Shown here: one piece after another, positions 1 through 64,000 of the stretch
Layout: each line of letters starts with the position of its first letter
How positions within the stretch are numbered: position 1 is the first letter of the stretch
NCBI GenBank assembly: GCA_020721005.1
Contig: DYNP01000002.1
Coordinates: 191,598 to 255,597, forward strand
DNA: 64,000 nt
Direction of reading: 5' to 3'
Source of the DNA: Thiomargarita sp.
GTDB taxonomy: Bacteria; Pseudomonadota; Gammaproteobacteria; Beggiatoales; Beggiatoaceae
The notes under the pieces: model-generated
The model's database searches: none
The model's input: the letters and a program-made list of their open reading frames with translations, nothing else
Told to the model about the DNA's origin: nothing
Position numbers and translations under genes: made by a program

Positions 1-240
1 CTGCCCCTCCTTACCAAGGAGGGGAGATTGATTCAAAAATAAATTCTTCTCCTTAGTAAGGAGGGGTTAGCGGTGGTTAATTGCTCAATCGTGAACCACC
101 CCCTGCCCCTCCTTACCAAGGAGGGGAGATTGATTCAAAAATAAATTCTTCTCCTTACCAAGGAGGGGAGATTGATTCAAAAATAAATTCCCCTCCTTAC
201 CAAGGAGGGGTTAGGGGTGGTTAATTACCCTGCTCTGCCC
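1..240. repeat. R3 palindromic repeat cluster
   Basis: About five copies of the near-perfect palindrome CCCCTCCTTA-CCAAGGAGGGG (some arms decayed to TTCTCCTTA or AGTAAGGAGGGG) separated by a constant AT-rich linker, GATTCAAAAATAAATTC. Degenerate relatives lie near 3079 and 45025. Each unit could form a strong hairpin in RNA or DNA. No coding region is supported here; the open frames across it are translations of the repeat. Confidence 0.85.
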
Positions 241-345
241 CCTTCGCATAAGATCAAGAATCAGCGACAATAAAGGACAGGGGTTCATTTTAAATAGACT
301 ATTATTTTGTGTTATCATTACTCCCTGCTTTAGATTCAGCTTAAT

Positions 346-377
346 ATAGGGCGCAATAGCGTTAGCGTATTGCGCCG
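346..377. repeat. R2 palindrome GGCGCAATA...TATTGCGCC
   Basis: Inverted repeat with arms GGCGCAATA and TATTGCGCC around a short TAACGC-like centre. Relatives occur near 25610, 25690, 25770, 30846 and 32900, so this is a dispersed family. The rest of the gap to 501 shows no feature I can support. Confidence 0.75.
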
Positions 378-501
378 TATGTTTGCCCCTGTTGCTCACC
401 GATTATGAATCAACCCTCAAATAATAGTAAGATGGGCAAACTAACCTACGTTTACTCACTCTAATTATTTTGAACTGCCCATATAACAATTACTAAGCAT
501 A

Positions 502-3042
502 ATGCGCCAAAAATCCATATTCTCAATTATATTCAGCCTATCCTTATTCCTGCTAGTGTTCTTTGCCGGATTAGTGACCAGTGATTGGCAACTATTGGTG
601 ATTAATTCCACAGTAGACACCTTGACTTTTTTGACCATTACTTTCAGTTTGCTCGGATTGTTATGGATAATCTACCTATTCTATCAATTCAACCAACAAC
701 TGCAAACTCAAATTCACAGTTGTTTGCAAACTGAACAAAATTTACGTCTTCAGGAAACTGAGCGTATCCAAGAATTGGCTGAAAAAAATCGCCAATTACA
801 ACAACAAATGCAGGAGCGTGAACAAATCACCAAAGCCCTGCGCTTCAGCGAAGAACGCTTTGAACTGGCCATGAGGGGGGCAAATGATGGACTCTGGGAT
901 TGGAACTTGGAAACTAATGAAGCGTATTTTTCCCCCCGTTGGAAGCATATTTTGGGCTTCGCAGACTACGAACTCAGTAATCATTTTGACGAGTGGCATA
1001 AACGGCTGCACCCGGATGAATTTGATACCGTGATGCTGGGTATAGATGCCTATTTGGAAAAGAAAACTCCCACTTATGAGAGTTTACACCGCATGAAACA
1101 CAAGGAAGAATATTATGTATGGATTTTAGTGCGGGGAATTGCCGTTTGGAATGCTCAGGGAGAAGCCACTCGTTTTGTCGGTACTCATGTTGACATGACC
1201 GTTCAAAAACAAGCTGAACAAGCCCTGCGCGAAAGTGAACAGTATCGGCGTATGTTGGTTGAAGAATCCCTTATTGGCCTAGTATTGATTGACCTACAAG
1301 GAGGTATAAAAGAAATCAATCCTGCCTACGCTCAAATCACTGGCTATACCACAGAAGAATTATCGCAACAAAGTGTTTGGGAACTGACTCCCAAAGAATA
1401 TCATGGACATCTTGCCGAACAATTAACCTTAGTGCAACAACAAACTCGATTTGGACCCGTAGAAAAAAAATACCAACACAAAGCAGGGCAACTCATTCCC
1501 ATTCGCTGGTCTGGGCTCCTACTTAAAATCAAAGCCCAAACCTTTGTATGGTGCTGTGTGGACGACATCACCGAACAAAAACGTGCCGAGCAAGCTGAAA
1601 TTGCCAAATTGGAAGCTGAAATGGCCAATCAAGCCAAAAGCACCTTTTTAGCCAATGTCAGCCACGAATTGCGCACTCCATTGAACGGAATCTTAGGTTA
1701 TGCCCAAATCCTAGCTCGAGACCGACAACTCACCGCCAAACAACGCGAAGGCATTCACATCATCCAACAAAGCGGAGAATATTTACTCAATCTCATCAAT
1801 GATATCTTGGACATTTCCAGACTGGACACCGGTCAAATCACCTTACACCCCATTGATTTCAACTTTCAACAATTCTTAGAAGAATTAAACGCCGTATTTG
1901 AGACCAGAGCCACTCAAAAAGGCCTCACCTTTGGCTATGAACCCCTCACCCAACTGCCCTTGGGAGTACAAGCCGATGAAAAACGACTTCGCCAAATCTT
2001 CACCAACTTACTCAGCAACGCAATCAAATTCACCCATAAAGGTGGAGTAATTTTCAAAGTCGGACACTATGAAAAAAATCAACTGTTTTTTCAAGTTGAA
2101 GACACCGGAGTTGGCATGACTGCCCAACAAATCGAAAGAATATTCCTGCCCTTTCAACAAGCCAATACCCATTCCGTCTACAACAAAACCGAAGGCATCG
2201 GTCTCGGCCTACCCATTACCCGCAGTCTCATCGAAATGATGCAGGGCACACTCCAAATCACTTCTATTCCCAAACATGGCAGCACCTTTACCCTCACTCT
2301 ACACTTACAAGAAACCGAAGGTCTCATTCTCCCGGAACACCAAGAAGGAATCATCACCGGCTATCAAGGTGAAAGACGCACCTTATTAATTGTCGACGAC
2401 AAATGGGAAAATCGCTCTGTCCTCGTCAGTCTCCTCAATCCACTCGGCTTTCAACTCCTAGAAGCAAACCATGGCCAAGAAGCCCTCACTTTACTTGAAC
2501 ACAACTTTGTAGACCTCATACTCACGGACCTGGTCATGCCAGTCATGGACGGTTTTGAACTGACCCGTCGTCTCAGAAACCTCCCCCATCCAGATTCCAA
2601 TCCACTCACCCATCTTCCCATCATTGCCATTTCTGCCAGCGTTTTTGAAAGCGAACAAGCCGCCACCTTAGCCATTGGTTGCACCTACTTCTTAGCCAAA
2701 CCCTTGCGAGTCAAAGCCTTACTGGACGTTTTAGCCCGTACCCTCAGCCTGAATTGGATTTATGAACAACCCAATTTAGACCCTCCCTCACGTCCAGAAT
2801 CCCTCAGCCAAAACATTCGTACCCTGGAAGACGTATTTGCAAACCTAATCGGTCCCTCTTCAGAACAAGCCGATCAACTCTATCAACTCGTCCTCACCGA
2901 AGAGTTAGCCGACGTCATCACTCGGGTCGAACAATTTGAACAACAAAACCCCCAATTAACCCCCTTTGCCAACCAAATTCGACAATGGGCCAAAGAATTC
3001 AAAGAAGAACTTATCTGTCGTATAATCGAACTTTACCTATAA
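502..3042 (+). CDS. Membrane PAS hybrid histidine kinase
   Basis: 846-residue sensor kinase carrying its own receiver. Two hydrophobic helices at about 10-30 and 38-62 anchor it, followed by a Gln-rich coiled coil (65-118) and two PAS domains (about 120-240 and 245-365). HisKA has the phospho-acceptor His388 in SHELRTP, and HATPase_c has N-box NLLSNAIKF and G-box DTGVGM. The receiver (about 630-750) has Asp676 in LTDLVMP and a KP lysine. The last 70 residues form a helical module starting GPSSEQA, shared with the kinases at 4485 and 51550; it has no HPt-like histidine. The signal sensed is unknown. It probably phosphorylates its own receiver and then an HPt protein, possibly the one at 43499 (inference). 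Confidence 0.93.
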   Translation: MRQKSIFSIIFSLSLFLLVFFAGLVTSDWQLLVINSTVDTLTFLTITFSLLGLLWIIYLFYQFNQQLQTQIHSCLQTEQNLRLQETERIQELAEKNRQLQQQMQEREQITKALRFSEERFELAMRGANDGLWDWNLETNEAYFSPRWKHILGFADYELSNHFDEWHKRLHPDEFDTVMLGIDAYLEKKTPTYESLHRMKHKEEYYVWILVRGIAVWNAQGEATRFVGTHVDMTVQKQAEQALRESEQYRRMLVEESLIGLVLIDLQGGIKEINPAYAQITGYTTEELSQQSVWELTPKEYHGHLAEQLTLVQQQTRFGPVEKKYQHKAGQLIPIRWSGLLLKIKAQTFVWCCVDDITEQKRAEQAEIAKLEAEMANQAKSTFLANVSHELRTPLNGILGYAQILARDRQLTAKQREGIHIIQQSGEYLLNLINDILDISRLDTGQITLHPIDFNFQQFLEELNAVFETRATQKGLTFGYEPLTQLPLGVQADEKRLRQIFTNLLSNAIKFTHKGGVIFKVGHYEKNQLFFQVEDTGVGMTAQQIERIFLPFQQANTHSVYNKTEGIGLGLPITRSLIEMMQGTLQITSIPKHGSTFTLTLHLQETEGLILPEHQEGIITGYQGERRTLLIVDDKWENRSVLVSLLNPLGFQLLEANHGQEALTLLEHNFVDLILTDLVMPVMDGFELTRRLRNLPHPDSNPLTHLPIIAISASVFESEQAATLAIGCTYFLAKPLRVKALLDVLARTLSLNWIYEQPNLDPPSRPESLSQNIRTLEDVFANLIGPSSEQADQLYQLVLTEELADVITRVEQFEQQNPQLTPFANQIRQWAKEFKEELICRIIELYL

Positions 3043-3372
3043 TAACCTAGACTTGGCTCATTATTCTCCAATAGCCCCTAACCCCTCCTTATTAAGGAAT
3101 GGGAATAAACACAACAAGATAGAATGACTCACGGGAAACCCATCAATATTGACCCAAACCCCATCACATTGGAAAATGGCGATCTGACGCGATTGATAGA
3201 CTTCCCGTAGATCAGTTCCATCCTACCTGTGCTAATCATTTATAACTCATAATTCACCATTAAATCGCTGAATGACGGCGTGAAAAAAAACAATTATCCA
3301 CCCGTAAAACAAACTTACTATAATTCCCCACTTCTATCTAAAACATCCACTTCACCTTAACACTCTGCTCTC
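3043..3372. other. Intergenic region, no gene seen
   Basis: Separates two signalling genes. It holds one decayed R3 palindrome near 3076-3100 (CCCCTCCTTATTAAGGAATG). I see no open frame with a ribosome binding site and no clear promoter. The REC-kinase at 3373 must be expressed from here or by readthrough. Confidence 0.6.
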
Positions 3373-4488
3373 ATGTCAAAAATTACCTTACTCGTTGTTG
3401 ACGATGTGCCCGCTAACCTCAGTGTACTGTCTGATTCCCTATCCAATGCCGGATTTAAAGTGCTGGTCGCCCAAGATGGCAAACGGGCCATTAAAAAAGC
3501 GGAACATGTCCAACCTGATCTGATTCTCCTTGACATCATGATGCCTGAAATGGACGGTTTTGAAACCTGCCGCATTCTTAAATCCCAACCCACCACCCAA
3601 AACATTCCCATCATTTTCATGACCGCCCTCACCGACACCTTAGACAAAGTCAAAGGCTTCTCCCTGGGCGCTTCCGATTACATCACCAAACCCATCCAAC
3701 ATGAAGAAGTGTTAGCCCGCATCAACACCCACCTTAAACTTTGCAAATTACAACAAGAATTGCAAAAACACACCCTGGAACTTGAAAAACGCAATTTGGA
3801 ACTCGAAGCCTTTGCCAGGACCGTCGCTCATGACCTCAAAAATCCACTCAACTTGATCATCAACTACACAGAAGAAGTTTTAGAAACCTGTCCGCTGGGC
3901 ACCCCCATTGACGAAGAAGCCACTCAACAATTGAGCAAAGTTGTACAATCAGGTCAAAAAATGATCAACATCATCGAAGCCCTATTGTTATTAGCCGGTG
4001 TCTCCAAACAAGAGAATATTCCCACTCAAGTTTTAGACATGGGCAAAATCATCACCCAAGTCATCGAACATCGCTTGGCGCATTTATTCACTCATCATCA
4101 AGTACACATTGAATTCCCAAGCCATTGGCCAGCCGCAGTTGGTTATGCCCCTTGGCTGGAAGAAGTGTGGGCAAACTACCTCAGTAATGCCCTGAAATAT
4201 GGTGGAAATCCCCCTCACATCACGTTAGGCGCCGACGTCCAACCCAATGACAAAATTCGGTTTTGGATCAAAGACAACGGTCTTGGACTTTCCCCAACCG
4301 CCCAAGCCCAACTATTTACCCCATTCACACGCCTACACCAATCTCGTGCGGAGGGACATGGTTTGGGACTGTCCATTGTACAACAAATCATTGAAAAATT
4401 GGGGGGAGAAGTGGGAATAGAAAGCCAATTAAACCAAGGTAGCCTATTTTACTTCACCCTACCCACCCACTCTACCCAACCAACATGA
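3373..4488 (+). CDS. Soluble REC-histidine kinase hybrid
   Basis: 371 residues without membrane segments. The N-terminal receiver has DD acidic pocket 8-9, phospho-acceptor Asp54 in LLDIMMP and the KP lysine. A short coiled coil (about 120-145) leads to HisKA with His153 in VAHDLKNP and HATPase_c with NYLSNALKYGG, DNGLGL and GHGLGLS. The order REC-kinase means the kinase is presumably controlled by phosphorylation of its own receiver. It overlaps the next gene by 4 bp (ATGA), suggesting translational coupling to the sensor at 4485. Closely related in sequence and architecture to the protein at 48753. Confidence 0.92.
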   Translation: MSKITLLVVDDVPANLSVLSDSLSNAGFKVLVAQDGKRAIKKAEHVQPDLILLDIMMPEMDGFETCRILKSQPTTQNIPIIFMTALTDTLDKVKGFSLGASDYITKPIQHEEVLARINTHLKLCKLQQELQKHTLELEKRNLELEAFARTVAHDLKNPLNLIINYTEEVLETCPLGTPIDEEATQQLSKVVQSGQKMINIIEALLLLAGVSKQENIPTQVLDMGKIITQVIEHRLAHLFTHHQVHIEFPSHWPAAVGYAPWLEEVWANYLSNALKYGGNPPHITLGADVQPNDKIRFWIKDNGLGLSPTAQAQLFTPFTRLHQSRAEGHGLGLSIVQQIIEKLGGEVGIESQLNQGSLFYFTLPTHSTQPT

Positions 4489-7172
4489 AAGATTCATTCT
4501 TACTCAACCTGCTGAATTTATTTGATAATTATGGGACAATTTTACTGGCAATCAGCCTGCTAATTACCAGCATCATGCTATTAATCCTTGCCAAATTCAC
4601 TTTACAGAAATTGGCAATTCTCAAACATTATCAAAAAACTGAACAACTGCTTAGCGAAACCAATCAACGACTCAAAACGATTCTTGACAGCCTAGAAACT
4701 ATTATTTATGTGGCTGACTTCAAAACTCACGAAATCTTATTTGCCAATCAACACCTGAAAAATACATTTGGCGAGGAAGTTTCTGTCGAAAAAAAATGTT
4801 GGCAAATTCTACACGATCAACCAACAGATCTTTGTGAATCCTGTGAACATTGTCAATGGTTTAACAATCTTACTGCTCATAAAGCTCATACATGGGAAGC
4901 GCAAAGTAACCTTAATCACCATTGGTACTACATACACAATCGCCTTATCACTTGGACAGACGGTCGACTGGTTAGATTGGAAATCGCAACGGACATTACA
5001 GAGCGCAAGCATATCGAAAACTCTTTGCAACAATCAGAAAAAAAATATCGTCAACTCTATGAAACATTACAAGAGGCTATTCTAAACATTGACTTGCAAG
5101 GACATATCTTGGAATTTAATCCCCCATTTCAACAACTTTTAGGCTATTCCAAAACTGAACTCTACCAACTCCATGCCCAAACCATTACTCCCGGCAAATG
5201 GCATAAAATGGAAGAAAGAATTACCCAAGAGCAAGTCATGCTCAGGGGTTATTCAGACGTGTACGAAAAAGAATACTTTCACAAAAATGGCCACGTCTTC
5301 CCTGTAGAAGTTCGCCGTTACCTACTCACCGATGAACAGGGGCAACCCATTGGAATCTGGGAATTTATTCGAGATATTACGGAGCGCAAATGGGCCCAAG
5401 AGAAGTTAAGATTAGCCAGTGCCTACAATCGCAGTTTGATCGAAGCCAGCCTCGACCCTTTAGTCACTATCACCCCCACCGGCAAAATCAGCGACTCCAA
5501 CCTGGCAACTGAAATGATCACAGGCTATTCCCACCAAGAATTATTCGGCGCTTATTTTGCCAATTACTTCACCCAACCGGAACAAGCCAAAGTCGCTATT
5601 CGTAAAGTATTTATTCAAGGAAAACTCTATGATTGCGAACTAGAAATTCGCCATCGACAAGGTCGCACCATTCCCGTCCTTTGTAATGCTTCACTGTATT
5701 GCAACGAACAAGGAGAAGTGATTGGCGTGTTTATTGCCGCTCGTGACATTACCCAACAAAAACAAGCTCAAGAAGAATTGCGCCAAGCCAAGGAAGCCGC
5801 TGAATTGGCTAACCAAGCCAAAAGCAGTTTTTTAGCCAATATGAGCCATGAATTACGCACCCCCTTAAACAGTATTCTGGGTTACACCCAAATTTTGCGT
5901 CGAGACAACACCCTCACTTCAAAACAACAAGAAGGTATCAATATTATTCATCGCAGTGGAGAATATTTATTAACCCTCATCAATGACATCTTAGACCTGT
6001 CCAAAGTCGAAGCCGGCAAAATAGAACTTTACCCCTCTTACTTTGGATTCAGTGAATTTTTAGAAGGCATTAACGAACTATTCCGACTGCGCGCTCAACA
6101 AAAAGGCATTGGTTACATTTATCAACCCCTCTCACCCATGCCGGCTGGAGTCTATGCCGATGAAAAACGATTAAGACAAGTGTTGATTAACTTACTGAGC
6201 AACGCCATTAAATTTACAGACCAAGGAGAAGTCATCTTAAAACTCAGTCGAGTGGGCGAAGACAAAATTCTATTTCAAGTTGAAGACACTGGAGTGGGCA
6301 TTGCCCCCCAAGACCAGTCTAAAATTTTTCTACCTTTTCATCAAACTGGGGAACAATATCATCGCACAGAAGGGACCGGGTTAGGCCTGTCTATCACCAA
6401 AAAATTGGTTGAACTAATGGAAGGGACATTACAAGTAGAAAGTGTGTTGGGCAAAGGCAGTCTATTTTGGATGGTATTAAGTCTACCCGAAGTTCAAACT
6501 TTTCAATCTGTAGCCAACGAATTGCAACCGATTATTGGATTCGAAGGCACCCTAAAACGTCTACTTATTGTTGACGATGAATGGCAAAATCGTTCGGTAT
6601 TAGTAAACTTTCTCTCTCCCTTAGGTTTTGAAGTTTATGAAGCCAGCAATGGTCAAGAAGGTTTAGATAAAGCTTGCTTTCTAAAACCTGATCTTGTTAT
6701 TACCGATTTGGTCATGCCTATCATAGACGGTTTTCAGATGATTCGAGAATTAAGAAAGTTACCAAAATTCAAGGAATTACCAATTGTGGTCACTTCTGCA
6801 AGTGTATTTGAACACCATCAACAAGAAAGTTTGGTCGCTGGCTCCAATGCATTTTTACCCAAGCCCATCCAATTTGAAGAATTACTGACCGTGCTACAAA
6901 CTCAACTGCACCTATCTTGGCGCTATGACTCTAAAGGCAATGCACTCCACTTAAATTTTACAGACCCAACACAATTCACCGGTCCCTCCTCAGAGCAAGC
7001 CAAATCTTTATATGAACTTCTATTCTCAGACGAATTGAGTAAAGTCGTGACCACCGCAGAACACCTGGCCCAACATACCCCAGAATTAAAACCCTTCGCC
7101 GCCTACCTTAGAGAATTGGCTAACGGTTTTCAAGAAGAGCGAATTTGTCAACTTTTAGAAAGTTACCTATAA
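4485..7172 (+). CDS. Multi-PAS hybrid histidine kinase
   Basis: 895 residues. One N-terminal membrane helix (about 15-40), then three PAS domains (about 60-175, 185-305, 310-430). The first contains a cysteine cluster, CESCEHC, which could bind metal or sense redox state (inference). HisKA has His455 in MSHELRTP, then HATPase_c, a receiver with Asp741 in ITDLVMP, and the C-terminal GPSSEQA helical module. Starts within the stop codon of the upstream REC-kinase. Its 3' end overlaps convergent folC by 6 bp. Paralogous from HisKA to the C-terminus with the proteins at 502 and 51550. Confidence 0.93.
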   Translation: MKDSFLLNLLNLFDNYGTILLAISLLITSIMLLILAKFTLQKLAILKHYQKTEQLLSETNQRLKTILDSLETIIYVADFKTHEILFANQHLKNTFGEEVSVEKKCWQILHDQPTDLCESCEHCQWFNNLTAHKAHTWEAQSNLNHHWYYIHNRLITWTDGRLVRLEIATDITERKHIENSLQQSEKKYRQLYETLQEAILNIDLQGHILEFNPPFQQLLGYSKTELYQLHAQTITPGKWHKMEERITQEQVMLRGYSDVYEKEYFHKNGHVFPVEVRRYLLTDEQGQPIGIWEFIRDITERKWAQEKLRLASAYNRSLIEASLDPLVTITPTGKISDSNLATEMITGYSHQELFGAYFANYFTQPEQAKVAIRKVFIQGKLYDCELEIRHRQGRTIPVLCNASLYCNEQGEVIGVFIAARDITQQKQAQEELRQAKEAAELANQAKSSFLANMSHELRTPLNSILGYTQILRRDNTLTSKQQEGINIIHRSGEYLLTLINDILDLSKVEAGKIELYPSYFGFSEFLEGINELFRLRAQQKGIGYIYQPLSPMPAGVYADEKRLRQVLINLLSNAIKFTDQGEVILKLSRVGEDKILFQVEDTGVGIAPQDQSKIFLPFHQTGEQYHRTEGTGLGLSITKKLVELMEGTLQVESVLGKGSLFWMVLSLPEVQTFQSVANELQPIIGFEGTLKRLLIVDDEWQNRSVLVNFLSPLGFEVYEASNGQEGLDKACFLKPDLVITDLVMPIIDGFQMIRELRKLPKFKELPIVVTSASVFEHHQQESLVAGSNAFLPKPIQFEELLTVLQTQLHLSWRYDSKGNALHLNFTDPTQFTGPSSEQAKSLYELLFSDELSKVVTTAEHLAQHTPELKPFAAYLRELANGFQEERICQLLESYL

Positions 7173-8447
7173 TTTTCCACACCGATCGGGATAAATCTCA
7201 GCCACTCCATAAAACGATCCCCAAACTACAATTCTATCCCCACTGACAACCTGCTGTTGAGCTGCCTCATAAGCATCAGAAATACTTAAATATTCTTGAA
7301 CCTGAGCCACTTCCAACTCAACTAAACACTGTTTTAAAAAACGGGGACTGGCCGAACGACTCGACTGCACCGGGGCCACATGCCACACCTGCACCTCATG
7401 CTGTAAAATAGCCAACATCTCCATGATCTTCTTATCTTTCAAAATACCCACCACAGCATGAGTCATTCCTGTACAAGACAATTCCCTAAGCGAATCTCGC
7501 AGCACCCGAGCCCCCGCCAAATTATGAGCCACATCAAAGATATGAGTCACCGTTCCGGGAAAAACTTCAAAACGAGCAGGCAACTGTAGATTGGGCAAAC
7601 TATTTTCAATAACACTTTTAGAACAAACAGTTAGAAACAATTGATCACTCAACAAACAGCCACCCAGAATAGCGCCAGAAGCATTGGCCAATTGAAATTC
7701 TCCCTTTAAACTGGGCACAGGTAACCCTCTAAATTCAAGCTCTGGTCCCCACCAATTCCAAGTTGTGGGACTGGTTTTCACATAACCAAAATCCCTGCCC
7801 AAACAATATAACGGAGTTTCTAAACTGGCAGCCATTTCCAAAACACTGTGGGGAGGATTGGGATCGCTACAAATAGCCGGTCGCTGAGCCCGCAAAATAC
7901 CTGCCTTTTCCCGTCCAATCGCCTCTCGATCCGTGCCCAAATATTCGGTATGATCCAAATCAATACAAGTGATCAAAGCCACACTGCTGTCAAAAAGATT
8001 GACCGCATCCAAACGTCCCCCCAAACCCACTTCCAAAATAGCGACTTCCACTTGAGCCTGTTGAAACAAATACAGGGCCGCCAAAGTCCCATATTCAAAA
8101 AAAGTCAAAGAAACGCCCTGCCGATGAGATTCTATGAAAGCAAAAGCTTGGCAGAGCGCAGAATCTGAGACCTCCTGTCCAGCAATGCAAATTCGTTCAT
8201 TGTAACAAAGTAAATGCGGAGAGGTGTAACGTCCAGTGCGTAAACCGGCGTGGCTAAACAAAGCATCCAGATACGTGACAGTAGAACCTTTGCCATTGGT
8301 GCCCGCAACAGTAAGAATAGGAAATGAAGGAGAAAGTAATTGACAATTCAAAGCCACTTGACGACAACGTTCTAATCCCAATTCAATGGCTTGCGGATGT
8401 AAACGAGTTTGCCAATCTAACCATTGTTCAAGAGAATCAAATTGCAT
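7167..8447 (-). CDS. folC: Bifunctional folylpolyglutamate/dihydrofolate synthase
   Basis: 426 residues, normal for FolC. It adds glutamate to dihydropteroate and to reduced folates in the cytoplasm. The ATP-binding loop is TVAGTNGKGSTV near residues 45-56, and the Mur-ligase features EVGLGGRLDAVN and DIDHTEYLG-type motifs follow. The frame is open to 8507, but I chose the ATG at 8447 because AGGA lies about 10 bases upstream and the protein then starts MQFDSLEQWL, like other FolC proteins. Downstream of mutS on the same strand. Confidence 0.93.
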   Translation of the reverse strand: MQFDSLEQWLDWQTRLHPQAIELGLERCRQVALNCQLLSPSFPILTVAGTNGKGSTVTYLDALFSHAGLRTGRYTSPHLLCYNERICIAGQEVSDSALCQAFAFIESHRQGVSLTFFEYGTLAALYLFQQAQVEVAILEVGLGGRLDAVNLFDSSVALITCIDLDHTEYLGTDREAIGREKAGILRAQRPAICSDPNPPHSVLEMAASLETPLYCLGRDFGYVKTSPTTWNWWGPELEFRGLPVPSLKGEFQLANASGAILGGCLLSDQLFLTVCSKSVIENSLPNLQLPARFEVFPGTVTHIFDVAHNLAGARVLRDSLRELSCTGMTHAVVGILKDKKIMEMLAILQHEVQVWHVAPVQSSRSASPRFLKQCLVELEVAQVQEYLSISDAYEAAQQQVVSGDRIVVWGSFYGVAEIYPDRCGKL

Positions 8448-8535
8448 AATGAAAAAGTCCTCGTAGACCATGTAGGATGTGCGAGCGTTTTTTGCGAAGC
8501 GCATCAATCGCGTTTTTTTATTGTGTTGACCATAT
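8448..8535. repeat. Short dispersed repeat between mutS and folC
   Basis: Contains TAGGATGTGCGAGCG followed by GCGAAGCGCATCAATCGCG, a type of short GC-rich intergenic repeat that recalls the R4 copy near 33030. It fills most of the gap between the mutS stop and the folC start. Whether it acts as an attenuator is unknown. Confidence 0.45.
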
Positions 8536-11106
8536 TCAAACTGATTTATCTTCCAAAAGACTTTTTAACCGATAAATTAAGTCCAAGGCCTGTCTGGGCG
8601 TCAAATCCTCAGGAGAAATGTGCGCCAATTGTTTCAATATCGGATGCTTATTCTCTTCCATGGAAGGCATGGGAAGTGGCATTTTTGCCTGCTGAGGAGA
8701 CAGGGTCAAAACTTGGGATTCCAGTTGTTTTAAACGATATCGGGCTCGTTGAATAACAACCTTGGGAACACCTGCCAACAAAGCCACCTGAAGACCATAA
8801 CTTTGACTGGCTGCGCCTTCTTTAACCGTGTGCATAAAAGTCAATTTGTCTTGTTGCTCAATAGCTTCAAAGTGAATATTGGCAATGATTGGATTGGTTT
8901 CTGGAAGGCGAGTTAACTCAAAATAATGAGTGGCAAACAGGGTAAAAGCACCCAATTGCGCCAAATGTTCTGCACAAGCCCAAGCCAAGGAGAGACCGTC
9001 AAAAGTACTGGTGCCACGTCCAACTTCATCCATGAGAACTAAACTGTGATGAGTGGCATTGTGGAGAATATTGGCAGTTTCAGTCATTTCCACCATAAAG
9101 GTCGATCGTCCCCCAGCTAAATCATCACTGGCGCCAATACGGGTAAATATGCCATCAATGGGACCAAGACGAGTTTTTTGGGCAGGGACAAAGCAGCCAA
9201 TATGCGCCATGAGAATGATAAGCGCAGTTTGTCGAATATAGGTGCTTTTTCCTCCCATATTGGGACCCGTGATGACGAGAATGCGTTTTTTGGGAGTTAA
9301 TTTTAAGTCATTGGGAATGAATGGGGTGTCTTGCACAGCTTCCACAACTGGATGTCGACCTTCAATAATTTCAATGCCTTCTTGAGTGGAAAATTCCGGA
9401 GGATATAATTTTAGGGTGTCAGTGCGTTCGGCAAAATTGTTGAGCACGTCCAATTCAGCCAAGGCTGCTGCACAGGCTTGCAAAGGTTTTAGAGATTGTT
9501 GAATTTGTTCTAAAAGTTGTTCATAAAGGTATTTTTCTCGATTGAGAGCCCGCTCTTTGGCACTGAGCACCTTGTCTTCAAATTGTTTAAGTTCTTCGGT
9601 AATATAACGTTCTGCAGCTTTTAAAGTTTGGCGACGAATATAGTTATTGGGAACTTTTTGAGTGTGTAACTTACTGATTTCAATGTAATAACCTTGTACT
9701 TTGTTGTAACCGACTTTTAAATTAGAAATACCTGTTCGCTCTCGTTCTCGAGCTTCTAAATCGACCAGAAATTGGTCGGCTCGTTCCCCCAAATTGCGCA
9801 ATTCGTCCAATTCTTGATCATAACCGTAAGCCAGGACTCCTCCATCTCTTAACAGTAGGGAGGGAACTTCAACAAGAGCTTTGGAGAGTAAGGCGTGAAG
9901 TTGGGGGAATTGGGCAATTTGTTGGGCCAGATGGTGCAAATGGGGTTCGTTAAGAGGGGCTAAGTGGGTCTGTAATTCAGGCAGACGACCTAAGGCAGTG
10001 CGTAAATGAGTTAGATCTCTGGGGCGTGCAGATTTGAGGGCGATTCGAGCCAGAATGCGCTCCATGTCACCAATGCCACGCAATTGTTCATGAAGACTTT
10101 GGATAAGTTGTTGTTCCAGCAGACAATTTATGCTTTTGTGACGAGCCTGCAATTGGGTCAAATCTCGTAGGGGACGATGAAGCCAGCGTCGCAATAACCT
10201 TCCTCCCATCGGAGTGGCACATTGGTCGAGAATGGCGACTAGGGTGTGTTCCCGTTTGCCAATGAGACGACTGTCAAGTTCCAAGTTGCGGCGGGTGGCG
10301 GCATCCATGTAGATGCTGTCTTCCCTACGTTCCCAATGGAGACCTTGCAGATGAGGCAGGGCTGTTTTTTGGGTGTTTTGGGCATATTGCAATAGGCAAC
10401 CGGCGGCACAAAGGGCTACATCCAGGTGCTCACATCCAAATCCTTGTAGGTCTCGAGTGCCAAATTGTTGGGTCAGCAATCGTTGGGCAGTGTCTCGTGC
10501 GAAATACCAGGCGGGTTGTCTGCGTAAAGTGAGGGAATTGGGCAGTGACAGTGGACAGTGTTCGCTGATGAGAATTTCGGCGGGTCGCAGTCGTTCCAAT
10601 TCGCTGATGAGTTGAGTTTGTCCATTGATTTCAATGAGATTGAAGCGACCGGTGGACAGGTCAAGGGTGGCAATGCCAATGGTAGGCTCTTGGGCATGAA
10701 TGGCTAAAAGTAGGCTGTCTTGTCGCTCTTCTAACAGAGCTTCGTCGGTCAAAGTGCCTGGGGTGATGATGCGGGTTACTTTGCGATCAACCAGTCCCTT
10801 ACTGGTGGCGGGGTCACCAATTTGTTCACAGATGACGGCAGATTCTCCTAAGCGTACTAACTTTGCCAGGTAGTTGTCTAGGGCATGATAGGGTATGCCA
10901 GCCATGGGAATATTTTGTCCTTGGGGTCCCTTACCACGGGAAGTCAGTGTGATATCCAAGAGTTTAGCCGCTTTTTGAGCATCTTCAAAAAATAGTTCAT
11001 AAAAGTCTCCCATGCGGTAAAATAGCAGTCTATCCGGATAATCGACTTTGAGGCTGAGATAGTGCTGCATAGAAGGTGTATGTTCGGTAGAATTATACGT
11101 ATTCAT
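8536..11106 (-). CDS. mutS: DNA mismatch repair ATPase MutS
   Basis: 856 residues, full length. Binds mismatches and recruits MutL. The mismatch-reading Phe-x-Glu motif is at F35-Y-E37 in GDFYELF. The ABC ATPase has Walker [10 protein letters not shown] with Lys620, Walker [11 protein letters not shown], and the FATHYFEL switch. The start is the ATG at 11106, giving [13 protein letters not shown]. First gene of a mutS-folC pair, divergent from the bacteriohemerythrin gene. Confidence 0.98.
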
Positions 11107-11225
11107 AGGGATAATTGAGGGGGTTGATCGATTGGGTCCAACTATAATCCCTTCTTGTTTGAGAGGGAACTGAGGAAGATTAAAGCCAGTTTTTGTAAAG
11201 AAATACTATTGTGGAGGAATAAATC

Positions 11226-11633
11226 ATGCCTTACATAGAGTGGCAGGAAGAGTACAGTGTGGGTATTCAGTTATTCGATGAGCAGCATCGGCGGTTGATT
11301 GCTATTTTAAACCAGGTTCATGAGGCGGTGGCTGGGCAAGCGGGTAAGCCGACTCTCAGACGGATTTTTGTCGAATTGGCGGAATACACTGATTATCATT
11401 TCAGAGCTGAGGAGTCGTTATTGGAACTGTATGATTTTCCTTTCAAGGAGGAGCATAAGAAGCAGCATTTGGAGTTGTCGATTCAGTTGTTGGATTTGCA
11501 GATTCGTTTTAGAGAGGGGGATTATAACATTTCCAATGCAATTTTGACATTTTTAAATGAGTGGTTGGTGAATCATATTTTGTCTCAGGATAAGGAATAT
11601 TCGGCATTTTTGAATAACAAGGGAGTGTTTTAA
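11226..11633 (+). CDS. Bacteriohemerythrin
   Basis: 135-residue four-helix O2-binding protein with a di-iron site. Expected ligands are visible: H in DEQHRRL, H and E in DYHFRAEESL, two histidines in EEHKKQHLEL, and H...D in NHILSQDKEY. Preceded by a good ribosome site (GGAGGA, 7 bases from ATG). No membrane segment. In microaerophiles such proteins buffer or deliver oxygen (family knowledge). Ends 1 base before nagZ, so the two are probably co-transcribed. Confidence 0.93.
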   Translation: MPYIEWQEEYSVGIQLFDEQHRRLIAILNQVHEAVAGQAGKPTLRRIFVELAEYTDYHFRAEESLLELYDFPFKEEHKKQHLELSIQLLDLQIRFREGDYNISNAILTFLNEWLVNHILSQDKEYSAFLNNKGVF

Positions 11634-11634
11634 G

Positions 11635-12675
11635 ATGGTCACGGGGCCTTTGATGGTGGATATAACGGGGTTCAATTTGACTGCAGAGGAGTTTGAATTG
11701 TTGCAGTCTCCAGTGATTGGGGGGGTCATTTTGTTCGCCCGCAATTATGAAAATCCTGTGCAATTGAAGAAGTTGACTGCAGAAATTCGTTCAATACGTC
11801 CGTTATTGATTACGATTGATCAAGAGGGTGGGCGGGTGCAGAGATTGCGGGCGCCATTTGTGAAATTGCCTGCAATGGAACAGTTGGGAACGTTATATGA
11901 CCGGGACCCAAAACAAGCTTGTGAGCTCACTGAGCAGGTGGGTAAATTGTTGGCAGTTGAGTTGCGAGCAGTGGACATCGATCTGAGTTTTACGCCGGTA
12001 TTGGATTTGGGCAGGGGAATTAGCACGGTGATTGGAGATCGAGCATTCCACGCTGAGCCTGCGGTCATTGTCAATTTGGCTCAAGCGTTGGTGAATGGGA
12101 TGCGACAGGCAGGCATGGCTGCGGTGGGTAAGCATTTTCCTGGTCATGGTTCAGTGGTTGCCGATTCTCATGTGGCAGTGCCGATTGATTCCCGACCTTG
12201 GTCAGAGTTGGAGGTTGATTTGTTCCCATTTCAGCAAATGATAGCCCAAGGATTGCCAGCTCTGATGATGGCTCATGTGATTTATCCAGCCATTGATGCC
12301 CAACCGGCTGGATTCTCTAAAACTTGGATTTTAGAAGTGTTGCGACAGCAATTGAGTTTTCAGGGGGCTGTGTTTTCAGATGATTTAAGCATGGCAGGCG
12401 CTGCGATTGTTGGAGATCCAGTGACTCGGGCTCTGCGGGCTCTGGAAGCAGGTTGCGATTGTCTATTGGTGTGCCATGATCGGATGGGAGTTTATCAGTT
12501 GGTTAGAGAATTGGCTGATTTTCCATTTCCAGAAATTGCTAAGACTCGCTTAAATGCCCTGTATGGTCAACAGATCTGGGAATGGGAAGCGTTACGCACG
12601 CAGGCAAAACAATTGAATTCCCTGCTCACCGAATGTCTTGATGGCTATAAACCTTACCCGGCAATTTTAGAATAG
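11635..12675 (+). CDS. nagZ: Beta-N-acetylhexosaminidase (GH3)
   Basis: 346 residues. Cytoplasmic enzyme that removes GlcNAc from anhydro-muropeptides during peptidoglycan recycling. GH3 marks are KHFPGHG (166-172), the catalytic Asp177-x-His179 dyad in ADSHV, and the nucleophile region FSDDLSM (247-253). Length matches proteobacterial NagZ. Immediately follows the bacteriohemerythrin gene. Confidence 0.96.
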   Translation: MVTGPLMVDITGFNLTAEEFELLQSPVIGGVILFARNYENPVQLKKLTAEIRSIRPLLITIDQEGGRVQRLRAPFVKLPAMEQLGTLYDRDPKQACELTEQVGKLLAVELRAVDIDLSFTPVLDLGRGISTVIGDRAFHAEPAVIVNLAQALVNGMRQAGMAAVGKHFPGHGSVVADSHVAVPIDSRPWSELEVDLFPFQQMIAQGLPALMMAHVIYPAIDAQPAGFSKTWILEVLRQQLSFQGAVFSDDLSMAGAAIVGDPVTRALRALEAGCDCLLVCHDRMGVYQLVRELADFPFPEIAKTRLNALYGQQIWEWEALRTQAKQLNSLLTECLDGYKPYPAILE

Positions 12676-12791
12676 TCACAGGTCTTAGACTTGTATAAGC
12701 CGTCATTCTTTGATAAAATCACCATTTGCCCTCAACGAAAGATGAAAACGGGTTGTTTAAACTGATCTATTGACATGGGAATGAACTCACT

Positions 12792-13685
12792 ATGAATGAC
12801 CATCCTGTTGATTGGCAAACCATTGCTCGCCACATTAGTCAGGCCAATGGCAGTCATTTTCAAATGGACACCCTCTACAACATTGTGGGGGGGACCACCA
12901 ATACTGCTTACCGACTTGAGGGAGGAAATCAAAATTATTTTGTGAAAATCAATTGTCATCCTCATTTTGAATTTTTTGCTGCCGAAGCCGCTGGTTTAGC
13001 AGAATTGGGACAACCGGCTGTTATCAAAGTGCCTTTGCCCTTATGTTGGGGGACCACTGAGCAACATGCTTATTTGGTCATGGAATATATCACCCTAAAA
13101 ACAGATATTACCACCTCTGCCAGCATTTTATTGGGTCAGCAATTGGCGGTGATGCATCAAGTCTCCAAAGTGCCGTTTGGCTGGTATCGCAACAACTATT
13201 TGGGACTGACTCTGCAGAAAAATAATTTAGAGGAAAATTGGGTAGAATTTTGGCGCCATCAACGATTGGGTTATCAATTGCAGTTGGCCAGTCGCAATGG
13301 ATACAGTAGTTTACAAACCATTGGGGAACGTTTACTCGCAGATTTGCATGGGTTTTTCGGCCATTATCAGCCTCATTCTTCATTATTACATGGCGATTTA
13401 TGGTCTGGGAATTATGCTCAGGATATGCAAGGACAGCCGGTGATCTTTGACCCTGCAGTCTATTATGGAGATCGGGAAACGGATTTGGCCATGACTGAAT
13501 TGTTCGGAGGATTTCCGCGAAGTTTTTATGAAGCCTATCAGGAGCGTTGGCCCTTAGACCCTGGGTACAGTATTCGGAAAAATTTGTACAAGTTGTATCA
13601 TGTTCTTAATCATCTTAACTTGTTTGGAGGTAACTATTTGAAGCAAGCGGAAAAAATGATTGCCTCATTGCTAAGCGAGTTATAA
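12792..13685 (+). CDS. Fructosamine kinase family protein
   Basis: 297-residue member of the fructosamine/ketosamine-3-kinase fold (aminoglycoside phosphotransferase-like). Shows the catalytic loop LLHGDLWSGN, metal-binding FDPA, and the family motif YGDRETDLAM. Predicted to phosphorylate ketosamine adducts on proteins or metabolites, allowing deglycation (family knowledge; substrate not visible). It follows nagZ after a 116-base gap and is probably cytoplasmic. Confidence 0.9.
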   Translation: MNDHPVDWQTIARHISQANGSHFQMDTLYNIVGGTTNTAYRLEGGNQNYFVKINCHPHFEFFAAEAAGLAELGQPAVIKVPLPLCWGTTEQHAYLVMEYITLKTDITTSASILLGQQLAVMHQVSKVPFGWYRNNYLGLTLQKNNLEENWVEFWRHQRLGYQLQLASRNGYSSLQTIGERLLADLHGFFGHYQPHSSLLHGDLWSGNYAQDMQGQPVIFDPAVYYGDRETDLAMTELFGGFPRSFYEAYQERWPLDPGYSIRKNLYKLYHVLNHLNLFGGNYLKQAEKMIASLLSEL

Positions 13686-13720
13686 TTTGTCTTTTATTAT
13701 CTACTTCATGGAAGTTAATT

Positions 13721-14515
13721 ATGCTTAAACACTGGTTATTATTCAACGTAAGTTTTTGGCTATTACTGAGTTGTGCTACTTCTCCATTGGGTCGTTCCCA
13801 ATTGGTACTTATGCCAGAAGAACAATTGAGTCTTATGGGGGCTCAAGCATTTGAGAATGTCAAACAAAAAACACCATTGGAAAACAGTCCTCAGGTAAAT
13901 GGTTACATCAATTGTATTGCCAGTTCAGTGATCAAAGTCAGTGGCAGTGCTACCCGCAGCTGGGAAGTGGCGGTTTTTCGAGAAGACACAGCCAACGCTT
14001 TTGCCTTACCTGGAGGGAAAGTTGGAGTATACACAGGCATGTTGAACGTGGCTAAAAACCAGCACCAGTTGGCTACGGTTATCAGTCATGAGGTTGCTCA
14101 TGTTTTGGCTGACCACGGTAATGAGAGAGTTTCTCAAGAATTTGCACTTGAGCAAGGTATGGTATTAGCGCAATCTGCATTGGGGAGTCCGCAAACTGAA
14201 AGAGGTCAATTTGTGATGGGCTTGTTGGGAGTAGGTATTCAATTTGGAATATTACTGCCTTATAGCCGTACACAAGAAAGTGAAGCCGATTTGCTGGGCT
14301 TGAGATTGATGGCGAATGCGGGATTTGATCCCAGAGAAAGTGTACAACTGTGGCAGAATATGAGTCAGGGAAGTAATAATGCAGAAACACCAGAATTTAT
14401 GTCAACTCATCCTTCGCACACCACTCGTATCACAGATTTAAATCGAGAAATGAATCAGGCTATGACGCTTTACCAGCAAGCTTTGAACAAAAGTGTCTCC
14501 CCTCAATGTGGTTGA
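13721..14515 (+). CDS. M48 family metalloprotease, lipoprotein
   Basis: 264 residues. The N-terminal signal ends in a lipobox-like LLLSCATS, so it is probably lipid-anchored in the envelope. The zinc site is H123-E-V-A-H127 with the third ligand Glu188 in ESEADLLG. Resembles the Oma1/LoiP type of periplasmic quality-control protease. Last gene of the plus-strand group. Confidence 0.92.
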   Translation: MLKHWLLFNVSFWLLLSCATSPLGRSQLVLMPEEQLSLMGAQAFENVKQKTPLENSPQVNGYINCIASSVIKVSGSATRSWEVAVFREDTANAFALPGGKVGVYTGMLNVAKNQHQLATVISHEVAHVLADHGNERVSQEFALEQGMVLAQSALGSPQTERGQFVMGLLGVGIQFGILLPYSRTQESEADLLGLRLMANAGFDPRESVQLWQNMSQGSNNAETPEFMSTHPSHTTRITDLNREMNQAMTLYQQALNKSVSPQCG

Positions 14516-14649
14516 TGGAGTTTAATCGTCCATCTTATGAGGAGTATAAACTGAAGTTTATACTTCTCTTCTTTAGGCTTGAGTTGTACAACTTATTACC
14601 TTATTTAAGGTGGACATCAACTTTTTTTATTGATTTGGGAGTTAAATTC

Positions 14650-14678
14650 TTGACAACCTGCTTTTCAGTGATTATTCT
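14650..14678 (+). promoter_or_regulatory. Sigma-70 promoter of candidate small RNA
   Basis: TTGACA at 14650-14655, a 17-base spacer, and TATTCT at 14673-14678. Close to the sigma-70 consensus. It lies downstream of the M48 gene and points at the structured segment that ends in a terminator at 14864. Confidence 0.65.
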
Positions 14679-14684
14679 TATGTT

Positions 14685-14864
14685 GCAGTGCACAAGTTTT
14701 CTGAATATCCCCAGTTTACTGCCCCCATTTTTCCAAATGGAACGATTTGGAAAACTGAGTGATAACTCGTCAGTTGTGGGATCCAATCTCCTCCATCATC
14801 CTCCTTTGGTGGTTTCAGCGCTTTTGAAGTCCAATGCTATTGGAATTCTGAAGCGCTTTTTTTT
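14685..14864 (+). ncRNA. Candidate trans-acting small RNA
   Basis: About 180 bases bounded by a near-consensus promoter and a strong intrinsic terminator. It contains a perfect 10-bp hairpin at 14742-14767 (TTTTCCAAAT / ATTTGGAAAA, loop GGAACG). An unpaired pyrimidine stretch rich in CTCC/CCTCC at 14788-14807 is complementary to Shine-Dalgarno sequences. This modular shape is typical of base-pairing regulatory RNAs. I could not match it to 6S, 4.5S, tmRNA or RNase P RNA. A 140-codon open frame crosses it but lacks gene-like features. Confidence 0.5.
14817..14864 (+). terminator. Intrinsic terminator of the candidate small RNA
   Basis: Arms AGCGCTTTTGAAGTCCAAT and ATTGGAATTCTGAAGCGCT with a 3-base loop pair over about 19 positions with two mismatches. 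They are followed directly by eight T residues. Confidence 0.85.
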
Positions 14865-14960
14865 GTCCTTCATTGTAATCAGGAGGGGGCAAATTTGTCA
14901 ACTTATTATTCCTATTGGTTTAAAATAATTGTTTTTCAGATTAATTTCTTGTTTCTATAT

Positions 14961-15247
14961 TAGACTTCTTGCAAAAGTAAATGATGCGATACGAAAAAAT
15001 AAAAGGGGAATCTCCGTTGGAGTGGAGGCTTTAGCCGGTGGTGGAGTGGAGGCTTTAGCCGATCAGCCGTAGGCCTCATCCCACATACACAAATTGCAAG
15101 AGCCTACCGCTGGCCGGCTAAAGCCTCCACTCCAAGGACTCCAGTCTAAGGACCTACCGCTGGCCGGCTAAAGCCTCCACTCCAACGTGTCTTAACTGAT
15201 GCGCAACTCTTATTTTTTCATGATCGCATACTTTTGCAAGAGCTCTA
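14961..15247. mobile_element. MITE-like element carrying R1 repeats, copy 1
   Basis: 287 bp framed by TA. Terminal inverted repeats: left begins GACTTCTTGCAAAAGTA, right (reverse strand) begins GAGCTCTTGCAAAAGTA, both followed by TGCGAT and an A-rich AAAAAATAA block. The interior is a palindromic set of R1 units (GGAGTGGAGGCTTTAGCC and its complement). No transposase frame. Copies at 41070 and 45055 share these ends; the one at 63238-63548 has only the right end. Looks like a non-autonomous element mobilised by a transposase elsewhere; the family cannot be named from this window. Confidence 0.7.
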
Positions 15248-15292
15248 TTTTAACTTAATTCATATCAAATCACTTGTGCAACGGCTACTATT

Positions 15293-17329
15293 ATGTCAAA
15301 CCCATTATTGACCATGAGCGGTTTACCGCCTTTTTCCCAACTTAAACCAGAGCATATCGTTCCAGCCATTACGCAAATTTTACAGGATAATCGTCACCAT
15401 ATTACTCAGTTGGTAATTTATGCTCAGCCTTACAGTTGGGATAATTTTGTGCAGCAGTTGAATGAATTAGATGATCGATTGCGGCGGGTGTGGTCAATTG
15501 TTGGTCATTTGCAAGGAGTTGCTGATTCAGCGGAATTACGAGAGGCTTATAAGCAGTGTTTGCCTTTACTTTCCGCTTATCGCAGTGAACTGGGACATCA
15601 CCAAGGTTTGTATCTTGCTTATCAGAGCATTGCCAATCATCCTTCTTTTCAAGGACTTGAGCGGGCTCAACAGACAGTGATTGAGCATGAATTGCGGGAT
15701 TTTCGCTTGTCAGGCATTCATCTCAATCCTGAGCAGCAACAACGTTATACTCAAATTCAACAGAGTCTTTCTGAATTGAGCACTCAATATCATGAGCAAT
15801 TGTTGGATGCAACTCAGGGCTGGAGCAAATCTATTACTGAAGAGTCTCAATTGAGTGGCTTGCCAGAATCAGCGAAGAATTTGGCCAAACAAAGAGCGGA
15901 AGAACGAGAGTTGCCAGGTTGGTTGTTGACTTTGGATCTGCCCAGTTATTTGCCTACAATGAATTATTTGGATGATCGGAATTTGCGTCAGGAAATATAC
16001 ACTGCCTATACAACTCGTGCCTCTGATCAGGGTCCTCAAGCTGGGCAGTGGGACAATGGCCCTGTGATGGAGAAGATCTTGGCGTTGCGCCATGAATTGG
16101 CTGTGTTACTTGGTTTTAAGAATTATGCGGAATATTCTCTCAGCACTAAAATGGCTGAATCTATTGAGCAAGTGGAAGATTTTCTGTTGGATTTGGCTCA
16201 ACGTTCTCGTCATATGGCCCTGCAGGATTTGGCTGAATTGCGCGATTTTGCTCGGGACCATTGTGGAATGGAGCACTTGGAACTGTGGGATGTTCCCTAC
16301 TATTCAGAAAAATTGCGTCTACACCGCTATGCTTTGTCTCAAGAAGATTTGCGGCCTTATTTTCCCCTGTCCAAAGTGCTCAACGGCTTGTTTAAAATCA
16401 TCGAATTATTGTTCAACATGCACATTCGAGAACGAGTGGGAGTGGATGTTTGGCACCCAGAAGTTCAATTTTTTGAAGTGGTTGATGAATCGGGACAGGT
16501 GCGGGGGCAATTTTACATAGATTTGTTTGCGCGCCAGGGAAAACGCAGTGGGGCTTGGATGGATGATTGTATCAGTCGACATCGTACAGAACGAGGGCTA
16601 CAGCTTCCAGTGGCTTATTTGGTGTGTAATTTTACGCCACCTGTAGGGGATGTGCCTTGTTTGTTGACCCATCAGGAAGTGACAACTTTATTTCATGAGT
16701 TTGGGCATGGTCTGCATCATGTATTAACACAAGTTGATTATGCACCGGTGGCTGGGACTTATGGCGTGGCTTGGGATGCAGTGGAATTGCCCAGTCAATT
16801 TTTGGAAAGTTGGGCTTGGGAAAAGGCGGCTTTGGATTTGTTTGCGGGTCATTATCAAACTGGGGCACCATTGCCAGAAAATTTGTATCAAAAAATGGTA
16901 GCGGCGAAGAATTTCCAAGCCGGATTGTTCATGGTTCGCCAATTAGAGTTTGCTTTGTTTGACTTACGGTTACATGCTCATTATCACACCGATCTGCAGA
17001 TCCAAACTGTGTTGGATGAAGTTCGAGCACAAGTGGCAGTGCTTATTCCCCCGCGATTTAATCGTTTTCAACACAGTTTTTCGCATATTTTTTCAGGTGG
17101 CTATGCAGCGGGTTATTACAGTTATAAATGGGCTGAAGTGTTGTCTACCGATGCTTTTTCAAAATTTGAGGAACGCGGAATTTTTGATCGGCAAACCGGG
17201 TTGGAATTTTTGCATCATATTTTAGAAAAGGGAGGCTCAGAAGATCCTATGACATTGTTTGTGCGATTCCGCGGGCGCCCTCCAGAAATTGAGGCCTTGT
17301 TGAGGAAGTCTGGGATTCTCCCTGAATAA
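15293..17329 (+). CDS. prlC: Oligopeptidase A (M3 family)
   Basis: 678 residues, near E. coli OpdA/PrlC (680). Cytoplasmic thimet-type metallopeptidase that degrades signal peptides and short peptides. The zinc motif is H468-E-F-G-H472 in LFHEFGHGLHH, with further glutamates in ESWAWE. Starts MSNPLLTMSGLPPF as in relatives. Flanked on both sides by R1 repeats and convergent with secA. Confidence 0.96.
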   Translation: MSNPLLTMSGLPPFSQLKPEHIVPAITQILQDNRHHITQLVIYAQPYSWDNFVQQLNELDDRLRRVWSIVGHLQGVADSAELREAYKQCLPLLSAYRSELGHHQGLYLAYQSIANHPSFQGLERAQQTVIEHELRDFRLSGIHLNPEQQQRYTQIQQSLSELSTQYHEQLLDATQGWSKSITEESQLSGLPESAKNLAKQRAEERELPGWLLTLDLPSYLPTMNYLDDRNLRQEIYTAYTTRASDQGPQAGQWDNGPVMEKILALRHELAVLLGFKNYAEYSLSTKMAESIEQVEDFLLDLAQRSRHMALQDLAELRDFARDHCGMEHLELWDVPYYSEKLRLHRYALSQEDLRPYFPLSKVLNGLFKIIELLFNMHIRERVGVDVWHPEVQFFEVVDESGQVRGQFYIDLFARQGKRSGAWMDDCISRHRTERGLQLPVAYLVCNFTPPVGDVPCLLTHQEVTTLFHEFGHGLHHVLTQVDYAPVAGTYGVAWDAVELPSQFLESWAWEKAALDLFAGHYQTGAPLPENLYQKMVAAKNFQAGLFMVRQLEFALFDLRLHAHYHTDLQIQTVLDEVRAQVAVLIPPRFNRFQHSFSHIFSGGYAAGYYSYKWAEVLSTDAFSKFEERGIFDRQTGLEFLHHILEKGGSEDPMTLFVRFRGRPPEIEALLRKSGILPE

Positions 17330-17696
17330 AGCAGTTACCCATCCTACCATTACCTGCCATTCAGTTAAAGTACGTTGGAGTGGAGGCTTTAGCCGGTCAG
17401 CGGTAGACGCTTTGCAATTTATGTGTGGGGGGCGATGCCTACGGCTGGCCGGCTAAAGCCTCCACTCCAACAGAGAATTCCCTATGTCTACCACTGGCCG
17501 GCTAAAGCCTCCACTCCAACAGAGAATTCCCTATGTCTACCACTGGCCGGCTAAAGCCTCCACTTCAACGGAGAATTCCCTACGTCTACCGCTGGCCGGC
17601 TAAAGCCTCCATTCCAACAAAGAATTCACTCCAACAGAGATTTTCTTCACTGAATAACAGGGTAGGAATTGGGTGGCCATCATTTGATGACATGCT
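17330..17696. repeat. R1 repeat array between prlC and secA
   Basis: From about 17373, one forward R1 unit, then four reverse units with a period of about 50 bp sharing the linker AGAGAATTCCCTATGTCTAC. The forward and first reverse units form a long potential hairpin around a TTTGCAATTTATGTGTGGGG-like centre. No terminal element ends are seen here, unlike the copies at 14961 and 41070. No gene is supported. The array may separate the convergent prlC and secA transcripts. Confidence 0.8.
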
Positions 17697-20438
17697 TTAC
17701 GCTAATTTACCATGACATTGCTTATATTTCTTGCCGGAACCGCAAGGACAGGGATCGTTGCGTCCTACTTTAGGATGATCACGCACAAAAGGTTGTTTTT
17801 GCACCATTTCTCCCTCTGGAGGCGCTTCTTCTTCTCGTTGTCCTCCAGAAAAAGCTGCGAAACTGGCGTGTTGATATTGCACAGCAGCGGCTTTTCGACG
17901 TTGTTCCTCCACGGCTTCTACATCCGATTGCGTCCGGACTTGTACCTTGGAAATATACTCAACTGCTTCTCGCTTAATGCTGTCCAACATCCGTTGAAAC
18001 ATTTCAAACGCTTCCCGCTTAAACTCATGTTTGGGATTCTTTTGCGCAAGACTGCGTAAATGAATACCCTGTCTCAGGTAATCCATGGCAGCCAAATGCT
18101 CTTTCCAGTGAGAGTCTAAGACTTGTAACATGACGGCCTTCTCAAATTGGCGCATAGTTTCGCTGCCTGCCATTTTTTCCTTCGCTTCGTAGATTTCCAC
18201 AATAGCGTCTTCAATTTTTCGGCGCAACGGCTCCTCATATAAATGACTGTCCTCTTCCAACCAGTGGGCTACGGGCAGACGAACTAAAAAGCTGTCCTCC
18301 AATGCCTTCTCCAAGCCGGGTATATTCCATAATTCCTCCAAACTTTGTGGGGGAATATAAGAGTCAATCAATTCCATCAGTACTCCATGCCGAATCAATT
18401 TGATAGTTTCTGCAATACTGGACTCATCCATCAGCTCATTGCGTTGTTCATAAATGACCTTGCGCTGGTCATTGGCGATATCATCATACTCCAATAACTG
18501 TTTGCGAATGTCAAAATTGCGCCCTTCGACCTTACGTTGAGCATTCTCAATAGCCTTGGTTACCCAACGATGCTCAATCGCCTCGCCTTGTTCCATGCCC
18601 AGTTTCTGCATAAGACCGGCTACCCGATCTGAGGCAAAAATTCGCATGAGATTGTCCTGCAAAGAGAGATAGAAACGACTGGAGCCTGGATCCCCTTGTC
18701 GACCCGACCGACCCCGCAATTGGTTATCAATGCGGCGAGATTCGTGCCGTTCAGTACCAATGATATGCAAACCGCCACTGTCCACGACTTGATTATGGCG
18801 CTTCTGCCATTCTAGGCGCATCTGGTCAACCCGCTCTGAAGGTATTTTTTCTTCTCCCCCAAGGACCTTAAATTCAGCTTGCAAATTGCCTCCCAGCACA
18901 ATATCAGTCCCGCGACCTGCCATATTGGTGGCAATAGTGACCGCGCCAGGACTGCCTGCTTGAGCGACAATTTCAGCTTCCTGTTCATGGTATTTGGCAT
19001 TGAGTACCTGATGCACAAAGCCATCTTTTTTAAGCATTTTGGAAATTAACTCAGAACTTTCAATCGACGTCGTTCCAACAAGCACGGGTTGACCCCGATG
19101 CTGACAGTCTTTGATATCTTCGATGATCGCCCCGTATTTCTCTTGGGCAGTGAGGAATACCAAGTCTGGTTTATCTTCCCGAATCATGGGTTTGTGAGTG
19201 GGAATAACGGTGACTTCCAATCCATAAATTTGTTGAAATTCATAGGCTTCGGTGTCTGCTGTACCCGTCATGCCTGAAAGTTTCTTATAAAGTCGAAATA
19301 GATTTTGAAAGGTGATCGAAGCCAAAGTTTGATTTTCATTTTGGACTTTCAAATATTCCTTAGCCTCAATTGCCTGATGAAGACCTTCTGACCAACGCCG
19401 GCCTGGCATGGTGCGTCCGGTGAATTCATCCACAATCACAATTTGATTGTTGCTGACAATATAATCGATGTCCTTGTGAAATAGAGTATGGGCTCGCAAG
19501 GCAGCGCTGACATGGTGCATGAGAGTGATATTGCCGGCATCATAGAGACTGGCCCCGGGCTTTAGTAAACCCTCTTTGCCCAACAGCTCCTCTACTTTTT
19601 GATGACCCGCCTCACTGAGCACAACTTGGCGACTTTTCTCATCAACATAATAATCTCCGGGGATTTCCTCGACATCGTCCTTTTGGGGCTCTTGTTCCTG
19701 AGGATGCAGGAAAGGAATAATCTTATCAATATGTTGGTAGAGTTCAGAATTGTCGTCAGTGGGACCAGAGATGATCAGTGGAGTTCGGGCTTCATCAATT
19801 AAAATGGAATCCACTTCGTCGACAATCGCAAAATTGAGACCCCGTTGCACCCTGTCCGTAGGACGAAATGCCATATTGTCGCGCAGATAATCAAAACCAA
19901 ACTCATTATTTGTGCCGTAAGTAATGTCTGCAGCGTAGGTTGCTCGTTTCTCTTCTGTGCTCAGATTAGAGACAGTGACACCTACTTTTAAGTTGAGGAA
20001 ACCGTAAATTTTACCCATCCATTCTGCATCACGACGCGCTAAGTACTCATTGACCGTGATAATATGGACGCCATTACCGGACAAGGCATTAAGATAAGCG
20101 GGGAGAGTGGCCACTAAAGTTTTACCCTCACCAGTGCGCATTTCAGCAATTTTACCTTGATGGAGAACCATACCACCAATCAACTGTACATCGAAATGGC
20201 GCATATTTAACTCCCGTTTTGCCACTTCTCGGACTACGGCAAAAGCTTCGGGGAGTAAATTTTCAAGAGGTTCACTGTTCGAAACACGCTGCTGAAACTC
20301 AGCGGTTTTGGCAGCCAGTTCCTCACCAGTCAGGAGTTGCATACTCTTTTCCAACTCATTAATCAGTTGGACTGTCCTAAACATACGCTTAATCAGTCGG
20401 TCATTACGACTGCCAAACAACTTTTTGATAATATTCAT
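17697..20438 (-). CDS. secA: Preprotein translocase ATPase SecA
   Basis: 913 residues. Drives Sec-dependent export at the membrane. Walker A MRTGEGKT lies near 100-108, DEVD in [11 protein letters not shown] and helicase motifs follow, and the C-terminal zinc/SecB-binding tail is [15 protein letters not shown] place the start at the ATG at 20438 ([14 protein letters not shown]), not the upstream TTG, because it matches the family N-terminus. The ATG has no Shine-Dalgarno sequence: an R1 repeat sits directly upstream, and the first codons plus leader are duplicated (20411-20568). Confidence 0.96.
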
Positions 20439-20568
20439 AAATGGAGTGAAGGCTTTAGCCGGTAAAAAAAGTAGGGGAAGAAAGAAAACTGCCAAACAAC
20501 TTATTGATAATAGTCATAAATAGAATGGAGGCTTTAGCCGGTAGAGAAAGTGGGGGAAGTGGGAAAAA
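20411..20568. repeat. 79-bp tandem duplication covering the secA start
   Basis: Copy A (20411-20489) and copy B (20490-20568) begin with TGCCAAACAACTT and are roughly 85% alike. Each contains the first ten secA codons (reverse strand), an ATG, an R1 core and a purine-rich tail. Copy A is the working secA start; copy B is the displaced duplicate. Confidence 0.85.
20455..20517 (-). other. 20-codon upstream ORF, duplicated secA start
   Basis: The ATG at 20517 in copy B opens a frame reading [20 protein letters not shown] and stopping 16 bases before the secA ATG. The first ten residues mirror the secA N-terminus [10 protein letters not shown], so this is a duplication product. It occupies the position of the secM leader in enterics but is not homologous to it. 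Translation is untested and no ribosome site is visible. Confidence 0.55.
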
Positions 20569-20630
20569 AGATCGAGAATTGCGAATGGTGCAAGGGGTCG
20601 ATTGGCAATTCTCAATCAAAGGGGCGTGAT

Positions 20631-21518
20631 TTATCTCAGGGACAACAAACGATTATCCGAAAGCCGGAAGTCACTGGCCACGTTCAAGTATTGACGCGGA
20701 TTGATGGGTTTCCCATACTGGCGCACTTCAAAATGAATATGAGTTCCCGTAGCCCTACCTGTTGCTCCTACCAAACCGATAACTTGTCCCCGTCTAACTC
20801 GATCACCTACTTTGACCAAGTTTTTACTATTATGAGCGTAACGGGTACTGTAAATACCACCGTGTTCCACCTCTACAATTTTACCATAACCGCGCATACT
20901 CTTTGATATAGTGACGATTCCATCATCCACTGCAAGCACTTCCGCTCCCAACCTGGCGGCAATGTCGATACCGTAGTGCATGCGTCTGCCACGCCAACCG
21001 TAATTGGAAGATACATAACCAGATGCAGCTGGCCAACCCATGGGCAGATTGCCAGCCATCGCTCGGGTCGTCGGGATGTTCAAAGGTTTGTCGACGAAAG
21101 CGAAATTTGCTGGGGAGGGAAAAGCGATGGAGGCGATCCTATTTTCAATCGGTTGAGGTCGTCTTGCTAACTGGGACGTATTTTTGGAAGGGCGATTACC
21201 CCCTTCCGCAGCAATCACTTCTTCCCAAGACAAAGTACTTTTAGACGCCGGTTCTTTAGTCAGCAAGGACTGAGTCAGTCTATCCAAATGACGTCTTTTA
21301 GTGGATAAGGTTTTCAGTTGGCGAGCATGCGCCTTTTGTTGTGCATTATTTTGAACCACTGAACGGTGGGTAGCTTTTTGAGGATACTGCTGATACTGAT
21401 AAGCTGCGTAGGGAACGCTACCGAGTAAAGTTAATAACAGAGAGGCACCGGCTATTGCAGCTTGAGTGGCATAGCGGGTGTATTGCTTTTGAGAGTTGGG
21501 TTTACTTAAGATATACAT
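20631..21518 (-). CDS. M23 (LytM) family peptidase
   Basis: 295 residues. One N-terminal membrane helix (about 20-42), a basic linker, then a C-terminal LytM domain with the zinc motifs HYGIDIA (H...D) and THIHFEV (HxH), apparently intact. Predicted periplasmic peptidoglycan endopeptidase or amidase activator. The position between secA and lpxC and divergence from dciA is common in gammaproteobacteria. The start ATG at 21518 is 34 bases from the divergent dciA start. Confidence 0.9.
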   Translation of the reverse strand: MYILSKPNSQKQYTRYATQAAIAGASLLLTLLGSVPYAAYQYQQYPQKATHRSVVQNNAQQKAHARQLKTLSTKRRHLDRLTQSLLTKEPASKSTLSWEEVIAAEGGNRPSKNTSQLARRPQPIENRIASIAFPSPANFAFVDKPLNIPTTRAMAGNLPMGWPAASGYVSSNYGWRGRRMHYGIDIAARLGAEVLAVDDGIVTISKSMRGYGKIVEVEHGGIYSTRYAHNSKNLVKVGDRVRRGQVIGLVGATGRATGTHIHFEVRQYGKPINPRQYLNVASDFRLSDNRLLSLR

Positions 21519-21552
21519 GCGAATTCAGTTACCTCTTAAATGGTACTCCATT

Positions 21553-21867
21553 ATGTTAAAATCAGTGGGTGATTTATTATTGGCTTCTAAGGGGACTTTA
21601 CAGTCCTTATACCGTCATTGCCAGTTACTCAATTGTTTACAGGCAGAATTAAAACTTCATCTAGGATCTCCTTTGAATAGTCATTGTTGGGTGGCCAATT
21701 TTCAAAATGGGCGGATGGTAATATACGTAGATTCAGCAAGTTGGGCCACTCAGTTGCGTTTTAGAATTCCGTCTCTGTTAGCCCATTGGAGTTGTGAGGA
21801 AAACGCAACGCCAGATTCTCATCTTATTAAGGAAGTAATCATCAAAGTTTATCCAAAGTCCCCATAA
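21553..21867 (+). CDS. dciA: DciA/DUF721 family protein
   Basis: 104 residues from the ATG at 21553; the frame is open from 21496. Family motifs include the N-terminal SVGDLLLASKGTL and central HCWVANFQNGRMVIYVDSAS followed by WATQLRF. DciA loads the replicative helicase DnaB in bacteria lacking DnaC/DnaI (family knowledge). The only plus-strand gene in this block, divergent from the M23 peptidase as often seen near secA. Confidence 0.8.
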   Translation: MLKSVGDLLLASKGTLQSLYRHCQLLNCLQAELKLHLGSPLNSHCWVANFQNGRMVIYVDSASWATQLRFRIPSLLAHWSCEENATPDSHLIKEVIIKVYPKSP

Positions 21868-21929
21868 CAGTGGAGTGGAGGCTTTAGCCGGCCAGCGGTA
21901 GGCACTTTGCAATTTGATGTGATACATGG
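21868..21929. repeat. Solo R1 unit downstream of dciA
   Basis: A single forward unit (GGAGTGGAGGCTTTAGCCGG) with the flanking GCGGTAGGCACTTTGCAATTT seen inside the larger elements. No terminal inverted repeats. Confidence 0.7.
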
Positions 21930-21960
21930 AAAAACCCCTCTTAAGTATTTTAGCAAGGGG
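21930..21960 (-). terminator. Probable terminator after lpxC
   Basis: On the minus strand CCCCTTGC ... TTAAGAGGGG is followed by TTTTT. The stem is modest (four GC pairs plus two AT pairs with a bulge). It would end the ddlB-lpxC transcript. Confidence 0.45.
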
Positions 21961-21986
21961 ACAGCCAAATTTGGATTATACAGGTT

Positions 21987-22901
21987 TTAAATTGGTATAG
22001 GGTGTGGGTGCGGCCATTCTGTGGACTGTTGGGGATTTTTTTCGAGAGTAATTATCTCCCAAGCAGCAGGATTGGCTAACAAAGTACGTAAAAGTTGATT
22101 ATTTAAATGGTGTCCAGATTTATAGCCAGTGAAGGATCCCACTAGACTGTGCCCCAATAAATAAAGATCGCCAATCGCATCCAATATTTTGTGTTTCACA
22201 AATTCATCAGGATATCTTAAACCATCTTCATTAAGAATACGATAATCATCCATAACCAGCGCATTATCCAAACTGCCTCCCATCCCCAGTTTTTTCTCGC
22301 GCAAACTCTCGATATCCCGCATAAAGCCAAAAGTACGAGCTCGACTGATTTCCTTCACATAAGAGGCTTTAGAAAAATCAATTTCTGCAATCTGAGGAGT
22401 GCGTCTAAATACAGGATGATCAAAATCGATTTTGAAGCGTATTTTAATACCTTCAAAAGGTTCAAAACGGGCCCATTTGCCAGCCTCTTCTACCTGAATA
22501 GGCTGTTTTATGCGCAAATATCGTTTAGGGGCAACTTGTTCCTCAATACCGGCGGATTGAATCAAAAATACAAAAGGTCCAGCGCTGCCGTCCATAATTG
22601 GCACTTCTTCTGCGCTGAGATCAATAATAACATTGTCAATACCTAAACCGGCCAATGCCGAAAGCAGATGTTCGACAGTTGCAATCCTGACGGCACCTTT
22701 AACTAGAGTAGTCGATAACCGAGTATCGCCGACATTCTCGGCCAACGCCTTAATTTGTACAGTAGGTCGCAGATCTATACGTCTAAAAACAATACCCGTA
22801 TCTACTGGGGCAGGTTTCAGAGTAAGGTAGACTTTGTGGCCAGTGTGTAATCCGACACCAGTCGCTTTAATCGTGTTTTTTAGAGTTCGTTGATTGAACA
22901 T
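21987..22901 (-). CDS. lpxC: UDP-3-O-acyl-GlcNAc deacetylase LpxC
   Basis: 304 residues, normal length. Commits UDP-acyl-GlcNAc to lipid A synthesis. Zinc ligands are His78 in TVEHLLSAL and the His and Asp in [13 protein letters not shown]; the catalytic GHHLNN follows. Shows the organism makes lipid A. 143 bases downstream of ftsZ on the same strand. Confidence 0.97.
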
Positions 22902-23044
22902 GGTGGGTTAAATGTAGAGTGAGTAGTGAATGGGGTATAGTTTAAGCAAATTGGGCGCCAGATCTTATTTAAACCTCAATATCAATAACATAAGATCAAA
23001 TATTGATTATCCGTTATTCGGCGCCATTGAAAATTTCCAAACCT

Positions 23045-24250
23045 TCAATCGGCTTGTCGTCGCAGAAAAGCCGGTATGTCCAAATAATCACTGGAGTGGC
23101 TATCATTAGACTCAGAATTATCGCTGACGCGATGGGGAGGAGTAGGCAAACGAGTAACCGACGGTTTATCATGTTCTTTATAATCAACAACTTTAGCCGC
23201 TTTATCCGGTTTTGCAGAAGTTCGTCCAACCATTCTAACTGAAGGACGCTCTTCCTGTTGAGCCTTACCCAAACTGGCAGAACTCCGATGAGCAGTACCG
23301 ACCCCAGTAGCAATCACCGTCACTCGCAATTCATCCGTCATATCTGGATCTAGCACCGTCCCAACTACGACAGTAGCATTCTCCGAAGCGAATTCCTCAA
23401 TAACATCCCCCATCTCCTCGAACTCACCAATACTCAGATCAGTACCGGCAGTCATATTGACCAAAATACCGCGAGCCCCAGTCAGATCGACATCTTCGAG
23501 TAGAGGACTGGAAATCGCTTCATTGCCAGCTTTTCGAGCTCTACCCTCTCCTTTAGCATACCCAGTACCCATCATGGCCATACCCATTTCCTGCATAACA
23601 GTAGTTACGTCGGCAAAATCGACATTGATCAATCCTGGGCGCGTGATAAGTTCAGAGATACCCTGCACTGCGCTATACAGCACATTATTGGCAGCCTTGA
23701 AAGCATCCAATAAAGTCGTATCTCTGCCCAGTACAGTGAGTAATTTTTCATTGGGGATGACAATTAGGGAATCAACATGTTTAGACAACTCTTGGATGCC
23801 CTCTTCGGCAACGAGTCCACGTTTTTTGCCTTCAAAAGGGAATGGGCGGGTGACTACAGCTACGGTTAATACTCCGAGTTCTTTAGCAACTAGAGCGACA
23901 ACTGGAGCGGCACCGGTGCCAGTGCCTCCCCCCATACCGGCAGTTATAAACACCATGTCGGTACCCTCGAGTACTGACATAATTCGTTCACGGTCTTCAA
24001 GAGCGGCTTGCTGACCGATTTCAGGATTGGCCCCGGCACCGAGACCTTTGGTCACATCCGTACCAAGTTGTAAAATGGTCCGGGCAGAAGAGTTTTTAAG
24101 TGCTTGAGCGTCGGTGTTGGCGCAGATGAATTCCACACCTTCAATATTGCCTTTCAACATATGTTCAACAGCATTGCCGCCGCCTCCGCCGACTCCAATA
24201 ACCTTGATAGTGGCGTTTTGACTGTAGGTGTCCATGAGTTCGAAGGGCAT
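23045..24250 (-). CDS. ftsZ: Cell division GTPase FtsZ
   Basis: 401 residues. Forms the Z ring. Tubulin signature [10 protein letters not shown] near residue 107 and T7 loop NVDFADV near 208. The linker is Lys/Ser/Pro-rich, and the conserved C-terminal peptide [11 protein letters not shown] binds FtsA/ZipA. A strong AAGGAAA site precedes the ATG. 33 bases after ftsA. Confidence 0.98.
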
Positions 24251-24283
24251 GGTGAATTTCCTTTTTGATTCAGAGTTGATTCG

Positions 24284-25516
24284 TTAATAGTTACCTTGGA
24301 GCCAGTTTTTTATACGTCCCCAAAGTCGATGTTGAGGGAGGTGAGGGGTGATTTCAGACACTCTCTGATAGCGGTGTTGGTGTCCAAACAACAGTAATCC
24401 AACGCCGGTGGCATGACAGGGATTTTTAACTACGTCAATCAAGCCGGTCACTCTTTTGGGATAGCCAATCCGGACGGGAACTTGAAATACTCTTTCAGCC
24501 AGTTCGACGACACCGTCCATTTTTGCACTGCCGCCGGTGAGGACAATCCCTGCGGCAATGAGGTCTTCATAACCGCTCCTTCTGATCTTGTCTTGGACAA
24601 ATCCCAGTAGTTCTTCGTAACGGGGTTCGACGACTTGGGCAAGAGTCTGTCGAGCGAGGTAACGTGGAGGACGGGCACCGACACTGGGGACTTCAATGGT
24701 TTCGTCGGGGTTAGCCAGATGAGCCAGTGCGCAGGCATACTTGATCTTAATATTCTCAGCGTATTGGGTGGGGGTGCGCATGGCAACAGCAATGTCATTG
24801 GTGATTTGGTCGCCGGCAATGGGAATCACAGCAGTATACCGTATGGCGCCCTCGGTGTAGATGGCAATATCCGTGGTTCCCCCGCCAATGTCAATTAGGC
24901 AGGTGCCGAGTTCTTTTTCGTCCTGAGTAAGGACGGCCTCACTGGAGGCGAGTTGTTGGAGGATGACGTCATCAACTTCGAGTTCACAGGTCCGTATACA
25001 TTTGATGATGTTCTGGGCAGCGCTGGCAGCTCCGGTAACAAGGTGTACCTTTGCCTCTAAACGAGTGCCAGTCATGCCAATGGGCTCACGTATTCCTTCT
25101 TGATGGTCAATGTTGTATTCCTGAGGAATGACGTGTATGATGCGTTGATCAGCGGGAATTGCCACTGCCCGCGCCGCGTCAATGACGCGATCAATGTCAT
25201 CTTGAGTGACTTCTTTGTCACGTATGGCGACGATGCCATGGGAGTTCATGCTGCGTATGTGATTGCCAGCAATGCCAGTGTATACTGAATGGATCTCACA
25301 GCCGGACATGAGTTCGGCTTCTTCGACTGCGCGTTGTATGGAGTGGATGGTGGCCTCGATGTTGACAACCACGCCTTTTTTGAGTCCCCTAGAAGGATGT
25401 TGCCCTATGCCGATAATTTCGATGTCATTGGTTTCGGGGTTGGCTTCTCCGACAATGGCGACGATCTTAGAGGTACCGATGTCGAGTCCGACGATGAGGT
25501 TTTTTTCTCTGGCCAT
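24284..25516 (-). CDS. ftsA: Cell division protein FtsA
   Basis: 410 residues. Actin-like ATPase that tethers FtsZ to the membrane. Shows LIVGLDIGTSKIVA at the N-terminus, CLIDIGGGTTDIAIY, and a C-terminal amphipathic helix WGRIKNWLQGNY for membrane binding. Separated from ftsQ by 342 bases of repeats, where many relatives have almost no gap. Confidence 0.97.
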   Translation of the reverse strand: MAREKNLIVGLDIGTSKIVAIVGEANPETNDIEIIGIGQHPSRGLKKGVVVNIEATIHSIQRAVEEAELMSGCEIHSVYTGIAGNHIRSMNSHGIVAIRDKEVTQDDIDRVIDAARAVAIPADQRIIHVIPQEYNIDHQEGIREPIGMTGTRLEAKVHLVTGAASAAQNIIKCIRTCELEVDDVILQQLASSEAVLTQDEKELGTCLIDIGGGTTDIAIYTEGAIRYTAVIPIAGDQITNDIAVAMRTPTQYAENIKIKYACALAHLANPDETIEVPSVGARPPRYLARQTLAQVVEPRYEELLGFVQDKIRRSGYEDLIAAGIVLTGGSAKMDGVVELAERVFQVPVRIGYPKRVTGLIDVVKNPCHATGVGLLLFGHQHRYQRVSEITPHLPQHRLWGRIKNWLQGNY

Positions 25517-25558
25517 GGATGGGCTCTTCTGTATTAATATGATGGTGTAGATTAAATA

Positions 25559-25801
25559 CTGCCGGCATGAGGAGTTAATTGTGTTGTTGTGGTGTTTTCA
25601 TGCGGCGCAATACATTAACGCTATTGCGCGGTATTTTCTGCCGGCATGAGAAGTTAATTGTGTTATTGTGGTGTTTTCATGCGGCGCAATACATTAACGC
25701 TATTGCGCGGTATTTTCTGCCGGCATGAGAAGTAGTTAGTTGTGTTGTTGTCGCATTTTTATGTGGCGCAATATGCTAACGCCATTGTGCCCTATTTTCT
25801 G
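25559..25801. repeat. Three 79-bp tandem repeats with R2 palindromes
   Basis: Units start at 25559, 25638 and 25717 with CTGCCGGCATGAG; the first two are nearly identical, the third is diverged with a 4-base insertion. Each carries an R2 palindrome (GGCGCAATA ... TATTGCGCG). The array fills the ftsQ-ftsA gap, so transcripts from ftsQ into ftsA would contain three hairpins. No gene is seen in 25517-25858. Confidence 0.88.
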
Positions 25802-25858
25802 GTGAGTTTTGGGGTTGTTGTGAACAGAAAAGGTATAAACCCCATTTTCCTTGTTTCT

Positions 25859-26542
25859 TTACTGTGGTTGGTTGGTGACGGCGATGCCCTGTCGATGCCG
25901 TAAGTCAATATGAATAGGAGGAGATTCCGATAGTTGGGGGGCTATTTTAGCAAATTGTTCCAGTGCCTTGGGGTTTTTTTGAGGGTTATGATGAAGAATA
26001 TATCCCTTATTGAGTTGTAGCTGGCAGTGGGTGGGTGTTGGGCAGTGCACTCGTTGTATTGTTAAAAAACTGCCCTGCAGTTGCTGAACGTAGTGTGCGT
26101 AAATAGTGAGTATTTGAGGCAGCCTCCCCTGTAAGACAGGAGGATGATGGGCGGTTTTCCAGTACTCTAAGTAAGGGTCAGTGGCGGGAATGGAGAGTGC
26201 CTGCCCATCGGTACTGAGAACTTGATATTGACTGAGTAGAGTAGAGTCTCCTCCCCACAAGCATAATGGAATATGCTCTTCTATAGTTATGTGTAAGGTA
26301 AAGGGAGTAGTTAAGCGGCGTTGTAGATTAAGCGATTTCACCCAAGGCAATTGAAGGACGGCAGCTTCCAAAGCCGACCGGTCGAGTTGATAATAATTCA
26401 GAGTGAGGTAGGGGGCGAGGACCGCGCGCAGGTGCTGAGATGGGGTTTGGTGGCCGCCATGCAGTTGGTAGTGGGTTAATATTGCGCTCAACGGATAGCT
26501 TAAGGTAAGGAGGTTGATGAGCAGTAGCCCCAGTTTGTACAT
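25859..26542 (-). CDS. ftsQ: Cell division protein FtsQ
   Basis: 227 residues. N-terminal membrane helix (about 3-22), then a POTRA-like region (HLRAVLAPYLTLNYYQLDRSALEAA pattern, residues about 38-75) and the FtsQ beta domain with LPWVKSLNLQRRL. Sequence is diverged and the cytoplasmic tail is very short, so identity rests on both motif and position between ddlB and ftsA. Starts 6 bases after the ddlB stop. Confidence 0.87.
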   Translation of the reverse strand: MYKLGLLLINLLTLSYPLSAILTHYQLHGGHQTPSQHLRAVLAPYLTLNYYQLDRSALEAAVLQLPWVKSLNLQRRLTTPFTLHITIEEHIPLCLWGGDSTLLSQYQVLSTDGQALSIPATDPYLEYWKTAHHPPVLQGRLPQILTIYAHYVQQLQGSFLTIQRVHCPTPTHCQLQLNKGYILHHNPQKNPKALEQFAKIAPQLSESPPIHIDLRHRQGIAVTNQPQ

Positions 26543-26548
26543 AGGTTA

Positions 26549-27472
26549 TCAATCAATGGATAAGTTAATTTGGGCAGAGGTTAAAATACGCAGTACTAAT
26601 TGGTCGAAGTTGAGTCCGGCAGCTTGGGCAGCCCTGGGCACAAGACTGTGATCGGTCATGCCAGGAACGGTATTGGCTTCAAGTAGCCAGGGTTGGCCGT
26701 GGGGGTCACACATTAAATCAATGCGTCCCCAAGAACGTCCAGGCAGGAGTTGGAAGGCCTGTAAAGCGAGTTCTTGCAAAGCCTGCTCCTCTTTTTTGGG
26801 TAACCCACAGGGACAATAATAACGGGTTTGAGGATCTTGGTATTTGGCCTGGTAGTCGTAAAACCCCCGCGGAGTCTCTAACCTAATAACAGGCAACGCT
26901 TCTGCATCCAACAGGGCCACCGTGTACTCTGGACCTTGGATCCATTGTTCTATCAGTACGGGACCATAAGCTGCTGCGAGTTTCCAAGCGGATAAGAGTT
27001 GTTGAGGGTGGGCTACTTTGCTAATGCCGACACTCGATCCTTCGGCAGTCGGTTTCACGGCCACGGGGTAGGTCAATTGAGGGGCTAAGGTTTGTAATTG
27101 TTCAATGGATTTAGTCAAATATGAGGGCGGAGTGGGCAGGTGGGCGGCCTGCCATAGTAACTTGGTGCGGTATTTGTCCATGGCCAAGGCTGAGCCCAAA
27201 ACTCCGGTCCCTGTATAAGGGAGTTTCAAAGATTCCAGTAGTCCTTGCAAACTGCCATCTTCTCCTCCTCGACCGTGTAAAGCAATGAATACGGCTTCAA
27301 ATTTCCCTTCCAATAAGGGGATCAGATAGGGTTCTGCGGTGTCAAAAGCGGTGACTTGGATGTGGTTACGAAGTAGAGCTTGTTGAACTGCGTGGGCACT
27401 GTGGAGGGAAATAGCACGCTCAGATGAAGTGCCCCCCATTAACAGGGCTACTTTTTGAAAGGGAAAAGACAT
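26549..27472 (-). CDS. ddlB: D-alanine-D-alanine ligase
   Basis: 307 residues, DdlB type. Makes the D-Ala-D-Ala end of peptidoglycan stem peptides. ATP-grasp marks: GGTSSERAISLHSA, ALHGRGGEDGSLQG, AVKPTAEGSSVGI, and the metal site LLEANTVPGMT. First gene of the cell-division block here; murB and murC, usual upstream neighbours, are absent. Confidence 0.96.
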   Translation of the reverse strand: MSFPFQKVALLMGGTSSERAISLHSAHAVQQALLRNHIQVTAFDTAEPYLIPLLEGKFEAVFIALHGRGGEDGSLQGLLESLKLPYTGTGVLGSALAMDKYRTKLLWQAAHLPTPPSYLTKSIEQLQTLAPQLTYPVAVKPTAEGSSVGISKVAHPQQLLSAWKLAAAYGPVLIEQWIQGPEYTVALLDAEALPVIRLETPRGFYDYQAKYQDPQTRYYCPCGLPKKEEQALQELALQAFQLLPGRSWGRIDLMCDPHGQPWLLEANTVPGMTDHSLVPRAAQAAGLNFDQLVLRILTSAQINLSID

Positions 27473-27559
27473 AGTCGGTGCTCGTAAAGTGGTGAATAGT
27501 GATTAACACGGGTAGGATGGGCTTCCGGTCAGCCCATCGTTCGCAAGATTGTGGTTCAG

Positions 27560-27894
27560 CCTTGACCGGCTAAAGCCTCCACTCCAGCTTAATTGTGGGG
27601 TTCGGGCCTTGGACCTTGACCGGCTAAAGCCTCCACTCCAGCTTAATTGTGGGGTTCGGGCCTTGGACCTTGACCGGCTAAAGCCTCCACTCCAACTTAA
27701 TTGTGGGGTTTGGACCTTGACCGGCTAAAGCCTCTACTCCAGCTTAATTGTGGGGTTCAGTCCTTGGACCTTGACCGGCTAAAGCCTCCACTCCAACTTA
27801 ATTGTGGGGTTTGGACCTTGACCGGCTAAAGCCTCTACTCCAGCTTAATTGTGGGGTTTGGACCTTGACCGGCTAAAGCCTCCACTCCAGCTTA
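27560..27894. repeat. Seven-copy tandem R1 array
   Basis: Seven direct units beginning CCTTGACCGGCTAAAGCC, each with the linker CTTAATTGTGGGGTT, of 54 or 47 bp depending on a 7-base block. The last unit joins base-for-base to a copy of the rsmD start at 27895. The stretch 27473-27559 holds an R5-like TAGGATGGGCTTCCGGTCAG motif. No gene is seen. Confidence 0.88.
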
Positions 27895-27926
27895 CGATAA
27901 TACGTAACTTATGCATGGTTATCAAA
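27895..27926 (-). pseudogene. Duplicated fragment of the rsmD start
   Basis: 32 bases identical to 30588-30619, covering the rsmD ATG and the codons for MHKLRII plus 10 leader bases. It lies just after the EF-G-like gene, bounded by the R1 array on the other side. The rest of this rsmD copy is missing. Confidence 0.85.
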
Positions 27927-27932
27927 GTGAAT

Positions 27933-29981
27933 TTATTCTTCAGTTTCAACGGGTTTGAATTGGGCAACCAGATGTTGTTGGAAGGGATAAGGTACCGGTT
28001 CGTAGTGACTAAATTCCATGCTGAAGAATCCATGTCCCCCTGTTGAGGATTTCAATTCGGTTTGATAATGGGTCAGTTCGCCGAGTGGAACTTCGGCTTT
28101 AACGCAGATCAAATTGGGGGGACGAATGTCAGAGCCTTGAATTCTTCCTCTTTTAGAAGATAAATCGCCACTGATAGCCCCTATGTATTCATTGGGTACA
28201 GTGACTTGTACTTTGACAATCGGTTCTAAAATCAAAGGTTTGGCTTTGTGAACAGCATCCAAAAAAGCTTTTTTCCCTGCCGATACAAAGGCAATTTCCT
28301 TGGAGTCGACAGAGTGGTACTTACCGTCATAAACGGTGGCTCGGATGTCCTGCATGCGATATCCGGCAATAGCTCCAGTTTCAAGGATTTGTTGAATGCC
28401 TTTTTGAATGGCTGGAATGTAAACGGAGGGTATTGAGCCTCCAACTGTGGCATCGACAAATTCAAAGCCTGCGCCTCTGGGCAGGGGTTCCACTTTTAAG
28501 AAGACTTCCCCAAACTGACCGGCACCTCCGGTCTGTTTTTTATGACGATGATGACCTTCTGCAAGTATACTGATGGTTTCTCTATAGGGAATTTTGGGAG
28601 GTTGAGTGTCCACTTCAACATTGTAGTGTTTCTGCATTTTCTCCAAAATAATGCGCAGATGAAATTCTCCGAGTCCCCGCAGGACAGTTTGGTTGAGCGC
28701 ACTGTCATGTTCCACCAGTAAACAGGGGTCTTCTCCTTGCAGTTTTTGTAAAGTGAGGCTGACTTTTTGCTCATCCCCTTGTCGTTTGGGGGAGATCGCA
28801 AGTCCATACATGGGAGCCGGAAAGTCAAGCGATTTGAGGTGAATCATATCCTCTTCATGAGAATCATGCAATACGGCATCTAGATGAATGGCATCGATTT
28901 TGGCAACGGCACAAATGTCGCCGGGAATGCCTTGATCAATTTCGAGTTGTTGTTTGCCTTGCAGCTTAAAAAGATGCGTGACTTTAAAGGGTTTACGGGC
29001 GTCTCCAATATAAAGTTGACTGTCCTTGTTAATAATACCCTGATGAATGCGAAATACGCCCAGTTTGCCAATAAAGGGATCGGCAGTGACCTTGAAAACA
29101 TGGGCAATGGCATGTAAGCTGGGGTTGGGTTGGGCATGAAAAGAGGTCACAGCATTTCCTTCTCCCTTCAGAAAGGGTTGAGGATTGCCTTCCAAAGGAT
29201 TGGGCATCAGTTTTGCGAAGATATTCAGTAATTCGGGAACGCCTGTTCCTGTTTGAGCGGAGGTGAAACAGATGGGCACAAGGTGTCCTTCTCGCAAGGC
29301 TTTCTCAAAGGGAGCATGAAGTTGTTCAGGGCTGAGTTCTTCCCCTTGCTCCAGGTAGGTTGCCATCAATTGTTCATCGACTTCAACAACTTGATCGATC
29401 AGTTTAGTGTGGGCATCGGGTACTGAGCTGAAATCAGCATCCCCATTGGGATTAAAAAAACAGTCGACCACTTTAGTAGAATTCTCAGCAGGCAGGTTAA
29501 TCGGCAAACATTCAGTGCCAAAGGCACTTTTGATTTCGGCAAGGAGAAGTTGCAAATTGAGATCAGGAGCGTCTATTTTATTGATGATAAGGAGTCGACA
29601 TAACTTACGTTGGGCCGCTTGCTCCATCATGCGTCGTGTCACCATTTCAATGCCGATCTGAGCATTGATGACGATGGCCACGGTTTCAACGGCTGGGAAG
29701 ATGCTCAGGGCATGACCGAGAAGATCGGGGTATCCAGGAGTATCAATCAAATTGATATGCGTACTTTGATAATTAAAATGGGTAATTGCTGCACTGAGCG
29801 AATGTTGATAGGCTTTTTCAACTGGATCAAAATCACAGACGGTATTCCCATTTTCTACTTTTCCCGGAGAATTGAGAGCACCGGCGTGGTGAAGTAAAGT
29901 TTCTGTCAACGTGGTTTTGCCGGCATTGCTGTGTCCGACCAACGCAATATTGCAAATATCTTTTGTAGTATATTGAGGCAT
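27933..29981 (-). CDS. EF-G-like translational GTPase
   Basis: 682 residues with EF-G domain order. G1 GHSNAGKTT, G3 IDTPGYPDL, G4 NKID, G5 region TSAQTGTG, and the domain IV motif KKQTGGAGQFGEV with a C-terminal EF-G fold. In canonical EF-G the G3 residue after DTPG is the catalytic histidine; here it is Tyr, as I recall for the EF-G-like subgroup distinct from housekeeping FusA. Its role (ribosome recycling, stress translation or none of these) cannot be read from sequence. Immediately downstream of rsmD and probably co-transcribed. Confidence 0.85.
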   Translation of the reverse strand: MPQYTTKDICNIALVGHSNAGKTTLTETLLHHAGALNSPGKVENGNTVCDFDPVEKAYQHSLSAAITHFNYQSTHINLIDTPGYPDLLGHALSIFPAVETVAIVINAQIGIEMVTRRMMEQAAQRKLCRLLIINKIDAPDLNLQLLLAEIKSAFGTECLPINLPAENSTKVVDCFFNPNGDADFSSVPDAHTKLIDQVVEVDEQLMATYLEQGEELSPEQLHAPFEKALREGHLVPICFTSAQTGTGVPELLNIFAKLMPNPLEGNPQPFLKGEGNAVTSFHAQPNPSLHAIAHVFKVTADPFIGKLGVFRIHQGIINKDSQLYIGDARKPFKVTHLFKLQGKQQLEIDQGIPGDICAVAKIDAIHLDAVLHDSHEEDMIHLKSLDFPAPMYGLAISPKRQGDEQKVSLTLQKLQGEDPCLLVEHDSALNQTVLRGLGEFHLRIILEKMQKHYNVEVDTQPPKIPYRETISILAEGHHRHKKQTGGAGQFGEVFLKVEPLPRGAGFEFVDATVGGSIPSVYIPAIQKGIQQILETGAIAGYRMQDIRATVYDGKYHSVDSKEIAFVSAGKKAFLDAVHKAKPLILEPIVKVQVTVPNEYIGAISGDLSSKRGRIQGSDIRPPNLICVKAEVPLGELTHYQTELKSSTGGHGFFSMEFSHYEPVPYPFQQHLVAQFKPVETEE

Positions 29982-30039
29982 GTGAGTTGCCTTTTATGTG
30001 GTTGTTTAGGAAGGGTAATAAGTTATCAGACTGGCGCGA

Positions 30040-30609
30040 TTAAGAAAAGTGGTTTTTAGAATCGGGAAAAGTGTCTATCAGCACGCTTTGCACCTGTCCA
30101 GCTTTCAGTTGCCGCCTGACACGCCAATTTTGAGGTAACCAATCTAGGGGAGTAGAACTGGGCATTTCCAAATAAACGCTGGCTTGAGGAGTTAACCAAG
30201 CTTGTTGAGTGAGTAAAGTGCAGCAAGAGGGGAGTAAATTAAGCGCAAATGGAGGATCTAGGAATACCAAATCGAAAGCTTGAGGGGGAGGTTGACGAAG
30301 CCAATGGAGGGCATCGGTTTGCATGAGCTTCAATTTGGAGGCAGCAAAACTAATTTGGCGTAAGGATTGGCATAAAAAAGGATCCTTTTCGATCAGCCAG
30401 ACTTGAGCCGCTCCTCGAGAAGCCGCTTCTATCCCCAAAGCACCTGTACCTGCAAACAAGTCCAAACAATGGCTGTTTTGCACTTGCAAATTGATCCAGT
30501 TGAACAAAGTTTCCCTCACGCGATCAGGGGTTGGACGGAGCTGAGGTTGATCGTGAACGGGTATTTTGCGACCGCGCCACTCTCCTCCGATAATACGTAA
30601 CTTATGCAT
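30040..30609 (-). CDS. rsmD: 16S rRNA (guanine-966-N2)-methyltransferase
   Basis: 189 residues from the ATG at 30609 (MHKLRIIGGEWRGRKI). SAM motif DLFAGTGALGIEAASRGA and catalytic FLDPPF are present. Methylates G966 in small-subunit rRNA. The upstream MIT extension is not needed. The start region (30588-30619) is copied exactly at 27895. Confidence 0.95.
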   Translation of the reverse strand: MHKLRIIGGEWRGRKIPVHDQPQLRPTPDRVRETLFNWINLQVQNSHCLDLFAGTGALGIEAASRGAAQVWLIEKDPFLCQSLRQISFAASKLKLMQTDALHWLRQPPPQAFDLVFLDPPFALNLLPSCCTLLTQQAWLTPQASVYLEMPSSTPLDWLPQNWRVRRQLKAGQVQSVLIDTFPDSKNHFS

Positions 30610-31070
30610 GGTTATCAAAAGGGATGATTCTTTTTTAAATGAATGGGTTAAGGAAAAATAACTTTCGACTATTTAAGGTTGGGTGTATATTGGATAAGTT
30701 ATGTTACGCCTACGGCTGACCGGCTAAAGCCTCCACTCCAACCTGACCGGCTAAAGCCTCCATTCCAACCTGACCGGCTAAAACCTCTACCTTTTAGTAG
30801 CATAGAAGGTAGGTTGGAGTGGAGGCTTTAGCCGGTCAGTAACATAGGGCGCAATAGCATGAGCGTATTGCGCCGCATGAAAACACGATAGACAAGGGAA
30901 TCCCTCCAATCTTTGATTTTGTTATGGGTGAACGAAATGAAGAGAGTGACCGTAAATTTACTGCCAACATGCGGCGCTGACCGCAACGCGGCCAAGAGTT
31001 TCCAAGTAGCACTTGGGAACGAGAAAATGTTCAGAAAAGTTGAAGGCATTTTGGAAATTCCAAAATTCTG
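30610..31070. repeat. R1, R2 and R5 repeats between rsmD and phaC
   Basis: About 30710-30838 holds three reverse R1 units facing one forward unit, a potential long hairpin. An R2 palindrome follows at 30846-30876. Near 31045 is an R5-like segment (GGAAATTCCAAAATTCTGG, then TTCAGATA) that also occurs between rpoC and ftsE. The open frame at 30828-31049 reads through repeats and is not supported. Confidence 0.75.
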
Positions 31071-31071
31071 G

Positions 31072-31100
31072 TTCAGATATTTCTCCCTTTAAATTATAAT
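31072..31100 (+). promoter_or_regulatory. Possible phaC promoter
   Basis: TATAAT at 31095-31100 with a weak TTCAGA 17 bases upstream, 38 bases before the phaC ATG. The weak -35 lies inside the R5-like repeat, so the repeat may supply part of the promoter. Confidence 0.45.
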
Positions 31101-31138
31101 AGCTTCCCTACCAATTACCGGACTTAAGGATTTAGAAC

Positions 31139-32869
31139 ATGCCAGACACACAGAAAACCCCACAAGAGTTTTATCACGCTCTGACTCAACAATATCAGGA
31201 TTTTTTCAAGGGCTTTGCCAGTCATCAAGGTTTGGAAATGTTGACTCAATTTACGCACGCTTGGGAGGCTTGGTTACAACAGACACAAAAAGATCCTAAC
31301 GCATGGAGCGACTTACTACTTCAATATCAACAAAATCATGTGAAGTTATGGTTATCGCTGTGGGGATTCCCAGCCAAAGAGGGGGAAGCTCCCGTGATCG
31401 CTGCCAAACCCACTGACCGTCGCTTTAGTGCCAAGGAGTGGCAGGAAAATCCCGTATTTGATTACCTCAAACAGTCCTACTTGTTGGCTGCCGAATTTCT
31501 AACCAAGGCAGCAGAAGCAACCTCTTTGGATGAGGAAAATAAAAAGAAACTGAAGTTTTATACCCGTTACTATATTGACGCGATGTCTCCCAGCAATTTT
31601 GCCCTGACCAATCCAGAAGTGATGCAACTGGCATTAGAAACCCGAGGGCAAAGTCTGGTGGATGGGCTTAAAAATCTCTTGGCGGATTTGGAGAAGGGAC
31701 ATATCAGCATGACTGATGAGTCCGTGTTTGAACTGGGCAAAAATCTGGCGACTACGCCTGGCGCCGTGGTTTATCAAAATGAACTGTTTCAACTGATTCA
31801 GTATCGACCCACGACAGAAACGGTTCTCGATCGACCCTTACTGATTGTGCCTCCTTGCATCAATAAGTACTATATCCTGGATCTTAAGGAAGAAAATTCC
31901 TTGGTCAAGTATGCAGTTGAACAAGGAAATACCGTATTTATGATATCTTGGGTCAATCCGGACAAAGAGTTAGGAAACTACAGTTGGGAGGACTATCTCA
32001 CCCAAGGAATTTTTAAAGCATTCGAGGTCGTTAAACACATTACGCACGCTGAAAAAATCAATACAGCCTCTTGGTGTATTGGGGGGACCCTCCTGGCCAG
32101 TGCTCTTGCCGTCAAGCACACTGACCCCAGCATTGCCTCCGCCACGTATTTCACCACCCTCCTCGACTTTTCAGAACCTGGAGAACTGGGGATTTTCATC
32201 GATGAAGTGCAAATTGCCCGCCGTGAATCTCAACTCAAGTACACCCAATTGCTGTCAGGTAAAGATCTCGCCTTAACCTTCTCCATGTTACGCGCCAATG
32301 ATCTGATCTGGTCATACGTGGTTCAAAACTACTTGAAAGGTCAAACGCCTCCTCCTTTTGATATACTCTATTGGAACAGTGACCCCACCAATTTACCTGC
32401 CAAAATGTACAGCGATTATATCCGCAATATGTACATGGACAACCAACTGATTCAACCCAATGCTCTTACCCTGTGTGGAGTACCTGTTAATCTCCGCAAT
32501 ATCAAAGTACCCAGCTACTTTGTCTCTACCTTAGAAGACCATATCGCTCCTTGGCGTACTACCTTTACCAGCGTTAAACTGTTCAACGGACCAATTGAAT
32601 TCGTACTGGGTGCCAGTGGGCATATCGCCGGTGTCATTAACCCTCCTGCCAAAAAGAAACGTAATTACTGGATTAACGGACAATTAACTCAAGACGCCGA
32701 CCACTGGTTCAGTACTGCTCAATCCCAACCGGGCAGCTGGTGGCCGCACTGGCAACATTGGTTGAAAAGTCAGGGAGGGGCTGCCACGCCTGCCCCCAAA
32801 ACCCTGGGGCATGCCGACTATCCTATTTTAGAACCAGCCCCTGGCAGTTACGTTAAAAAGCGCATTTAA
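31139..32869 (+). CDS. phaC: Class I polyhydroxyalkanoate synthase
   Basis: 576 residues. Polymerises hydroxyacyl-CoA into storage polyester granules. The lipase-like box is SWCIGGTLL with catalytic Cys313, and the His lies in SGHIAGVIN. Length and the C-terminal GSYVKKRI fit class I. AAGGA lies 8 bases before the ATG. phaA, phaB and phasin genes are not adjacent. Confidence 0.96.
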   Translation: MPDTQKTPQEFYHALTQQYQDFFKGFASHQGLEMLTQFTHAWEAWLQQTQKDPNAWSDLLLQYQQNHVKLWLSLWGFPAKEGEAPVIAAKPTDRRFSAKEWQENPVFDYLKQSYLLAAEFLTKAAEATSLDEENKKKLKFYTRYYIDAMSPSNFALTNPEVMQLALETRGQSLVDGLKNLLADLEKGHISMTDESVFELGKNLATTPGAVVYQNELFQLIQYRPTTETVLDRPLLIVPPCINKYYILDLKEENSLVKYAVEQGNTVFMISWVNPDKELGNYSWEDYLTQGIFKAFEVVKHITHAEKINTASWCIGGTLLASALAVKHTDPSIASATYFTTLLDFSEPGELGIFIDEVQIARRESQLKYTQLLSGKDLALTFSMLRANDLIWSYVVQNYLKGQTPPPFDILYWNSDPTNLPAKMYSDYIRNMYMDNQLIQPNALTLCGVPVNLRNIKVPSYFVSTLEDHIAPWRTTFTSVKLFNGPIEFVLGASGHIAGVINPPAKKKRNYWINGQLTQDADHWFSTAQSQPGSWWPHWQHWLKSQGGAATPAPKTLGHADYPILEPAPGSYVKKRI

Positions 32870-33180
32870 CTGCCATTGTCTTCCTGTAGGGTGGGAGTAT
32901 GCGGCGCAATACTATTGCGCCCTATGTTATGCTACTTTTGCTTGCCCACCCTATCATTGTCTACTTTAACGTGAGTTCGATGTAAATTTGTAGAATAATC
33001 AATGTGTTGTTTTAAATCGGTACAAAAACCGCGTTACGGCGCAAAAGACGCGCCTAACACACCCTACACTTTCTACAAAACCACAAATAATTCATCAAGT
33101 TATTATTTTGTTTACCTCTCACTCACGTTATTTTACGCGATGTCTGTTTCCTTACCTCCTAAATTAATAGGAAAATTTCC
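32870..33180. repeat. R2 palindrome nested in a repeat, and R4 repeat
   Basis: TAGGGTGGG (32887) and CCCACCCTA (32945) form outer arms around an R2 core at 32900-32925. Near 33028-33068 is an R4 sequence, GCGTTACGGCGCAAAAGACG then CGCCTAACACACCCTAC. The rpoC promoter must lie here, but I cannot assign it. Confidence 0.65.
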
Positions 33181-36100
33181 TTGAAAGACCTCATGAATCT
33201 CATCAACAACCAAGGGCAGGTCGAAGAATTTGATCGCATCTGCATTGGCCTTGCCTCCCCAGAAAAAATCCGCTCCTGGTCATATGGGGAAGTTAAAAAA
33301 CCTGAAACCATTAATTATCGCACATTTAAACCCGAAAGAGATGGCCTCTTTTGTGCGAAAATTTTCGGACCCACCAAAGACTATGAATGTCTATGCGGCA
33401 AATACAAACGTCTGAAACACCGCGGTGTCGTTTGTGAAAAATGTGGCGTTGAAGTCACCATGGCCAAAGTGCGTCGTGAACGAATGGGACACATTGACCT
33501 GGCCAGCCCCGTTGCTCACATCTGGTACTTAAAATCCCTGCCTTCTCGTATGGGACTGCTACTCGATCTTACTTTGCGCGATATTGAACGCATCCTCTAT
33601 TTTGAAGCCTACGTAGTCATCGACCCTGGCATGACTTCATTGGAACGGGGGCAGTCTCTCACTGAAGAGGCTTATCTGGACGCCTTGGAAGAACATGAAG
33701 ATGAATTTGATGCTCGTATGGGTGCAGAAGCCATTTATGAACTGCTCCGCACCATGGACCTGAGCGCGGAAATGGCCAAACTGCGAGAAGAAATTGTCAC
33801 CGTAGTCTCAGACACCAAACTCAAAAAACTCAGCAAACGCCTCAAACTCATCGAATCTTTTGCCCAATCCGAAAATCGTCCCGAATGGATGGTACTCAAA
33901 GTATTGCCCGTATTGCCTCCGGAACTTCGACCTTTAGTGCCCCTGGACGGCGGTCGATTTGCCACCTCGGACCTCAATGACCTGTATCGACGAGTTATCA
34001 ACCGCAACAACCGACTCAAACGTTTGCTTGACCTCAATGCCCCAGACATTATTGTTCGCAATGAAAAACGCATGCTCCAAGAATCAGTCGACGCCTTATT
34101 GGACAACGGTCGACGCGGCAGAGCTATCACCGGGACCAATAAGTTGCCTCTTAAGTCCTTGGCGGATATGATCAAGGGCAAACAAGGTCGCTTCCGCCAA
34201 AATTTACTGGGCAAACGCGTTGATTACTCTGGACGCTCAGTCATTGTAGTGGGACCCACTTTGAAACTGCAACAATGCGGTCTCCCCAAAAAAATGGCTT
34301 TGGAACTCTTCAAACCCTTCATTTTTGGCAAATTGGAACTGAAAGGACTGGCCACCACTATCAAAGCCGCCAAAAAAATGGTTGAACGAGAAGGTCCTGA
34401 GGTTTGGGATATTTTAGAAGAAGTCATTCGCGAACATCCCGTGCTGCTCAACCGAGCCCCCACTTTGCACCGTTTGGGAATTCAGGCGTTTGAACCCGTG
34501 CTCATCGAAGGCAAAGCCATCCAACTGCATCCCTTGGTCTGCACCGCGTTCAACGCAGATTTTGACGGCGACCAAATGGCAGTGCACGTGCCCTTGTCCA
34601 TAGAAGCCCAGTTGGAAGCCCGGACCCTCATGATGTCCACCAATAATATCTTATCCCCAGCCAATGGTGAACCCATTATCGTTCCCTCTCAAGATGTGGT
34701 GTTGGGACTTTATTACATGACCCGGGAAATTTATGGCGCCAAGGGCCAAGGCATGATTTTGGCTGATGTCGCCGAAGTCCATCGCGCTTATGAAACCCGC
34801 ATGGTTGAATTGCAAGCTCGAGTTCAAGTACGTATCAAAGAACGTTTGTATGATGAAAATGGGCAACTGCAAGAGATCATTCGACGTGTCAAAACCACAA
34901 TTGGGCGAGCCCTATTGTCCGAACTGTTGCCCCCCGGTCTTCCTTTTAGCCTGGTCGACTGCAACCTTACGAAGAAAAATATCTCCCGCCTTATCAACAC
35001 TTGCTATCGGAAAGTGGGACTCAAAGAAAGCGTCATTTTTGCCGACAAACTCATGTACACCGGCTTTTCTTTTGCCACTCGAGCAGGAATTTCCATTGGC
35101 ATCGAAGATATGGTCGTTCCCCATGATAAGCCGGAAATTATCGGCCAAGCAGAAGCTGAAGTCAAGGAGATCGAGGAGCAATATTCCTCAGGACTGATCA
35201 CCAATGGGGAACGTTATAACAAAGTAGTTGACATCTGGTCCCATACCAATGACAAGTTGGCCAAATCCATGCTCAGCAAATTGGGAACGGAGCGAGCTCC
35301 GGGTCATAAGATACTACGTTATTTTGATAAGGGCAATGCTTTAAAGTATTCTCCTATGGGAGAATTATCTGTACCTTCAACCCGGGATATAGAACCTGCG
35401 TTTGCCGAGGAATCTTCCATTTCCCCTGCAATTCCCATCGTTTCTTTGGAAACCACTGACATTCCCGCTCCAATCAACGTTGGCTTGCTGCCCACTTCTC
35501 CGGTTAACATCACTCCTTTGGAGGAAAACCAAGAGGAAATGGCTTCCGTTTCAGACTCTCTTTCTCAACCCAATTCAGAGACAGAGCACTCTCAATTCAG
35601 TCCAGAATCAGATTCCTCAAATCCAGAATCAGATGTCTCATCTCAACTGGAAATTGCTGAGTCTCTAACTGATGAGGAGGATATAATACTCGCCTCCCCC
35701 CCCACAATTCCAACTCCTCAATCGGAAGTTTATCATCCTCCAGCCACTTGGCTATTGGAAGACTTGTTCAAATACCAAGCCAACAAAAAAGGACTTTCTT
35801 TACTTTGGGAACGATTGCATCGAACTGCAGAGGAATTGGCTGAACATCAGATTCATTACCAAAGCCAATTTATGCCCACTTCTCCCAGCAGTAAGGCAAA
35901 ATATACCAGCGAATTTGTCGATTACCTGATTGAAAAAGTCTTACGACCAAGTACAAATCATGCCCAAGATCTTTTAGACTGCTTACTGGATTTGGAGGTT
36001 GAGCAAGCTTCTCTCAATTCCATCTACAAAATGGCTGATTCTGGAGCTCGAGGAAGTGCAGCTCAAATTCGCCAACTGGCTGGTATGCGAGGTCTTATGG

Positions 36101-38100
36101 CCAAACCAGATGGCTCCATCATTGAGACTCCCATCACTGCCAATTTCCGAGAAGGTTTAGATGTATTACAATACTTTATTTCCACCCACGGTGCCCGGAA
36201 GGGACTGGCAGATACCGCTCTCAAAACTGCCAATTCTGGCTATCTGACGCGTCGATTGGTCGACGTTGCCCAAGATATGGTCATTTTGGAACAAGGTTGC
36301 GGCACCCATCGCGGCTTGTACATGAGTCCCTTGATTGAAGGAGGAGAAGTGGTGGAAGCTCTGCGAGATCGGGTATTGGGAAGAGTTGTGGCAGAGGATG
36401 TGTTTAAACTGGGGCAAGATGAACCTTTGATCACGGCTGGCACTTTGCTTGATGAACAATGGGTTGATGTTTTAGATCAGGAAGGCATTGACCGAGTAAA
36501 AGTGCGCTCTGCCATCACCTGCGAATCTCGCTATGGCATTTGTGCCCAATGTTATGGTCGGGACTTGGCACGAGGTCATCTGGTCAACATTGGCGAAGCT
36601 GTGGGTGTCGTAGCTGCCCAATCCATTGGCGAACCTGGAACACAGTTGACTATGCGCACCTTCCATATTGGAGGCGCTGCTTCCCGAGCAGCTGCGGTCA
36701 ACAATATCGAAATCAAGTCCAAAGGTTCAGTTAAACTCTATAACATCAAATTGATTGAACAACAAAAGGATTCCACCGTCAATAATGCCTCCACCCCGGA
36801 ACTGGCCACCTTTTCCAACCAGACTGCTCGCTCTACTTTTGTCACAGTTTCTCGCTCCGGAGAAATCAGTGTCCATGACGAACTTGGACGGGAACGGGAA
36901 CGTTACAAAGTACCTTATGGTGCAGTTCTTACCGTACAGGATGGAGATCCAGTGGAACCGGGTAACATCATTGCCACTTGGGATCCTCACACTCACCCAG
37001 TTATTACTGAAGTGGCTGGTATCGTTCGCTTTGAGGAACTGAATGAAGGACTCAATGTGCATCGACAAGTTGATGAAATCACGGGGTTAACCAATTTAGT
37101 GGTGGTCGATCCCAAACTGGTTAAAACTTGGGGGGCCGGAGTTAATCAAGGTCAAAATCTGCGTCCAATCATTAAATTGGTGAATGAAGAAGGTCACGAT
37201 CTCTATATTCCTGGCACTCAGCATCTTGCCAGCTACAGCTTACCTCCCAAAGCCATTATCAATGTGGAAGAGGGACAGCGGGTAAAATCAGGAGATGCCT
37301 TGGCTCGGGTGCCTCAAGAAAGCTCAAAAACTCGAGACATTACTGGAGGTTTGCCCCGGGTCGCAGACCTTTTTGAAGCCCGCATTCCCAAAGATCCTGC
37401 GGTACTGGCAGAAATCAGTGGCACCGTCAGTTTTGGTAAAGAAACCAAGACCAAGCAACGCATTATTCTCACTGGCAAACAGGAAGGGGAACAATGTGAA
37501 ATCCCTGTCAATCGTTGGCGTAATATCCAAGTGTTTGAAGGGGAACATGTTGAACGGGGAGAAATGATCGTAGATGGTGCTCCCAATCCTCACGATATTT
37601 TGCGCCTCAAAGGAGTCAATGAATTGGCCAATTACATTGTCAACGAAGTGCAAGAAGTCTATCGTTTACAAGGGGTTAAAATCAATGACAAACATATTGA
37701 AGTCATTGTGCGCCAAATGTTGAGAAAAGTCACTGTGGTAGACCCTGGAGATACTCGATTGCTGCCCGGGGAACAGGTGGAACGGTCTCGAGTATCAGAG
37801 GAGAATGATCAAGCCATGAAGGCTGATAAGAGACCCAGCTACTTTGAACCCATTTTGTTAGGCATTACCAAAGCCTCTTTAGCCACAGAATCCTTTATTT
37901 CTGCCGCATCCTTCCAAGAAACCACCCGCGTATTGACAGAAGCTTCAGTCAGTGGCAAATGTGATAACTTACGGGGACTTAAGGAAAATGTGATTGTGGG
38001 ACGCTTGATACCTGCAGGGACCGGGTTGGCCTATCATGATGAACGTCGTAAACGAGGAACTAAACCTATTCCCCCAGAAACCAAAGTTCCTGCCCCATGA
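33181..38100 (+). CDS. rpoC: RNA polymerase beta-prime subunit with large insertion
   Basis: 1639 residues, against about 1400 for E. coli. The catalytic magnesium site [12 protein letters not shown] carries Asp460/462/464, the E. coli numbers. The first zinc finger is CLCG...CEKCG near 70-88; the second includes CGTHRG and CAQCYG. The start is TTG at 33181 (AGGA 8 bases upstream), matching the usual MKDL. Residues about 705-944 (35293-36012) replace a loop of roughly 15 residues: first an acidic Ser/Pro/Glu-rich stretch, then a helical part starting ATWLLEDLF. The insertion sits between the secondary-channel coiled coil and the F-loop/bridge helix. rpoB is not upstream; phaC is. Confidence 0.97.
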
Positions 38101-38356
38101 TTTAAAAGGGACCAGATTGCTTTTAACAGGGAAGTGCAATTTGAATTTAGGTAGGATGGGCTGAGTTCTGTATCAGAATTTATAGAATTTGCAGAATGGG
38201 TCCGAAATATTCTGGAAATTTCGGTTCAGATAATCAATCTGGTCAGTATATTGCAGGATGGGCTTCCTGTCGTCAGCTTATCCTACTGTGTTGCGCTCTG
38301 ATTGTCGGAGCGCTTACCCATTTACTACAACAACTGAGTTTTTGCGTAAGGTGAGT
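38101..38356. repeat. R5-type dispersed repeat between rpoC and ftsE
   Basis: Contains TAGGATGGGCT, AGAATTTATAGAATTTGCAG, TCTGGAAATTTCGGTTCAGA and a second GGATGGGCTTCC, mosaics of motifs also seen near 27510 and 31045. No coding frame is supported; the long ftsE-frame extension across it is repeat translation. Confidence 0.5.
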
Positions 38357-39028
38357 ATGATCGTTTTTAATGAAGTTGGAAAACGTTATATCAACGGTTA
38401 TGAAGCTCTCAAAAATGTCAGTTTTCATCTGAAGAGAGGTGAAATCGCTTTTTTGACCGGCCATTCTGGGGCTGGGAAAAGCACTTTATTAAGACTTGTC
38501 GCCCTCATAGAACGCAATACTCATGGCCAAATTATCGTGGCTGGTCAACAACTCAATCGTTTACCTGATCATAAAATTCCCTATTTACGTCGTCGCATCG
38601 GTATGACTTTTCAAGACAATCGATTATTGGCAGATAGAACTGTTTTTGATAACGTGGCCTTGCCTCTGATCATCACCGGTTATCGTCCTCAAGAAATTCG
38701 GCGCCGCGTCCGGGCTGCCTTGGATAAAGTGGGACTGTTAAGTAAGGAAAGAAGTTATCCCATTACTTTATCCGGGGGACAACAACAACGGGTTGGCATT
38801 GCGCGTGCCGTGGTCAACAAACCGCCCATTTTACTCGCCGATGAACCCACTGGGAATTTAGATCCCAATTTAGCAAAGGAAATCATGGGACTCTTTGTAC
38901 AATTCAATCAAGTGGGAGTCACAGTCCTCATTGCCTCCCACGCCTTAGGTCTGATCAAAAGTATGGGTTACCGCACACTGGTTTTGCAACAAGGCAGCCT
39001 GGTCGGTGACACCTATCCACGCCGTTAA
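38357..39028 (+). CDS. ftsE: Cell division ABC ATPase FtsE
   Basis: 223 residues from the ATG at 38357 (MIVFNEVGKRY), with AAGGTGAG just upstream; the frame extends to 38258 but that part is repeat. Walker A GHSGAGKST, signature LSGGQQQR, Walker B ILLADEPTGNLD. With FtsX it activates cell-wall hydrolases at the septum. Its stop shares a base with the ftsX start. Confidence 0.96.
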   Translation: MIVFNEVGKRYINGYEALKNVSFHLKRGEIAFLTGHSGAGKSTLLRLVALIERNTHGQIIVAGQQLNRLPDHKIPYLRRRIGMTFQDNRLLADRTVFDNVALPLIITGYRPQEIRRRVRAALDKVGLLSKERSYPITLSGGQQQRVGIARAVVNKPPILLADEPTGNLDPNLAKEIMGLFVQFNQVGVTVLIASHALGLIKSMGYRTLVLQQGSLVGDTYPRR

Positions 39029-40011
39029 TGAAACGTCCATTCCTTCGTCCTGCCCCAGAAACTCCCCGTCGCAATAAACCAGATCCGTTGATTTATGGGC
39101 ATGTCTGGTTATTGCACCACTGGTATGTGATCGTATCCAGCGTGGGACAAATTGCACGGGCGCCCTTATCCACCCTGATGACCAGTGCCGTCATTGGCAT
39201 CGCTTTGGCTTTGCCAATGGGACTGTATTTGTTATTGGAGAATGTGCAACAAATCAGTGGAGAATGGGGGGGTAATGTGCAAATCTCTCTCTTTCTCAAA
39301 CAAGAGGTACCCGAGAATAAAGCCCATGCCCTTGCAGATCGTCTGTTACAAAAATCGGATATCAGTACCGTACAAATCATCACCCCTGCCGAAGCCTTGG
39401 AAGAATATCGCACTCTGTCTGGATTTGGGGAAGCTTTAACTACCCTGGAAACTAATCCATTGCCGTTTGTGCTCATCTTACAATTGTCCACTCAAGATTT
39501 GAGCGCCCAAGCCACCGAGCACTTATTAACTGAGTTAAATCAAATCCCTGAAGTGGAAATAGCCCAATTTGACATGCTGTGGGTCAAGCGTCTGCTGGCA
39601 ATTCTCCAATTGGTGAAACGAGGCATTTTATTACTGGCCACCTTCCTGTTCCTAACCGTTGTATTGGTCATAGGGAATACCATTCGTTTGGCTATTTACA
39701 ACCGTCGTGAAGAAATTGAAGTGTACAAACTGATTGGCGCCACTGACCAATTCATTCGCCGTCCCTTTTTATACACCGGATTCTGGTACGGTCTCTCTGG
39801 AGGCATGATTGCCTGGCTGCTGATCAGTTTCTCCCTGTGGATATTGGCTGACCCCATTAAACAATTGACTGCCGTCTATTACAGCCAATTGAATATCATA
39901 AGTTTAGATTGGCTATCCACCTTGGGACTGTTGGCTGGGGGCAGTTCATTGGGATTGAGTGGAGCATGGTTGGCGGTCAGCCGTCATTTAAAGGAAATCA
40001 ACCCATTTTAA
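39028..40011 (+). CDS. ftsX: Cell division permease FtsX
   Basis: 327 residues. Cytoplasmic N-terminus, first membrane helix about 55-75, a periplasmic domain (about 80-200), then three helices near 205-230, 255-285 and 300-320. Contains the family stretch REEIEVYKLIGATDQFIRRP. Coupled to ftsE by a one-base overlap. rpoH, which follows ftsX in enterics, is absent. Confidence 0.95.
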   Translation: MKRPFLRPAPETPRRNKPDPLIYGHVWLLHHWYVIVSSVGQIARAPLSTLMTSAVIGIALALPMGLYLLLENVQQISGEWGGNVQISLFLKQEVPENKAHALADRLLQKSDISTVQIITPAEALEEYRTLSGFGEALTTLETNPLPFVLILQLSTQDLSAQATEHLLTELNQIPEVEIAQFDMLWVKRLLAILQLVKRGILLLATFLFLTVVLVIGNTIRLAIYNRREEIEVYKLIGATDQFIRRPFLYTGFWYGLSGGMIAWLLISFSLWILADPIKQLTAVYYSQLNIISLDWLSTLGLLAGGSSLGLSGAWLAVSRHLKEINPF

Positions 40012-40070
40012 TATAGGGCACCCACAATTTTTTATTGCCTCTGGATATTTTTAACTTATGGAAAATGATC

Positions 40071-41030
40071 ATGAAACTATTTGCAACATCTATCCTAATT
40101 GCCAGTTTGTACCCATTGCCAGGATTAGCGACCTCTCCCAAAGTCACCGTGACCTTGTCACCCATTCATTCCTTAGTCAGTCAAGTGATGGAATCGGTGG
40201 GCACACCCTACTTGCTGTTAGAAGGGAAAGATTCCCCACATACTTACAGTTTAAAACCTTCTCAAATGCAGCAATTACAGGACAGCAACTTGATCATTTG
40301 GGTGGGACCGGGTATGGAAAGTTTTTTGGTCAAACCCCTGTCCACCTTGCACACTGTGCCCCAATTGGAATTGATGGAAATTGCAGGCCTGATTCGGTTG
40401 GGAAGTCAGGAAGTTGAGCATACCAAGAATGAGGAAACGAATGCCACTGACCAGGATCATGTTGGCCAGGACCATGAGTACAATTCTCATGAGCACGATC
40501 ATGAAGAGGGGCAATTTGATCCCCATATCTGGCTGGATCCACACAATGCACAACGGATTGTAGAAGCGGTGGTGAGCGCCCTTGGACAACAGGATCAAGC
40601 TCATGTCTCAGTGTATCAACGGAATGGAGAACGTTTAAAACAACGCTTAAAGGAATTGGATGAACAATTGCGGCAACGGTTGGATAAAGTCAAAAATCGA
40701 CCCTTTTTGGTATTTCATGATGCTTATTTGTATTTTGAACAACGTTACCACTTAAATAAAGTAGGTAAGGTCAGTTTACAAGTCGAGCAAGTGCCTGGGG
40801 CTCAACACTTGTCAAAATTAAGATCGCAAATTAGGAAATTGCAAGTAGTTTGTGTGTTCAACGAGCCCCAATTTGAGTCTGCTTTGGTGACCACTTTGAT
40901 CGAAGGCAGCTCAGCCAAAAGTGGAATTTTAGATCCCTTAGGAGCTGATTTTCCAACGGGACCTGAAACTTATTTTCTGTTGTTGAATAAATTGGCTGAT
41001 TCTCTAGTGGCCTGTTTGCAAAGCGATTAG
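40071..41030 (+). CDS. znuA: Zinc ABC transporter substrate-binding protein
   Basis: 319 residues from the ATG at 40071; another ATG at 40065 is possible. Signal peptide MKLFATSILIASLYPLPGLA. ZnuA marks are the histidines in SPIHSLVSQV, DSPHTYSLKPSQ and DPHIWLDP, with a His/Asp-rich loop (residues about 130-155) that buffers zinc. Periplasmic. znuB and znuC are not adjacent, so the permease lies elsewhere. Ends at a strong terminator. Confidence 0.93.
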   Translation: MKLFATSILIASLYPLPGLATSPKVTVTLSPIHSLVSQVMESVGTPYLLLEGKDSPHTYSLKPSQMQQLQDSNLIIWVGPGMESFLVKPLSTLHTVPQLELMEIAGLIRLGSQEVEHTKNEETNATDQDHVGQDHEYNSHEHDHEEGQFDPHIWLDPHNAQRIVEAVVSALGQQDQAHVSVYQRNGERLKQRLKELDEQLRQRLDKVKNRPFLVFHDAYLYFEQRYHLNKVGKVSLQVEQVPGAQHLSKLRSQIRKLQVVCVFNEPQFESALVTTLIEGSSAKSGILDPLGADFPTGPETYFLLLNKLADSLVACLQSD

Positions 41031-41067
41031 GGATAACATCCCTCTCAGGGATGTTATCCCTTTTTTA
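41031..41067 (+). terminator. Terminator after znuA
   Basis: GGGATAACATCCCT and AGGGATGTTATCCC with a short loop form a perfect stem beside the stop codon, followed by TTTTTT. Confidence 0.95.
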
Positions 41068-41069
41068 AT

Positions 41070-41359
41070 AGACCTCTTGCAAAAGTAAATGATGAGATAC
41101 GAAAAAATAAAAGGAAAATTCTTGTTGGAGTAGAGGCTTTAGCCGGTCAGCCGCAGGCATCACCTCACATACACAAATTGCAAGGGCCTACCGCTGGCCG
41201 GCTAAAGCCTCCACTCCAACCCACCGGCTAAAGCCTCCATTCCAACCCACCGGCTAAAGCTTCCACTCCAACCTACCCGCCAAAGCCTCCACTCCAAGTT
41301 ATCTTAACTGAGAGGCAATTCTCATTTTTTGATGATCGCATACTTTTGCAAGAAGTCTA
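41070..41359. mobile_element. MITE-like element carrying R1 repeats, copy 2
   Basis: 290 bp, TA on both edges. Left end GACCTCTTGCAAAAGTA and right end (reverse) GACTTCTTGCAAAAGTA match copy 1. The interior has one forward R1 unit, then four reverse units. Inserted three bases after the znuA terminator run. Confidence 0.72.
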
Positions 41360-41391
41360 ATCAAAAATAGGCAGTCCCTAGATTGTCAAAA

Positions 41392-43518
41392 TTACTGTGT
41401 CACAAGATTTCCCCATTGTTGGAGAACAATTTCTTCTAGGGGTTGAATTTTGCCCAGACCATCTCCTTGTCCATAGTCAAGGGATATATTTCGCAACTGT
41501 TCCAATATCGCTGGATTTTTGACGCCATCCGCAATGGTTTTTAAATTCATCAGGTGAGCGAGACGATTCATGGCTTCAACAGTGGCAGAATCCAAGTTGT
41601 CATTCAGGAGATTGCTGATCAAAGAAGCATCAATTTTCAGGAAGTCAATGGGTAATTTTTTGAGGTGGGTAAAGGAGGCTAACCCGGCTCCAAAATTTTC
41701 CAGAGCCAATTGGCAACCGTGTTGTTTTAGGGACAGCATGAGGGTTTGACTGTCTGTAAAGTGGGTGAGCACGGCAAGTTCTGAGAATTCAAAGCACAGT
41801 TGTTGACAGGGAATTGGGGAAGCAGTCAGCAGCGATAATAGAGTACTGACAAATGAGAAATCGGTGATAGAAGCGTCGTTAAGATTGATGTGTAGCTTAA
41901 GTTGAGAGGGGAATTGTGGGATATTTTTCAGCCAAGTGAAAAGTTGGCGAATGGTCCATAGGTCCAGGGTGGAAGTGAGGTTGTATCTGGCTGCAGCGGA
42001 GAGAAAAGCACTGGGTGGGACCAGTTGTCCTTGATGATTGTCCATGCGCAATAGGATTTCATAACGTTGGTCTTCAGTGGTTTGGATGTGGAGAGCAAGA
42101 ATGGGTTGGTGGTGTAGAAATAATCCTTTGCTTTGTTCTAAATTGTCATTTAATACCGAAATCCATTGAAAATCTCGATCAAGCTGTTGTTCATCTTGTT
42201 TCTGGTAGAGATGTACTTGGTTACGTCCCGCATTTTTGGCAACGTAGCAGGCCGCATCGGCTTGGGTAAGTAGTTGTTTTGGATCAGCTAACGGGGGGTC
42301 GATGGGTACGAGACCGATGCTAACGCCAATGCTGAAAACGGCTTGACGGCCGCGCTCCTGCCAGTAAAATCGGAATTTTTCAATGGCTGCACATAATATG
42401 TTGCCCAGTTGCAAGGCGTCTGAGATTGAGCATTGTTCCAATAAAAGTCCAAATTCATCTCCCCCTAAACGAGCTAAAGTGAATTGGGAATAGGTATAGT
42501 ATTCTTCAATTTGTCCTTTAAGAATGGTGGCCACATCTCTTAATAGCTGGTCTCCGGCTTCATGTCCACAGGTGTCATTGACCACTTTGAATTGATCTAA
42601 GTCCATGTAAAATAAGGCCCCAGACGGTATGGGCTTGAGGTTGAACAGGTGGTTTAAACGGTTTTTAAATTCTTGTAAGTTATACAGTCTGGTGAGGGCA
42701 TCATGGGTGGCTTTGTAAGCCAAGGCTTGGGTCATTTTGCGATTTTCGGTGACGTCGTGAAAGACGAGCACGCTGCCAATCACTTGTCCTTGACGGTCTC
42801 GGATAGGGGCTGCAGAGCTTTCAATGGCAAATTGGGTTTGGGTATGATGATTGTTTAATAGAATTCCTTGGGAAAGTACAATCGCTTTGCCTGCTGTCAA
42901 ACAGTCTTGGATGGGGAAGATGATTGGCTCTTGGGTTTGTTCATGGGTCAAACTAAAAACTTCTTTTAGGGAATTTCCTTTGGCCCTGCGGGTTGACCAG
43001 CCGGTGAGTTTCATGGCGACCGGATTAAGGTAGTCAATGGCGCCTTTAACATCGGTGGTGATCACTCCATCTTCAATGGAGGCAAGGGTGACCTGGGCTT
43101 TTTCTTTTTCTTGGAACAGGGCTTCTTCGGCTTGTTTGGCTTGTAAAATATAGCGGATGCGATTGCGTAACACGTCCCAATTGACTGGTTTGGTGACATA
43201 ATCTGTGGCACCTGCCAAATAAGCGCCATCGACCCAATTTTTTTCGGCAAATGAGGTGACCATGACAATGGGCAAATGTTTGGCTTCGGGCAATTTGCGC
43301 AATTGGGCACAGGCTTTGACGCCATCTAAAACAGGCATGTCAGCATCCATGAGAATTAAATCTGGGTGTTGTGCGATGAAGCACTCAATGGCTTGTTGTC
43401 CATTTTCAGCGGTGCTGACATCATAACCATATTTTTCCAATACTTGGGACAGTAAACCTCGAATCAATGGGGCGTCATCGACCACTAGGATATGGGCCTT
43501 ATTTTTCATGCGCGGCAA
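41392..43518 (-). CDS. REC-PAS-GGDEF-EAL c-di-GMP protein
   Basis: 708 residues, no membrane segment. Receiver with Asp58 in LMDADMP, PAS (about 140-260), GGDEF with intact LARLGGDEFG (about 275-440), and EAL (about 460-700). The EAL domain is degenerate: the metal-binding DDFGTG motif reads ENFGAG and AEGVE reads ADGVK, so phosphodiesterase activity is doubtful, while KID and the INL asparagine remain. Expected to make c-di-GMP under receiver control, with EAL perhaps a sensor (inference). Its start overlaps the upstream HPt gene by 20 bases. Confidence 0.92.
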   Translation of the reverse strand: MPRMKNKAHILVVDDAPLIRGLLSQVLEKYGYDVSTAENGQQAIECFIAQHPDLILMDADMPVLDGVKACAQLRKLPEAKHLPIVMVTSFAEKNWVDGAYLAGATDYVTKPVNWDVLRNRIRYILQAKQAEEALFQEKEKAQVTLASIEDGVITTDVKGAIDYLNPVAMKLTGWSTRRAKGNSLKEVFSLTHEQTQEPIIFPIQDCLTAGKAIVLSQGILLNNHHTQTQFAIESSAAPIRDRQGQVIGSVLVFHDVTENRKMTQALAYKATHDALTRLYNLQEFKNRLNHLFNLKPIPSGALFYMDLDQFKVVNDTCGHEAGDQLLRDVATILKGQIEEYYTYSQFTLARLGGDEFGLLLEQCSISDALQLGNILCAAIEKFRFYWQERGRQAVFSIGVSIGLVPIDPPLADPKQLLTQADAACYVAKNAGRNQVHLYQKQDEQQLDRDFQWISVLNDNLEQSKGLFLHHQPILALHIQTTEDQRYEILLRMDNHQGQLVPPSAFLSAAARYNLTSTLDLWTIRQLFTWLKNIPQFPSQLKLHINLNDASITDFSFVSTLLSLLTASPIPCQQLCFEFSELAVLTHFTDSQTLMLSLKQHGCQLALENFGAGLASFTHLKKLPIDFLKIDASLISNLLNDNLDSATVEAMNRLAHLMNLKTIADGVKNPAILEQLRNISLDYGQGDGLGKIQPLEEIVLQQWGNLVTQ

Positions 43519-43933
43519 TCCGACTTAATATCTGACAGGCTTGAGTTAATTCTGGTTGTAAATGTTCAAGATAAATGGATAATTGGTTTGATTTTTGGGG
43601 AGCTAATTGTTCAATGATTTGATATAATTCTCCCAGTCGTTGGGCGCCTAATTGCCGACATTCTCCCTTGAATTGATGGGCTTTAAGGCCCAATTCTTCA
43701 TAGTTTCCAGTGGTTAAGGCGTGTTGCAAAGAGCTCAATTGGTTTGAAGCGCAACTGATAAATTGTGTGGCAAGCAGTAAGCAGGCGTCTGGACCGATTA
43801 CGGCAGCCAATTCATCCCATAAGAGGAGATCAATGACGGGCAGTTCAGATAACAGGTCTGAAATACTCGCGTCGATTTTTGAATTAGCCGCAGGACATTC
43901 TTCAGCAGTGGGAGAGGGAAGGTGGGTTGACAT
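43499..43933 (-). CDS. HPt phosphotransfer domain protein
   Basis: 144 residues. The HPt helix shows LKAHQFKGECRQLG with phospho-acceptor His86. Residues 1-30 are a nonconserved tail. It overlaps the GGDEF-EAL gene, so it probably relays phosphate to that receiver, or drains it from hybrid kinases such as those at 502, 4485 or 51550 (inference). Confidence 0.88.
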   Translation of the reverse strand: MSTHLPSPTAEECPAANSKIDASISDLLSELPVIDLLLWDELAAVIGPDACLLLATQFISCASNQLSSLQHALTTGNYEELGLKAHQFKGECRQLGAQRLGELYQIIEQLAPQKSNQLSIYLEHLQPELTQACQILSRIAAHEK

Positions 43934-44019
43934 GAGTGAGTTTCCGAGGTTAAGTACTTACAAAGTGAGTTTAATTATAACTCATAAGTACACAGTGACC
44001 TAATGACTCTATGATCATC

Positions 44020-44775
44020 CTAGCCAGAAGTATGAGGACCGTAACAAACTGGGCAATTGCGGTTTTTGGATAATCGGGTTTCATACCATTCCATAGTCAA
44101 GGCATCCAACCACCACAAACGTCCTTTCAGAGTTTCCCCAATCCCCATGATGAGTTTTAAGGTTTCTAAGGCTTGTAAACTGCCAATAACTCCGACTACC
44201 GGAGATAAAATGCCGGTTTGAGCACAGGATTCTTCAGTTAATTGACGTTGAGTATAGAGACATTGATAGCAGGGACTGTCCACGTGATCACCTCGAAATA
44301 CAGCCACTTGTCCTTCCATGCGTATGACCGCTCCCGAAACTAAGGGACGTTTATAGGCAACGCAAAAACGGTTAACGAGTAAACGAGTAGCCAGATTATC
44401 AGTGCAATCAACGACAACGTCAACTCCAAGCACTTGATTTGCTGACTTCTCATCAAAGGGCTGTTGGAGTGGAATTACTTTAACAAGAGGATTGATGGCC
44501 AACAATTTGGCTTGAGCGGATAATACCTTAAATTGTCCAATGTCGTCTTGGGTATGGACGATTTGACGTTGTAAATTCGACAAATCCACTTTATCATGGT
44601 CACAAAGCCGTAATTCTCCCACTCCAGAGGCAGCTAAATACAGGGCAACGACTGAGCCTAAGCCCCCCATGCCAACGATGAGTACTTTGGCATTGGTCAA
44701 GTGCAACTGTCCCTCGATTCCTACTTCAGGCAATAATATTTGACGGCTATAACGTAACAATTGAGCATCATCCAT
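44020..44775 (-). CDS. moeB: MoeB/ThiF/HesA-type adenylyltransferase
   Basis: 251 residues from the ATG at 44775 (MDDAQLLRYSRQI), with AGGA 9 bases upstream. Rossmann motif IVGMGGLGS, LSNLQRQ with the arginine finger, CTDN, and zinc pairs CYQC and CPVC. VSGAVIRMEGQ points to MoeB, which adenylates the molybdopterin-synthase small subunit MoaD; ThiF or HesA remain possible because no moa or thi gene is adjacent. Confidence 0.82.
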   Translation of the reverse strand: MDDAQLLRYSRQILLPEVGIEGQLHLTNAKVLIVGMGGLGSVVALYLAASGVGELRLCDHDKVDLSNLQRQIVHTQDDIGQFKVLSAQAKLLAINPLVKVIPLQQPFDEKSANQVLGVDVVVDCTDNLATRLLVNRFCVAYKRPLVSGAVIRMEGQVAVFRGDHVDSPCYQCLYTQRQLTEESCAQTGILSPVVGVIGSLQALETLKLIMGIGETLKGRLWWLDALTMEWYETRLSKNRNCPVCYGPHTSG

Positions 44776-45054
44776 TGGGTTATTTCCTAACCTATAATTA
44801 AGCAAAACTTATTATCTAACAAGAGGATACAATTTTTTCTGTCCCTTATTCCTCTATTTGGAAAATGGTCAGTGAGTTGGGTTACACCATGCTGATCCAA
44901 CCTTACAAAGACCTGCAGATTTTTAAAACAGGGCAGGTCTGCTTTCTTGGATTGAACCTGTGTTAGTGAAGTGTTGAGTTATAGTTTATGCTATGCTAAC
45001 CTGGTTCACTGATTTTTTACCCACGGAGGGGTAAGGGGTAGTTAGAAGAAAAAA
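44776..45054. other. Intergenic region with an imperfect hairpin
   Basis: Near 44909-44940, AAGACCTGCAG and GGCAGGTCT form an imperfect stem around an AT-rich loop. A decayed R3-like ACGGAGGGGTAAGGGGTAG follows near 45022. No gene is seen. Confidence 0.4.
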
Positions 45055-45323
45055 TAGACCTCTTGCAAAAGTATAATGACGCGATAAAGATGAGATACGA
45101 AAAAATAAAAGGAAAATCCCCGTTGGAGTGGAAGCTTTAGCTGGAGTGGAAGTTCTAGAAAGTAGGTTGGAGTGGAGGCTTTAGCCGGCCAGCGGTAGGC
45201 CCTTGCAATTCGTGTATGTGGGAGGATGCCTACGGCTAACCGGCTAAAGCCTCCACTCCAAAGTATCTTAATCGATGGGCAACTCTCATTTTTTCATGAT
45301 CGCATACTTTTACAAGAAGTCTA
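45055..45323. mobile_element. MITE-like element carrying R1 repeats, copy 3
   Basis: 269 bp, framed by TA. Left end GACCTCTTGCAAAAGTA, right end (reverse) GACTTCTTGTAAAAGTA. The left arm has an internal duplication of the GATGAGATACGAAAAAATAA portion. It holds forward and reverse R1 units around a TTGCAATTCGTGTATGTGGG centre. Confidence 0.72.
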
Positions 45324-45365
45324 ATGAATTTCTTCCCTTGACCTATTTTAAGTGAAGCCATCAAT

Positions 45366-45403
45366 AAAAAAAGTCCCCGCATCTTACGTAGATACGGGAA
45401 CTC
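45366..45403 (-). terminator. Terminator after the Ala-rich protein gene
   Basis: On the minus strand GTTCCCGTATCT and AGATGCGGGGAC form a GC-rich stem followed by seven T residues, 38 bases beyond the stop. Confidence 0.9.
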
Positions 45404-45441
45404 TCTAAATTTCGTTCCAATCAACAACTACTCAGAAAAAT

Positions 45442-46011
45442 TTACTCAACTGGAGGTGGACTGGCAGCCTCATCGGCAGCTTTGTTGGCTTCTTCAACTG
45501 AGGAATCTGCTTTAGCTGCACTACTTTCTGCGGTATCCGCTGCTTTATGGGCAGCAGATACTGCGGCGTCTGCAGCAGCCTTGACAGTATCTGCAGCTTT
45601 GACAGCCGCATCTGCAGCAGCTTTAGCCGCATCTGCTTCTACAGCCTCTGCAGCCGCCACTTCAGGTGCAACTGCGCCTACTGCAGCTGCATCTGCAGTG
45701 GCATGAGCTTCTCCTACTTCCTTATTGGCAGCAGCTGCAGTGGCATTAGCCGCTTCTGCTGTGGCATTGGCTGCATCGATTGCTATATTAGCTGCAGCCG
45801 CCGCTGCTGCTGCAGTATCTGCAGTTTGATGGGCAGTGTCGACTGCTTGATCCGCGGATTTTGCGGTTTCTTCAGCCTTGACTTGAGTCACCACTTCAGG
45901 TGTCGCTGCTGGAGCAGCTTCTGTGGCCTCTTGAGCAAGCAAAGGGTTAACCGTTAACATGACCGCAGTTCCAAAACCTAACAACAACATTTTTTTCAGC
46001 ATTTTCGTCAT
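45442..46011 (-). CDS. Exported Ala-rich helical repeat protein
   Basis: 189 residues from the ATG at 46011, backed by a strong AAAAGGAGG site; the frame runs open to 46071. Signal peptide about 1-26 ending NPLLA. The mature part is over 40% Ala with Asp, Lys, Thr and Val in short repeats such as AADTVKAAADAAVSAAHKAA, implying one long amphipathic helix or coiled coil, and a Pro-rich end (ASPPPVE). No lipobox cysteine and no C-terminal lysine as in Lpp. Own promoter and strong terminator suggest good expression. Function unknown; a periplasmic spacer or surface fibre is a guess. Confidence 0.8.
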   Translation of the reverse strand: MTKMLKKMLLLGFGTAVMLTVNPLLAQEATEAAPAATPEVVTQVKAEETAKSADQAVDTAHQTADTAAAAAAAANIAIDAANATAEAANATAAAANKEVGEAHATADAAAVGAVAPEVAAAEAVEADAAKAAADAAVKAADTVKAAADAAVSAAHKAADTAESSAAKADSSVEEANKAADEAASPPPVE

Positions 46012-46138
46012 TATAAGTATCCTCCTTTTAATTTTAGGATATATCAGGAATAGGCTTATCGAGGTCACCAACCGAGTCCATACTCTTCACAACACTTCCA
46101 GATCAAGCAGGTGACTTGCCCAACAAACCCACATTGCC

Positions 46139-46167
46139 ATTCTAGTGCACCTTATCCAACAATGCAA
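46139..46167 (-). promoter_or_regulatory. Sigma-70 promoter of the Ala-rich protein gene
   Basis: On the minus strand TTGCAT (46167-46162), a 17-base spacer, and TAGAAT (46144-46139). Predicted leader is about 120 bases. Confidence 0.6.
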
Positions 46168-46230
46168 GCAAAAATTAAATTTTCCCTTTCCTCTCAAACC
46201 ATTAACTGAACAATTTAAGGAGTATAATTG

Positions 46231-46752
46231 ATGAATCTTCGACCCTTATCAATGCAATCCCTCATGAAATCGAAATATCCTCTGACATTGCTCACACTGT
46301 CTCTGATCTCCGCCCTACTTTGGGAATGCTCCTTCTCCTCGGATCAAGACTGCCAAGTGCTCAATATTTATGACGGAGACACCATGACTGTACAATGCCA
46401 AAGTTCTGAAAAAATAAAAGTACGTTTATACTGTATCGATTCCCCAGAAATGCAACAAGCACCTTGGGGCAAACAAGCTCGAGATCACTTGCGTTCCATC
46501 ACTGGGTCCCAAGTCCAACTGGTTGCAGTGGAAAAAGATCGATACGGTCGAACTGTGGGAGAATTGTATCAAGGTAGCACCAATTTAAACCTGCAACAAG
46601 TTCAAGCCGGTCAAGCTGCAGTCTATCGGCAATATTGTAAAAAAGATCAATATTTTCAAGCAGAAAACCAAGCCAAAAATGCTCGACAAGGCATTTGGTC
46701 AACCTCAGGTCCTCACCAAGCTCCTTGGCAATGGCGCAAAGATAACAAATAA
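46231..46752 (+). CDS. Secreted thermonuclease-like nuclease
   Basis: 173 residues from the ATG at 46231, with AAGGAG 9 bases upstream. N-terminal signal or anchor helix (about 15-35) ending near ECSFSSD, where the Cys could be lipidated. Staphylococcal-nuclease core: NIYDGDTMTV, VRLYCIDSPE and DRYGRTVGEL carry the expected calcium-binding and catalytic Asp/Arg/Glu residues. Probably degrades extracellular or periplasmic nucleic acid. Confidence 0.88.
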   Translation: MNLRPLSMQSLMKSKYPLTLLTLSLISALLWECSFSSDQDCQVLNIYDGDTMTVQCQSSEKIKVRLYCIDSPEMQQAPWGKQARDHLRSITGSQVQLVAVEKDRYGRTVGELYQGSTNLNLQQVQAGQAAVYRQYCKKDQYFQAENQAKNARQGIWSTSGPHQAPWQWRKDNK

Positions 46753-46789
46753 CCTTACCTTATCTAAAAACTTTTATGGACATTTCAAC

Positions 46790-47578
46790 ATGCCACATGA
46801 TCAGTCTCGCCCCACAATAGGCTTACTCGTCACCTGTTTGGTAGATTCTTGGCGCCCCAATATTGCCTTTGCGGCGCTCCGACTGTTGGAAAAAGCTGGT
46901 TACCAAGTTGAAGTGCCTTTGACTCAAACCTGCTGTGGCCAACCGGCTTACAATCAAGGTGATTGGAAAAACACTCGTCTTCTGGCCCAACAGATCATCC
47001 TCGCTTTTGACCACTTTGACTACCTGGTAGCACCTGCCAGCACCTGTTTAGCCATGGTCAAATACCATTACCCCCAACTTTTTGAACAAGATTCCCATTG
47101 GTACACTCGAGCCCAGGCCTTGGCTCAACGCAGCTATGAACTCACCACTTTTCTCAGCGAAATCGCCCACTGCCAAGACATCGCGGCCCACTTTCCATAT
47201 CGGGTCACTTATCATGACACCTGCGCGGGCTTAAACCAATTACATCTGCACGCGGCACCCAGACAACTCCTAAACCAAGTCTCCGCACTTCAATTAATTG
47301 AACTTCCAAAAACCAACTGCTGCGGTTTTGGGGGAACATTCTGCCTCAAATATCCCCACCTCTCCACCCGTCTGGTTTCCGATAAAGTGCAACAAATTCA
47401 AAGTACTCAAGCCCAAGTGGTGCTGGGTGGGGACTTGGGCTGTCTGTTGAACATCACTGGCCGCCTAAAACGTCTTCACAGTCCCATTCGAGTTTACCAC
47501 ATTGCTGAAATTTTGGCCAACCAAACCGATTTGCCCGCCATTGGGGGAACCCACAGCAGTCACTTAAATTCTTGCTAG
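46790..47578 (+). CDS. LutA/YkgE-type Fe-S protein
   Basis: 262 residues from the ATG at 46790. Two CCG domains: QTCCGQPAYN in the first half, and HDTCAGL plus NCCGFGGTF in the second, with the family end GDLGCLLNITGRL. In lutABC this subunit takes part in lactate oxidation. lutB and lutC are absent here, so the electron partner and substrate are uncertain. 37 bases after the nuclease gene. Confidence 0.88.
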   Translation: MPHDQSRPTIGLLVTCLVDSWRPNIAFAALRLLEKAGYQVEVPLTQTCCGQPAYNQGDWKNTRLLAQQIILAFDHFDYLVAPASTCLAMVKYHYPQLFEQDSHWYTRAQALAQRSYELTTFLSEIAHCQDIAAHFPYRVTYHDTCAGLNQLHLHAAPRQLLNQVSALQLIELPKTNCCGFGGTFCLKYPHLSTRLVSDKVQQIQSTQAQVVLGGDLGCLLNITGRLKRLHSPIRVYHIAEILANQTDLPAIGGTHSSHLNSC

Positions 47579-47689
47579 CACGCAAGGACTGGTCCCGACA
47601 AGCCAATTCAATTCTCAACGCTATTATAATCCATCACCATTATAACGTGTTAATACGACATTCAGCACTCGCCATCACTCAAAACTGCC

Positions 47690-48748
47690 ATGCTCAAAAA
47701 ATTCGTCCAACGACTCCTCCTCACAGAACAAACTGCTACAGAAATCACTTCCTCAAATCCCCAAACAGTGCCGGCCATGTTTCCATTCTCCACGGAAGAA
47801 ACCCAACGAATTCAAGAACATACATTGGAAATCCCCCAATATGCCTTAATTCCCCCCATGTCCCCATTCAAACCCTACCACGATCAACTGCGTCAACACT
47901 TACAAACCCAACTCAATCAGCCCCCCCAAAGGCAAATTCTCAAACTCATTCCCCAAGAATATCCTGGTCCCCTGTTTCTCAACAAATCCATGATCATTGA
48001 CGGTCAAGGCGCTACTCTCTGGGCATTTAAGGGACCGGTGCTGCATATTAATGCACCCACTTTGGCCCTAAAAAACTTACATATTGAAGTGACTGGCGAA
48101 CAATTTGAAACTTTAGAAGAAGAATGTGCAATTCACATTGAGAATAGCACCGCATTGCACTTTGAAAATGTACAAATCCGCGGCACAGTTTTGGGACTGA
48201 CTGGGGAAATAGGACAATGGCAATATCCTCATTCCCTACAACTGGGAAAATTGCCAACTCACCGTCCCTATCACTTTCAATTTACCTTACAGGTGCCCAC
48301 ATCTTGTCGTTTGGAATCGAATATTGAAGGTTTACAACTAAAGCCCATGGCCCTGGTTGCAGGCAGCCATGTCATCCATCTCAACATAGCGCCTTTGAAA
48401 CAAGAGGTTACCTTAGATGGGGATTTATTTCTCAAAACTTATCATCTGACCAGACGCATTCATCTCACCGCTCATTTTCGCCAATGCCCTGACTCTCAGC
48501 CGCTCCAATCGTCACATCTGGAATTGAAATCTGTTCCTCAAGCATCATTCCCAACTCAGCAGTTACCCGGTCGACCCATCCCAGTCCATTCTCAAATTAC
48601 CCCCGCTGCCAATAATTATCACCAACAAATGGCTCAATCTGTATTTTTTAAACAAGTCCCTACTTCTCAACGCAATTCAAATTTCCCTTCCTCAACCCCC
48701 ACAGAATATACTGGTAATATATTTCTAAAACATTCTAAACAACAATGA
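47690..48748 (+). CDS. Unknown protein, beta-helix-like centre
   Basis: 352 residues, family not recognised. Residues about 90-170 read like rungs of a parallel beta-helix (IDGQGATLWAFKGPVLHI, LALKNLHIEV, HFENVQIRG). Residues 175-280 look like beta-sandwich strands, and the last 80 are Pro/Gln/Ser-rich and probably unstructured. No signal peptide, no transmembrane helix, no cysteine cluster. The ATG at 47690 lacks a clear ribosome site. Convergent with the REC-kinase at 48753, 4 bases away. Coding character is supported by length and by domain-like composition. Confidence 0.7.
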   Translation: MLKKFVQRLLLTEQTATEITSSNPQTVPAMFPFSTEETQRIQEHTLEIPQYALIPPMSPFKPYHDQLRQHLQTQLNQPPQRQILKLIPQEYPGPLFLNKSMIIDGQGATLWAFKGPVLHINAPTLALKNLHIEVTGEQFETLEEECAIHIENSTALHFENVQIRGTVLGLTGEIGQWQYPHSLQLGKLPTHRPYHFQFTLQVPTSCRLESNIEGLQLKPMALVAGSHVIHLNIAPLKQEVTLDGDLFLKTYHLTRRIHLTAHFRQCPDSQPLQSSHLELKSVPQASFPTQQLPGRPIPVHSQITPAANNYHQQMAQSVFFKQVPTSQRNSNFPSSTPTEYTGNIFLKHSKQQ

Positions 48749-48752
48749 CCAA

Positions 48753-49853
48753 CTAAGCCTTTGGCAATATAAAATAAAATACACTGCCTTGACCTTCCGC
48801 AGAATTCACTCCCGCTTTGCCTCCCAGTTTCTCAATAATCGTTTGCACAATAGACAGCCCCAGACCATGTCCCTCGCGAAAATGTTGATTTTCCAAACGG
48901 GTAAATGGAGTAAATAATTGTTTTTGCTTACCTTTAGCCAAACCCTGTCCATTGTCTTGCACCCAAAATTGCACAGTGTTATCAGCCAACTCCACATAAC
49001 CCAATTCCAAATGAGGTGGATTCCCACCATATTTCAAACCATTGCTCAAATAATTCATCCACACCTCTTCTATCCAAGGCGCATAACCTTGAATTTTGGG
49101 CCAACGACTGGGATACACAACTTCTCCCCTATATCTTCTCAACAAGTATGACAAACGTTGTTTGACCTGAATAATAACTTCCTGCATATCAACCAGCTCT
49201 GGCTTAACCTGTTGCTTACTAATTTGGGCTAACAGCAACAATGCACTGATAATACTCAATATGTTTTCACCAGTTTTCAAAATTTGCTGCAAACATTGTT
49301 GACCTGGGGGCACTAAATTAGGGGCATATTCTTCCAAAACCAACTCTGTTAAACTGATCAGATCAGTGATCGGATTTTTCAAATCATGAGCCACAGTGCG
49401 ACTGAAAGCATCCAATTCCTGATTGCGCACTTCCAATTCCAAATTTTTCAACTGCATTTGTTTTTGTAACTGACAAATGGTCAAGTGAGTGTTAATGCGC
49501 GCCAACACCTCTTCTTGCTGAAAAGGTTTAGTAATATAATCAACTGCCCCCAGATTAAATCCTTCTATCTTACTGATGGTATCTGAAATGGCGGTCATAA
49601 AAATGATGGGAATAGATTGAGCTTCGGGAATGGATTTCAAACGTCGGCAAGTTTCAAAACCGTCCAAACCCGGCATCATAATATCCAATAAAATCAAATC
49701 AGGATGCTCATATTCAACCAATTCCAAAGCCATTTCTCCATTGCGCGCTACCAACAATTCAAAATGATGTAAACTCAACAAGTGAAATAAAGCCGCCACA
49801 TTTTCGGGAATGTCATCAACGATTAAAATAGTGGACATTTTTTGAGAATTCAT
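48753..49853 (-). CDS. Soluble REC-histidine kinase hybrid
   Basis: 366 residues from the ATG at 49853 (GGGAG 8 bases upstream). Receiver with Asp57 in LLDIMMP, HisKA with His156 in VAHDLKNP, HATPase_c with NYLSNGLKYGG, DNGQGL and GHGLGLS. Near-twin of the protein at 3373. Last gene of the four-gene operon beginning at 54792; it follows the diguanylate cyclase by 19 bases. Confidence 0.92.
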   Translation of the reverse strand: MNSQKMSTILIVDDIPENVAALFHLLSLHHFELLVARNGEMALELVEYEHPDLILLDIMMPGLDGFETCRRLKSIPEAQSIPIIFMTAISDTISKIEGFNLGAVDYITKPFQQEEVLARINTHLTICQLQKQMQLKNLELEVRNQELDAFSRTVAHDLKNPITDLISLTELVLEEYAPNLVPPGQQCLQQILKTGENILSIISALLLLAQISKQQVKPELVDMQEVIIQVKQRLSYLLRRYRGEVVYPSRWPKIQGYAPWIEEVWMNYLSNGLKYGGNPPHLELGYVELADNTVQFWVQDNGQGLAKGKQKQLFTPFTRLENQHFREGHGLGLSIVQTIIEKLGGKAGVNSAEGQGSVFYFILPKA

Positions 49854-49872
49854 CAATTATTCTCCCTTCCGC

Positions 49873-50850
49873 CTAATTTTCCAAAGAAGCCACCGCATAC
49901 AGTACCACTTGATTTCTTCCCCGAGCCTTCGCTTCATACAAAGCAGTGTCTGCAAATTGTATCAATGATTCTGGGGGATATTGTCCGTTGGGCACCATGC
50001 TAGACACGCCAATACTCAAAGTGATTGGTTGAACATTTGGCAAGTAACCCATTGAATTTATAGAATTATTTTCCAACTCATGTTGAATATTATGAGCCAC
50101 ATGGACTGCTCCTTGGGCAATCGTATTGGGCAAGATCACCACAAATTCCTCTCCTCCGTAACGCGCCACTAAATCGGCTGGCCGTTTCACTGCCCGACCC
50201 ATGGCTTTGGCCACTTGTTGCAAGCAATTGTCACCTGCCAAATGTCCATAATTGTCATTATAACGTTTAAAATGATCAATATCACACATCAGTAAAGACA
50301 AAGGCAATTGTTCCCGACGCAATCGTTGCCATTCTTGTTGTAAACGCTCATTAAATACTCTGCGATTGGCAACTTGAGTCAATTCATCCAAACTCGCCAA
50401 CCAATGCAATTTCTGATTGGCCTCTTGCAAAGCCAATTCTTTGGCTCGTAACTGTTGCTGCAAATGATACAAAGTCAAATGCGTTCTCACTCGAGCCAAC
50501 AATTCCTCAGGCTCAAAGGGTTTAGTAATATAATCCACAGCCCCTAATTCAAACCCTTTAACTTTATCCACAGTCCCATTCAAAGCGGTTGTAAAGATAA
50601 TGGGAATATCGCTGAGTATAGCATTCGCTTTTAACTGTTGACAAGTTTCAAAACCACTGATGCCCGGCATCAACACATCCAACAGCACCAAATGAGGATG
50701 CTCCATTTCAGCAATATGCAATGCACTTGCTCCATCTTGAGCAACAAGCACCTCAAACCCATGCTGAGTCAAACAGTTAAACAACAGACAAGCATTCTCA
50801 GGCCTATCATCCACCACCAAAATCAGAGAGGGAGATAAGGTATCCATCAT
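49873..50850 (-). CDS. REC-GGDEF diguanylate cyclase
   Basis: 325 residues. Receiver with Asp58 in LLDVLMP, a coiled coil near 130-150, and GGDEF with active site ARYGGEEFVV and an allosteric inhibition site RPAD five residues before it. Likely makes c-di-GMP when phosphorylated and is product-inhibited. Its ATG overlaps the stop of the upstream receiver gene, so translation is coupled. Confidence 0.94.
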   Translation of the reverse strand: MMDTLSPSLILVVDDRPENACLLFNCLTQHGFEVLVAQDGASALHIAEMEHPHLVLLDVLMPGISGFETCQQLKANAILSDIPIIFTTALNGTVDKVKGFELGAVDYITKPFEPEELLARVRTHLTLYHLQQQLRAKELALQEANQKLHWLASLDELTQVANRRVFNERLQQEWQRLRREQLPLSLLMCDIDHFKRYNDNYGHLAGDNCLQQVAKAMGRAVKRPADLVARYGGEEFVVILPNTIAQGAVHVAHNIQHELENNSINSMGYLPNVQPITLSIGVSSMVPNGQYPPESLIQFADTALYEAKARGRNQVVLYAVASLEN

Positions 50851-51476
50851 GATCTTGTTGAAAAATTGCCCAAAAAAAACAACTCATCATTGGCCTTCTC
50901 CAAAGCCAACTCCATTTTCCTTTTTTCCTCAATTTCCTGCTGCAACTGCTCATTCAACTGATGAGTCATGGTATATTGAGCCTGTAATTCCTCATTCCTT
51001 TTTTGTAAGGTCTCATTCAATTGCAAAGTCAACTCATATTGGGCCGCCAATTCCCTATTTTTGACCTGCAATTCCTTTTGTAACTGACGAATGGTTAAAT
51101 GAGTATTTAAACGAGCCAACACCTCATCTTGCTGAATAGGCTTGGTAATATAGTCAACTGCCCCCAGTTTTAAGCCTTTAACTTTGTCAAGAGTGTCATT
51201 TAAAGCAGTCATAAAAATTACCGGAATTTCTTGCAGTTTACAATCGCTTTTAATCCGCACACAAGTCTCAAAGCCATCAATGCCTGGCATCATCACATCC
51301 AACAAAATCAAATCCGGCAATGATTCTGAATAGCCTAACAATTCCAACGCATCCTCACCGGAACGAGCCACTAAAATTTCAAAGTGATTTTCATTCAAAA
51401 AATCAAACAACACGCCAATATTGTCTGGCATGTCATCGACAATTAAAATGATAGGAAGTTGTTCTGAAGTTGCCAT
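50847..51476 (-). CDS. Receiver with coiled-coil tail, no output domain
   Basis: 209 residues from the ATG at 51476 (AGGAC 7 bases upstream). Receiver with Asp60 in LLDVMMP, then about 75 residues of coiled coil containing two similar segments (ELAAQYELTLQLNETL / ELQAQYTMTHQLNEQL), then NDELFFLGNF and a stop. In relatives such a linker leads into a kinase or GGDEF domain; here the protein ends. May be a phosphorylated scaffold or a truncated gene. Confidence 0.88.
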   Translation of the reverse strand: MATSEQLPIILIVDDMPDNIGVLFDFLNENHFEILVARSGEDALELLGYSESLPDLILLDVMMPGIDGFETCVRIKSDCKLQEIPVIFMTALNDTLDKVKGLKLGAVDYITKPIQQDEVLARLNTHLTIRQLQKELQVKNRELAAQYELTLQLNETLQKRNEELQAQYTMTHQLNEQLQQEIEEKRKMELALEKANDELFFLGNFSTRS

Positions 51477-51549
51477 GTTCAATGTCCTATTATCTTCAAT
51501 AAGGAGGAAGTTGAAATATCCAAGGGATCTTATGCCAAGTGGGACAACA

Positions 51550-54500
51550 TTACAAGTAATCTTTAATCAGTTCCCTTAACTTAACCAAATCAAAATTTTT
51601 TGCAAAGCCCCTAATTTGCTCTATAAATTCATCAAGTTGTGGATTTTCATCAACCAACTGCTCTGCATATTCCATAATTTTTTTGATATTACCTCGTTTC
51701 ACCAAATCCAACAACAAACTTGCCTGCTCTGAACTGGGACCCACAAAGACAGCGCTGGACTCAACATCCGGAAAAGAAGGAGAAAATGCCGTGGTCTCAT
51801 AACGCCACTCAATTGGTAAATACCTTTTTAACACATCCAACAATAATTCGGTACGAATGGGTTTGGCGATAAACTCATTACAACCGGCCTTTAAACTTTC
51901 TTGTTGATAATGTTCAAAAACACTGGCTGAAGTCGCAATAATCGGTTTATTTTTAAGTTTGGGAACATTTCGCAATTGTCGAGTCAATTCAAAACCATCC
52001 ATGCCTGGCATGATCAAATCAGTTATGATCAAATCCAAATTTTGAGTCGCTGCAATTTGTAAGGCTGTTTGTCCCTGACTGGCTTCCAATACAGTAAATC
52101 CCAATTCTTTCAATAAATTGACCAGTACTGAACGATTTTGCCACTTGTCATCGATCACCAATAATTTAAAGTGAGTCTGTTCCCCAGTTCCCTGAAAGCC
52201 CCGAATCACAGTTTGAGGCGCATATTTATGTTCCGAAAATCCCTGCACTTCGGTGATGGGAATTTCAAACCAGAATAAACTGCCCTTGCCCACTACACTT
52301 TCCACTTGCAAACGTCCCCCCATAACATCAACCAACCGTTTGCTGATCGACAAACCTAGGCCCGTGCCTTCCTGTTGAGAAGCAATGGCGGTTTGTTGGA
52401 AAGGCAGAAAAATGCCTTCCAATTCATTGGAATAAATGCCAAGTCCGGTGTCTTCCACTTCAAATCTTACCTGGCCGGTGGTGTAGATAACTCGAAATTC
52501 GACTCCCCCTTTATGAGTGAATTTAATCGCATTGCTGAGCAAATTGAGGAGAACTTGACGCAATCTTTTTTCATCGGCAAATACGCCAATGGGAAGAGGA
52601 TAAAGTGCCTGGTAATGAAAAGTAATTGCTTTTTGATGGGCTCGCATTTTCATCAGATCGGCCACATTTTTTAAGAATTCAGTGAAACAAAAATGCGTGG
52701 GAATGATCTCCAACTTGCCAGCCTCAATCTTTGACAAATCTAAGATATCATTGATTAAGGTCAATAAATGTTCCCCGCTGCGATGAATGATTTGGATCCC
52801 TTCCTGTTGTTTTTCAGTCAATTGAGGGTCCCGGTTTAAAATTTGGGTATATCCTAAAATACCATTTAGTGGAGTACGAAGTTCGTGGCTCATATTGGCC
52901 AGGAAAGTACTTTTGGCCTGATTGGCCACTTCTGCTACTTTTTTAGCCTCTTCAGCAGCCCGCTTTGCTTGTTGCAATTTAGCCTCGGTTTGTTTACGTT
53001 CCGTGATATCTCGAACGATGGCGATAAAAAATCCTATGGTCTCAGTCTCAACTTTTTCGGGAATGTACTGTAGGAAAATTTCAACAGGAATGAGTTGACT
53101 ATTTTTACGACGATGAATAGTCTCAAAAGTAAGAGCAGGAAATTGGCTGCCTTTTCTCAAGGGGGATAAAAAGGCTTGTAAACTGTTAAAATCCCATTTG
53201 GGGTTGATATCCAATAGAGTCATATTCAACAGTTCAGTTTGAGAATAGCCCACTTGATTCATAGCCCCTTGATTAACATATGAAAATTGGAAATTTTCAG
53301 CATTGAACATAAACACGCCATCCAAAGTCATATCCAAAGTGGTTTTAAATTGTTTTAATTCTCGATTTACCTCTTGTAATTGCATCTCAATTTGTTTGCG
53401 TCGAGTAATATCTCGGGAAATGGCCAAGATTTCTTGCACTTCTCGAGTTTGAGTATTATAAACCACTTTGCTGGTGGTCTCAAACCAAATGTATTGTCCT
53501 GTTTTGCGACGAATCCGATAACTTCCAGTGTAATAACTGACAGTCCCAGTTAATAAATCGGCATGTAAGTTTTTAATATTAGCAACATCTTCCGGATGAA
53601 AAGCATCGTAAGGTGATAGACCAATTAGTTCAGCGGGCTCATAGCCTAACAGGGAACGGGAAGCGGGAGATACATAAAGGTAAATGCCTTCTCTGGTATG
53701 TCTGGAAATCAGATCAGTGGCATGTTCAGCGATGAGACGGTAACGAGTCTCACTGTCTCGTAGAGCATTCTCAATGCATTTGCGCTGAGTAACATCATGG
53801 GCAATGCCTTCGATGGCAATTACTTCTCCTTGGGGATTGACAATGGGCGTTTCATTGATTTCCAAGTAGTGCAAGCTGCCTTGTTTGTGATAAATTTGAA
53901 TTTCACAAGGTAGGGAATATTGTATTATGGGTAAACAGTTATGGTTATTCTGTTCTCGACCTTGATGATGTAGGTGTTCCTTAATGCAATCGGGATAGTA
54001 GATCAAAAATTCAGCTGGAGAATACCCTAAAACTTGAGTTACCGAGGGACTGATATAGGTATAATTTCCTTTTGAATCAATGGTGTACAAAAAACTGTTG
54101 TGTAAATTGTCAATCAGGCGACGATATCTGAGTTCCCCTTCTTGTAAAGCGGTTTCCATGCGCTTGCGTTGGGTAACATCGATGATTGTTCCTTGGTAAT
54201 GAGTCACTTGGCCTTCGGAATTGCGTCTGATCCACGTTTGATCTTCAATCCAATAGGTTTCCCCTTGGGCACTTAGAATACGATAACATTGAGTGAATTC
54301 TAAATAGCCCTGTTTGGTGTAATCTTCTACCTCTTTAGCGACTTTTGGTAAGTCTTCTGGATGGACAATTTGGGCAAAGAGCACGCGTTTTTGCAGGAAA
54401 TCTTGATCGGTATAACCAAATTGAGTGATATTTTTAGATACAAATTCCACTGACCATTGGGAATCTGCCCGCCATAAAAAGGTGATGACCGGACTTTTGT

Positions 54501-54792
54501 TGATAATGCGTTCCAATTCTCTCAAGTCATCGGGGGTGAGTTTATGTTCGGCGGATTCTGGGGAGGAAGGTGAGGAATTTAAAGGAGGCAATTCATCGAA
54601 GACTGGTTTTCGTAGCCAAAAGTAGATTAAAAAGCCAGTGATCAGAGTGATCAGAATCAGGGGAGGCAACCAATAACTGGTGGGGGCTTTGGAGAATAAT
54701 ATCAACAGCAGTCCTAAGAAACTGTAGGAAATGAATAGCAATAGAGTTTTGGGAAGGGCAGCAGTGATGAATAAGAAGAGTTTCTTAAGCAT
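51550..54792 (-). CDS. Membrane multi-PAS hybrid histidine kinase
   Basis: 1080 residues. Two membrane helices (about 10-30 and 35-58), four PAS domains (about 95-215, 220-345, 350-470, 475-605), HisKA with His636 in MSHELRTP, HATPase_c, receiver with Asp925 in ITDLIMP, and the GPSSEQA C-terminal helical module. First gene of the operon ending at 48753; it may feed the downstream receivers. No Shine-Dalgarno sequence at the ATG. Confidence 0.93.
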   Translation of the reverse strand: MLKKLFLFITAALPKTLLLFISYSFLGLLLILFSKAPTSYWLPPLILITLITGFLIYFWLRKPVFDELPPLNSSPSSPESAEHKLTPDDLRELERIINKSPVITFLWRADSQWSVEFVSKNITQFGYTDQDFLQKRVLFAQIVHPEDLPKVAKEVEDYTKQGYLEFTQCYRILSAQGETYWIEDQTWIRRNSEGQVTHYQGTIIDVTQRKRMETALQEGELRYRRLIDNLHNSFLYTIDSKGNYTYISPSVTQVLGYSPAEFLIYYPDCIKEHLHHQGREQNNHNCLPIIQYSLPCEIQIYHKQGSLHYLEINETPIVNPQGEVIAIEGIAHDVTQRKCIENALRDSETRYRLIAEHATDLISRHTREGIYLYVSPASRSLLGYEPAELIGLSPYDAFHPEDVANIKNLHADLLTGTVSYYTGSYRIRRKTGQYIWFETTSKVVYNTQTREVQEILAISRDITRRKQIEMQLQEVNRELKQFKTTLDMTLDGVFMFNAENFQFSYVNQGAMNQVGYSQTELLNMTLLDINPKWDFNSLQAFLSPLRKGSQFPALTFETIHRRKNSQLIPVEIFLQYIPEKVETETIGFFIAIVRDITERKQTEAKLQQAKRAAEEAKKVAEVANQAKSTFLANMSHELRTPLNGILGYTQILNRDPQLTEKQQEGIQIIHRSGEHLLTLINDILDLSKIEAGKLEIIPTHFCFTEFLKNVADLMKMRAHQKAITFHYQALYPLPIGVFADEKRLRQVLLNLLSNAIKFTHKGGVEFRVIYTTGQVRFEVEDTGLGIYSNELEGIFLPFQQTAIASQQEGTGLGLSISKRLVDVMGGRLQVESVVGKGSLFWFEIPITEVQGFSEHKYAPQTVIRGFQGTGEQTHFKLLVIDDKWQNRSVLVNLLKELGFTVLEASQGQTALQIAATQNLDLIITDLIMPGMDGFELTRQLRNVPKLKNKPIIATSASVFEHYQQESLKAGCNEFIAKPIRTELLLDVLKRYLPIEWRYETTAFSPSFPDVESSAVFVGPSSEQASLLLDLVKRGNIKKIMEYAEQLVDENPQLDEFIEQIRGFAKNFDLVKLRELIKDYL

Positions 54793-54965
54793 AATTATAG
54801 TAGGGTTAATAGGTGCCTTTTCTTAAATGAAGGACATTCAATAACTCTTTGCATGAATGGCGAGGAATGCTTAGAGAGTCTTCGCCATCAGTTATGATTG
54901 TAACTTATTGACTATTGGGCATTTGAAAACTTGAAGACCAGACTGTGAAGTGATTGGTTTTGCTA
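54793..54965. other. Divergent intergenic region
   Basis: Together with 54966-55132 it separates the signalling operon from the Cache-HAMP gene. I see no repeats of the R1-R3 families here, which is unusual for this window, and no open frame. Confidence 0.5.
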
Positions 54966-54994
54966 TTGTGATGAGGAGGCAGTTCATCTATAAT
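54966..54994 (+). promoter_or_regulatory. Promoter of the Cache-HAMP sensor gene
   Basis: TTGTGA (54966-54971), a 17-base spacer, and a perfect TATAAT (54989-54994). Predicted leader is about 130 bases. Confidence 0.6.
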
Positions 54995-55104
54995 AATTTC
55001 TTAGGCTATCATGGAAACGTCATGAAGTCAATTGGTTATTTGGAGGGTGCATAGCTACTTTTTCAAAGTAATTTGTTCCGTGAATTGTTTTATTTATACC
55101 GTAA

Positions 55105-55121
55105 GTTATTACGTTAATAAC
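55105..55121 (+). promoter_or_regulatory. Palindrome next to the ribosome site
   Basis: GTTATTA-CGT-TAATAAC, a perfect 7+7 inverted repeat ending one base before the GGAG of the gene at 55133. Could be an operator or an RNA hairpin affecting translation. Confidence 0.4.
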
Positions 55122-55132
55122 GGAGTTTTTCT

Positions 55133-56377
55133 ATGAAATTGCGTCGGAAATTGCGTATTCAATTGGTCATCATGATCATTTTTTTGACGAGTTTACCTAT
55201 TTCAATTGTAGGTTGGTATATTCTTCAAAAAAGTGTAGATTCTCTGGAAGGTCAGGTGATGGCTCATCAACTGACTCAAATTAATTTGTTAAAAGCAAAT
55301 TTTGAAGCGGTTTTGATGGGAATGAGAGAAGATTTGCTATTTTTGAGTCAATATTCCTCTTTCACTCACTACTTAAATTTACAAGGGGCAGCGTTGACTT
55401 CTGACAGTCTTCAAGGTCAGGATTCTCCGGCAGAAGCCAAGGCAGCTGCTTCTAAAGCGGTTGAGAATGTATTGCTGCAAAAAAGACAATTGTTGGAGCA
55501 AGATTTTTTGTTATTTTCTAAGGCTCGACCGATTTATCAGCAAGTGCGCTATTTGAATGAACAAGGTTTGGAAATTGTGCGAGTGGAGAATACAGGCAGT
55601 AAAAGTCAATTGGTGAACAGGAATAAATTGCAGAATCAGGTGGGATGGGATTATTTTAAGCAGGTCATGAAATTGTCTGGTCGACAAGTGTGGGTTTCAC
55701 CTTTGGGACTGTTTCAAAATAAAGAAGGGGAAGTGTCTTTTAAGCCTGTTATTTATTATGGAATCAATGTGTATTATAACGTTCGTACGGCTCAAAAAGC
55801 AGGGATTCTGATATTCACAGTGGATGCGCGATCATTTTTACAGGCTTTGGGAACTGTACGTTTGATCGATGAAGATGGATTTTTCTTAAATCATCCCGAT
55901 CCGGAAAAGACTTGGGGCGGTCCGCGTGATCGAAAGACTGGGTATGATAAAGTGCGAGAATATGGACAGTTATTGGAAGAGATACAGGGACGGGAAGGGG
56001 TGGTAAAAACAGCAGGAATGATTTTATCGTATCAAACTGTATCGATTCCCGAATCCAAGCAAAAATGGCTGCTGGTGGCACAGCAGGAACTTGAATCTGT
56101 GTTGGGGGAAATCAAACAGGGAGAATTGGCATGGCAGGCGAGTTTGGGAATGGTGATTGTGCTGGCGTTGGGAATGGGGATTGTGATCAGTATTCGATTG
56201 GGTCGCCCTTTGGAGGAATTGGCTGGATTGGCAGAGGCTATCAGTTTGGGGCAGTCTTTGGAATCAACGCGGATTGAGGGATATGGGAATAATGAGTTTG
56301 GACAATTGGCTGAAGCGTTGGAGAGGATGAGAATCAGTATGGTCAAGGCGTTGGAGCGGGTGCGTCAACGTTCTTAA
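55133..56377 (+). CDS. Cache-HAMP membrane sensor without output domain
   Basis: 414 residues. Membrane helix about 8-30, extracytoplasmic dCache-like domain (about 35-335, with PVIYYGINVYYNVRTAQKAG and RLIDEDGFFLNHPDPEKTW), second helix about 340-360, then HAMP (about 360-410) ending REVERRRS-like after KALERVRQRS. No kinase, GGDEF or chemoreceptor signalling domain follows. Either a regulator that acts through a partner, or a truncated receptor. Followed by a bidirectional terminator. Confidence 0.85.
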   Translation: MKLRRKLRIQLVIMIIFLTSLPISIVGWYILQKSVDSLEGQVMAHQLTQINLLKANFEAVLMGMREDLLFLSQYSSFTHYLNLQGAALTSDSLQGQDSPAEAKAAASKAVENVLLQKRQLLEQDFLLFSKARPIYQQVRYLNEQGLEIVRVENTGSKSQLVNRNKLQNQVGWDYFKQVMKLSGRQVWVSPLGLFQNKEGEVSFKPVIYYGINVYYNVRTAQKAGILIFTVDARSFLQALGTVRLIDEDGFFLNHPDPEKTWGGPRDRKTGYDKVREYGQLLEEIQGREGVVKTAGMILSYQTVSIPESKQKWLLVAQQELESVLGEIKQGELAWQASLGMVIVLALGMGIVISIRLGRPLEELAGLAEAISLGQSLESTRIEGYGNNEFGQLAEALERMRISMVKALERVRQRS

Positions 56378-56425
56378 GCGTTCTCAGTAACTGAGAACAG
56401 TGGATTGTGCAGGGAATTTTTATTC

Positions 56426-56454
56426 AGCCTGCTCTCAAAGTTTAAGAGCAGGCT
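56426..56454. terminator. Bidirectional terminator between convergent genes
   Basis: Perfect 10-bp stem AGCCTGCTCT / AGAGCAGGCT with a 9-base loop. A smaller palindrome TTCTCAGT-A-ACTGAGAA lies near 56382. The T-tracts are weak on both sides. Confidence 0.6.
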
Positions 56455-56461
56455 TGGGATT

Positions 56462-59020
56462 TTAGGGTTGTACTGTGAATTCTAAAGGACTGAAGTTGAA
56501 AATAATTTCTCCAGTGGGACGGCGATAGCCCAGATATAAGGTATAGTGCCCTTCGGCATGGAGAAATTGGCCACTGAACAGTGTAAGGTTATGAACTGCA
56601 GGGGCAGTTTCTAAATAGTCAAATCGAGTGGGATTTTCCACAGTTACGCCGCCGTCCCAAACTTGATAGGGAAAAACGGTGCTTTGATTTCTCATATACC
56701 AATTGCCTATTTCATCGCCCGGAGGTTGATAGCGGACAATCATCAGCAGTTCAAGGGGGTTATTGAGATCGTTATTATGAGGTCGCAAGCGAGCCACAAT
56801 GTTAACGGTTTCTGTGCTGTTGAAGGTGGCAACATTGCCCACTTCTTCTCCCAGTAAGACTCCACCCTCAAAGCTGGCATCGGGAAAACTTTTTAGAATA
56901 CCTTGTAAATCAACAATTTGGGCGTTGCCATTTGAATCGTTGAGACTGGGGAATTCCAGATCGGGCGGCAGCACTGTTATTGTTTGAGTAACAGAACTGA
57001 TTTGATTAAGGCTGTCTTGAATTTGAAGAGTAATGTCATAAGTGCCTGCTTCCTTAAAGGTCATGGAGGTGTAGACTCCATTGCTGCTACGTTCAGCTAT
57101 GCTGCTTTGAGCCTTCTTGCTGCTCCAAATATAGTCGGTGAGATTAGCCTGAGTGGAAGGAACGGAGTTAGAAGCGTCTAAGTACACAGTTAAAGGGGCA
57201 AAACCTGTATTAGGAGTTAGAGTAAATTGGGCTTGAGCAGGCAGACTGTCTTGGACGAAAATGGTTTTGGCTGGAGAGGTGTGATTGTCATTACCTTGCT
57301 CATCTGAGGAGGCGACTAAGGTAATATTGTATTCTCCAGCTTCACGAAATGTAATCACAGCGAGAGATGAATTTTTGCCCTGCAGTTCATATTCCCCATC
57401 CCCTCTAATTAACCATTCGGGGTTATAAATCGGTATATTGGGATCAGCACTGAGTTCCACTTTTGAACCGGTCAGCACTGGGGAGGCAGGTGTGATGGTA
57501 AAATCAAGAAGTGCTGATGAGGATAAAGTTATAACTTGGGTAATTCGATCAGTTTGTTCTTGAGCGTTACTGACGACTAAGGTTATGGCGTAATTTCCAG
57601 GAGGGGTGCCCGTGGGAAAGTCGCGTTGAGCTTGGGGATTGGGTCCTTCAGCAAACAATTGTCCTTCTTCATCCAACCATTGGTAGTATTCAGCATCGCT
57701 GGAGTGTGTGGCATCCAGTTGTACAGTAAGAGGAGCAGTGCCTGAGGTGGGAGTGGCTGTGAAGCGGGCTACCGGGGGTGAATCTACAGGAGGGGGAAGT
57801 ACTTTGATAATGGTAGAAGTACTGTGAGATTGCCCAGCGCTGTTGGTTACGGTCAAAGTGATGTTGTAGTCACCTGGCTGGATGCCGGCTGGAAATTCTA
57901 CTGCAGTTTGAGCCCATTCACCTATAGTTTGTCCGCCGGTGCTGGTCCATTGAAATTTTTGGGCATTGGTGGAGGCAGTGGCATCCAATATTACCGTAAA
58001 GGGAGCAATTCCTGAAGTGGGAGTGGCAGTGAAGCTGGCTACCGGGGGAAGAGTTTGGGAGGGAGAGGTGCTGAGACGAAATAGTTTTTGACTGCCAGGC
58101 CAACGATTGAGGTTGGTGGCGTCAGCATGACCGTTGACTGAGAAGTGGTATTGGACATAGCCGCTGCCAGTGGTTCGGGCGTTGGCAGCTTGGAACCAGA
58201 AGGATTTATTTGCGCTGATTAGGAAGGGATAGCTGCGTTTGCAGCTGCCAGCTGGATAATTGGGACCGGTATTTTCTAAATGGTGGTAGTAATCATTTGC
58301 CACAAAGTTGTTGTTTTGACCTGTATCTTTAAAGGTGATGCCATCTTGTACACAACGCACACCAATTTCTTCAACATCCAGTTTCACTAAAACATAGTTG
58401 ATATTCTGACCTGGAGGAAGACGGGTAGTATCTACCCGAGGGGTGACTGTGAAGATGGTTTTGCCTTTGGCAGGTACGTAAATATCGCAGTAATTTCCAC
58501 CAACGCAGGTGGTTTGATTATTGAGTTGGGTACTGATATCTAGGGTAATGGCAGGGGCTAATTCATTGTCTGCCAGTCCTTCTCCCTTTAGACTGAGGGT
58601 TTGGCTGGCAGTGGCTATGGAATGGGTTTCCGAGGCATTGACTGACCCTACTTGAGCTGGCGCAAAAAAGTGGTTGATAGCATTTCCAGTGGTTGGCTGG
58701 TATTTCGATACGCTTAAAAGGGAATTAAATATCCATTCATTGTTGGGATTTTGTTCTCCAAAATAAATAGAACGTCCAGTGAATCCAAAATTTTGTCCAG
58801 ATATTTGTAGGACCAAGCTGTCTCCAGCAGTGGATCCTCCTTGCCATTGTATAGCATTGAAGTCAATATAAGCTGCGCCTACTAACAGTTGTCCGCATTG
58901 ATAGGTGTTGTTGTCAACGGTATTACCGCAGAGATTGACTTGCAGATTAGGCACATTGGCCAAGGAACTTTGGATATAGAACAACAGGAGAGATAGGAAA
59001 AAAGTGTTTAATTTAAACAT
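56462..59020 (-). CDS. Secreted multi-PKD-domain protein
   Basis: 852 residues. Signal peptide about 1-21 (ending SSLA). The N-terminal third contains paired cysteines (CVGGNYC and others). Then come four PKD-like Ig folds (about 325-410, 412-500, 503-592, 595-685) with PVASFTATPTSGIAPFTV-type starts. The C-terminal 150 residues form a separate beta-rich domain ending at LEFTVQP. PKD domains usually mediate adhesion or carbohydrate contact (family knowledge). No anchor or sorting signal was recognised. Confidence 0.85.
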   Translation of the reverse strand: MFKLNTFFLSLLLFYIQSSLANVPNLQVNLCGNTVDNNTYQCGQLLVGAAYIDFNAIQWQGGSTAGDSLVLQISGQNFGFTGRSIYFGEQNPNNEWIFNSLLSVSKYQPTTGNAINHFFAPAQVGSVNASETHSIATASQTLSLKGEGLADNELAPAITLDISTQLNNQTTCVGGNYCDIYVPAKGKTIFTVTPRVDTTRLPPGQNINYVLVKLDVEEIGVRCVQDGITFKDTGQNNNFVANDYYHHLENTGPNYPAGSCKRSYPFLISANKSFWFQAANARTTGSGYVQYHFSVNGHADATNLNRWPGSQKLFRLSTSPSQTLPPVASFTATPTSGIAPFTVILDATASTNAQKFQWTSTGGQTIGEWAQTAVEFPAGIQPGDYNITLTVTNSAGQSHSTSTIIKVLPPPVDSPPVARFTATPTSGTAPLTVQLDATHSSDAEYYQWLDEEGQLFAEGPNPQAQRDFPTGTPPGNYAITLVVSNAQEQTDRITQVITLSSSALLDFTITPASPVLTGSKVELSADPNIPIYNPEWLIRGDGEYELQGKNSSLAVITFREAGEYNITLVASSDEQGNDNHTSPAKTIFVQDSLPAQAQFTLTPNTGFAPLTVYLDASNSVPSTQANLTDYIWSSKKAQSSIAERSSNGVYTSMTFKEAGTYDITLQIQDSLNQISSVTQTITVLPPDLEFPSLNDSNGNAQIVDLQGILKSFPDASFEGGVLLGEEVGNVATFNSTETVNIVARLRPHNNDLNNPLELLMIVRYQPPGDEIGNWYMRNQSTVFPYQVWDGGVTVENPTRFDYLETAPAVHNLTLFSGQFLHAEGHYTLYLGYRRPTGEIIFNFSPLEFTVQP

Positions 59021-59366
59021 GTTAAGTTAACCTGAATTCGATATAAAACTTTTGTAATTATCTGAAAATGGAGAATATTACCCTGATCTGAGTTAGAGTG
59101 AGTGGTTTTTTGTCTAAAAGGATTGTCGGTCCTCAATGACAAGAAGGAAAAGCGGTTAGGTTTTAAAAACCTGACAGGTTTGTCAATAAAAACTGTGTAT
59201 TGAGCAGGATATGCTTTCTTATGTCGAACTCAGAATAGGTTAGCTTGGGGAAGGAATCACCCTGTAGGAAAATACAGAATTTACGCAGGAATCAGGAATA
59301 TTCAAAGTCCTGAAGAGAGGAAGAGAAAAACAATCAGAGGGTGCGGCTTGTAGCGGAATGGGAAAA
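59021..59366. other. Intergenic region
   Basis: Holds the leader of the PKD gene. A small palindromic motif AAAACCTGACAGGTTT sits near 59167. No coding frame is supported. Confidence 0.45.
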
Positions 59367-59395
59367 AATGCCACCTCCCACAAGAGGTGACATTT
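59367..59395 (-). terminator. Second terminator after the 672-residue protein
   Basis: On the minus strand AATGTCACCTC and GAGGTGGCATT form an 11-position stem with one G-T pair, followed by TTTTT. Confidence 0.8.
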
Positions 59396-59427
59396 CTTAA
59401 AGGTATCTTCTTCAAGTAAAGTTTGAA

Positions 59428-59469
59428 AACGCTCTATGTCTCTCTAAAATAATGAGAACATAGAGTGTT
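59428..59469 (-). terminator. First terminator after the 672-residue protein
   Basis: On the minus strand CTCTATGTTCTC and GAGAGACATAGAG pair almost fully, then GCGTTTTC. It begins 8 bases past the stop codon. Confidence 0.7.
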
Positions 59470-59476
59470 TAGGAGT

Positions 59477-61495
59477 TTAACGATGCATCCGTTGCATTGG
59501 ACGCCAATGAGCTAAATTCAAAGCTCCATCCCATTCAAAAGTGTACATTAAACCGGGCCAACTGACCATATAACGAGTAGGATTTAGGGCAGTGTTGTCA
59601 GGAAATTCAATGACTACTCGTCCAGCTGAGAAAGTATTCACTAAGTCACCCCCAACAAAACCTTTAATGTCATGAATACTCAAAAAGCTGAGTTCATGCC
59701 CAAACACTCGTCCAGCAGGTCCTTCAACTACGCAACTGGTGGCGGGAGAAATGCAATTGGAACCTTGAACAGTGCCGCGGCCAGTTCTTTCAAAATTGTC
59801 CCATACTTGCAGTTGGACTGATTTGGCTAAACGGAGTAATTCAATAATTGCGCGGTTGCGATAAGGAACAAAGGAAGGTATTGAATAGAACACTCTGTCC
59901 TCACCATAGTAGAATTTGGTGGGGAAGAAGGCTAAGTAGTAGCTACTCAGTATAGAGCGAGTCACTTCACTGGGTTGAGCTCGAATCAAAGGAACATCTG
60001 GACAAAATCCTTTGTTATTGGGGTAACGTGTGCCATTTCCCTCGCAAGATTTGTCAAACAGGTCATCAGCCATGTAGTAGGCGGTGAAAATTTGGGAACC
60101 TGGTTGATACACTGCAGGATGTTTAGAGACTCCTAGACGAATGGCTTCTTCTACTTCGGCAATACTGTTGGCGGATGTAGCCGTGCCGTCAGAAAAGTCG
60201 TTGCTGTCCAAACCATGAATACCTACGCTTGAAACATCAAAGTCATCCAGCTCCGGATCACCATCATTAGTACCAGCATTAGGTCTTAAGGTAGATAAGT
60301 TGTAATCATTGCCATCTGCTAAAGTGGGACCCCAAGTGTTATTGAAAGAGATACGAGCTTCATCATCCCGATCTTCCGGACCTAAAGCAGAAGCAGGATT
60401 GGCAAAGGCATACACATAGTCACCTGCTGGGCTATTACCCCATGCTGGACTGGCTCCGTCTTCATGGTGAAGAATAACTGCTCTGTCTTCCGCAGCAGCA
60501 CAAAAACCTTCCCGTTCTTCTTTCACGGATTCATTGCCAGTGCCGACATGTATGTAGTGACGCGGATGGTCGTAAGTAACGCCTGCAGTGAAGCGGCGAG
60601 TGTAGTTGTCAATCCGATGTTGACCGGTATGTTCGTAATCGGGATCACCAACGCATTCATCTCCCTCTACATAAGTAGAGGTACGGAAATTAACCAATGC
60701 AGAAGCATTGTAGGCCAAACCATGTCCCACACCAGGAATGGTGATAAAGGCAGTTCCAGTCAGTGCATTGGGAACGTCGCTCAATCCACGGTTGTTAGCG
60801 AAGTTATTGCCGGCATCACTCCACGCCCAAGCACTGGTACCACGATGACTAAACACCTTGGTTTGGTTAGTCCCCCAGATTCCAGGATTGTTACTCAGGA
60901 GGATTTCCATGATCTGGTAGTTTAAACCATCCAACACGGCTTCCCCAATGAATTCAACATAACCCATAGTTTTGTGGTGATCAATAACTGCTTGAGCCTC
61001 GATTGTATCCGCGAACAATCCGTTGGGGTTGCTGCTGCTTTTGACCAAATCAGCAGCCACAGGTACTAAGTCATGACTCAAGTCCATACATTGAGGGTAT
61101 TTTATGTCAGTATTATTTACCGGGCTACATGTGAATTCGCCAAGCCCAGTATACTGGAAATTCTTAATGTCTAAGCTCTGATCAATTTCCCATTCACCGT
61201 CTCCGTCAATATCTGCCAAGCGAAATACGAACACGTCTCCAGGACTTAAAATGACGTCGAAATCCCGCAATTCACCACTCCAAGCTGCGCCTCGAAACCG
61301 CAGATGTCCTTGAATAAAGGCATCATGGTTGTTCATGATGGTGAAATAGTTTTCAACATTGCCATTATATACGGGAAATAACAGAGCATCCCCTCGACCA
61401 TCCGGATGGAACTCGATTTCTGCACTGGCGGGAGCGGTTATCCCCACGCTTAGCGCTACCGCGATGGCTGCGGTAATTTTATTGATTTTCTTCAT
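59477..61495 (-). CDS. Secreted 672-residue protein of unknown family
   Basis: Signal peptide about 1-25 (ending ASA). The mature protein is acidic and Asn/Gly/Asp-rich, with DIDGDGEWEID resembling a calcium-binding loop and about ten cysteines in spaced pairs that suggest disulfides. No domain recognised. GAGGAA lies 7 bases before the ATG. It has a near-consensus promoter, a strongly structured leader and two terminators, so it may be abundant; a surface-layer or sheath protein is possible (inference). Confidence 0.85.
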   Translation of the reverse strand: MKKINKITAAIAVALSVGITAPASAEIEFHPDGRGDALLFPVYNGNVENYFTIMNNHDAFIQGHLRFRGAAWSGELRDFDVILSPGDVFVFRLADIDGDGEWEIDQSLDIKNFQYTGLGEFTCSPVNNTDIKYPQCMDLSHDLVPVAADLVKSSSNPNGLFADTIEAQAVIDHHKTMGYVEFIGEAVLDGLNYQIMEILLSNNPGIWGTNQTKVFSHRGTSAWAWSDAGNNFANNRGLSDVPNALTGTAFITIPGVGHGLAYNASALVNFRTSTYVEGDECVGDPDYEHTGQHRIDNYTRRFTAGVTYDHPRHYIHVGTGNESVKEEREGFCAAAEDRAVILHHEDGASPAWGNSPAGDYVYAFANPASALGPEDRDDEARISFNNTWGPTLADGNDYNLSTLRPNAGTNDGDPELDDFDVSSVGIHGLDSNDFSDGTATSANSIAEVEEAIRLGVSKHPAVYQPGSQIFTAYYMADDLFDKSCEGNGTRYPNNKGFCPDVPLIRAQPSEVTRSILSSYYLAFFPTKFYYGEDRVFYSIPSFVPYRNRAIIELLRLAKSVQLQVWDNFERTGRGTVQGSNCISPATSCVVEGPAGRVFGHELSFLSIHDIKGFVGGDLVNTFSAGRVVIEFPDNTALNPTRYMVSWPGLMYTFEWDGALNLAHWRPMQRMHR

Positions 61496-61538
61496 AGATG
61501 AAGTTCCTCATAAATGCGATTAAAACCTTGATCAGTTT

Positions 61539-61592
61539 GGGATGATTGAATTGTGGAGGATAACCTCCCACACTGGAAAAATCAATCATCCC
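61539..61592 (-). promoter_or_regulatory. Stable hairpin in the 5' leader
   Basis: Outer arms GGGATGATTGA and TCAATCATCCC enclose an inner stem GTGGAGG / CCTCCCAC. It lies about 20 bases after the predicted transcription start and 44 bases before the ATG. Such stems often stabilise mRNA. Confidence 0.7.
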
Positions 61593-61618
61593 TCATCCAC
61601 TTGTGACTGCTGGTATGG

Positions 61619-61677
61619 ATATTACCCAAGGCACTTGAATTTGTCAATATACAACAGTGTGAGTTTTTTATGCAACA
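61619..61677 (-). promoter_or_regulatory. Promoter and operator of the 672-residue protein
   Basis: On the minus strand: TTGACA (61647-61642), a 17-base spacer, TAATAT (61624-61619). Directly upstream are the direct repeats TGTTGCA (61677-61671) and TGTTGTA, 21 bases apart. A 20-base block at 61650-61669 is identical to one at 63874-63893. Confidence 0.8.
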
Positions 61678-61786
61678 AAACAGTGAGTATAAGGTGACAA
61701 GGCCACTCTTCAACCGTTAATTTCAGGCAAAAAATACACCAGGCTGGTTTTATTTTTTATCCGTACTGCTAAGAGGTGAAATCTTG

Positions 61787-63175
61787 TCAGTCAGGAACGT
61801 TTGAAGAAGGTGGTTTGGGGGTATGATGTTTTCTCAGTAAGGCGCCTACCCACCTTCTGAAATTTCTTAAAGGAGCAGTTATACGCCAAGAATGAGACCT
61901 TTCAATCCAATCTAATTGATATCTTAACTCTTTATAAGCTTGTTCACAATCCCATAGGGCTATTTTTCTATATTTACCCTCAATTAGGATATCCGGAGCT
62001 GGGACGGCTTGCTGACACAGAGTTTGTAAAGGGGCTGTCACCACGGACCAGCGATAGGCGAGTGCTAGATTTCGCACTCCTGTAACACAGTGGTCATAAT
62101 AGTCAGGATCTTGCATTTTTTCAATGGCATGCACCCAGGCTTGCACGTCTTGAGGAGGCAGGGCCAGTCCGGCTTGATAATGCTCAATAGCCGCAGCCAG
62201 CACATCGCCTTGAGTGGTTAAAATGGGTTTTCCGGCCCATAAGTAATACAACAAACGGGTACGAAAAGAGTAGTGAGTTTCCAGGCAGTCAGCATGGGCG
62301 CTGACCCCAACTTGAGCCTCTAACAGACAGCTGCCCAATTCCTCATAGGGTATCCAGCCGTCTAAAAAGTAAACCTGTTGATCCAAGACTCCCAGTTGTT
62401 GGGCTAAAGCCTGAGCTTGATACTGCATGGCCATGGGTTGAATACTGCTATTAGGGTGCTGAGTCCCCAGAAATACCAGAGCAAGTCCGGGATAGCGGGG
62501 GGCCAACTGGTGAACGGCCTTGATGAGAGTGAGGGGATCAAACCATTGCCAAATACCACCTCCCCAAAGTAGGATAAAACTGGGTTTTTTTCCCAGTCGG
62601 GTTTGTAAGCCAGGACCTTTGCGTTGCGGAGGTTGATCGGGTAAGCCAAAAGGAATGGTCAATACGCGTTGTTGAATATCTGGATAAGTATGAGGATTAA
62701 TCCGTCCTAAAGCCAAAAGATGTCCCATCCAGAGATCTCGTTGTCTGTCATTAGCGCATAAAAAGTAATCCGCCCATTGCAATTGTTCATTGATAGTATG
62801 CACTTGTTCGGCAATAACTTGCTGGGCGTTTGCCGTGGGCTGCCGGTGTTGTTCCAGTCCTTCTAGGGGAATGGGGTCATACAAATCGGCAATAAGAACT
62901 TTGGCAGAATGTTTAACTAAAGGGTATTGTTTGAGGATATGTCCTTGAAAAATAATGAGTTCTGCCCAGGCTATCAGTTCAGCAATGTTGTCAGGACGGT
63001 GTTGAACCAAACGGACTGAAGGTAGCGAGGGAAGCAGATCATCTATGGGATTGGGAATGGCCAAGGTGACCGTATGTTGTTGACTGAGGGCGTTGGCAAA
63101 TTCCCAATAACGGATAGCTGGACCGGCCATTTTGATTGTAATTACGTCAGGACAGAGAAGTAAAACAAGAGACAT
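61787..63175 (-). CDS. Glycosyltransferase, GT4-like
   Basis: 462 residues, two Rossmann-like halves (GT-B). N-terminal MAGPAIRYWEFANALSQ is typical of group-1 transferases. The nucleotide-sugar region holds ILLWGGGIWQWFDPLTLI, and the C-terminal tail has SHSWRITAPLR, often seen at the end of surface polysaccharide enzymes. Donor and acceptor are unknown. Not in a polysaccharide cluster here. Confidence 0.88.
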   Translation of the reverse strand: MSLVLLLCPDVITIKMAGPAIRYWEFANALSQQHTVTLAIPNPIDDLLPSLPSVRLVQHRPDNIAELIAWAELIIFQGHILKQYPLVKHSAKVLIADLYDPIPLEGLEQHRQPTANAQQVIAEQVHTINEQLQWADYFLCANDRQRDLWMGHLLALGRINPHTYPDIQQRVLTIPFGLPDQPPQRKGPGLQTRLGKKPSFILLWGGGIWQWFDPLTLIKAVHQLAPRYPGLALVFLGTQHPNSSIQPMAMQYQAQALAQQLGVLDQQVYFLDGWIPYEELGSCLLEAQVGVSAHADCLETHYSFRTRLLYYLWAGKPILTTQGDVLAAAIEHYQAGLALPPQDVQAWVHAIEKMQDPDYYDHCVTGVRNLALAYRWSVVTAPLQTLCQQAVPAPDILIEGKYRKIALWDCEQAYKELRYQLDWIERSHSWRITAPLRNFRRWVGALLRKHHTPKPPSSNVPD

Positions 63176-63237
63176 GCAGAGTGCTCGGGGTTGTTGGGGT
63201 GAGGGTAAAATAGTTATTGAATGGATTTGAATCGAAA

Positions 63238-63548
63238 GTAGGTTGGAGTAGAGGCTTTAGCCGGTGGGTTGGAGTGGAGGCTTTAGCCGGCGGGTTGGAG
63301 TGGAGGCTTCAGCCGGTGGGTTGGAGTCGAGGCTTCAGCCGGCTAGCAATCGGCCCTTGTCATTTGTGTATATGGGGTGATGCTACGGCTAACCGGCTAA
63401 AGCCTCCACTCCAACGTAAGCATCGACTCCGGCTAAAGCCTCTACTCCAACGTAAGCATCGACTCCGGCTAAAGCCTCCACTCCAACGTATCTCAATTGA
63501 GGTGCAACTCTCATTTTTTTATGATCGCATACTTTTGCAAGAGATCTA
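63238..63548. mobile_element. R1 array with one MITE end, copy 4
   Basis: Four forward R1 units, a TGTCATTTGTGTATATGGGG centre, then three reverse units and a right end (reverse) GATCTCTTGCAAAAGTA matching copies 1-3. The matching left end is missing, so the element is truncated or rearranged. The 113-codon open frame across it is repeat translation. Confidence 0.7.
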
Positions 63549-63603
63549 CTATAACTGATGGAAATCTTGTTGACTATATTCTCAGTAACGGACAGTCGAT
63601 GAA

Positions 63604-63696
63604 ATGCCGGGATGTATCATCAAGGTCCTTGCTGAAAAGGTGTTAAGTGACAAGCTGATTTTAGACGGATTTACACTGGGGCAAACTGAGCATTAA
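63604..63696 (+). other. Short 30-codon open frame, status unknown
   Basis: Reads MPGCIIKVLAEKVLSDKLIL and ends LGQTEH. No ribosome site. It could be a fragment of a lost gene; nothing else supports it. The remainder of 63549-63863 shows no gene. Confidence 0.15.
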
Positions 63697-63863
63697 AAAA
63701 ACAATTTTTTAAGATTACAATTTGGTATACTATCTGCATGCAACATAAAGGGTGTCCTAAAAAGTCTAATACTGTCTGCAATCAATCCCTTAATTTGGTC
63801 AGTTTGCCCCCTGGATCTGTCCCTGTTGTATAAATGCTACAGTATTTTCGTAAAAATATCTTT

Positions 63864-63924
63864 ACTGTTGTACAAAAAACTCACACTGTTGTATGTTGAC
63901 AATTCAAACTCCCTTAGATAATAT
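63864..63924 (+). promoter_or_regulatory. Second copy of the promoter/operator module
   Basis: Direct repeats ACTGTTGTA at 63864-63872 and 63885-63893 (21 bases apart), TTGACA at 63896-63901, a 17-base spacer, TAATAT at 63919-63924. Nearly the same arrangement as upstream of the 672-residue protein gene, facing out of the window. The controlled gene must start beyond 64000. Confidence 0.8.
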
Positions 63925-64000
63925 TCATCCCAGCGGCCTTTAGCTCACACCCCTTTAAATTTGCTTTACCAGTTGTTGCTTTTCAATCAGACAACAAGCA

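Follow-up and report, generated by a model that had tools for sequence, protein, structure and literature searches.

The 180-nucleotide transcript predicted at positions 14685–14864 of a 64,000-nucleotide stretch of Thiomargarita sp. DNA (the window) is, with a probability that we put at about three in four, a trans-acting anti-Shine–Dalgarno (anti-SD) small RNA of the RF02278 kind that is repressed by PhaR, derepressed when PHB accumulates, and blocks mRNAs with strong SD sequences, perhaps including that of phaB. For the interval 14650–14864 as a whole, a small RNA bearing anti-SD stretches is the best-supported reading. At the sequence level, support comes from a match to an RNA family model, the anatomy of the element, its promoter and PhaR box (Table 1), the presence of phaR and hfq genes in the genome, and an association between box and phaR in the host family; we infer transcription, trimming, PhaR binding, the direction of control, use of Hfq and the targets of this RNA. 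A preliminary description had placed a candidate small RNA in this interval, with a near-consensus promoter, a perfect 10-bp hairpin, a long terminator hairpin followed by eight T residues and a transcript of about 180 bases. All four elements are present as described or predicted, and the RF02278 match, a covarying terminator stem and promoter-like sites upstream of the RNA in relatives support the gene itself. The RNA family, possible trimming to ~80 nt and the PhaR box are features beyond that description.

Table 1. Predicted features of the small-RNA locus, in window coordinates.
Feature	Position	Strand	Basis
Sigma-70-type promoter (TTGACA, 17 nt, TATTCT)	14650–14678 (-35, 14650–14655; -10, 14673–14678)	+	10/12
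Putative PhaR box ATGTTGCAGTGCACAAG, overlapping the predicted start (~14685)	14680–14696	.	13/14 scored positions
5' leader of the predicted 180-nt precursor, containing the 10-bp hairpin	14685–14784	+	fold; leader z -2.08
RF02278-like small RNA, possible ~80-nt mature form	14785–14864	+	RF02278, 39.8 bits; model R2, 45.5 bits, E 1.1e-10
Anti-SD site 1, CUCCUCC	14788–14794	+	fold; conserved in the family
Hairpin 1, CCAUCA/UGGUGG, 6 bp, loop UCCUCCUU = anti-SD site 2	14793–14812	+	fold
Intrinsic terminator (stem 14817–14857; T8 14857–14864)	14817–14864	+	fold, sequence

An Rfam scan of the window at the gathering threshold returned no matches. In a low-threshold scan, the last 80 nucleotides of the predicted transcript matched RF02278 (‘Betaproteobacteria toxic sRNA’) over model positions 1–64 of 64 with an E value of 2.3e-6, at a score below the 50-bit gathering cut-off, and this copy has the anatomy of that family: a 5' C/U-rich stretch, a hairpin with a C/U loop, a terminator hairpin and a T run. 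RF02278 matches at E<=0.01 were found in 69 of 190 related genomes and exceeded the cut-off in just one, indicating that the Rfam cut-off omits nearly all members in these 190 genomes. A covariance search with a model built from 29 sequences, the window included (R1), matched core, hairpin and terminator in 140 of 369 genomes of the class and in 20 of 42 host-family genomes, and the window genome carries a single copy of the RNA by covariance-model search. A second model (R2), built from 21 sequences that include neither the window nor its host family and with the terminator helix as its only structure, independently located the element at 14788–14864. The window copy carries a 3-nt insertion in hairpin 1, which was misaligned in our MAFFT alignment (A1); the sole DNA match among 94 other genomes, in G007, spans 30 identical bases, the three inserted letters among them. 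Phage or plasmid origin was considered and rejected, there being no exact core in viral contigs; one Gammaproteobacterial member searched for in phages and plasmids gave no match.

Some relatives carry more than one copy. Tandem copies of the RNA occur at L163 805–1329 (G028), L164 414–964 (G018), L165 and L167; the G028 array consists of five copies at a spacing of ~117 bp, all of them with a terminator of their own, and TGCAnTGCA is seen before the first copy only. Possible degenerate second copies lie near intact ones at L170 1095–1162 (G007; 24.0 bits) and L163 638–688 (G028; 16.5 bits). Weak RF02278-like stretches with CTCC and a terminator lie up to ~1 kb downstream of phaR at L274 1864–1931 (G152), L296 1079–1141 (G364) and L265 2126–2176 (G124); the L296 stretch directly follows a phasin gene (PF09361), and the frame before the L274 stretch has no Pfam match.

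Folding of the predicted transcript is consistent with a structured RNA. None of 200 dinucleotide shuffles was as stable as the 180-nt fold (z -3.56), and none of 200 shuffles was as stable as the fold of the last 82 nt (z -4.98). The terminator stem, which has two symmetric mismatches and in which the first T of the T run is paired, covaries: all 8 counted pairs have changed on both sides, and none of 500 shuffles reaches the whole-structure score. Hairpin 1 is nearly invariant and is kept without double changes in the covariation analysis; across the 29 sequences its helix is paired in 98.6% of cells, with changes on one side only. The C/U-rich segment CTCCTCCATCATCCTCCTTTGGTGG, which spans 14788–14812, had been described as unpaired. 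In the predicted fold, the first five bases of site 1 (CUCCU, 14788–14792) are free and site 2 occupies the loop, but the CC that follows CUCCU is paired at the base of hairpin 1, and the segment is thus mostly, not wholly, unpaired. Within it, CCUCCUUU (14800–14807) has seven bases in the loop and one in the stem; the same letters close the 16S rRNA sequence GGATCACCTCCTTT, which occurs once in the Thiomargarita genome, at the place expected for the 3' end of 16S, beside the 23S gene and two tRNA genes. The RNA therefore offers two stretches that resemble the anti-SD of the ribosome itself. Directly after the terminator T run, beyond the predicted transcript, G[CT]C[CT]G occurs in 44 of 162 loci (GCCTG in 24).

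The transcription start is predicted at ~14685 from a promoter whose -10 element ends 109 nt before the core. Nearer candidates reach just 8/12 and 7/12, and the absence of any promoter of at least 9/12 closer to the core than one that puts the start 180 nt before the end of the T run fits a long precursor of the type described for S17 (see below). By analogy with S17, a ~180-nt precursor is probably trimmed to its 3' ~80 nt. The 190 nt upstream hold a promoter-like site of at least 9/12 at 103 of 129 loci that have an exact core and sufficient upstream sequence; random positions drawn from these loci, unmatched for AT content, would give ~8. In 77 of the 129, the -10 ends 20–49 nt before the core; the ~100-nt leader of the window RNA is longer than most examined. 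Simple scans of the region gave counts near chance (10 promoter-like sites versus 7.0 and 4 terminator-like sites versus 3.2 in shuffles), with the terminator of the RNA absent from the list, and such signals alone are thus insufficient to reveal a gene. Within the leader, the perfect hairpin lies at 14729–14754, with arms TTTTCCAAAT/ATTTGGAAAA and a 6-nt loop; 8 of its pairs form in the minimum-energy fold of the 180-nt transcript and all 10 when the leader is folded alone. A DNA search found no counterpart of the leader sequence in relatives. A promoter-like site (11/12) at 14901–14872 on the minus strand points antisense into the RNA gene; we rejected it as a source of an anti-RNA, as a site of at least 10/12 occurs there in just 3 of 162 loci.

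Two other origins for the element were weighed. An open frame of 140 codons (14506–14928) spans all of it and, if this were a gene, the hairpins would be incidental; conservation of this frame had been named beforehand as an observation that would speak against a small RNA. Yet none of 44 other genomes encodes a homologue (1 of 45, the Thiomargarita genome alone), the frame has no Pfam match, and what is conserved is the core with its covarying stem in 29 sequences, so we rejected the protein-coding reading, which has next to no chance of being correct. The RNA could also be a 3' untranslated region (UTR) product of the mRNA of an M48 peptidase gene, which ends at 14515 on the same strand, rather than the product of its own promoter, and the related-looking element after a phasin gene in L296 would fit such an origin. 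Between the peptidase gene and the RNA, however, lie a terminator-like stem (14539–14568) and then the promoter and box, and TTGAC[AT] stands before the box at a similar distance in 10 other host-family genomes. We regard derivation from the peptidase mRNA as improbable, and a separately transcribed small RNA as the preferred reading.

The putative PhaR box was scored against the published Ralstonia eutropha motif YTKNTGCRNYGCANMAR at 14 positions and is the sole site of at least 13/14 in the window. Upstream regions of the RNA in relatives share TGTTGCAnTGCACAA, which matches published PhaR sites of R. eutropha (PMC12849132), of Sinorhizobium meliloti, for example at exoL (PMC12542648), and of B. 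diazoefficiens (TGCRNYGCASMA; PMC6201568); here and below, statements about published systems refer to the accessible portions of the papers cited. The Thiomargarita genome encodes PhaR (a single L332 protein has both PF07879 and PF05233), and the two marks of a PhaR regulon, a phaR gene and a promoter box, are thus both found by sequence. Elsewhere in this genome, the box separates phaR from a phaB-like gene (adh_short; 13/14) and precedes both a phasin gene, at a distance of 153 nt (14/14), and an acyl-CoA ligase gene (13/14). For comparison, sites of at least 12/14 appear in 11 of 400 intervals of 220 nt from the same genome, and sites of 13/14 in none of the 400. Genome-wide, TTGCAnTGCACAA occurs 6 times exactly and 37 times with at most one mismatch, versus 4 for the reversed pattern. 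Exact copies of TTGCAnTGCACAA also lie before a response-regulator/kinase gene (by Pfam) and, by eye, in an ATP-synthase-like cluster (L201 1501 and L203 1501).

Across the host family, the presence of the box goes with that of phaR. PhaR (PF07879) is encoded in 17 of 42 genomes, the Thiomargarita genome included, and RNA and phaR co-occur: 15 genomes have both, 5 the RNA only, 2 phaR only and 20 neither. Among the RNA-bearing genomes, the 220 nt upstream of the RNA contain a box of at least 12/14 in 14 of the 15 that encode PhaR and in none of the 5 that do not (Fisher 3.9e-4, uncorrected for relatedness); at 13/14 or better, the counts are 11 of 15 and 0 of 5. The downstream flanks, scored as a control, have sites of at least 12/14 in 1 of 15 and 0 of 5, and 1000 column-permuted motifs gave a mean of 0.53 and a maximum of 7 of 15. 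This scoring covered 29 RNA matches in 20 genomes, of which 24 were used in the phaR comparison, with the weak G013c, G030c and G015b, a degenerate G007a copy and G018b, whose upstream sequence is short, left out; the tallies by genome are the same. TTGAC[AT] precedes the box by 25–42 nt in 11 of the 14 box-bearing genomes, and the distance from box to core is 70–139 nt in 13 of them. The exceptions are G026, which has phaR and no box; G002, whose box is 191 nt from the core and is not preceded by TTGAC[AT]; and G007 and G021, which lack TTGAC[AT] at 25–42 nt. At a second G030 locus, box and core are 34 nt apart.

Outside the host family, a box of at least 12/14 was found in 16 of 36 phaR-bearing genomes from 10 families versus 2 of 30 genomes without phaR, and at 13/14 in 7 versus 0. 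The 36 comprise 35 of the 39 genomes that have both RNA and phaR (all except G173, G223, G248 and G264) plus G152, and the 30 are among the best-scoring of 97 RNA-bearing genomes that lack phaR rather than a random draw. Comparing flanks in 36 of 53 phaR-positive and 29 of 30 phaR-negative loci, sites of at least 12/14 lie upstream versus downstream in 14 versus 2 of the former and 2 versus 4 of the latter; at 13/14 or better, the downstream control has one locus of each kind. The two boxes in genomes without phaR are identical sites, in G298 and G393. In seven genomes from four other families (G091, G108, G127, G229, G238, G300 and G333), the box begins with the -35-like letters TTGACG.

These data also bear on whether the window RNA is an RF02278-type anti-SD RNA that operates without PhaR, in which case the box would be a chance palindrome or the site of another factor. 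Such a view draws on the lack of class-wide co-occurrence between RNA and phaR, the latter being present in 43 of 140 genomes with the RNA and in 66 of 229 without it (p 0.73), and on the 20 of 36 phaR-bearing genomes outside the host family that have no box. Against it stand the partition of boxes by phaR in the host family, with its permuted-motif and downstream controls, and the occurrence of the same box at PHB genes of the Thiomargarita genome. We consider a PhaR-free RNA unlikely and favour control through the box.

How might such control operate? The phaP1 gene of R. eutropha has PhaR sites close to its -35 element and around its start, through which PhaR acts as a repressor, and PHB granules draw PhaR off; PhaR also activates phaP3 (PMC12849132). 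By analogy with phaP1, a box over the start site suggests repression that is lifted by PHB. We propose that PhaR bound at the box would keep the small-RNA promoter off until PHB granules form, when PhaR would move to the granules and allow the sigma-70 promoter to produce the ~180-nt precursor and, after trimming, the 3' 80 nt. Together with Hfq, which the genome encodes, the two C/U-rich anti-SD sites could then pair with mRNAs that have strong SD sequences and block their translation, with the mRNA of phaB, the PHB reductase, possibly among those blocked as a form of feedback. Strong SD sequences are scarce in this genome (of 315 start regions sampled, 4.4% contain GGAGG and 10.5% AGGAG), and an anti-SD RNA could therefore be selective. 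The sample took the first ATG as the start and includes a few genes twice, from overlapping stretches. In this model, cells with a full carbon store would make protein more slowly from selected genes.

Candidate targets were ranked by predicted duplex energy among the 315 start regions. The phaB-like gene has AAGGAGGACC before its start and a duplex of -18.0 kcal/mol, in the top 3.8%. A phosphofructokinase gene (L334 3714, minus strand) has a predicted duplex of -19.4. Counting the Thiomargarita genome, GGAGG precedes phaB in 6 of 8 RNA-bearing host-family genomes with a readable start, and in neither of 2 genomes that lack the RNA. Where relatives have GGAGG before phaB, predicted duplex energies vary widely, from -9.9 to -20.8. 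As evidence that phaB is a target, these duplex scores are suggestive only. Genes for phaA and two phasins rank at 22–48%, and the acyl-CoA ligase gene, whose start is uncertain, at 98%. Pairing with the GGAGG before an Ala-rich protein gene had also been proposed, which we take to be the gene that starts at 46011 on the minus strand (189 aa, 39% Ala). Its AAAGGAGGAT is complementary, without mismatch, to the 10 bases AUCCUCCUUU of the RNA, but the predicted energy of -15.3 kcal/mol is not exceptional compared with a 5% quantile of -17.0 for the 315 start regions. A search of the Thiomargarita genome for mRNAs with extended complementarity to the RNA gave, besides the RNA gene, a single site with 3 mismatches, and a target of that kind was rejected.

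Elsewhere in the window, an 18-mer, GGCTAAAGCCTCCACTCC, is present in 37 copies with at most two mismatches, versus 0.02 expected. The copies are clustered, direct and inverted, and partly ~49 bp apart, at 15015–15187, 17374–17630, 27568–27888, 41127–41295, 63245–63484 and other sites. Matches to miRNA families on a palindromic repeat at 15044–15131 were taken as chance.

More broadly, RF02278 RNAs are widespread, and in the consulted portions of the literature little is known of how their expression is controlled; the PhaR box provides a concrete candidate input, namely PHB granules. The RNA family is already known, and control through a PhaR box would be a new regulatory variant of it. A literature search to which subscription papers were mostly closed yielded no description of an RF02278 RNA controlled by PhaR. 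We tentatively extend the model, at odds somewhat short of even, to RF02278-type anti-SD RNAs in PHB-storing Gammaproteobacteria generally, which could form an output arm of PhaR through which stored carbon would brake the translation of strong-SD mRNAs. An equivalent circuit would then have arisen with the seemingly unrelated MmgR in Alphaproteobacteria and, at differing promoter positions, repeatedly in Gammaproteobacteria.

Several known RNAs share parts of this design. The double-hairpin RNAs ncS03, ncS05, ncS27 and ncS62 of Burkholderia cenocepacia resemble the window RNA in having a terminator, two hairpins and C/U-rich segments with complementarity to ribosome-binding sites (RBSs); carbon-metabolism targets are predicted for them, and ncS27 is processed to a short form (PMC5688073, PMC4603805). 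Relative to these RNAs and RF02278, the window copy, besides its insertion and modest score, has a longer terminator. The accessible text of PMC5688073 makes no mention of PhaR, phasin or polyhydroxy, and a common upstream motif is mentioned for the Burkholderia RNAs (Sass 2017). In plasmid loci of Burkholderiaceae, we found a 13/14 box in just 2 of 7 examined (of 11 records), both from Paraburkholderia caribensis; the PhaR box is thus not supported as that common motif, and we rejected this identification.

The S17 RNA of Bordetella pertussis is like the predicted window RNA in its sigma-A promoter, long precursor and anti-RBS sites. It is made as a 190-nt precursor that RNase E cuts to a stable, Hfq-bound 67-nt form whose 5' end is the C/U-rich stretch (PMC11722255). 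The amount of S17 is tied to Bvg mode, unlike the PhaR input proposed here, and the accessible text of that paper does not mention PhaR, PHB, phasin or Gammaproteobacteria. Exponential growth of Escherichia coli is reported to be unimpaired by S17 (PMC11722255), and the RF02278 label ‘toxic’ need not apply to the window RNA. In Neisseria, NmsRA and NmsRB (RF02877) likewise have one anti-SD site between stem-loops 1 and 2 and another in the loop of stem-loop 2; these RNAs occur as tandem copies and repress metabolic mRNAs, and their anti-SD sites have been mutated (PMC5362039). They differ from the window RNA in lacking a PhaR link in the accessible text of that paper and in the weak matches of RF02877 to relatives (12 loci, best E 0.015). 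With no match at E<=10 in 14400–15300, we rejected membership of the NmsR family.

The closest regulatory parallel is found in S. meliloti, where PhaR (AniA) represses mmgR, which encodes an Hfq-dependent small RNA that limits PHB (PMC12542648, PMC8401924), giving a PhaR–small-RNA circuit a precedent. The MmgR family alpha-r8 (RF00519) bears an anti-SD-like 10-mer (PMC12559287). The dyad motif of mmgR lies between the -35 and -10 elements, whereas the box in the window lies over the start. Homology with mmgR was rejected: the RF00519 match is at noise level (13.6 bits versus a cut-off of 41, E 7.3; 17–23 bits in relatives), which points to parallel wiring rather than established common descent. 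If our model is correct, storage status would be broadcast to translation by an anti-SD RNA in Thiomargarita, much as MmgR operates in rhizobia.
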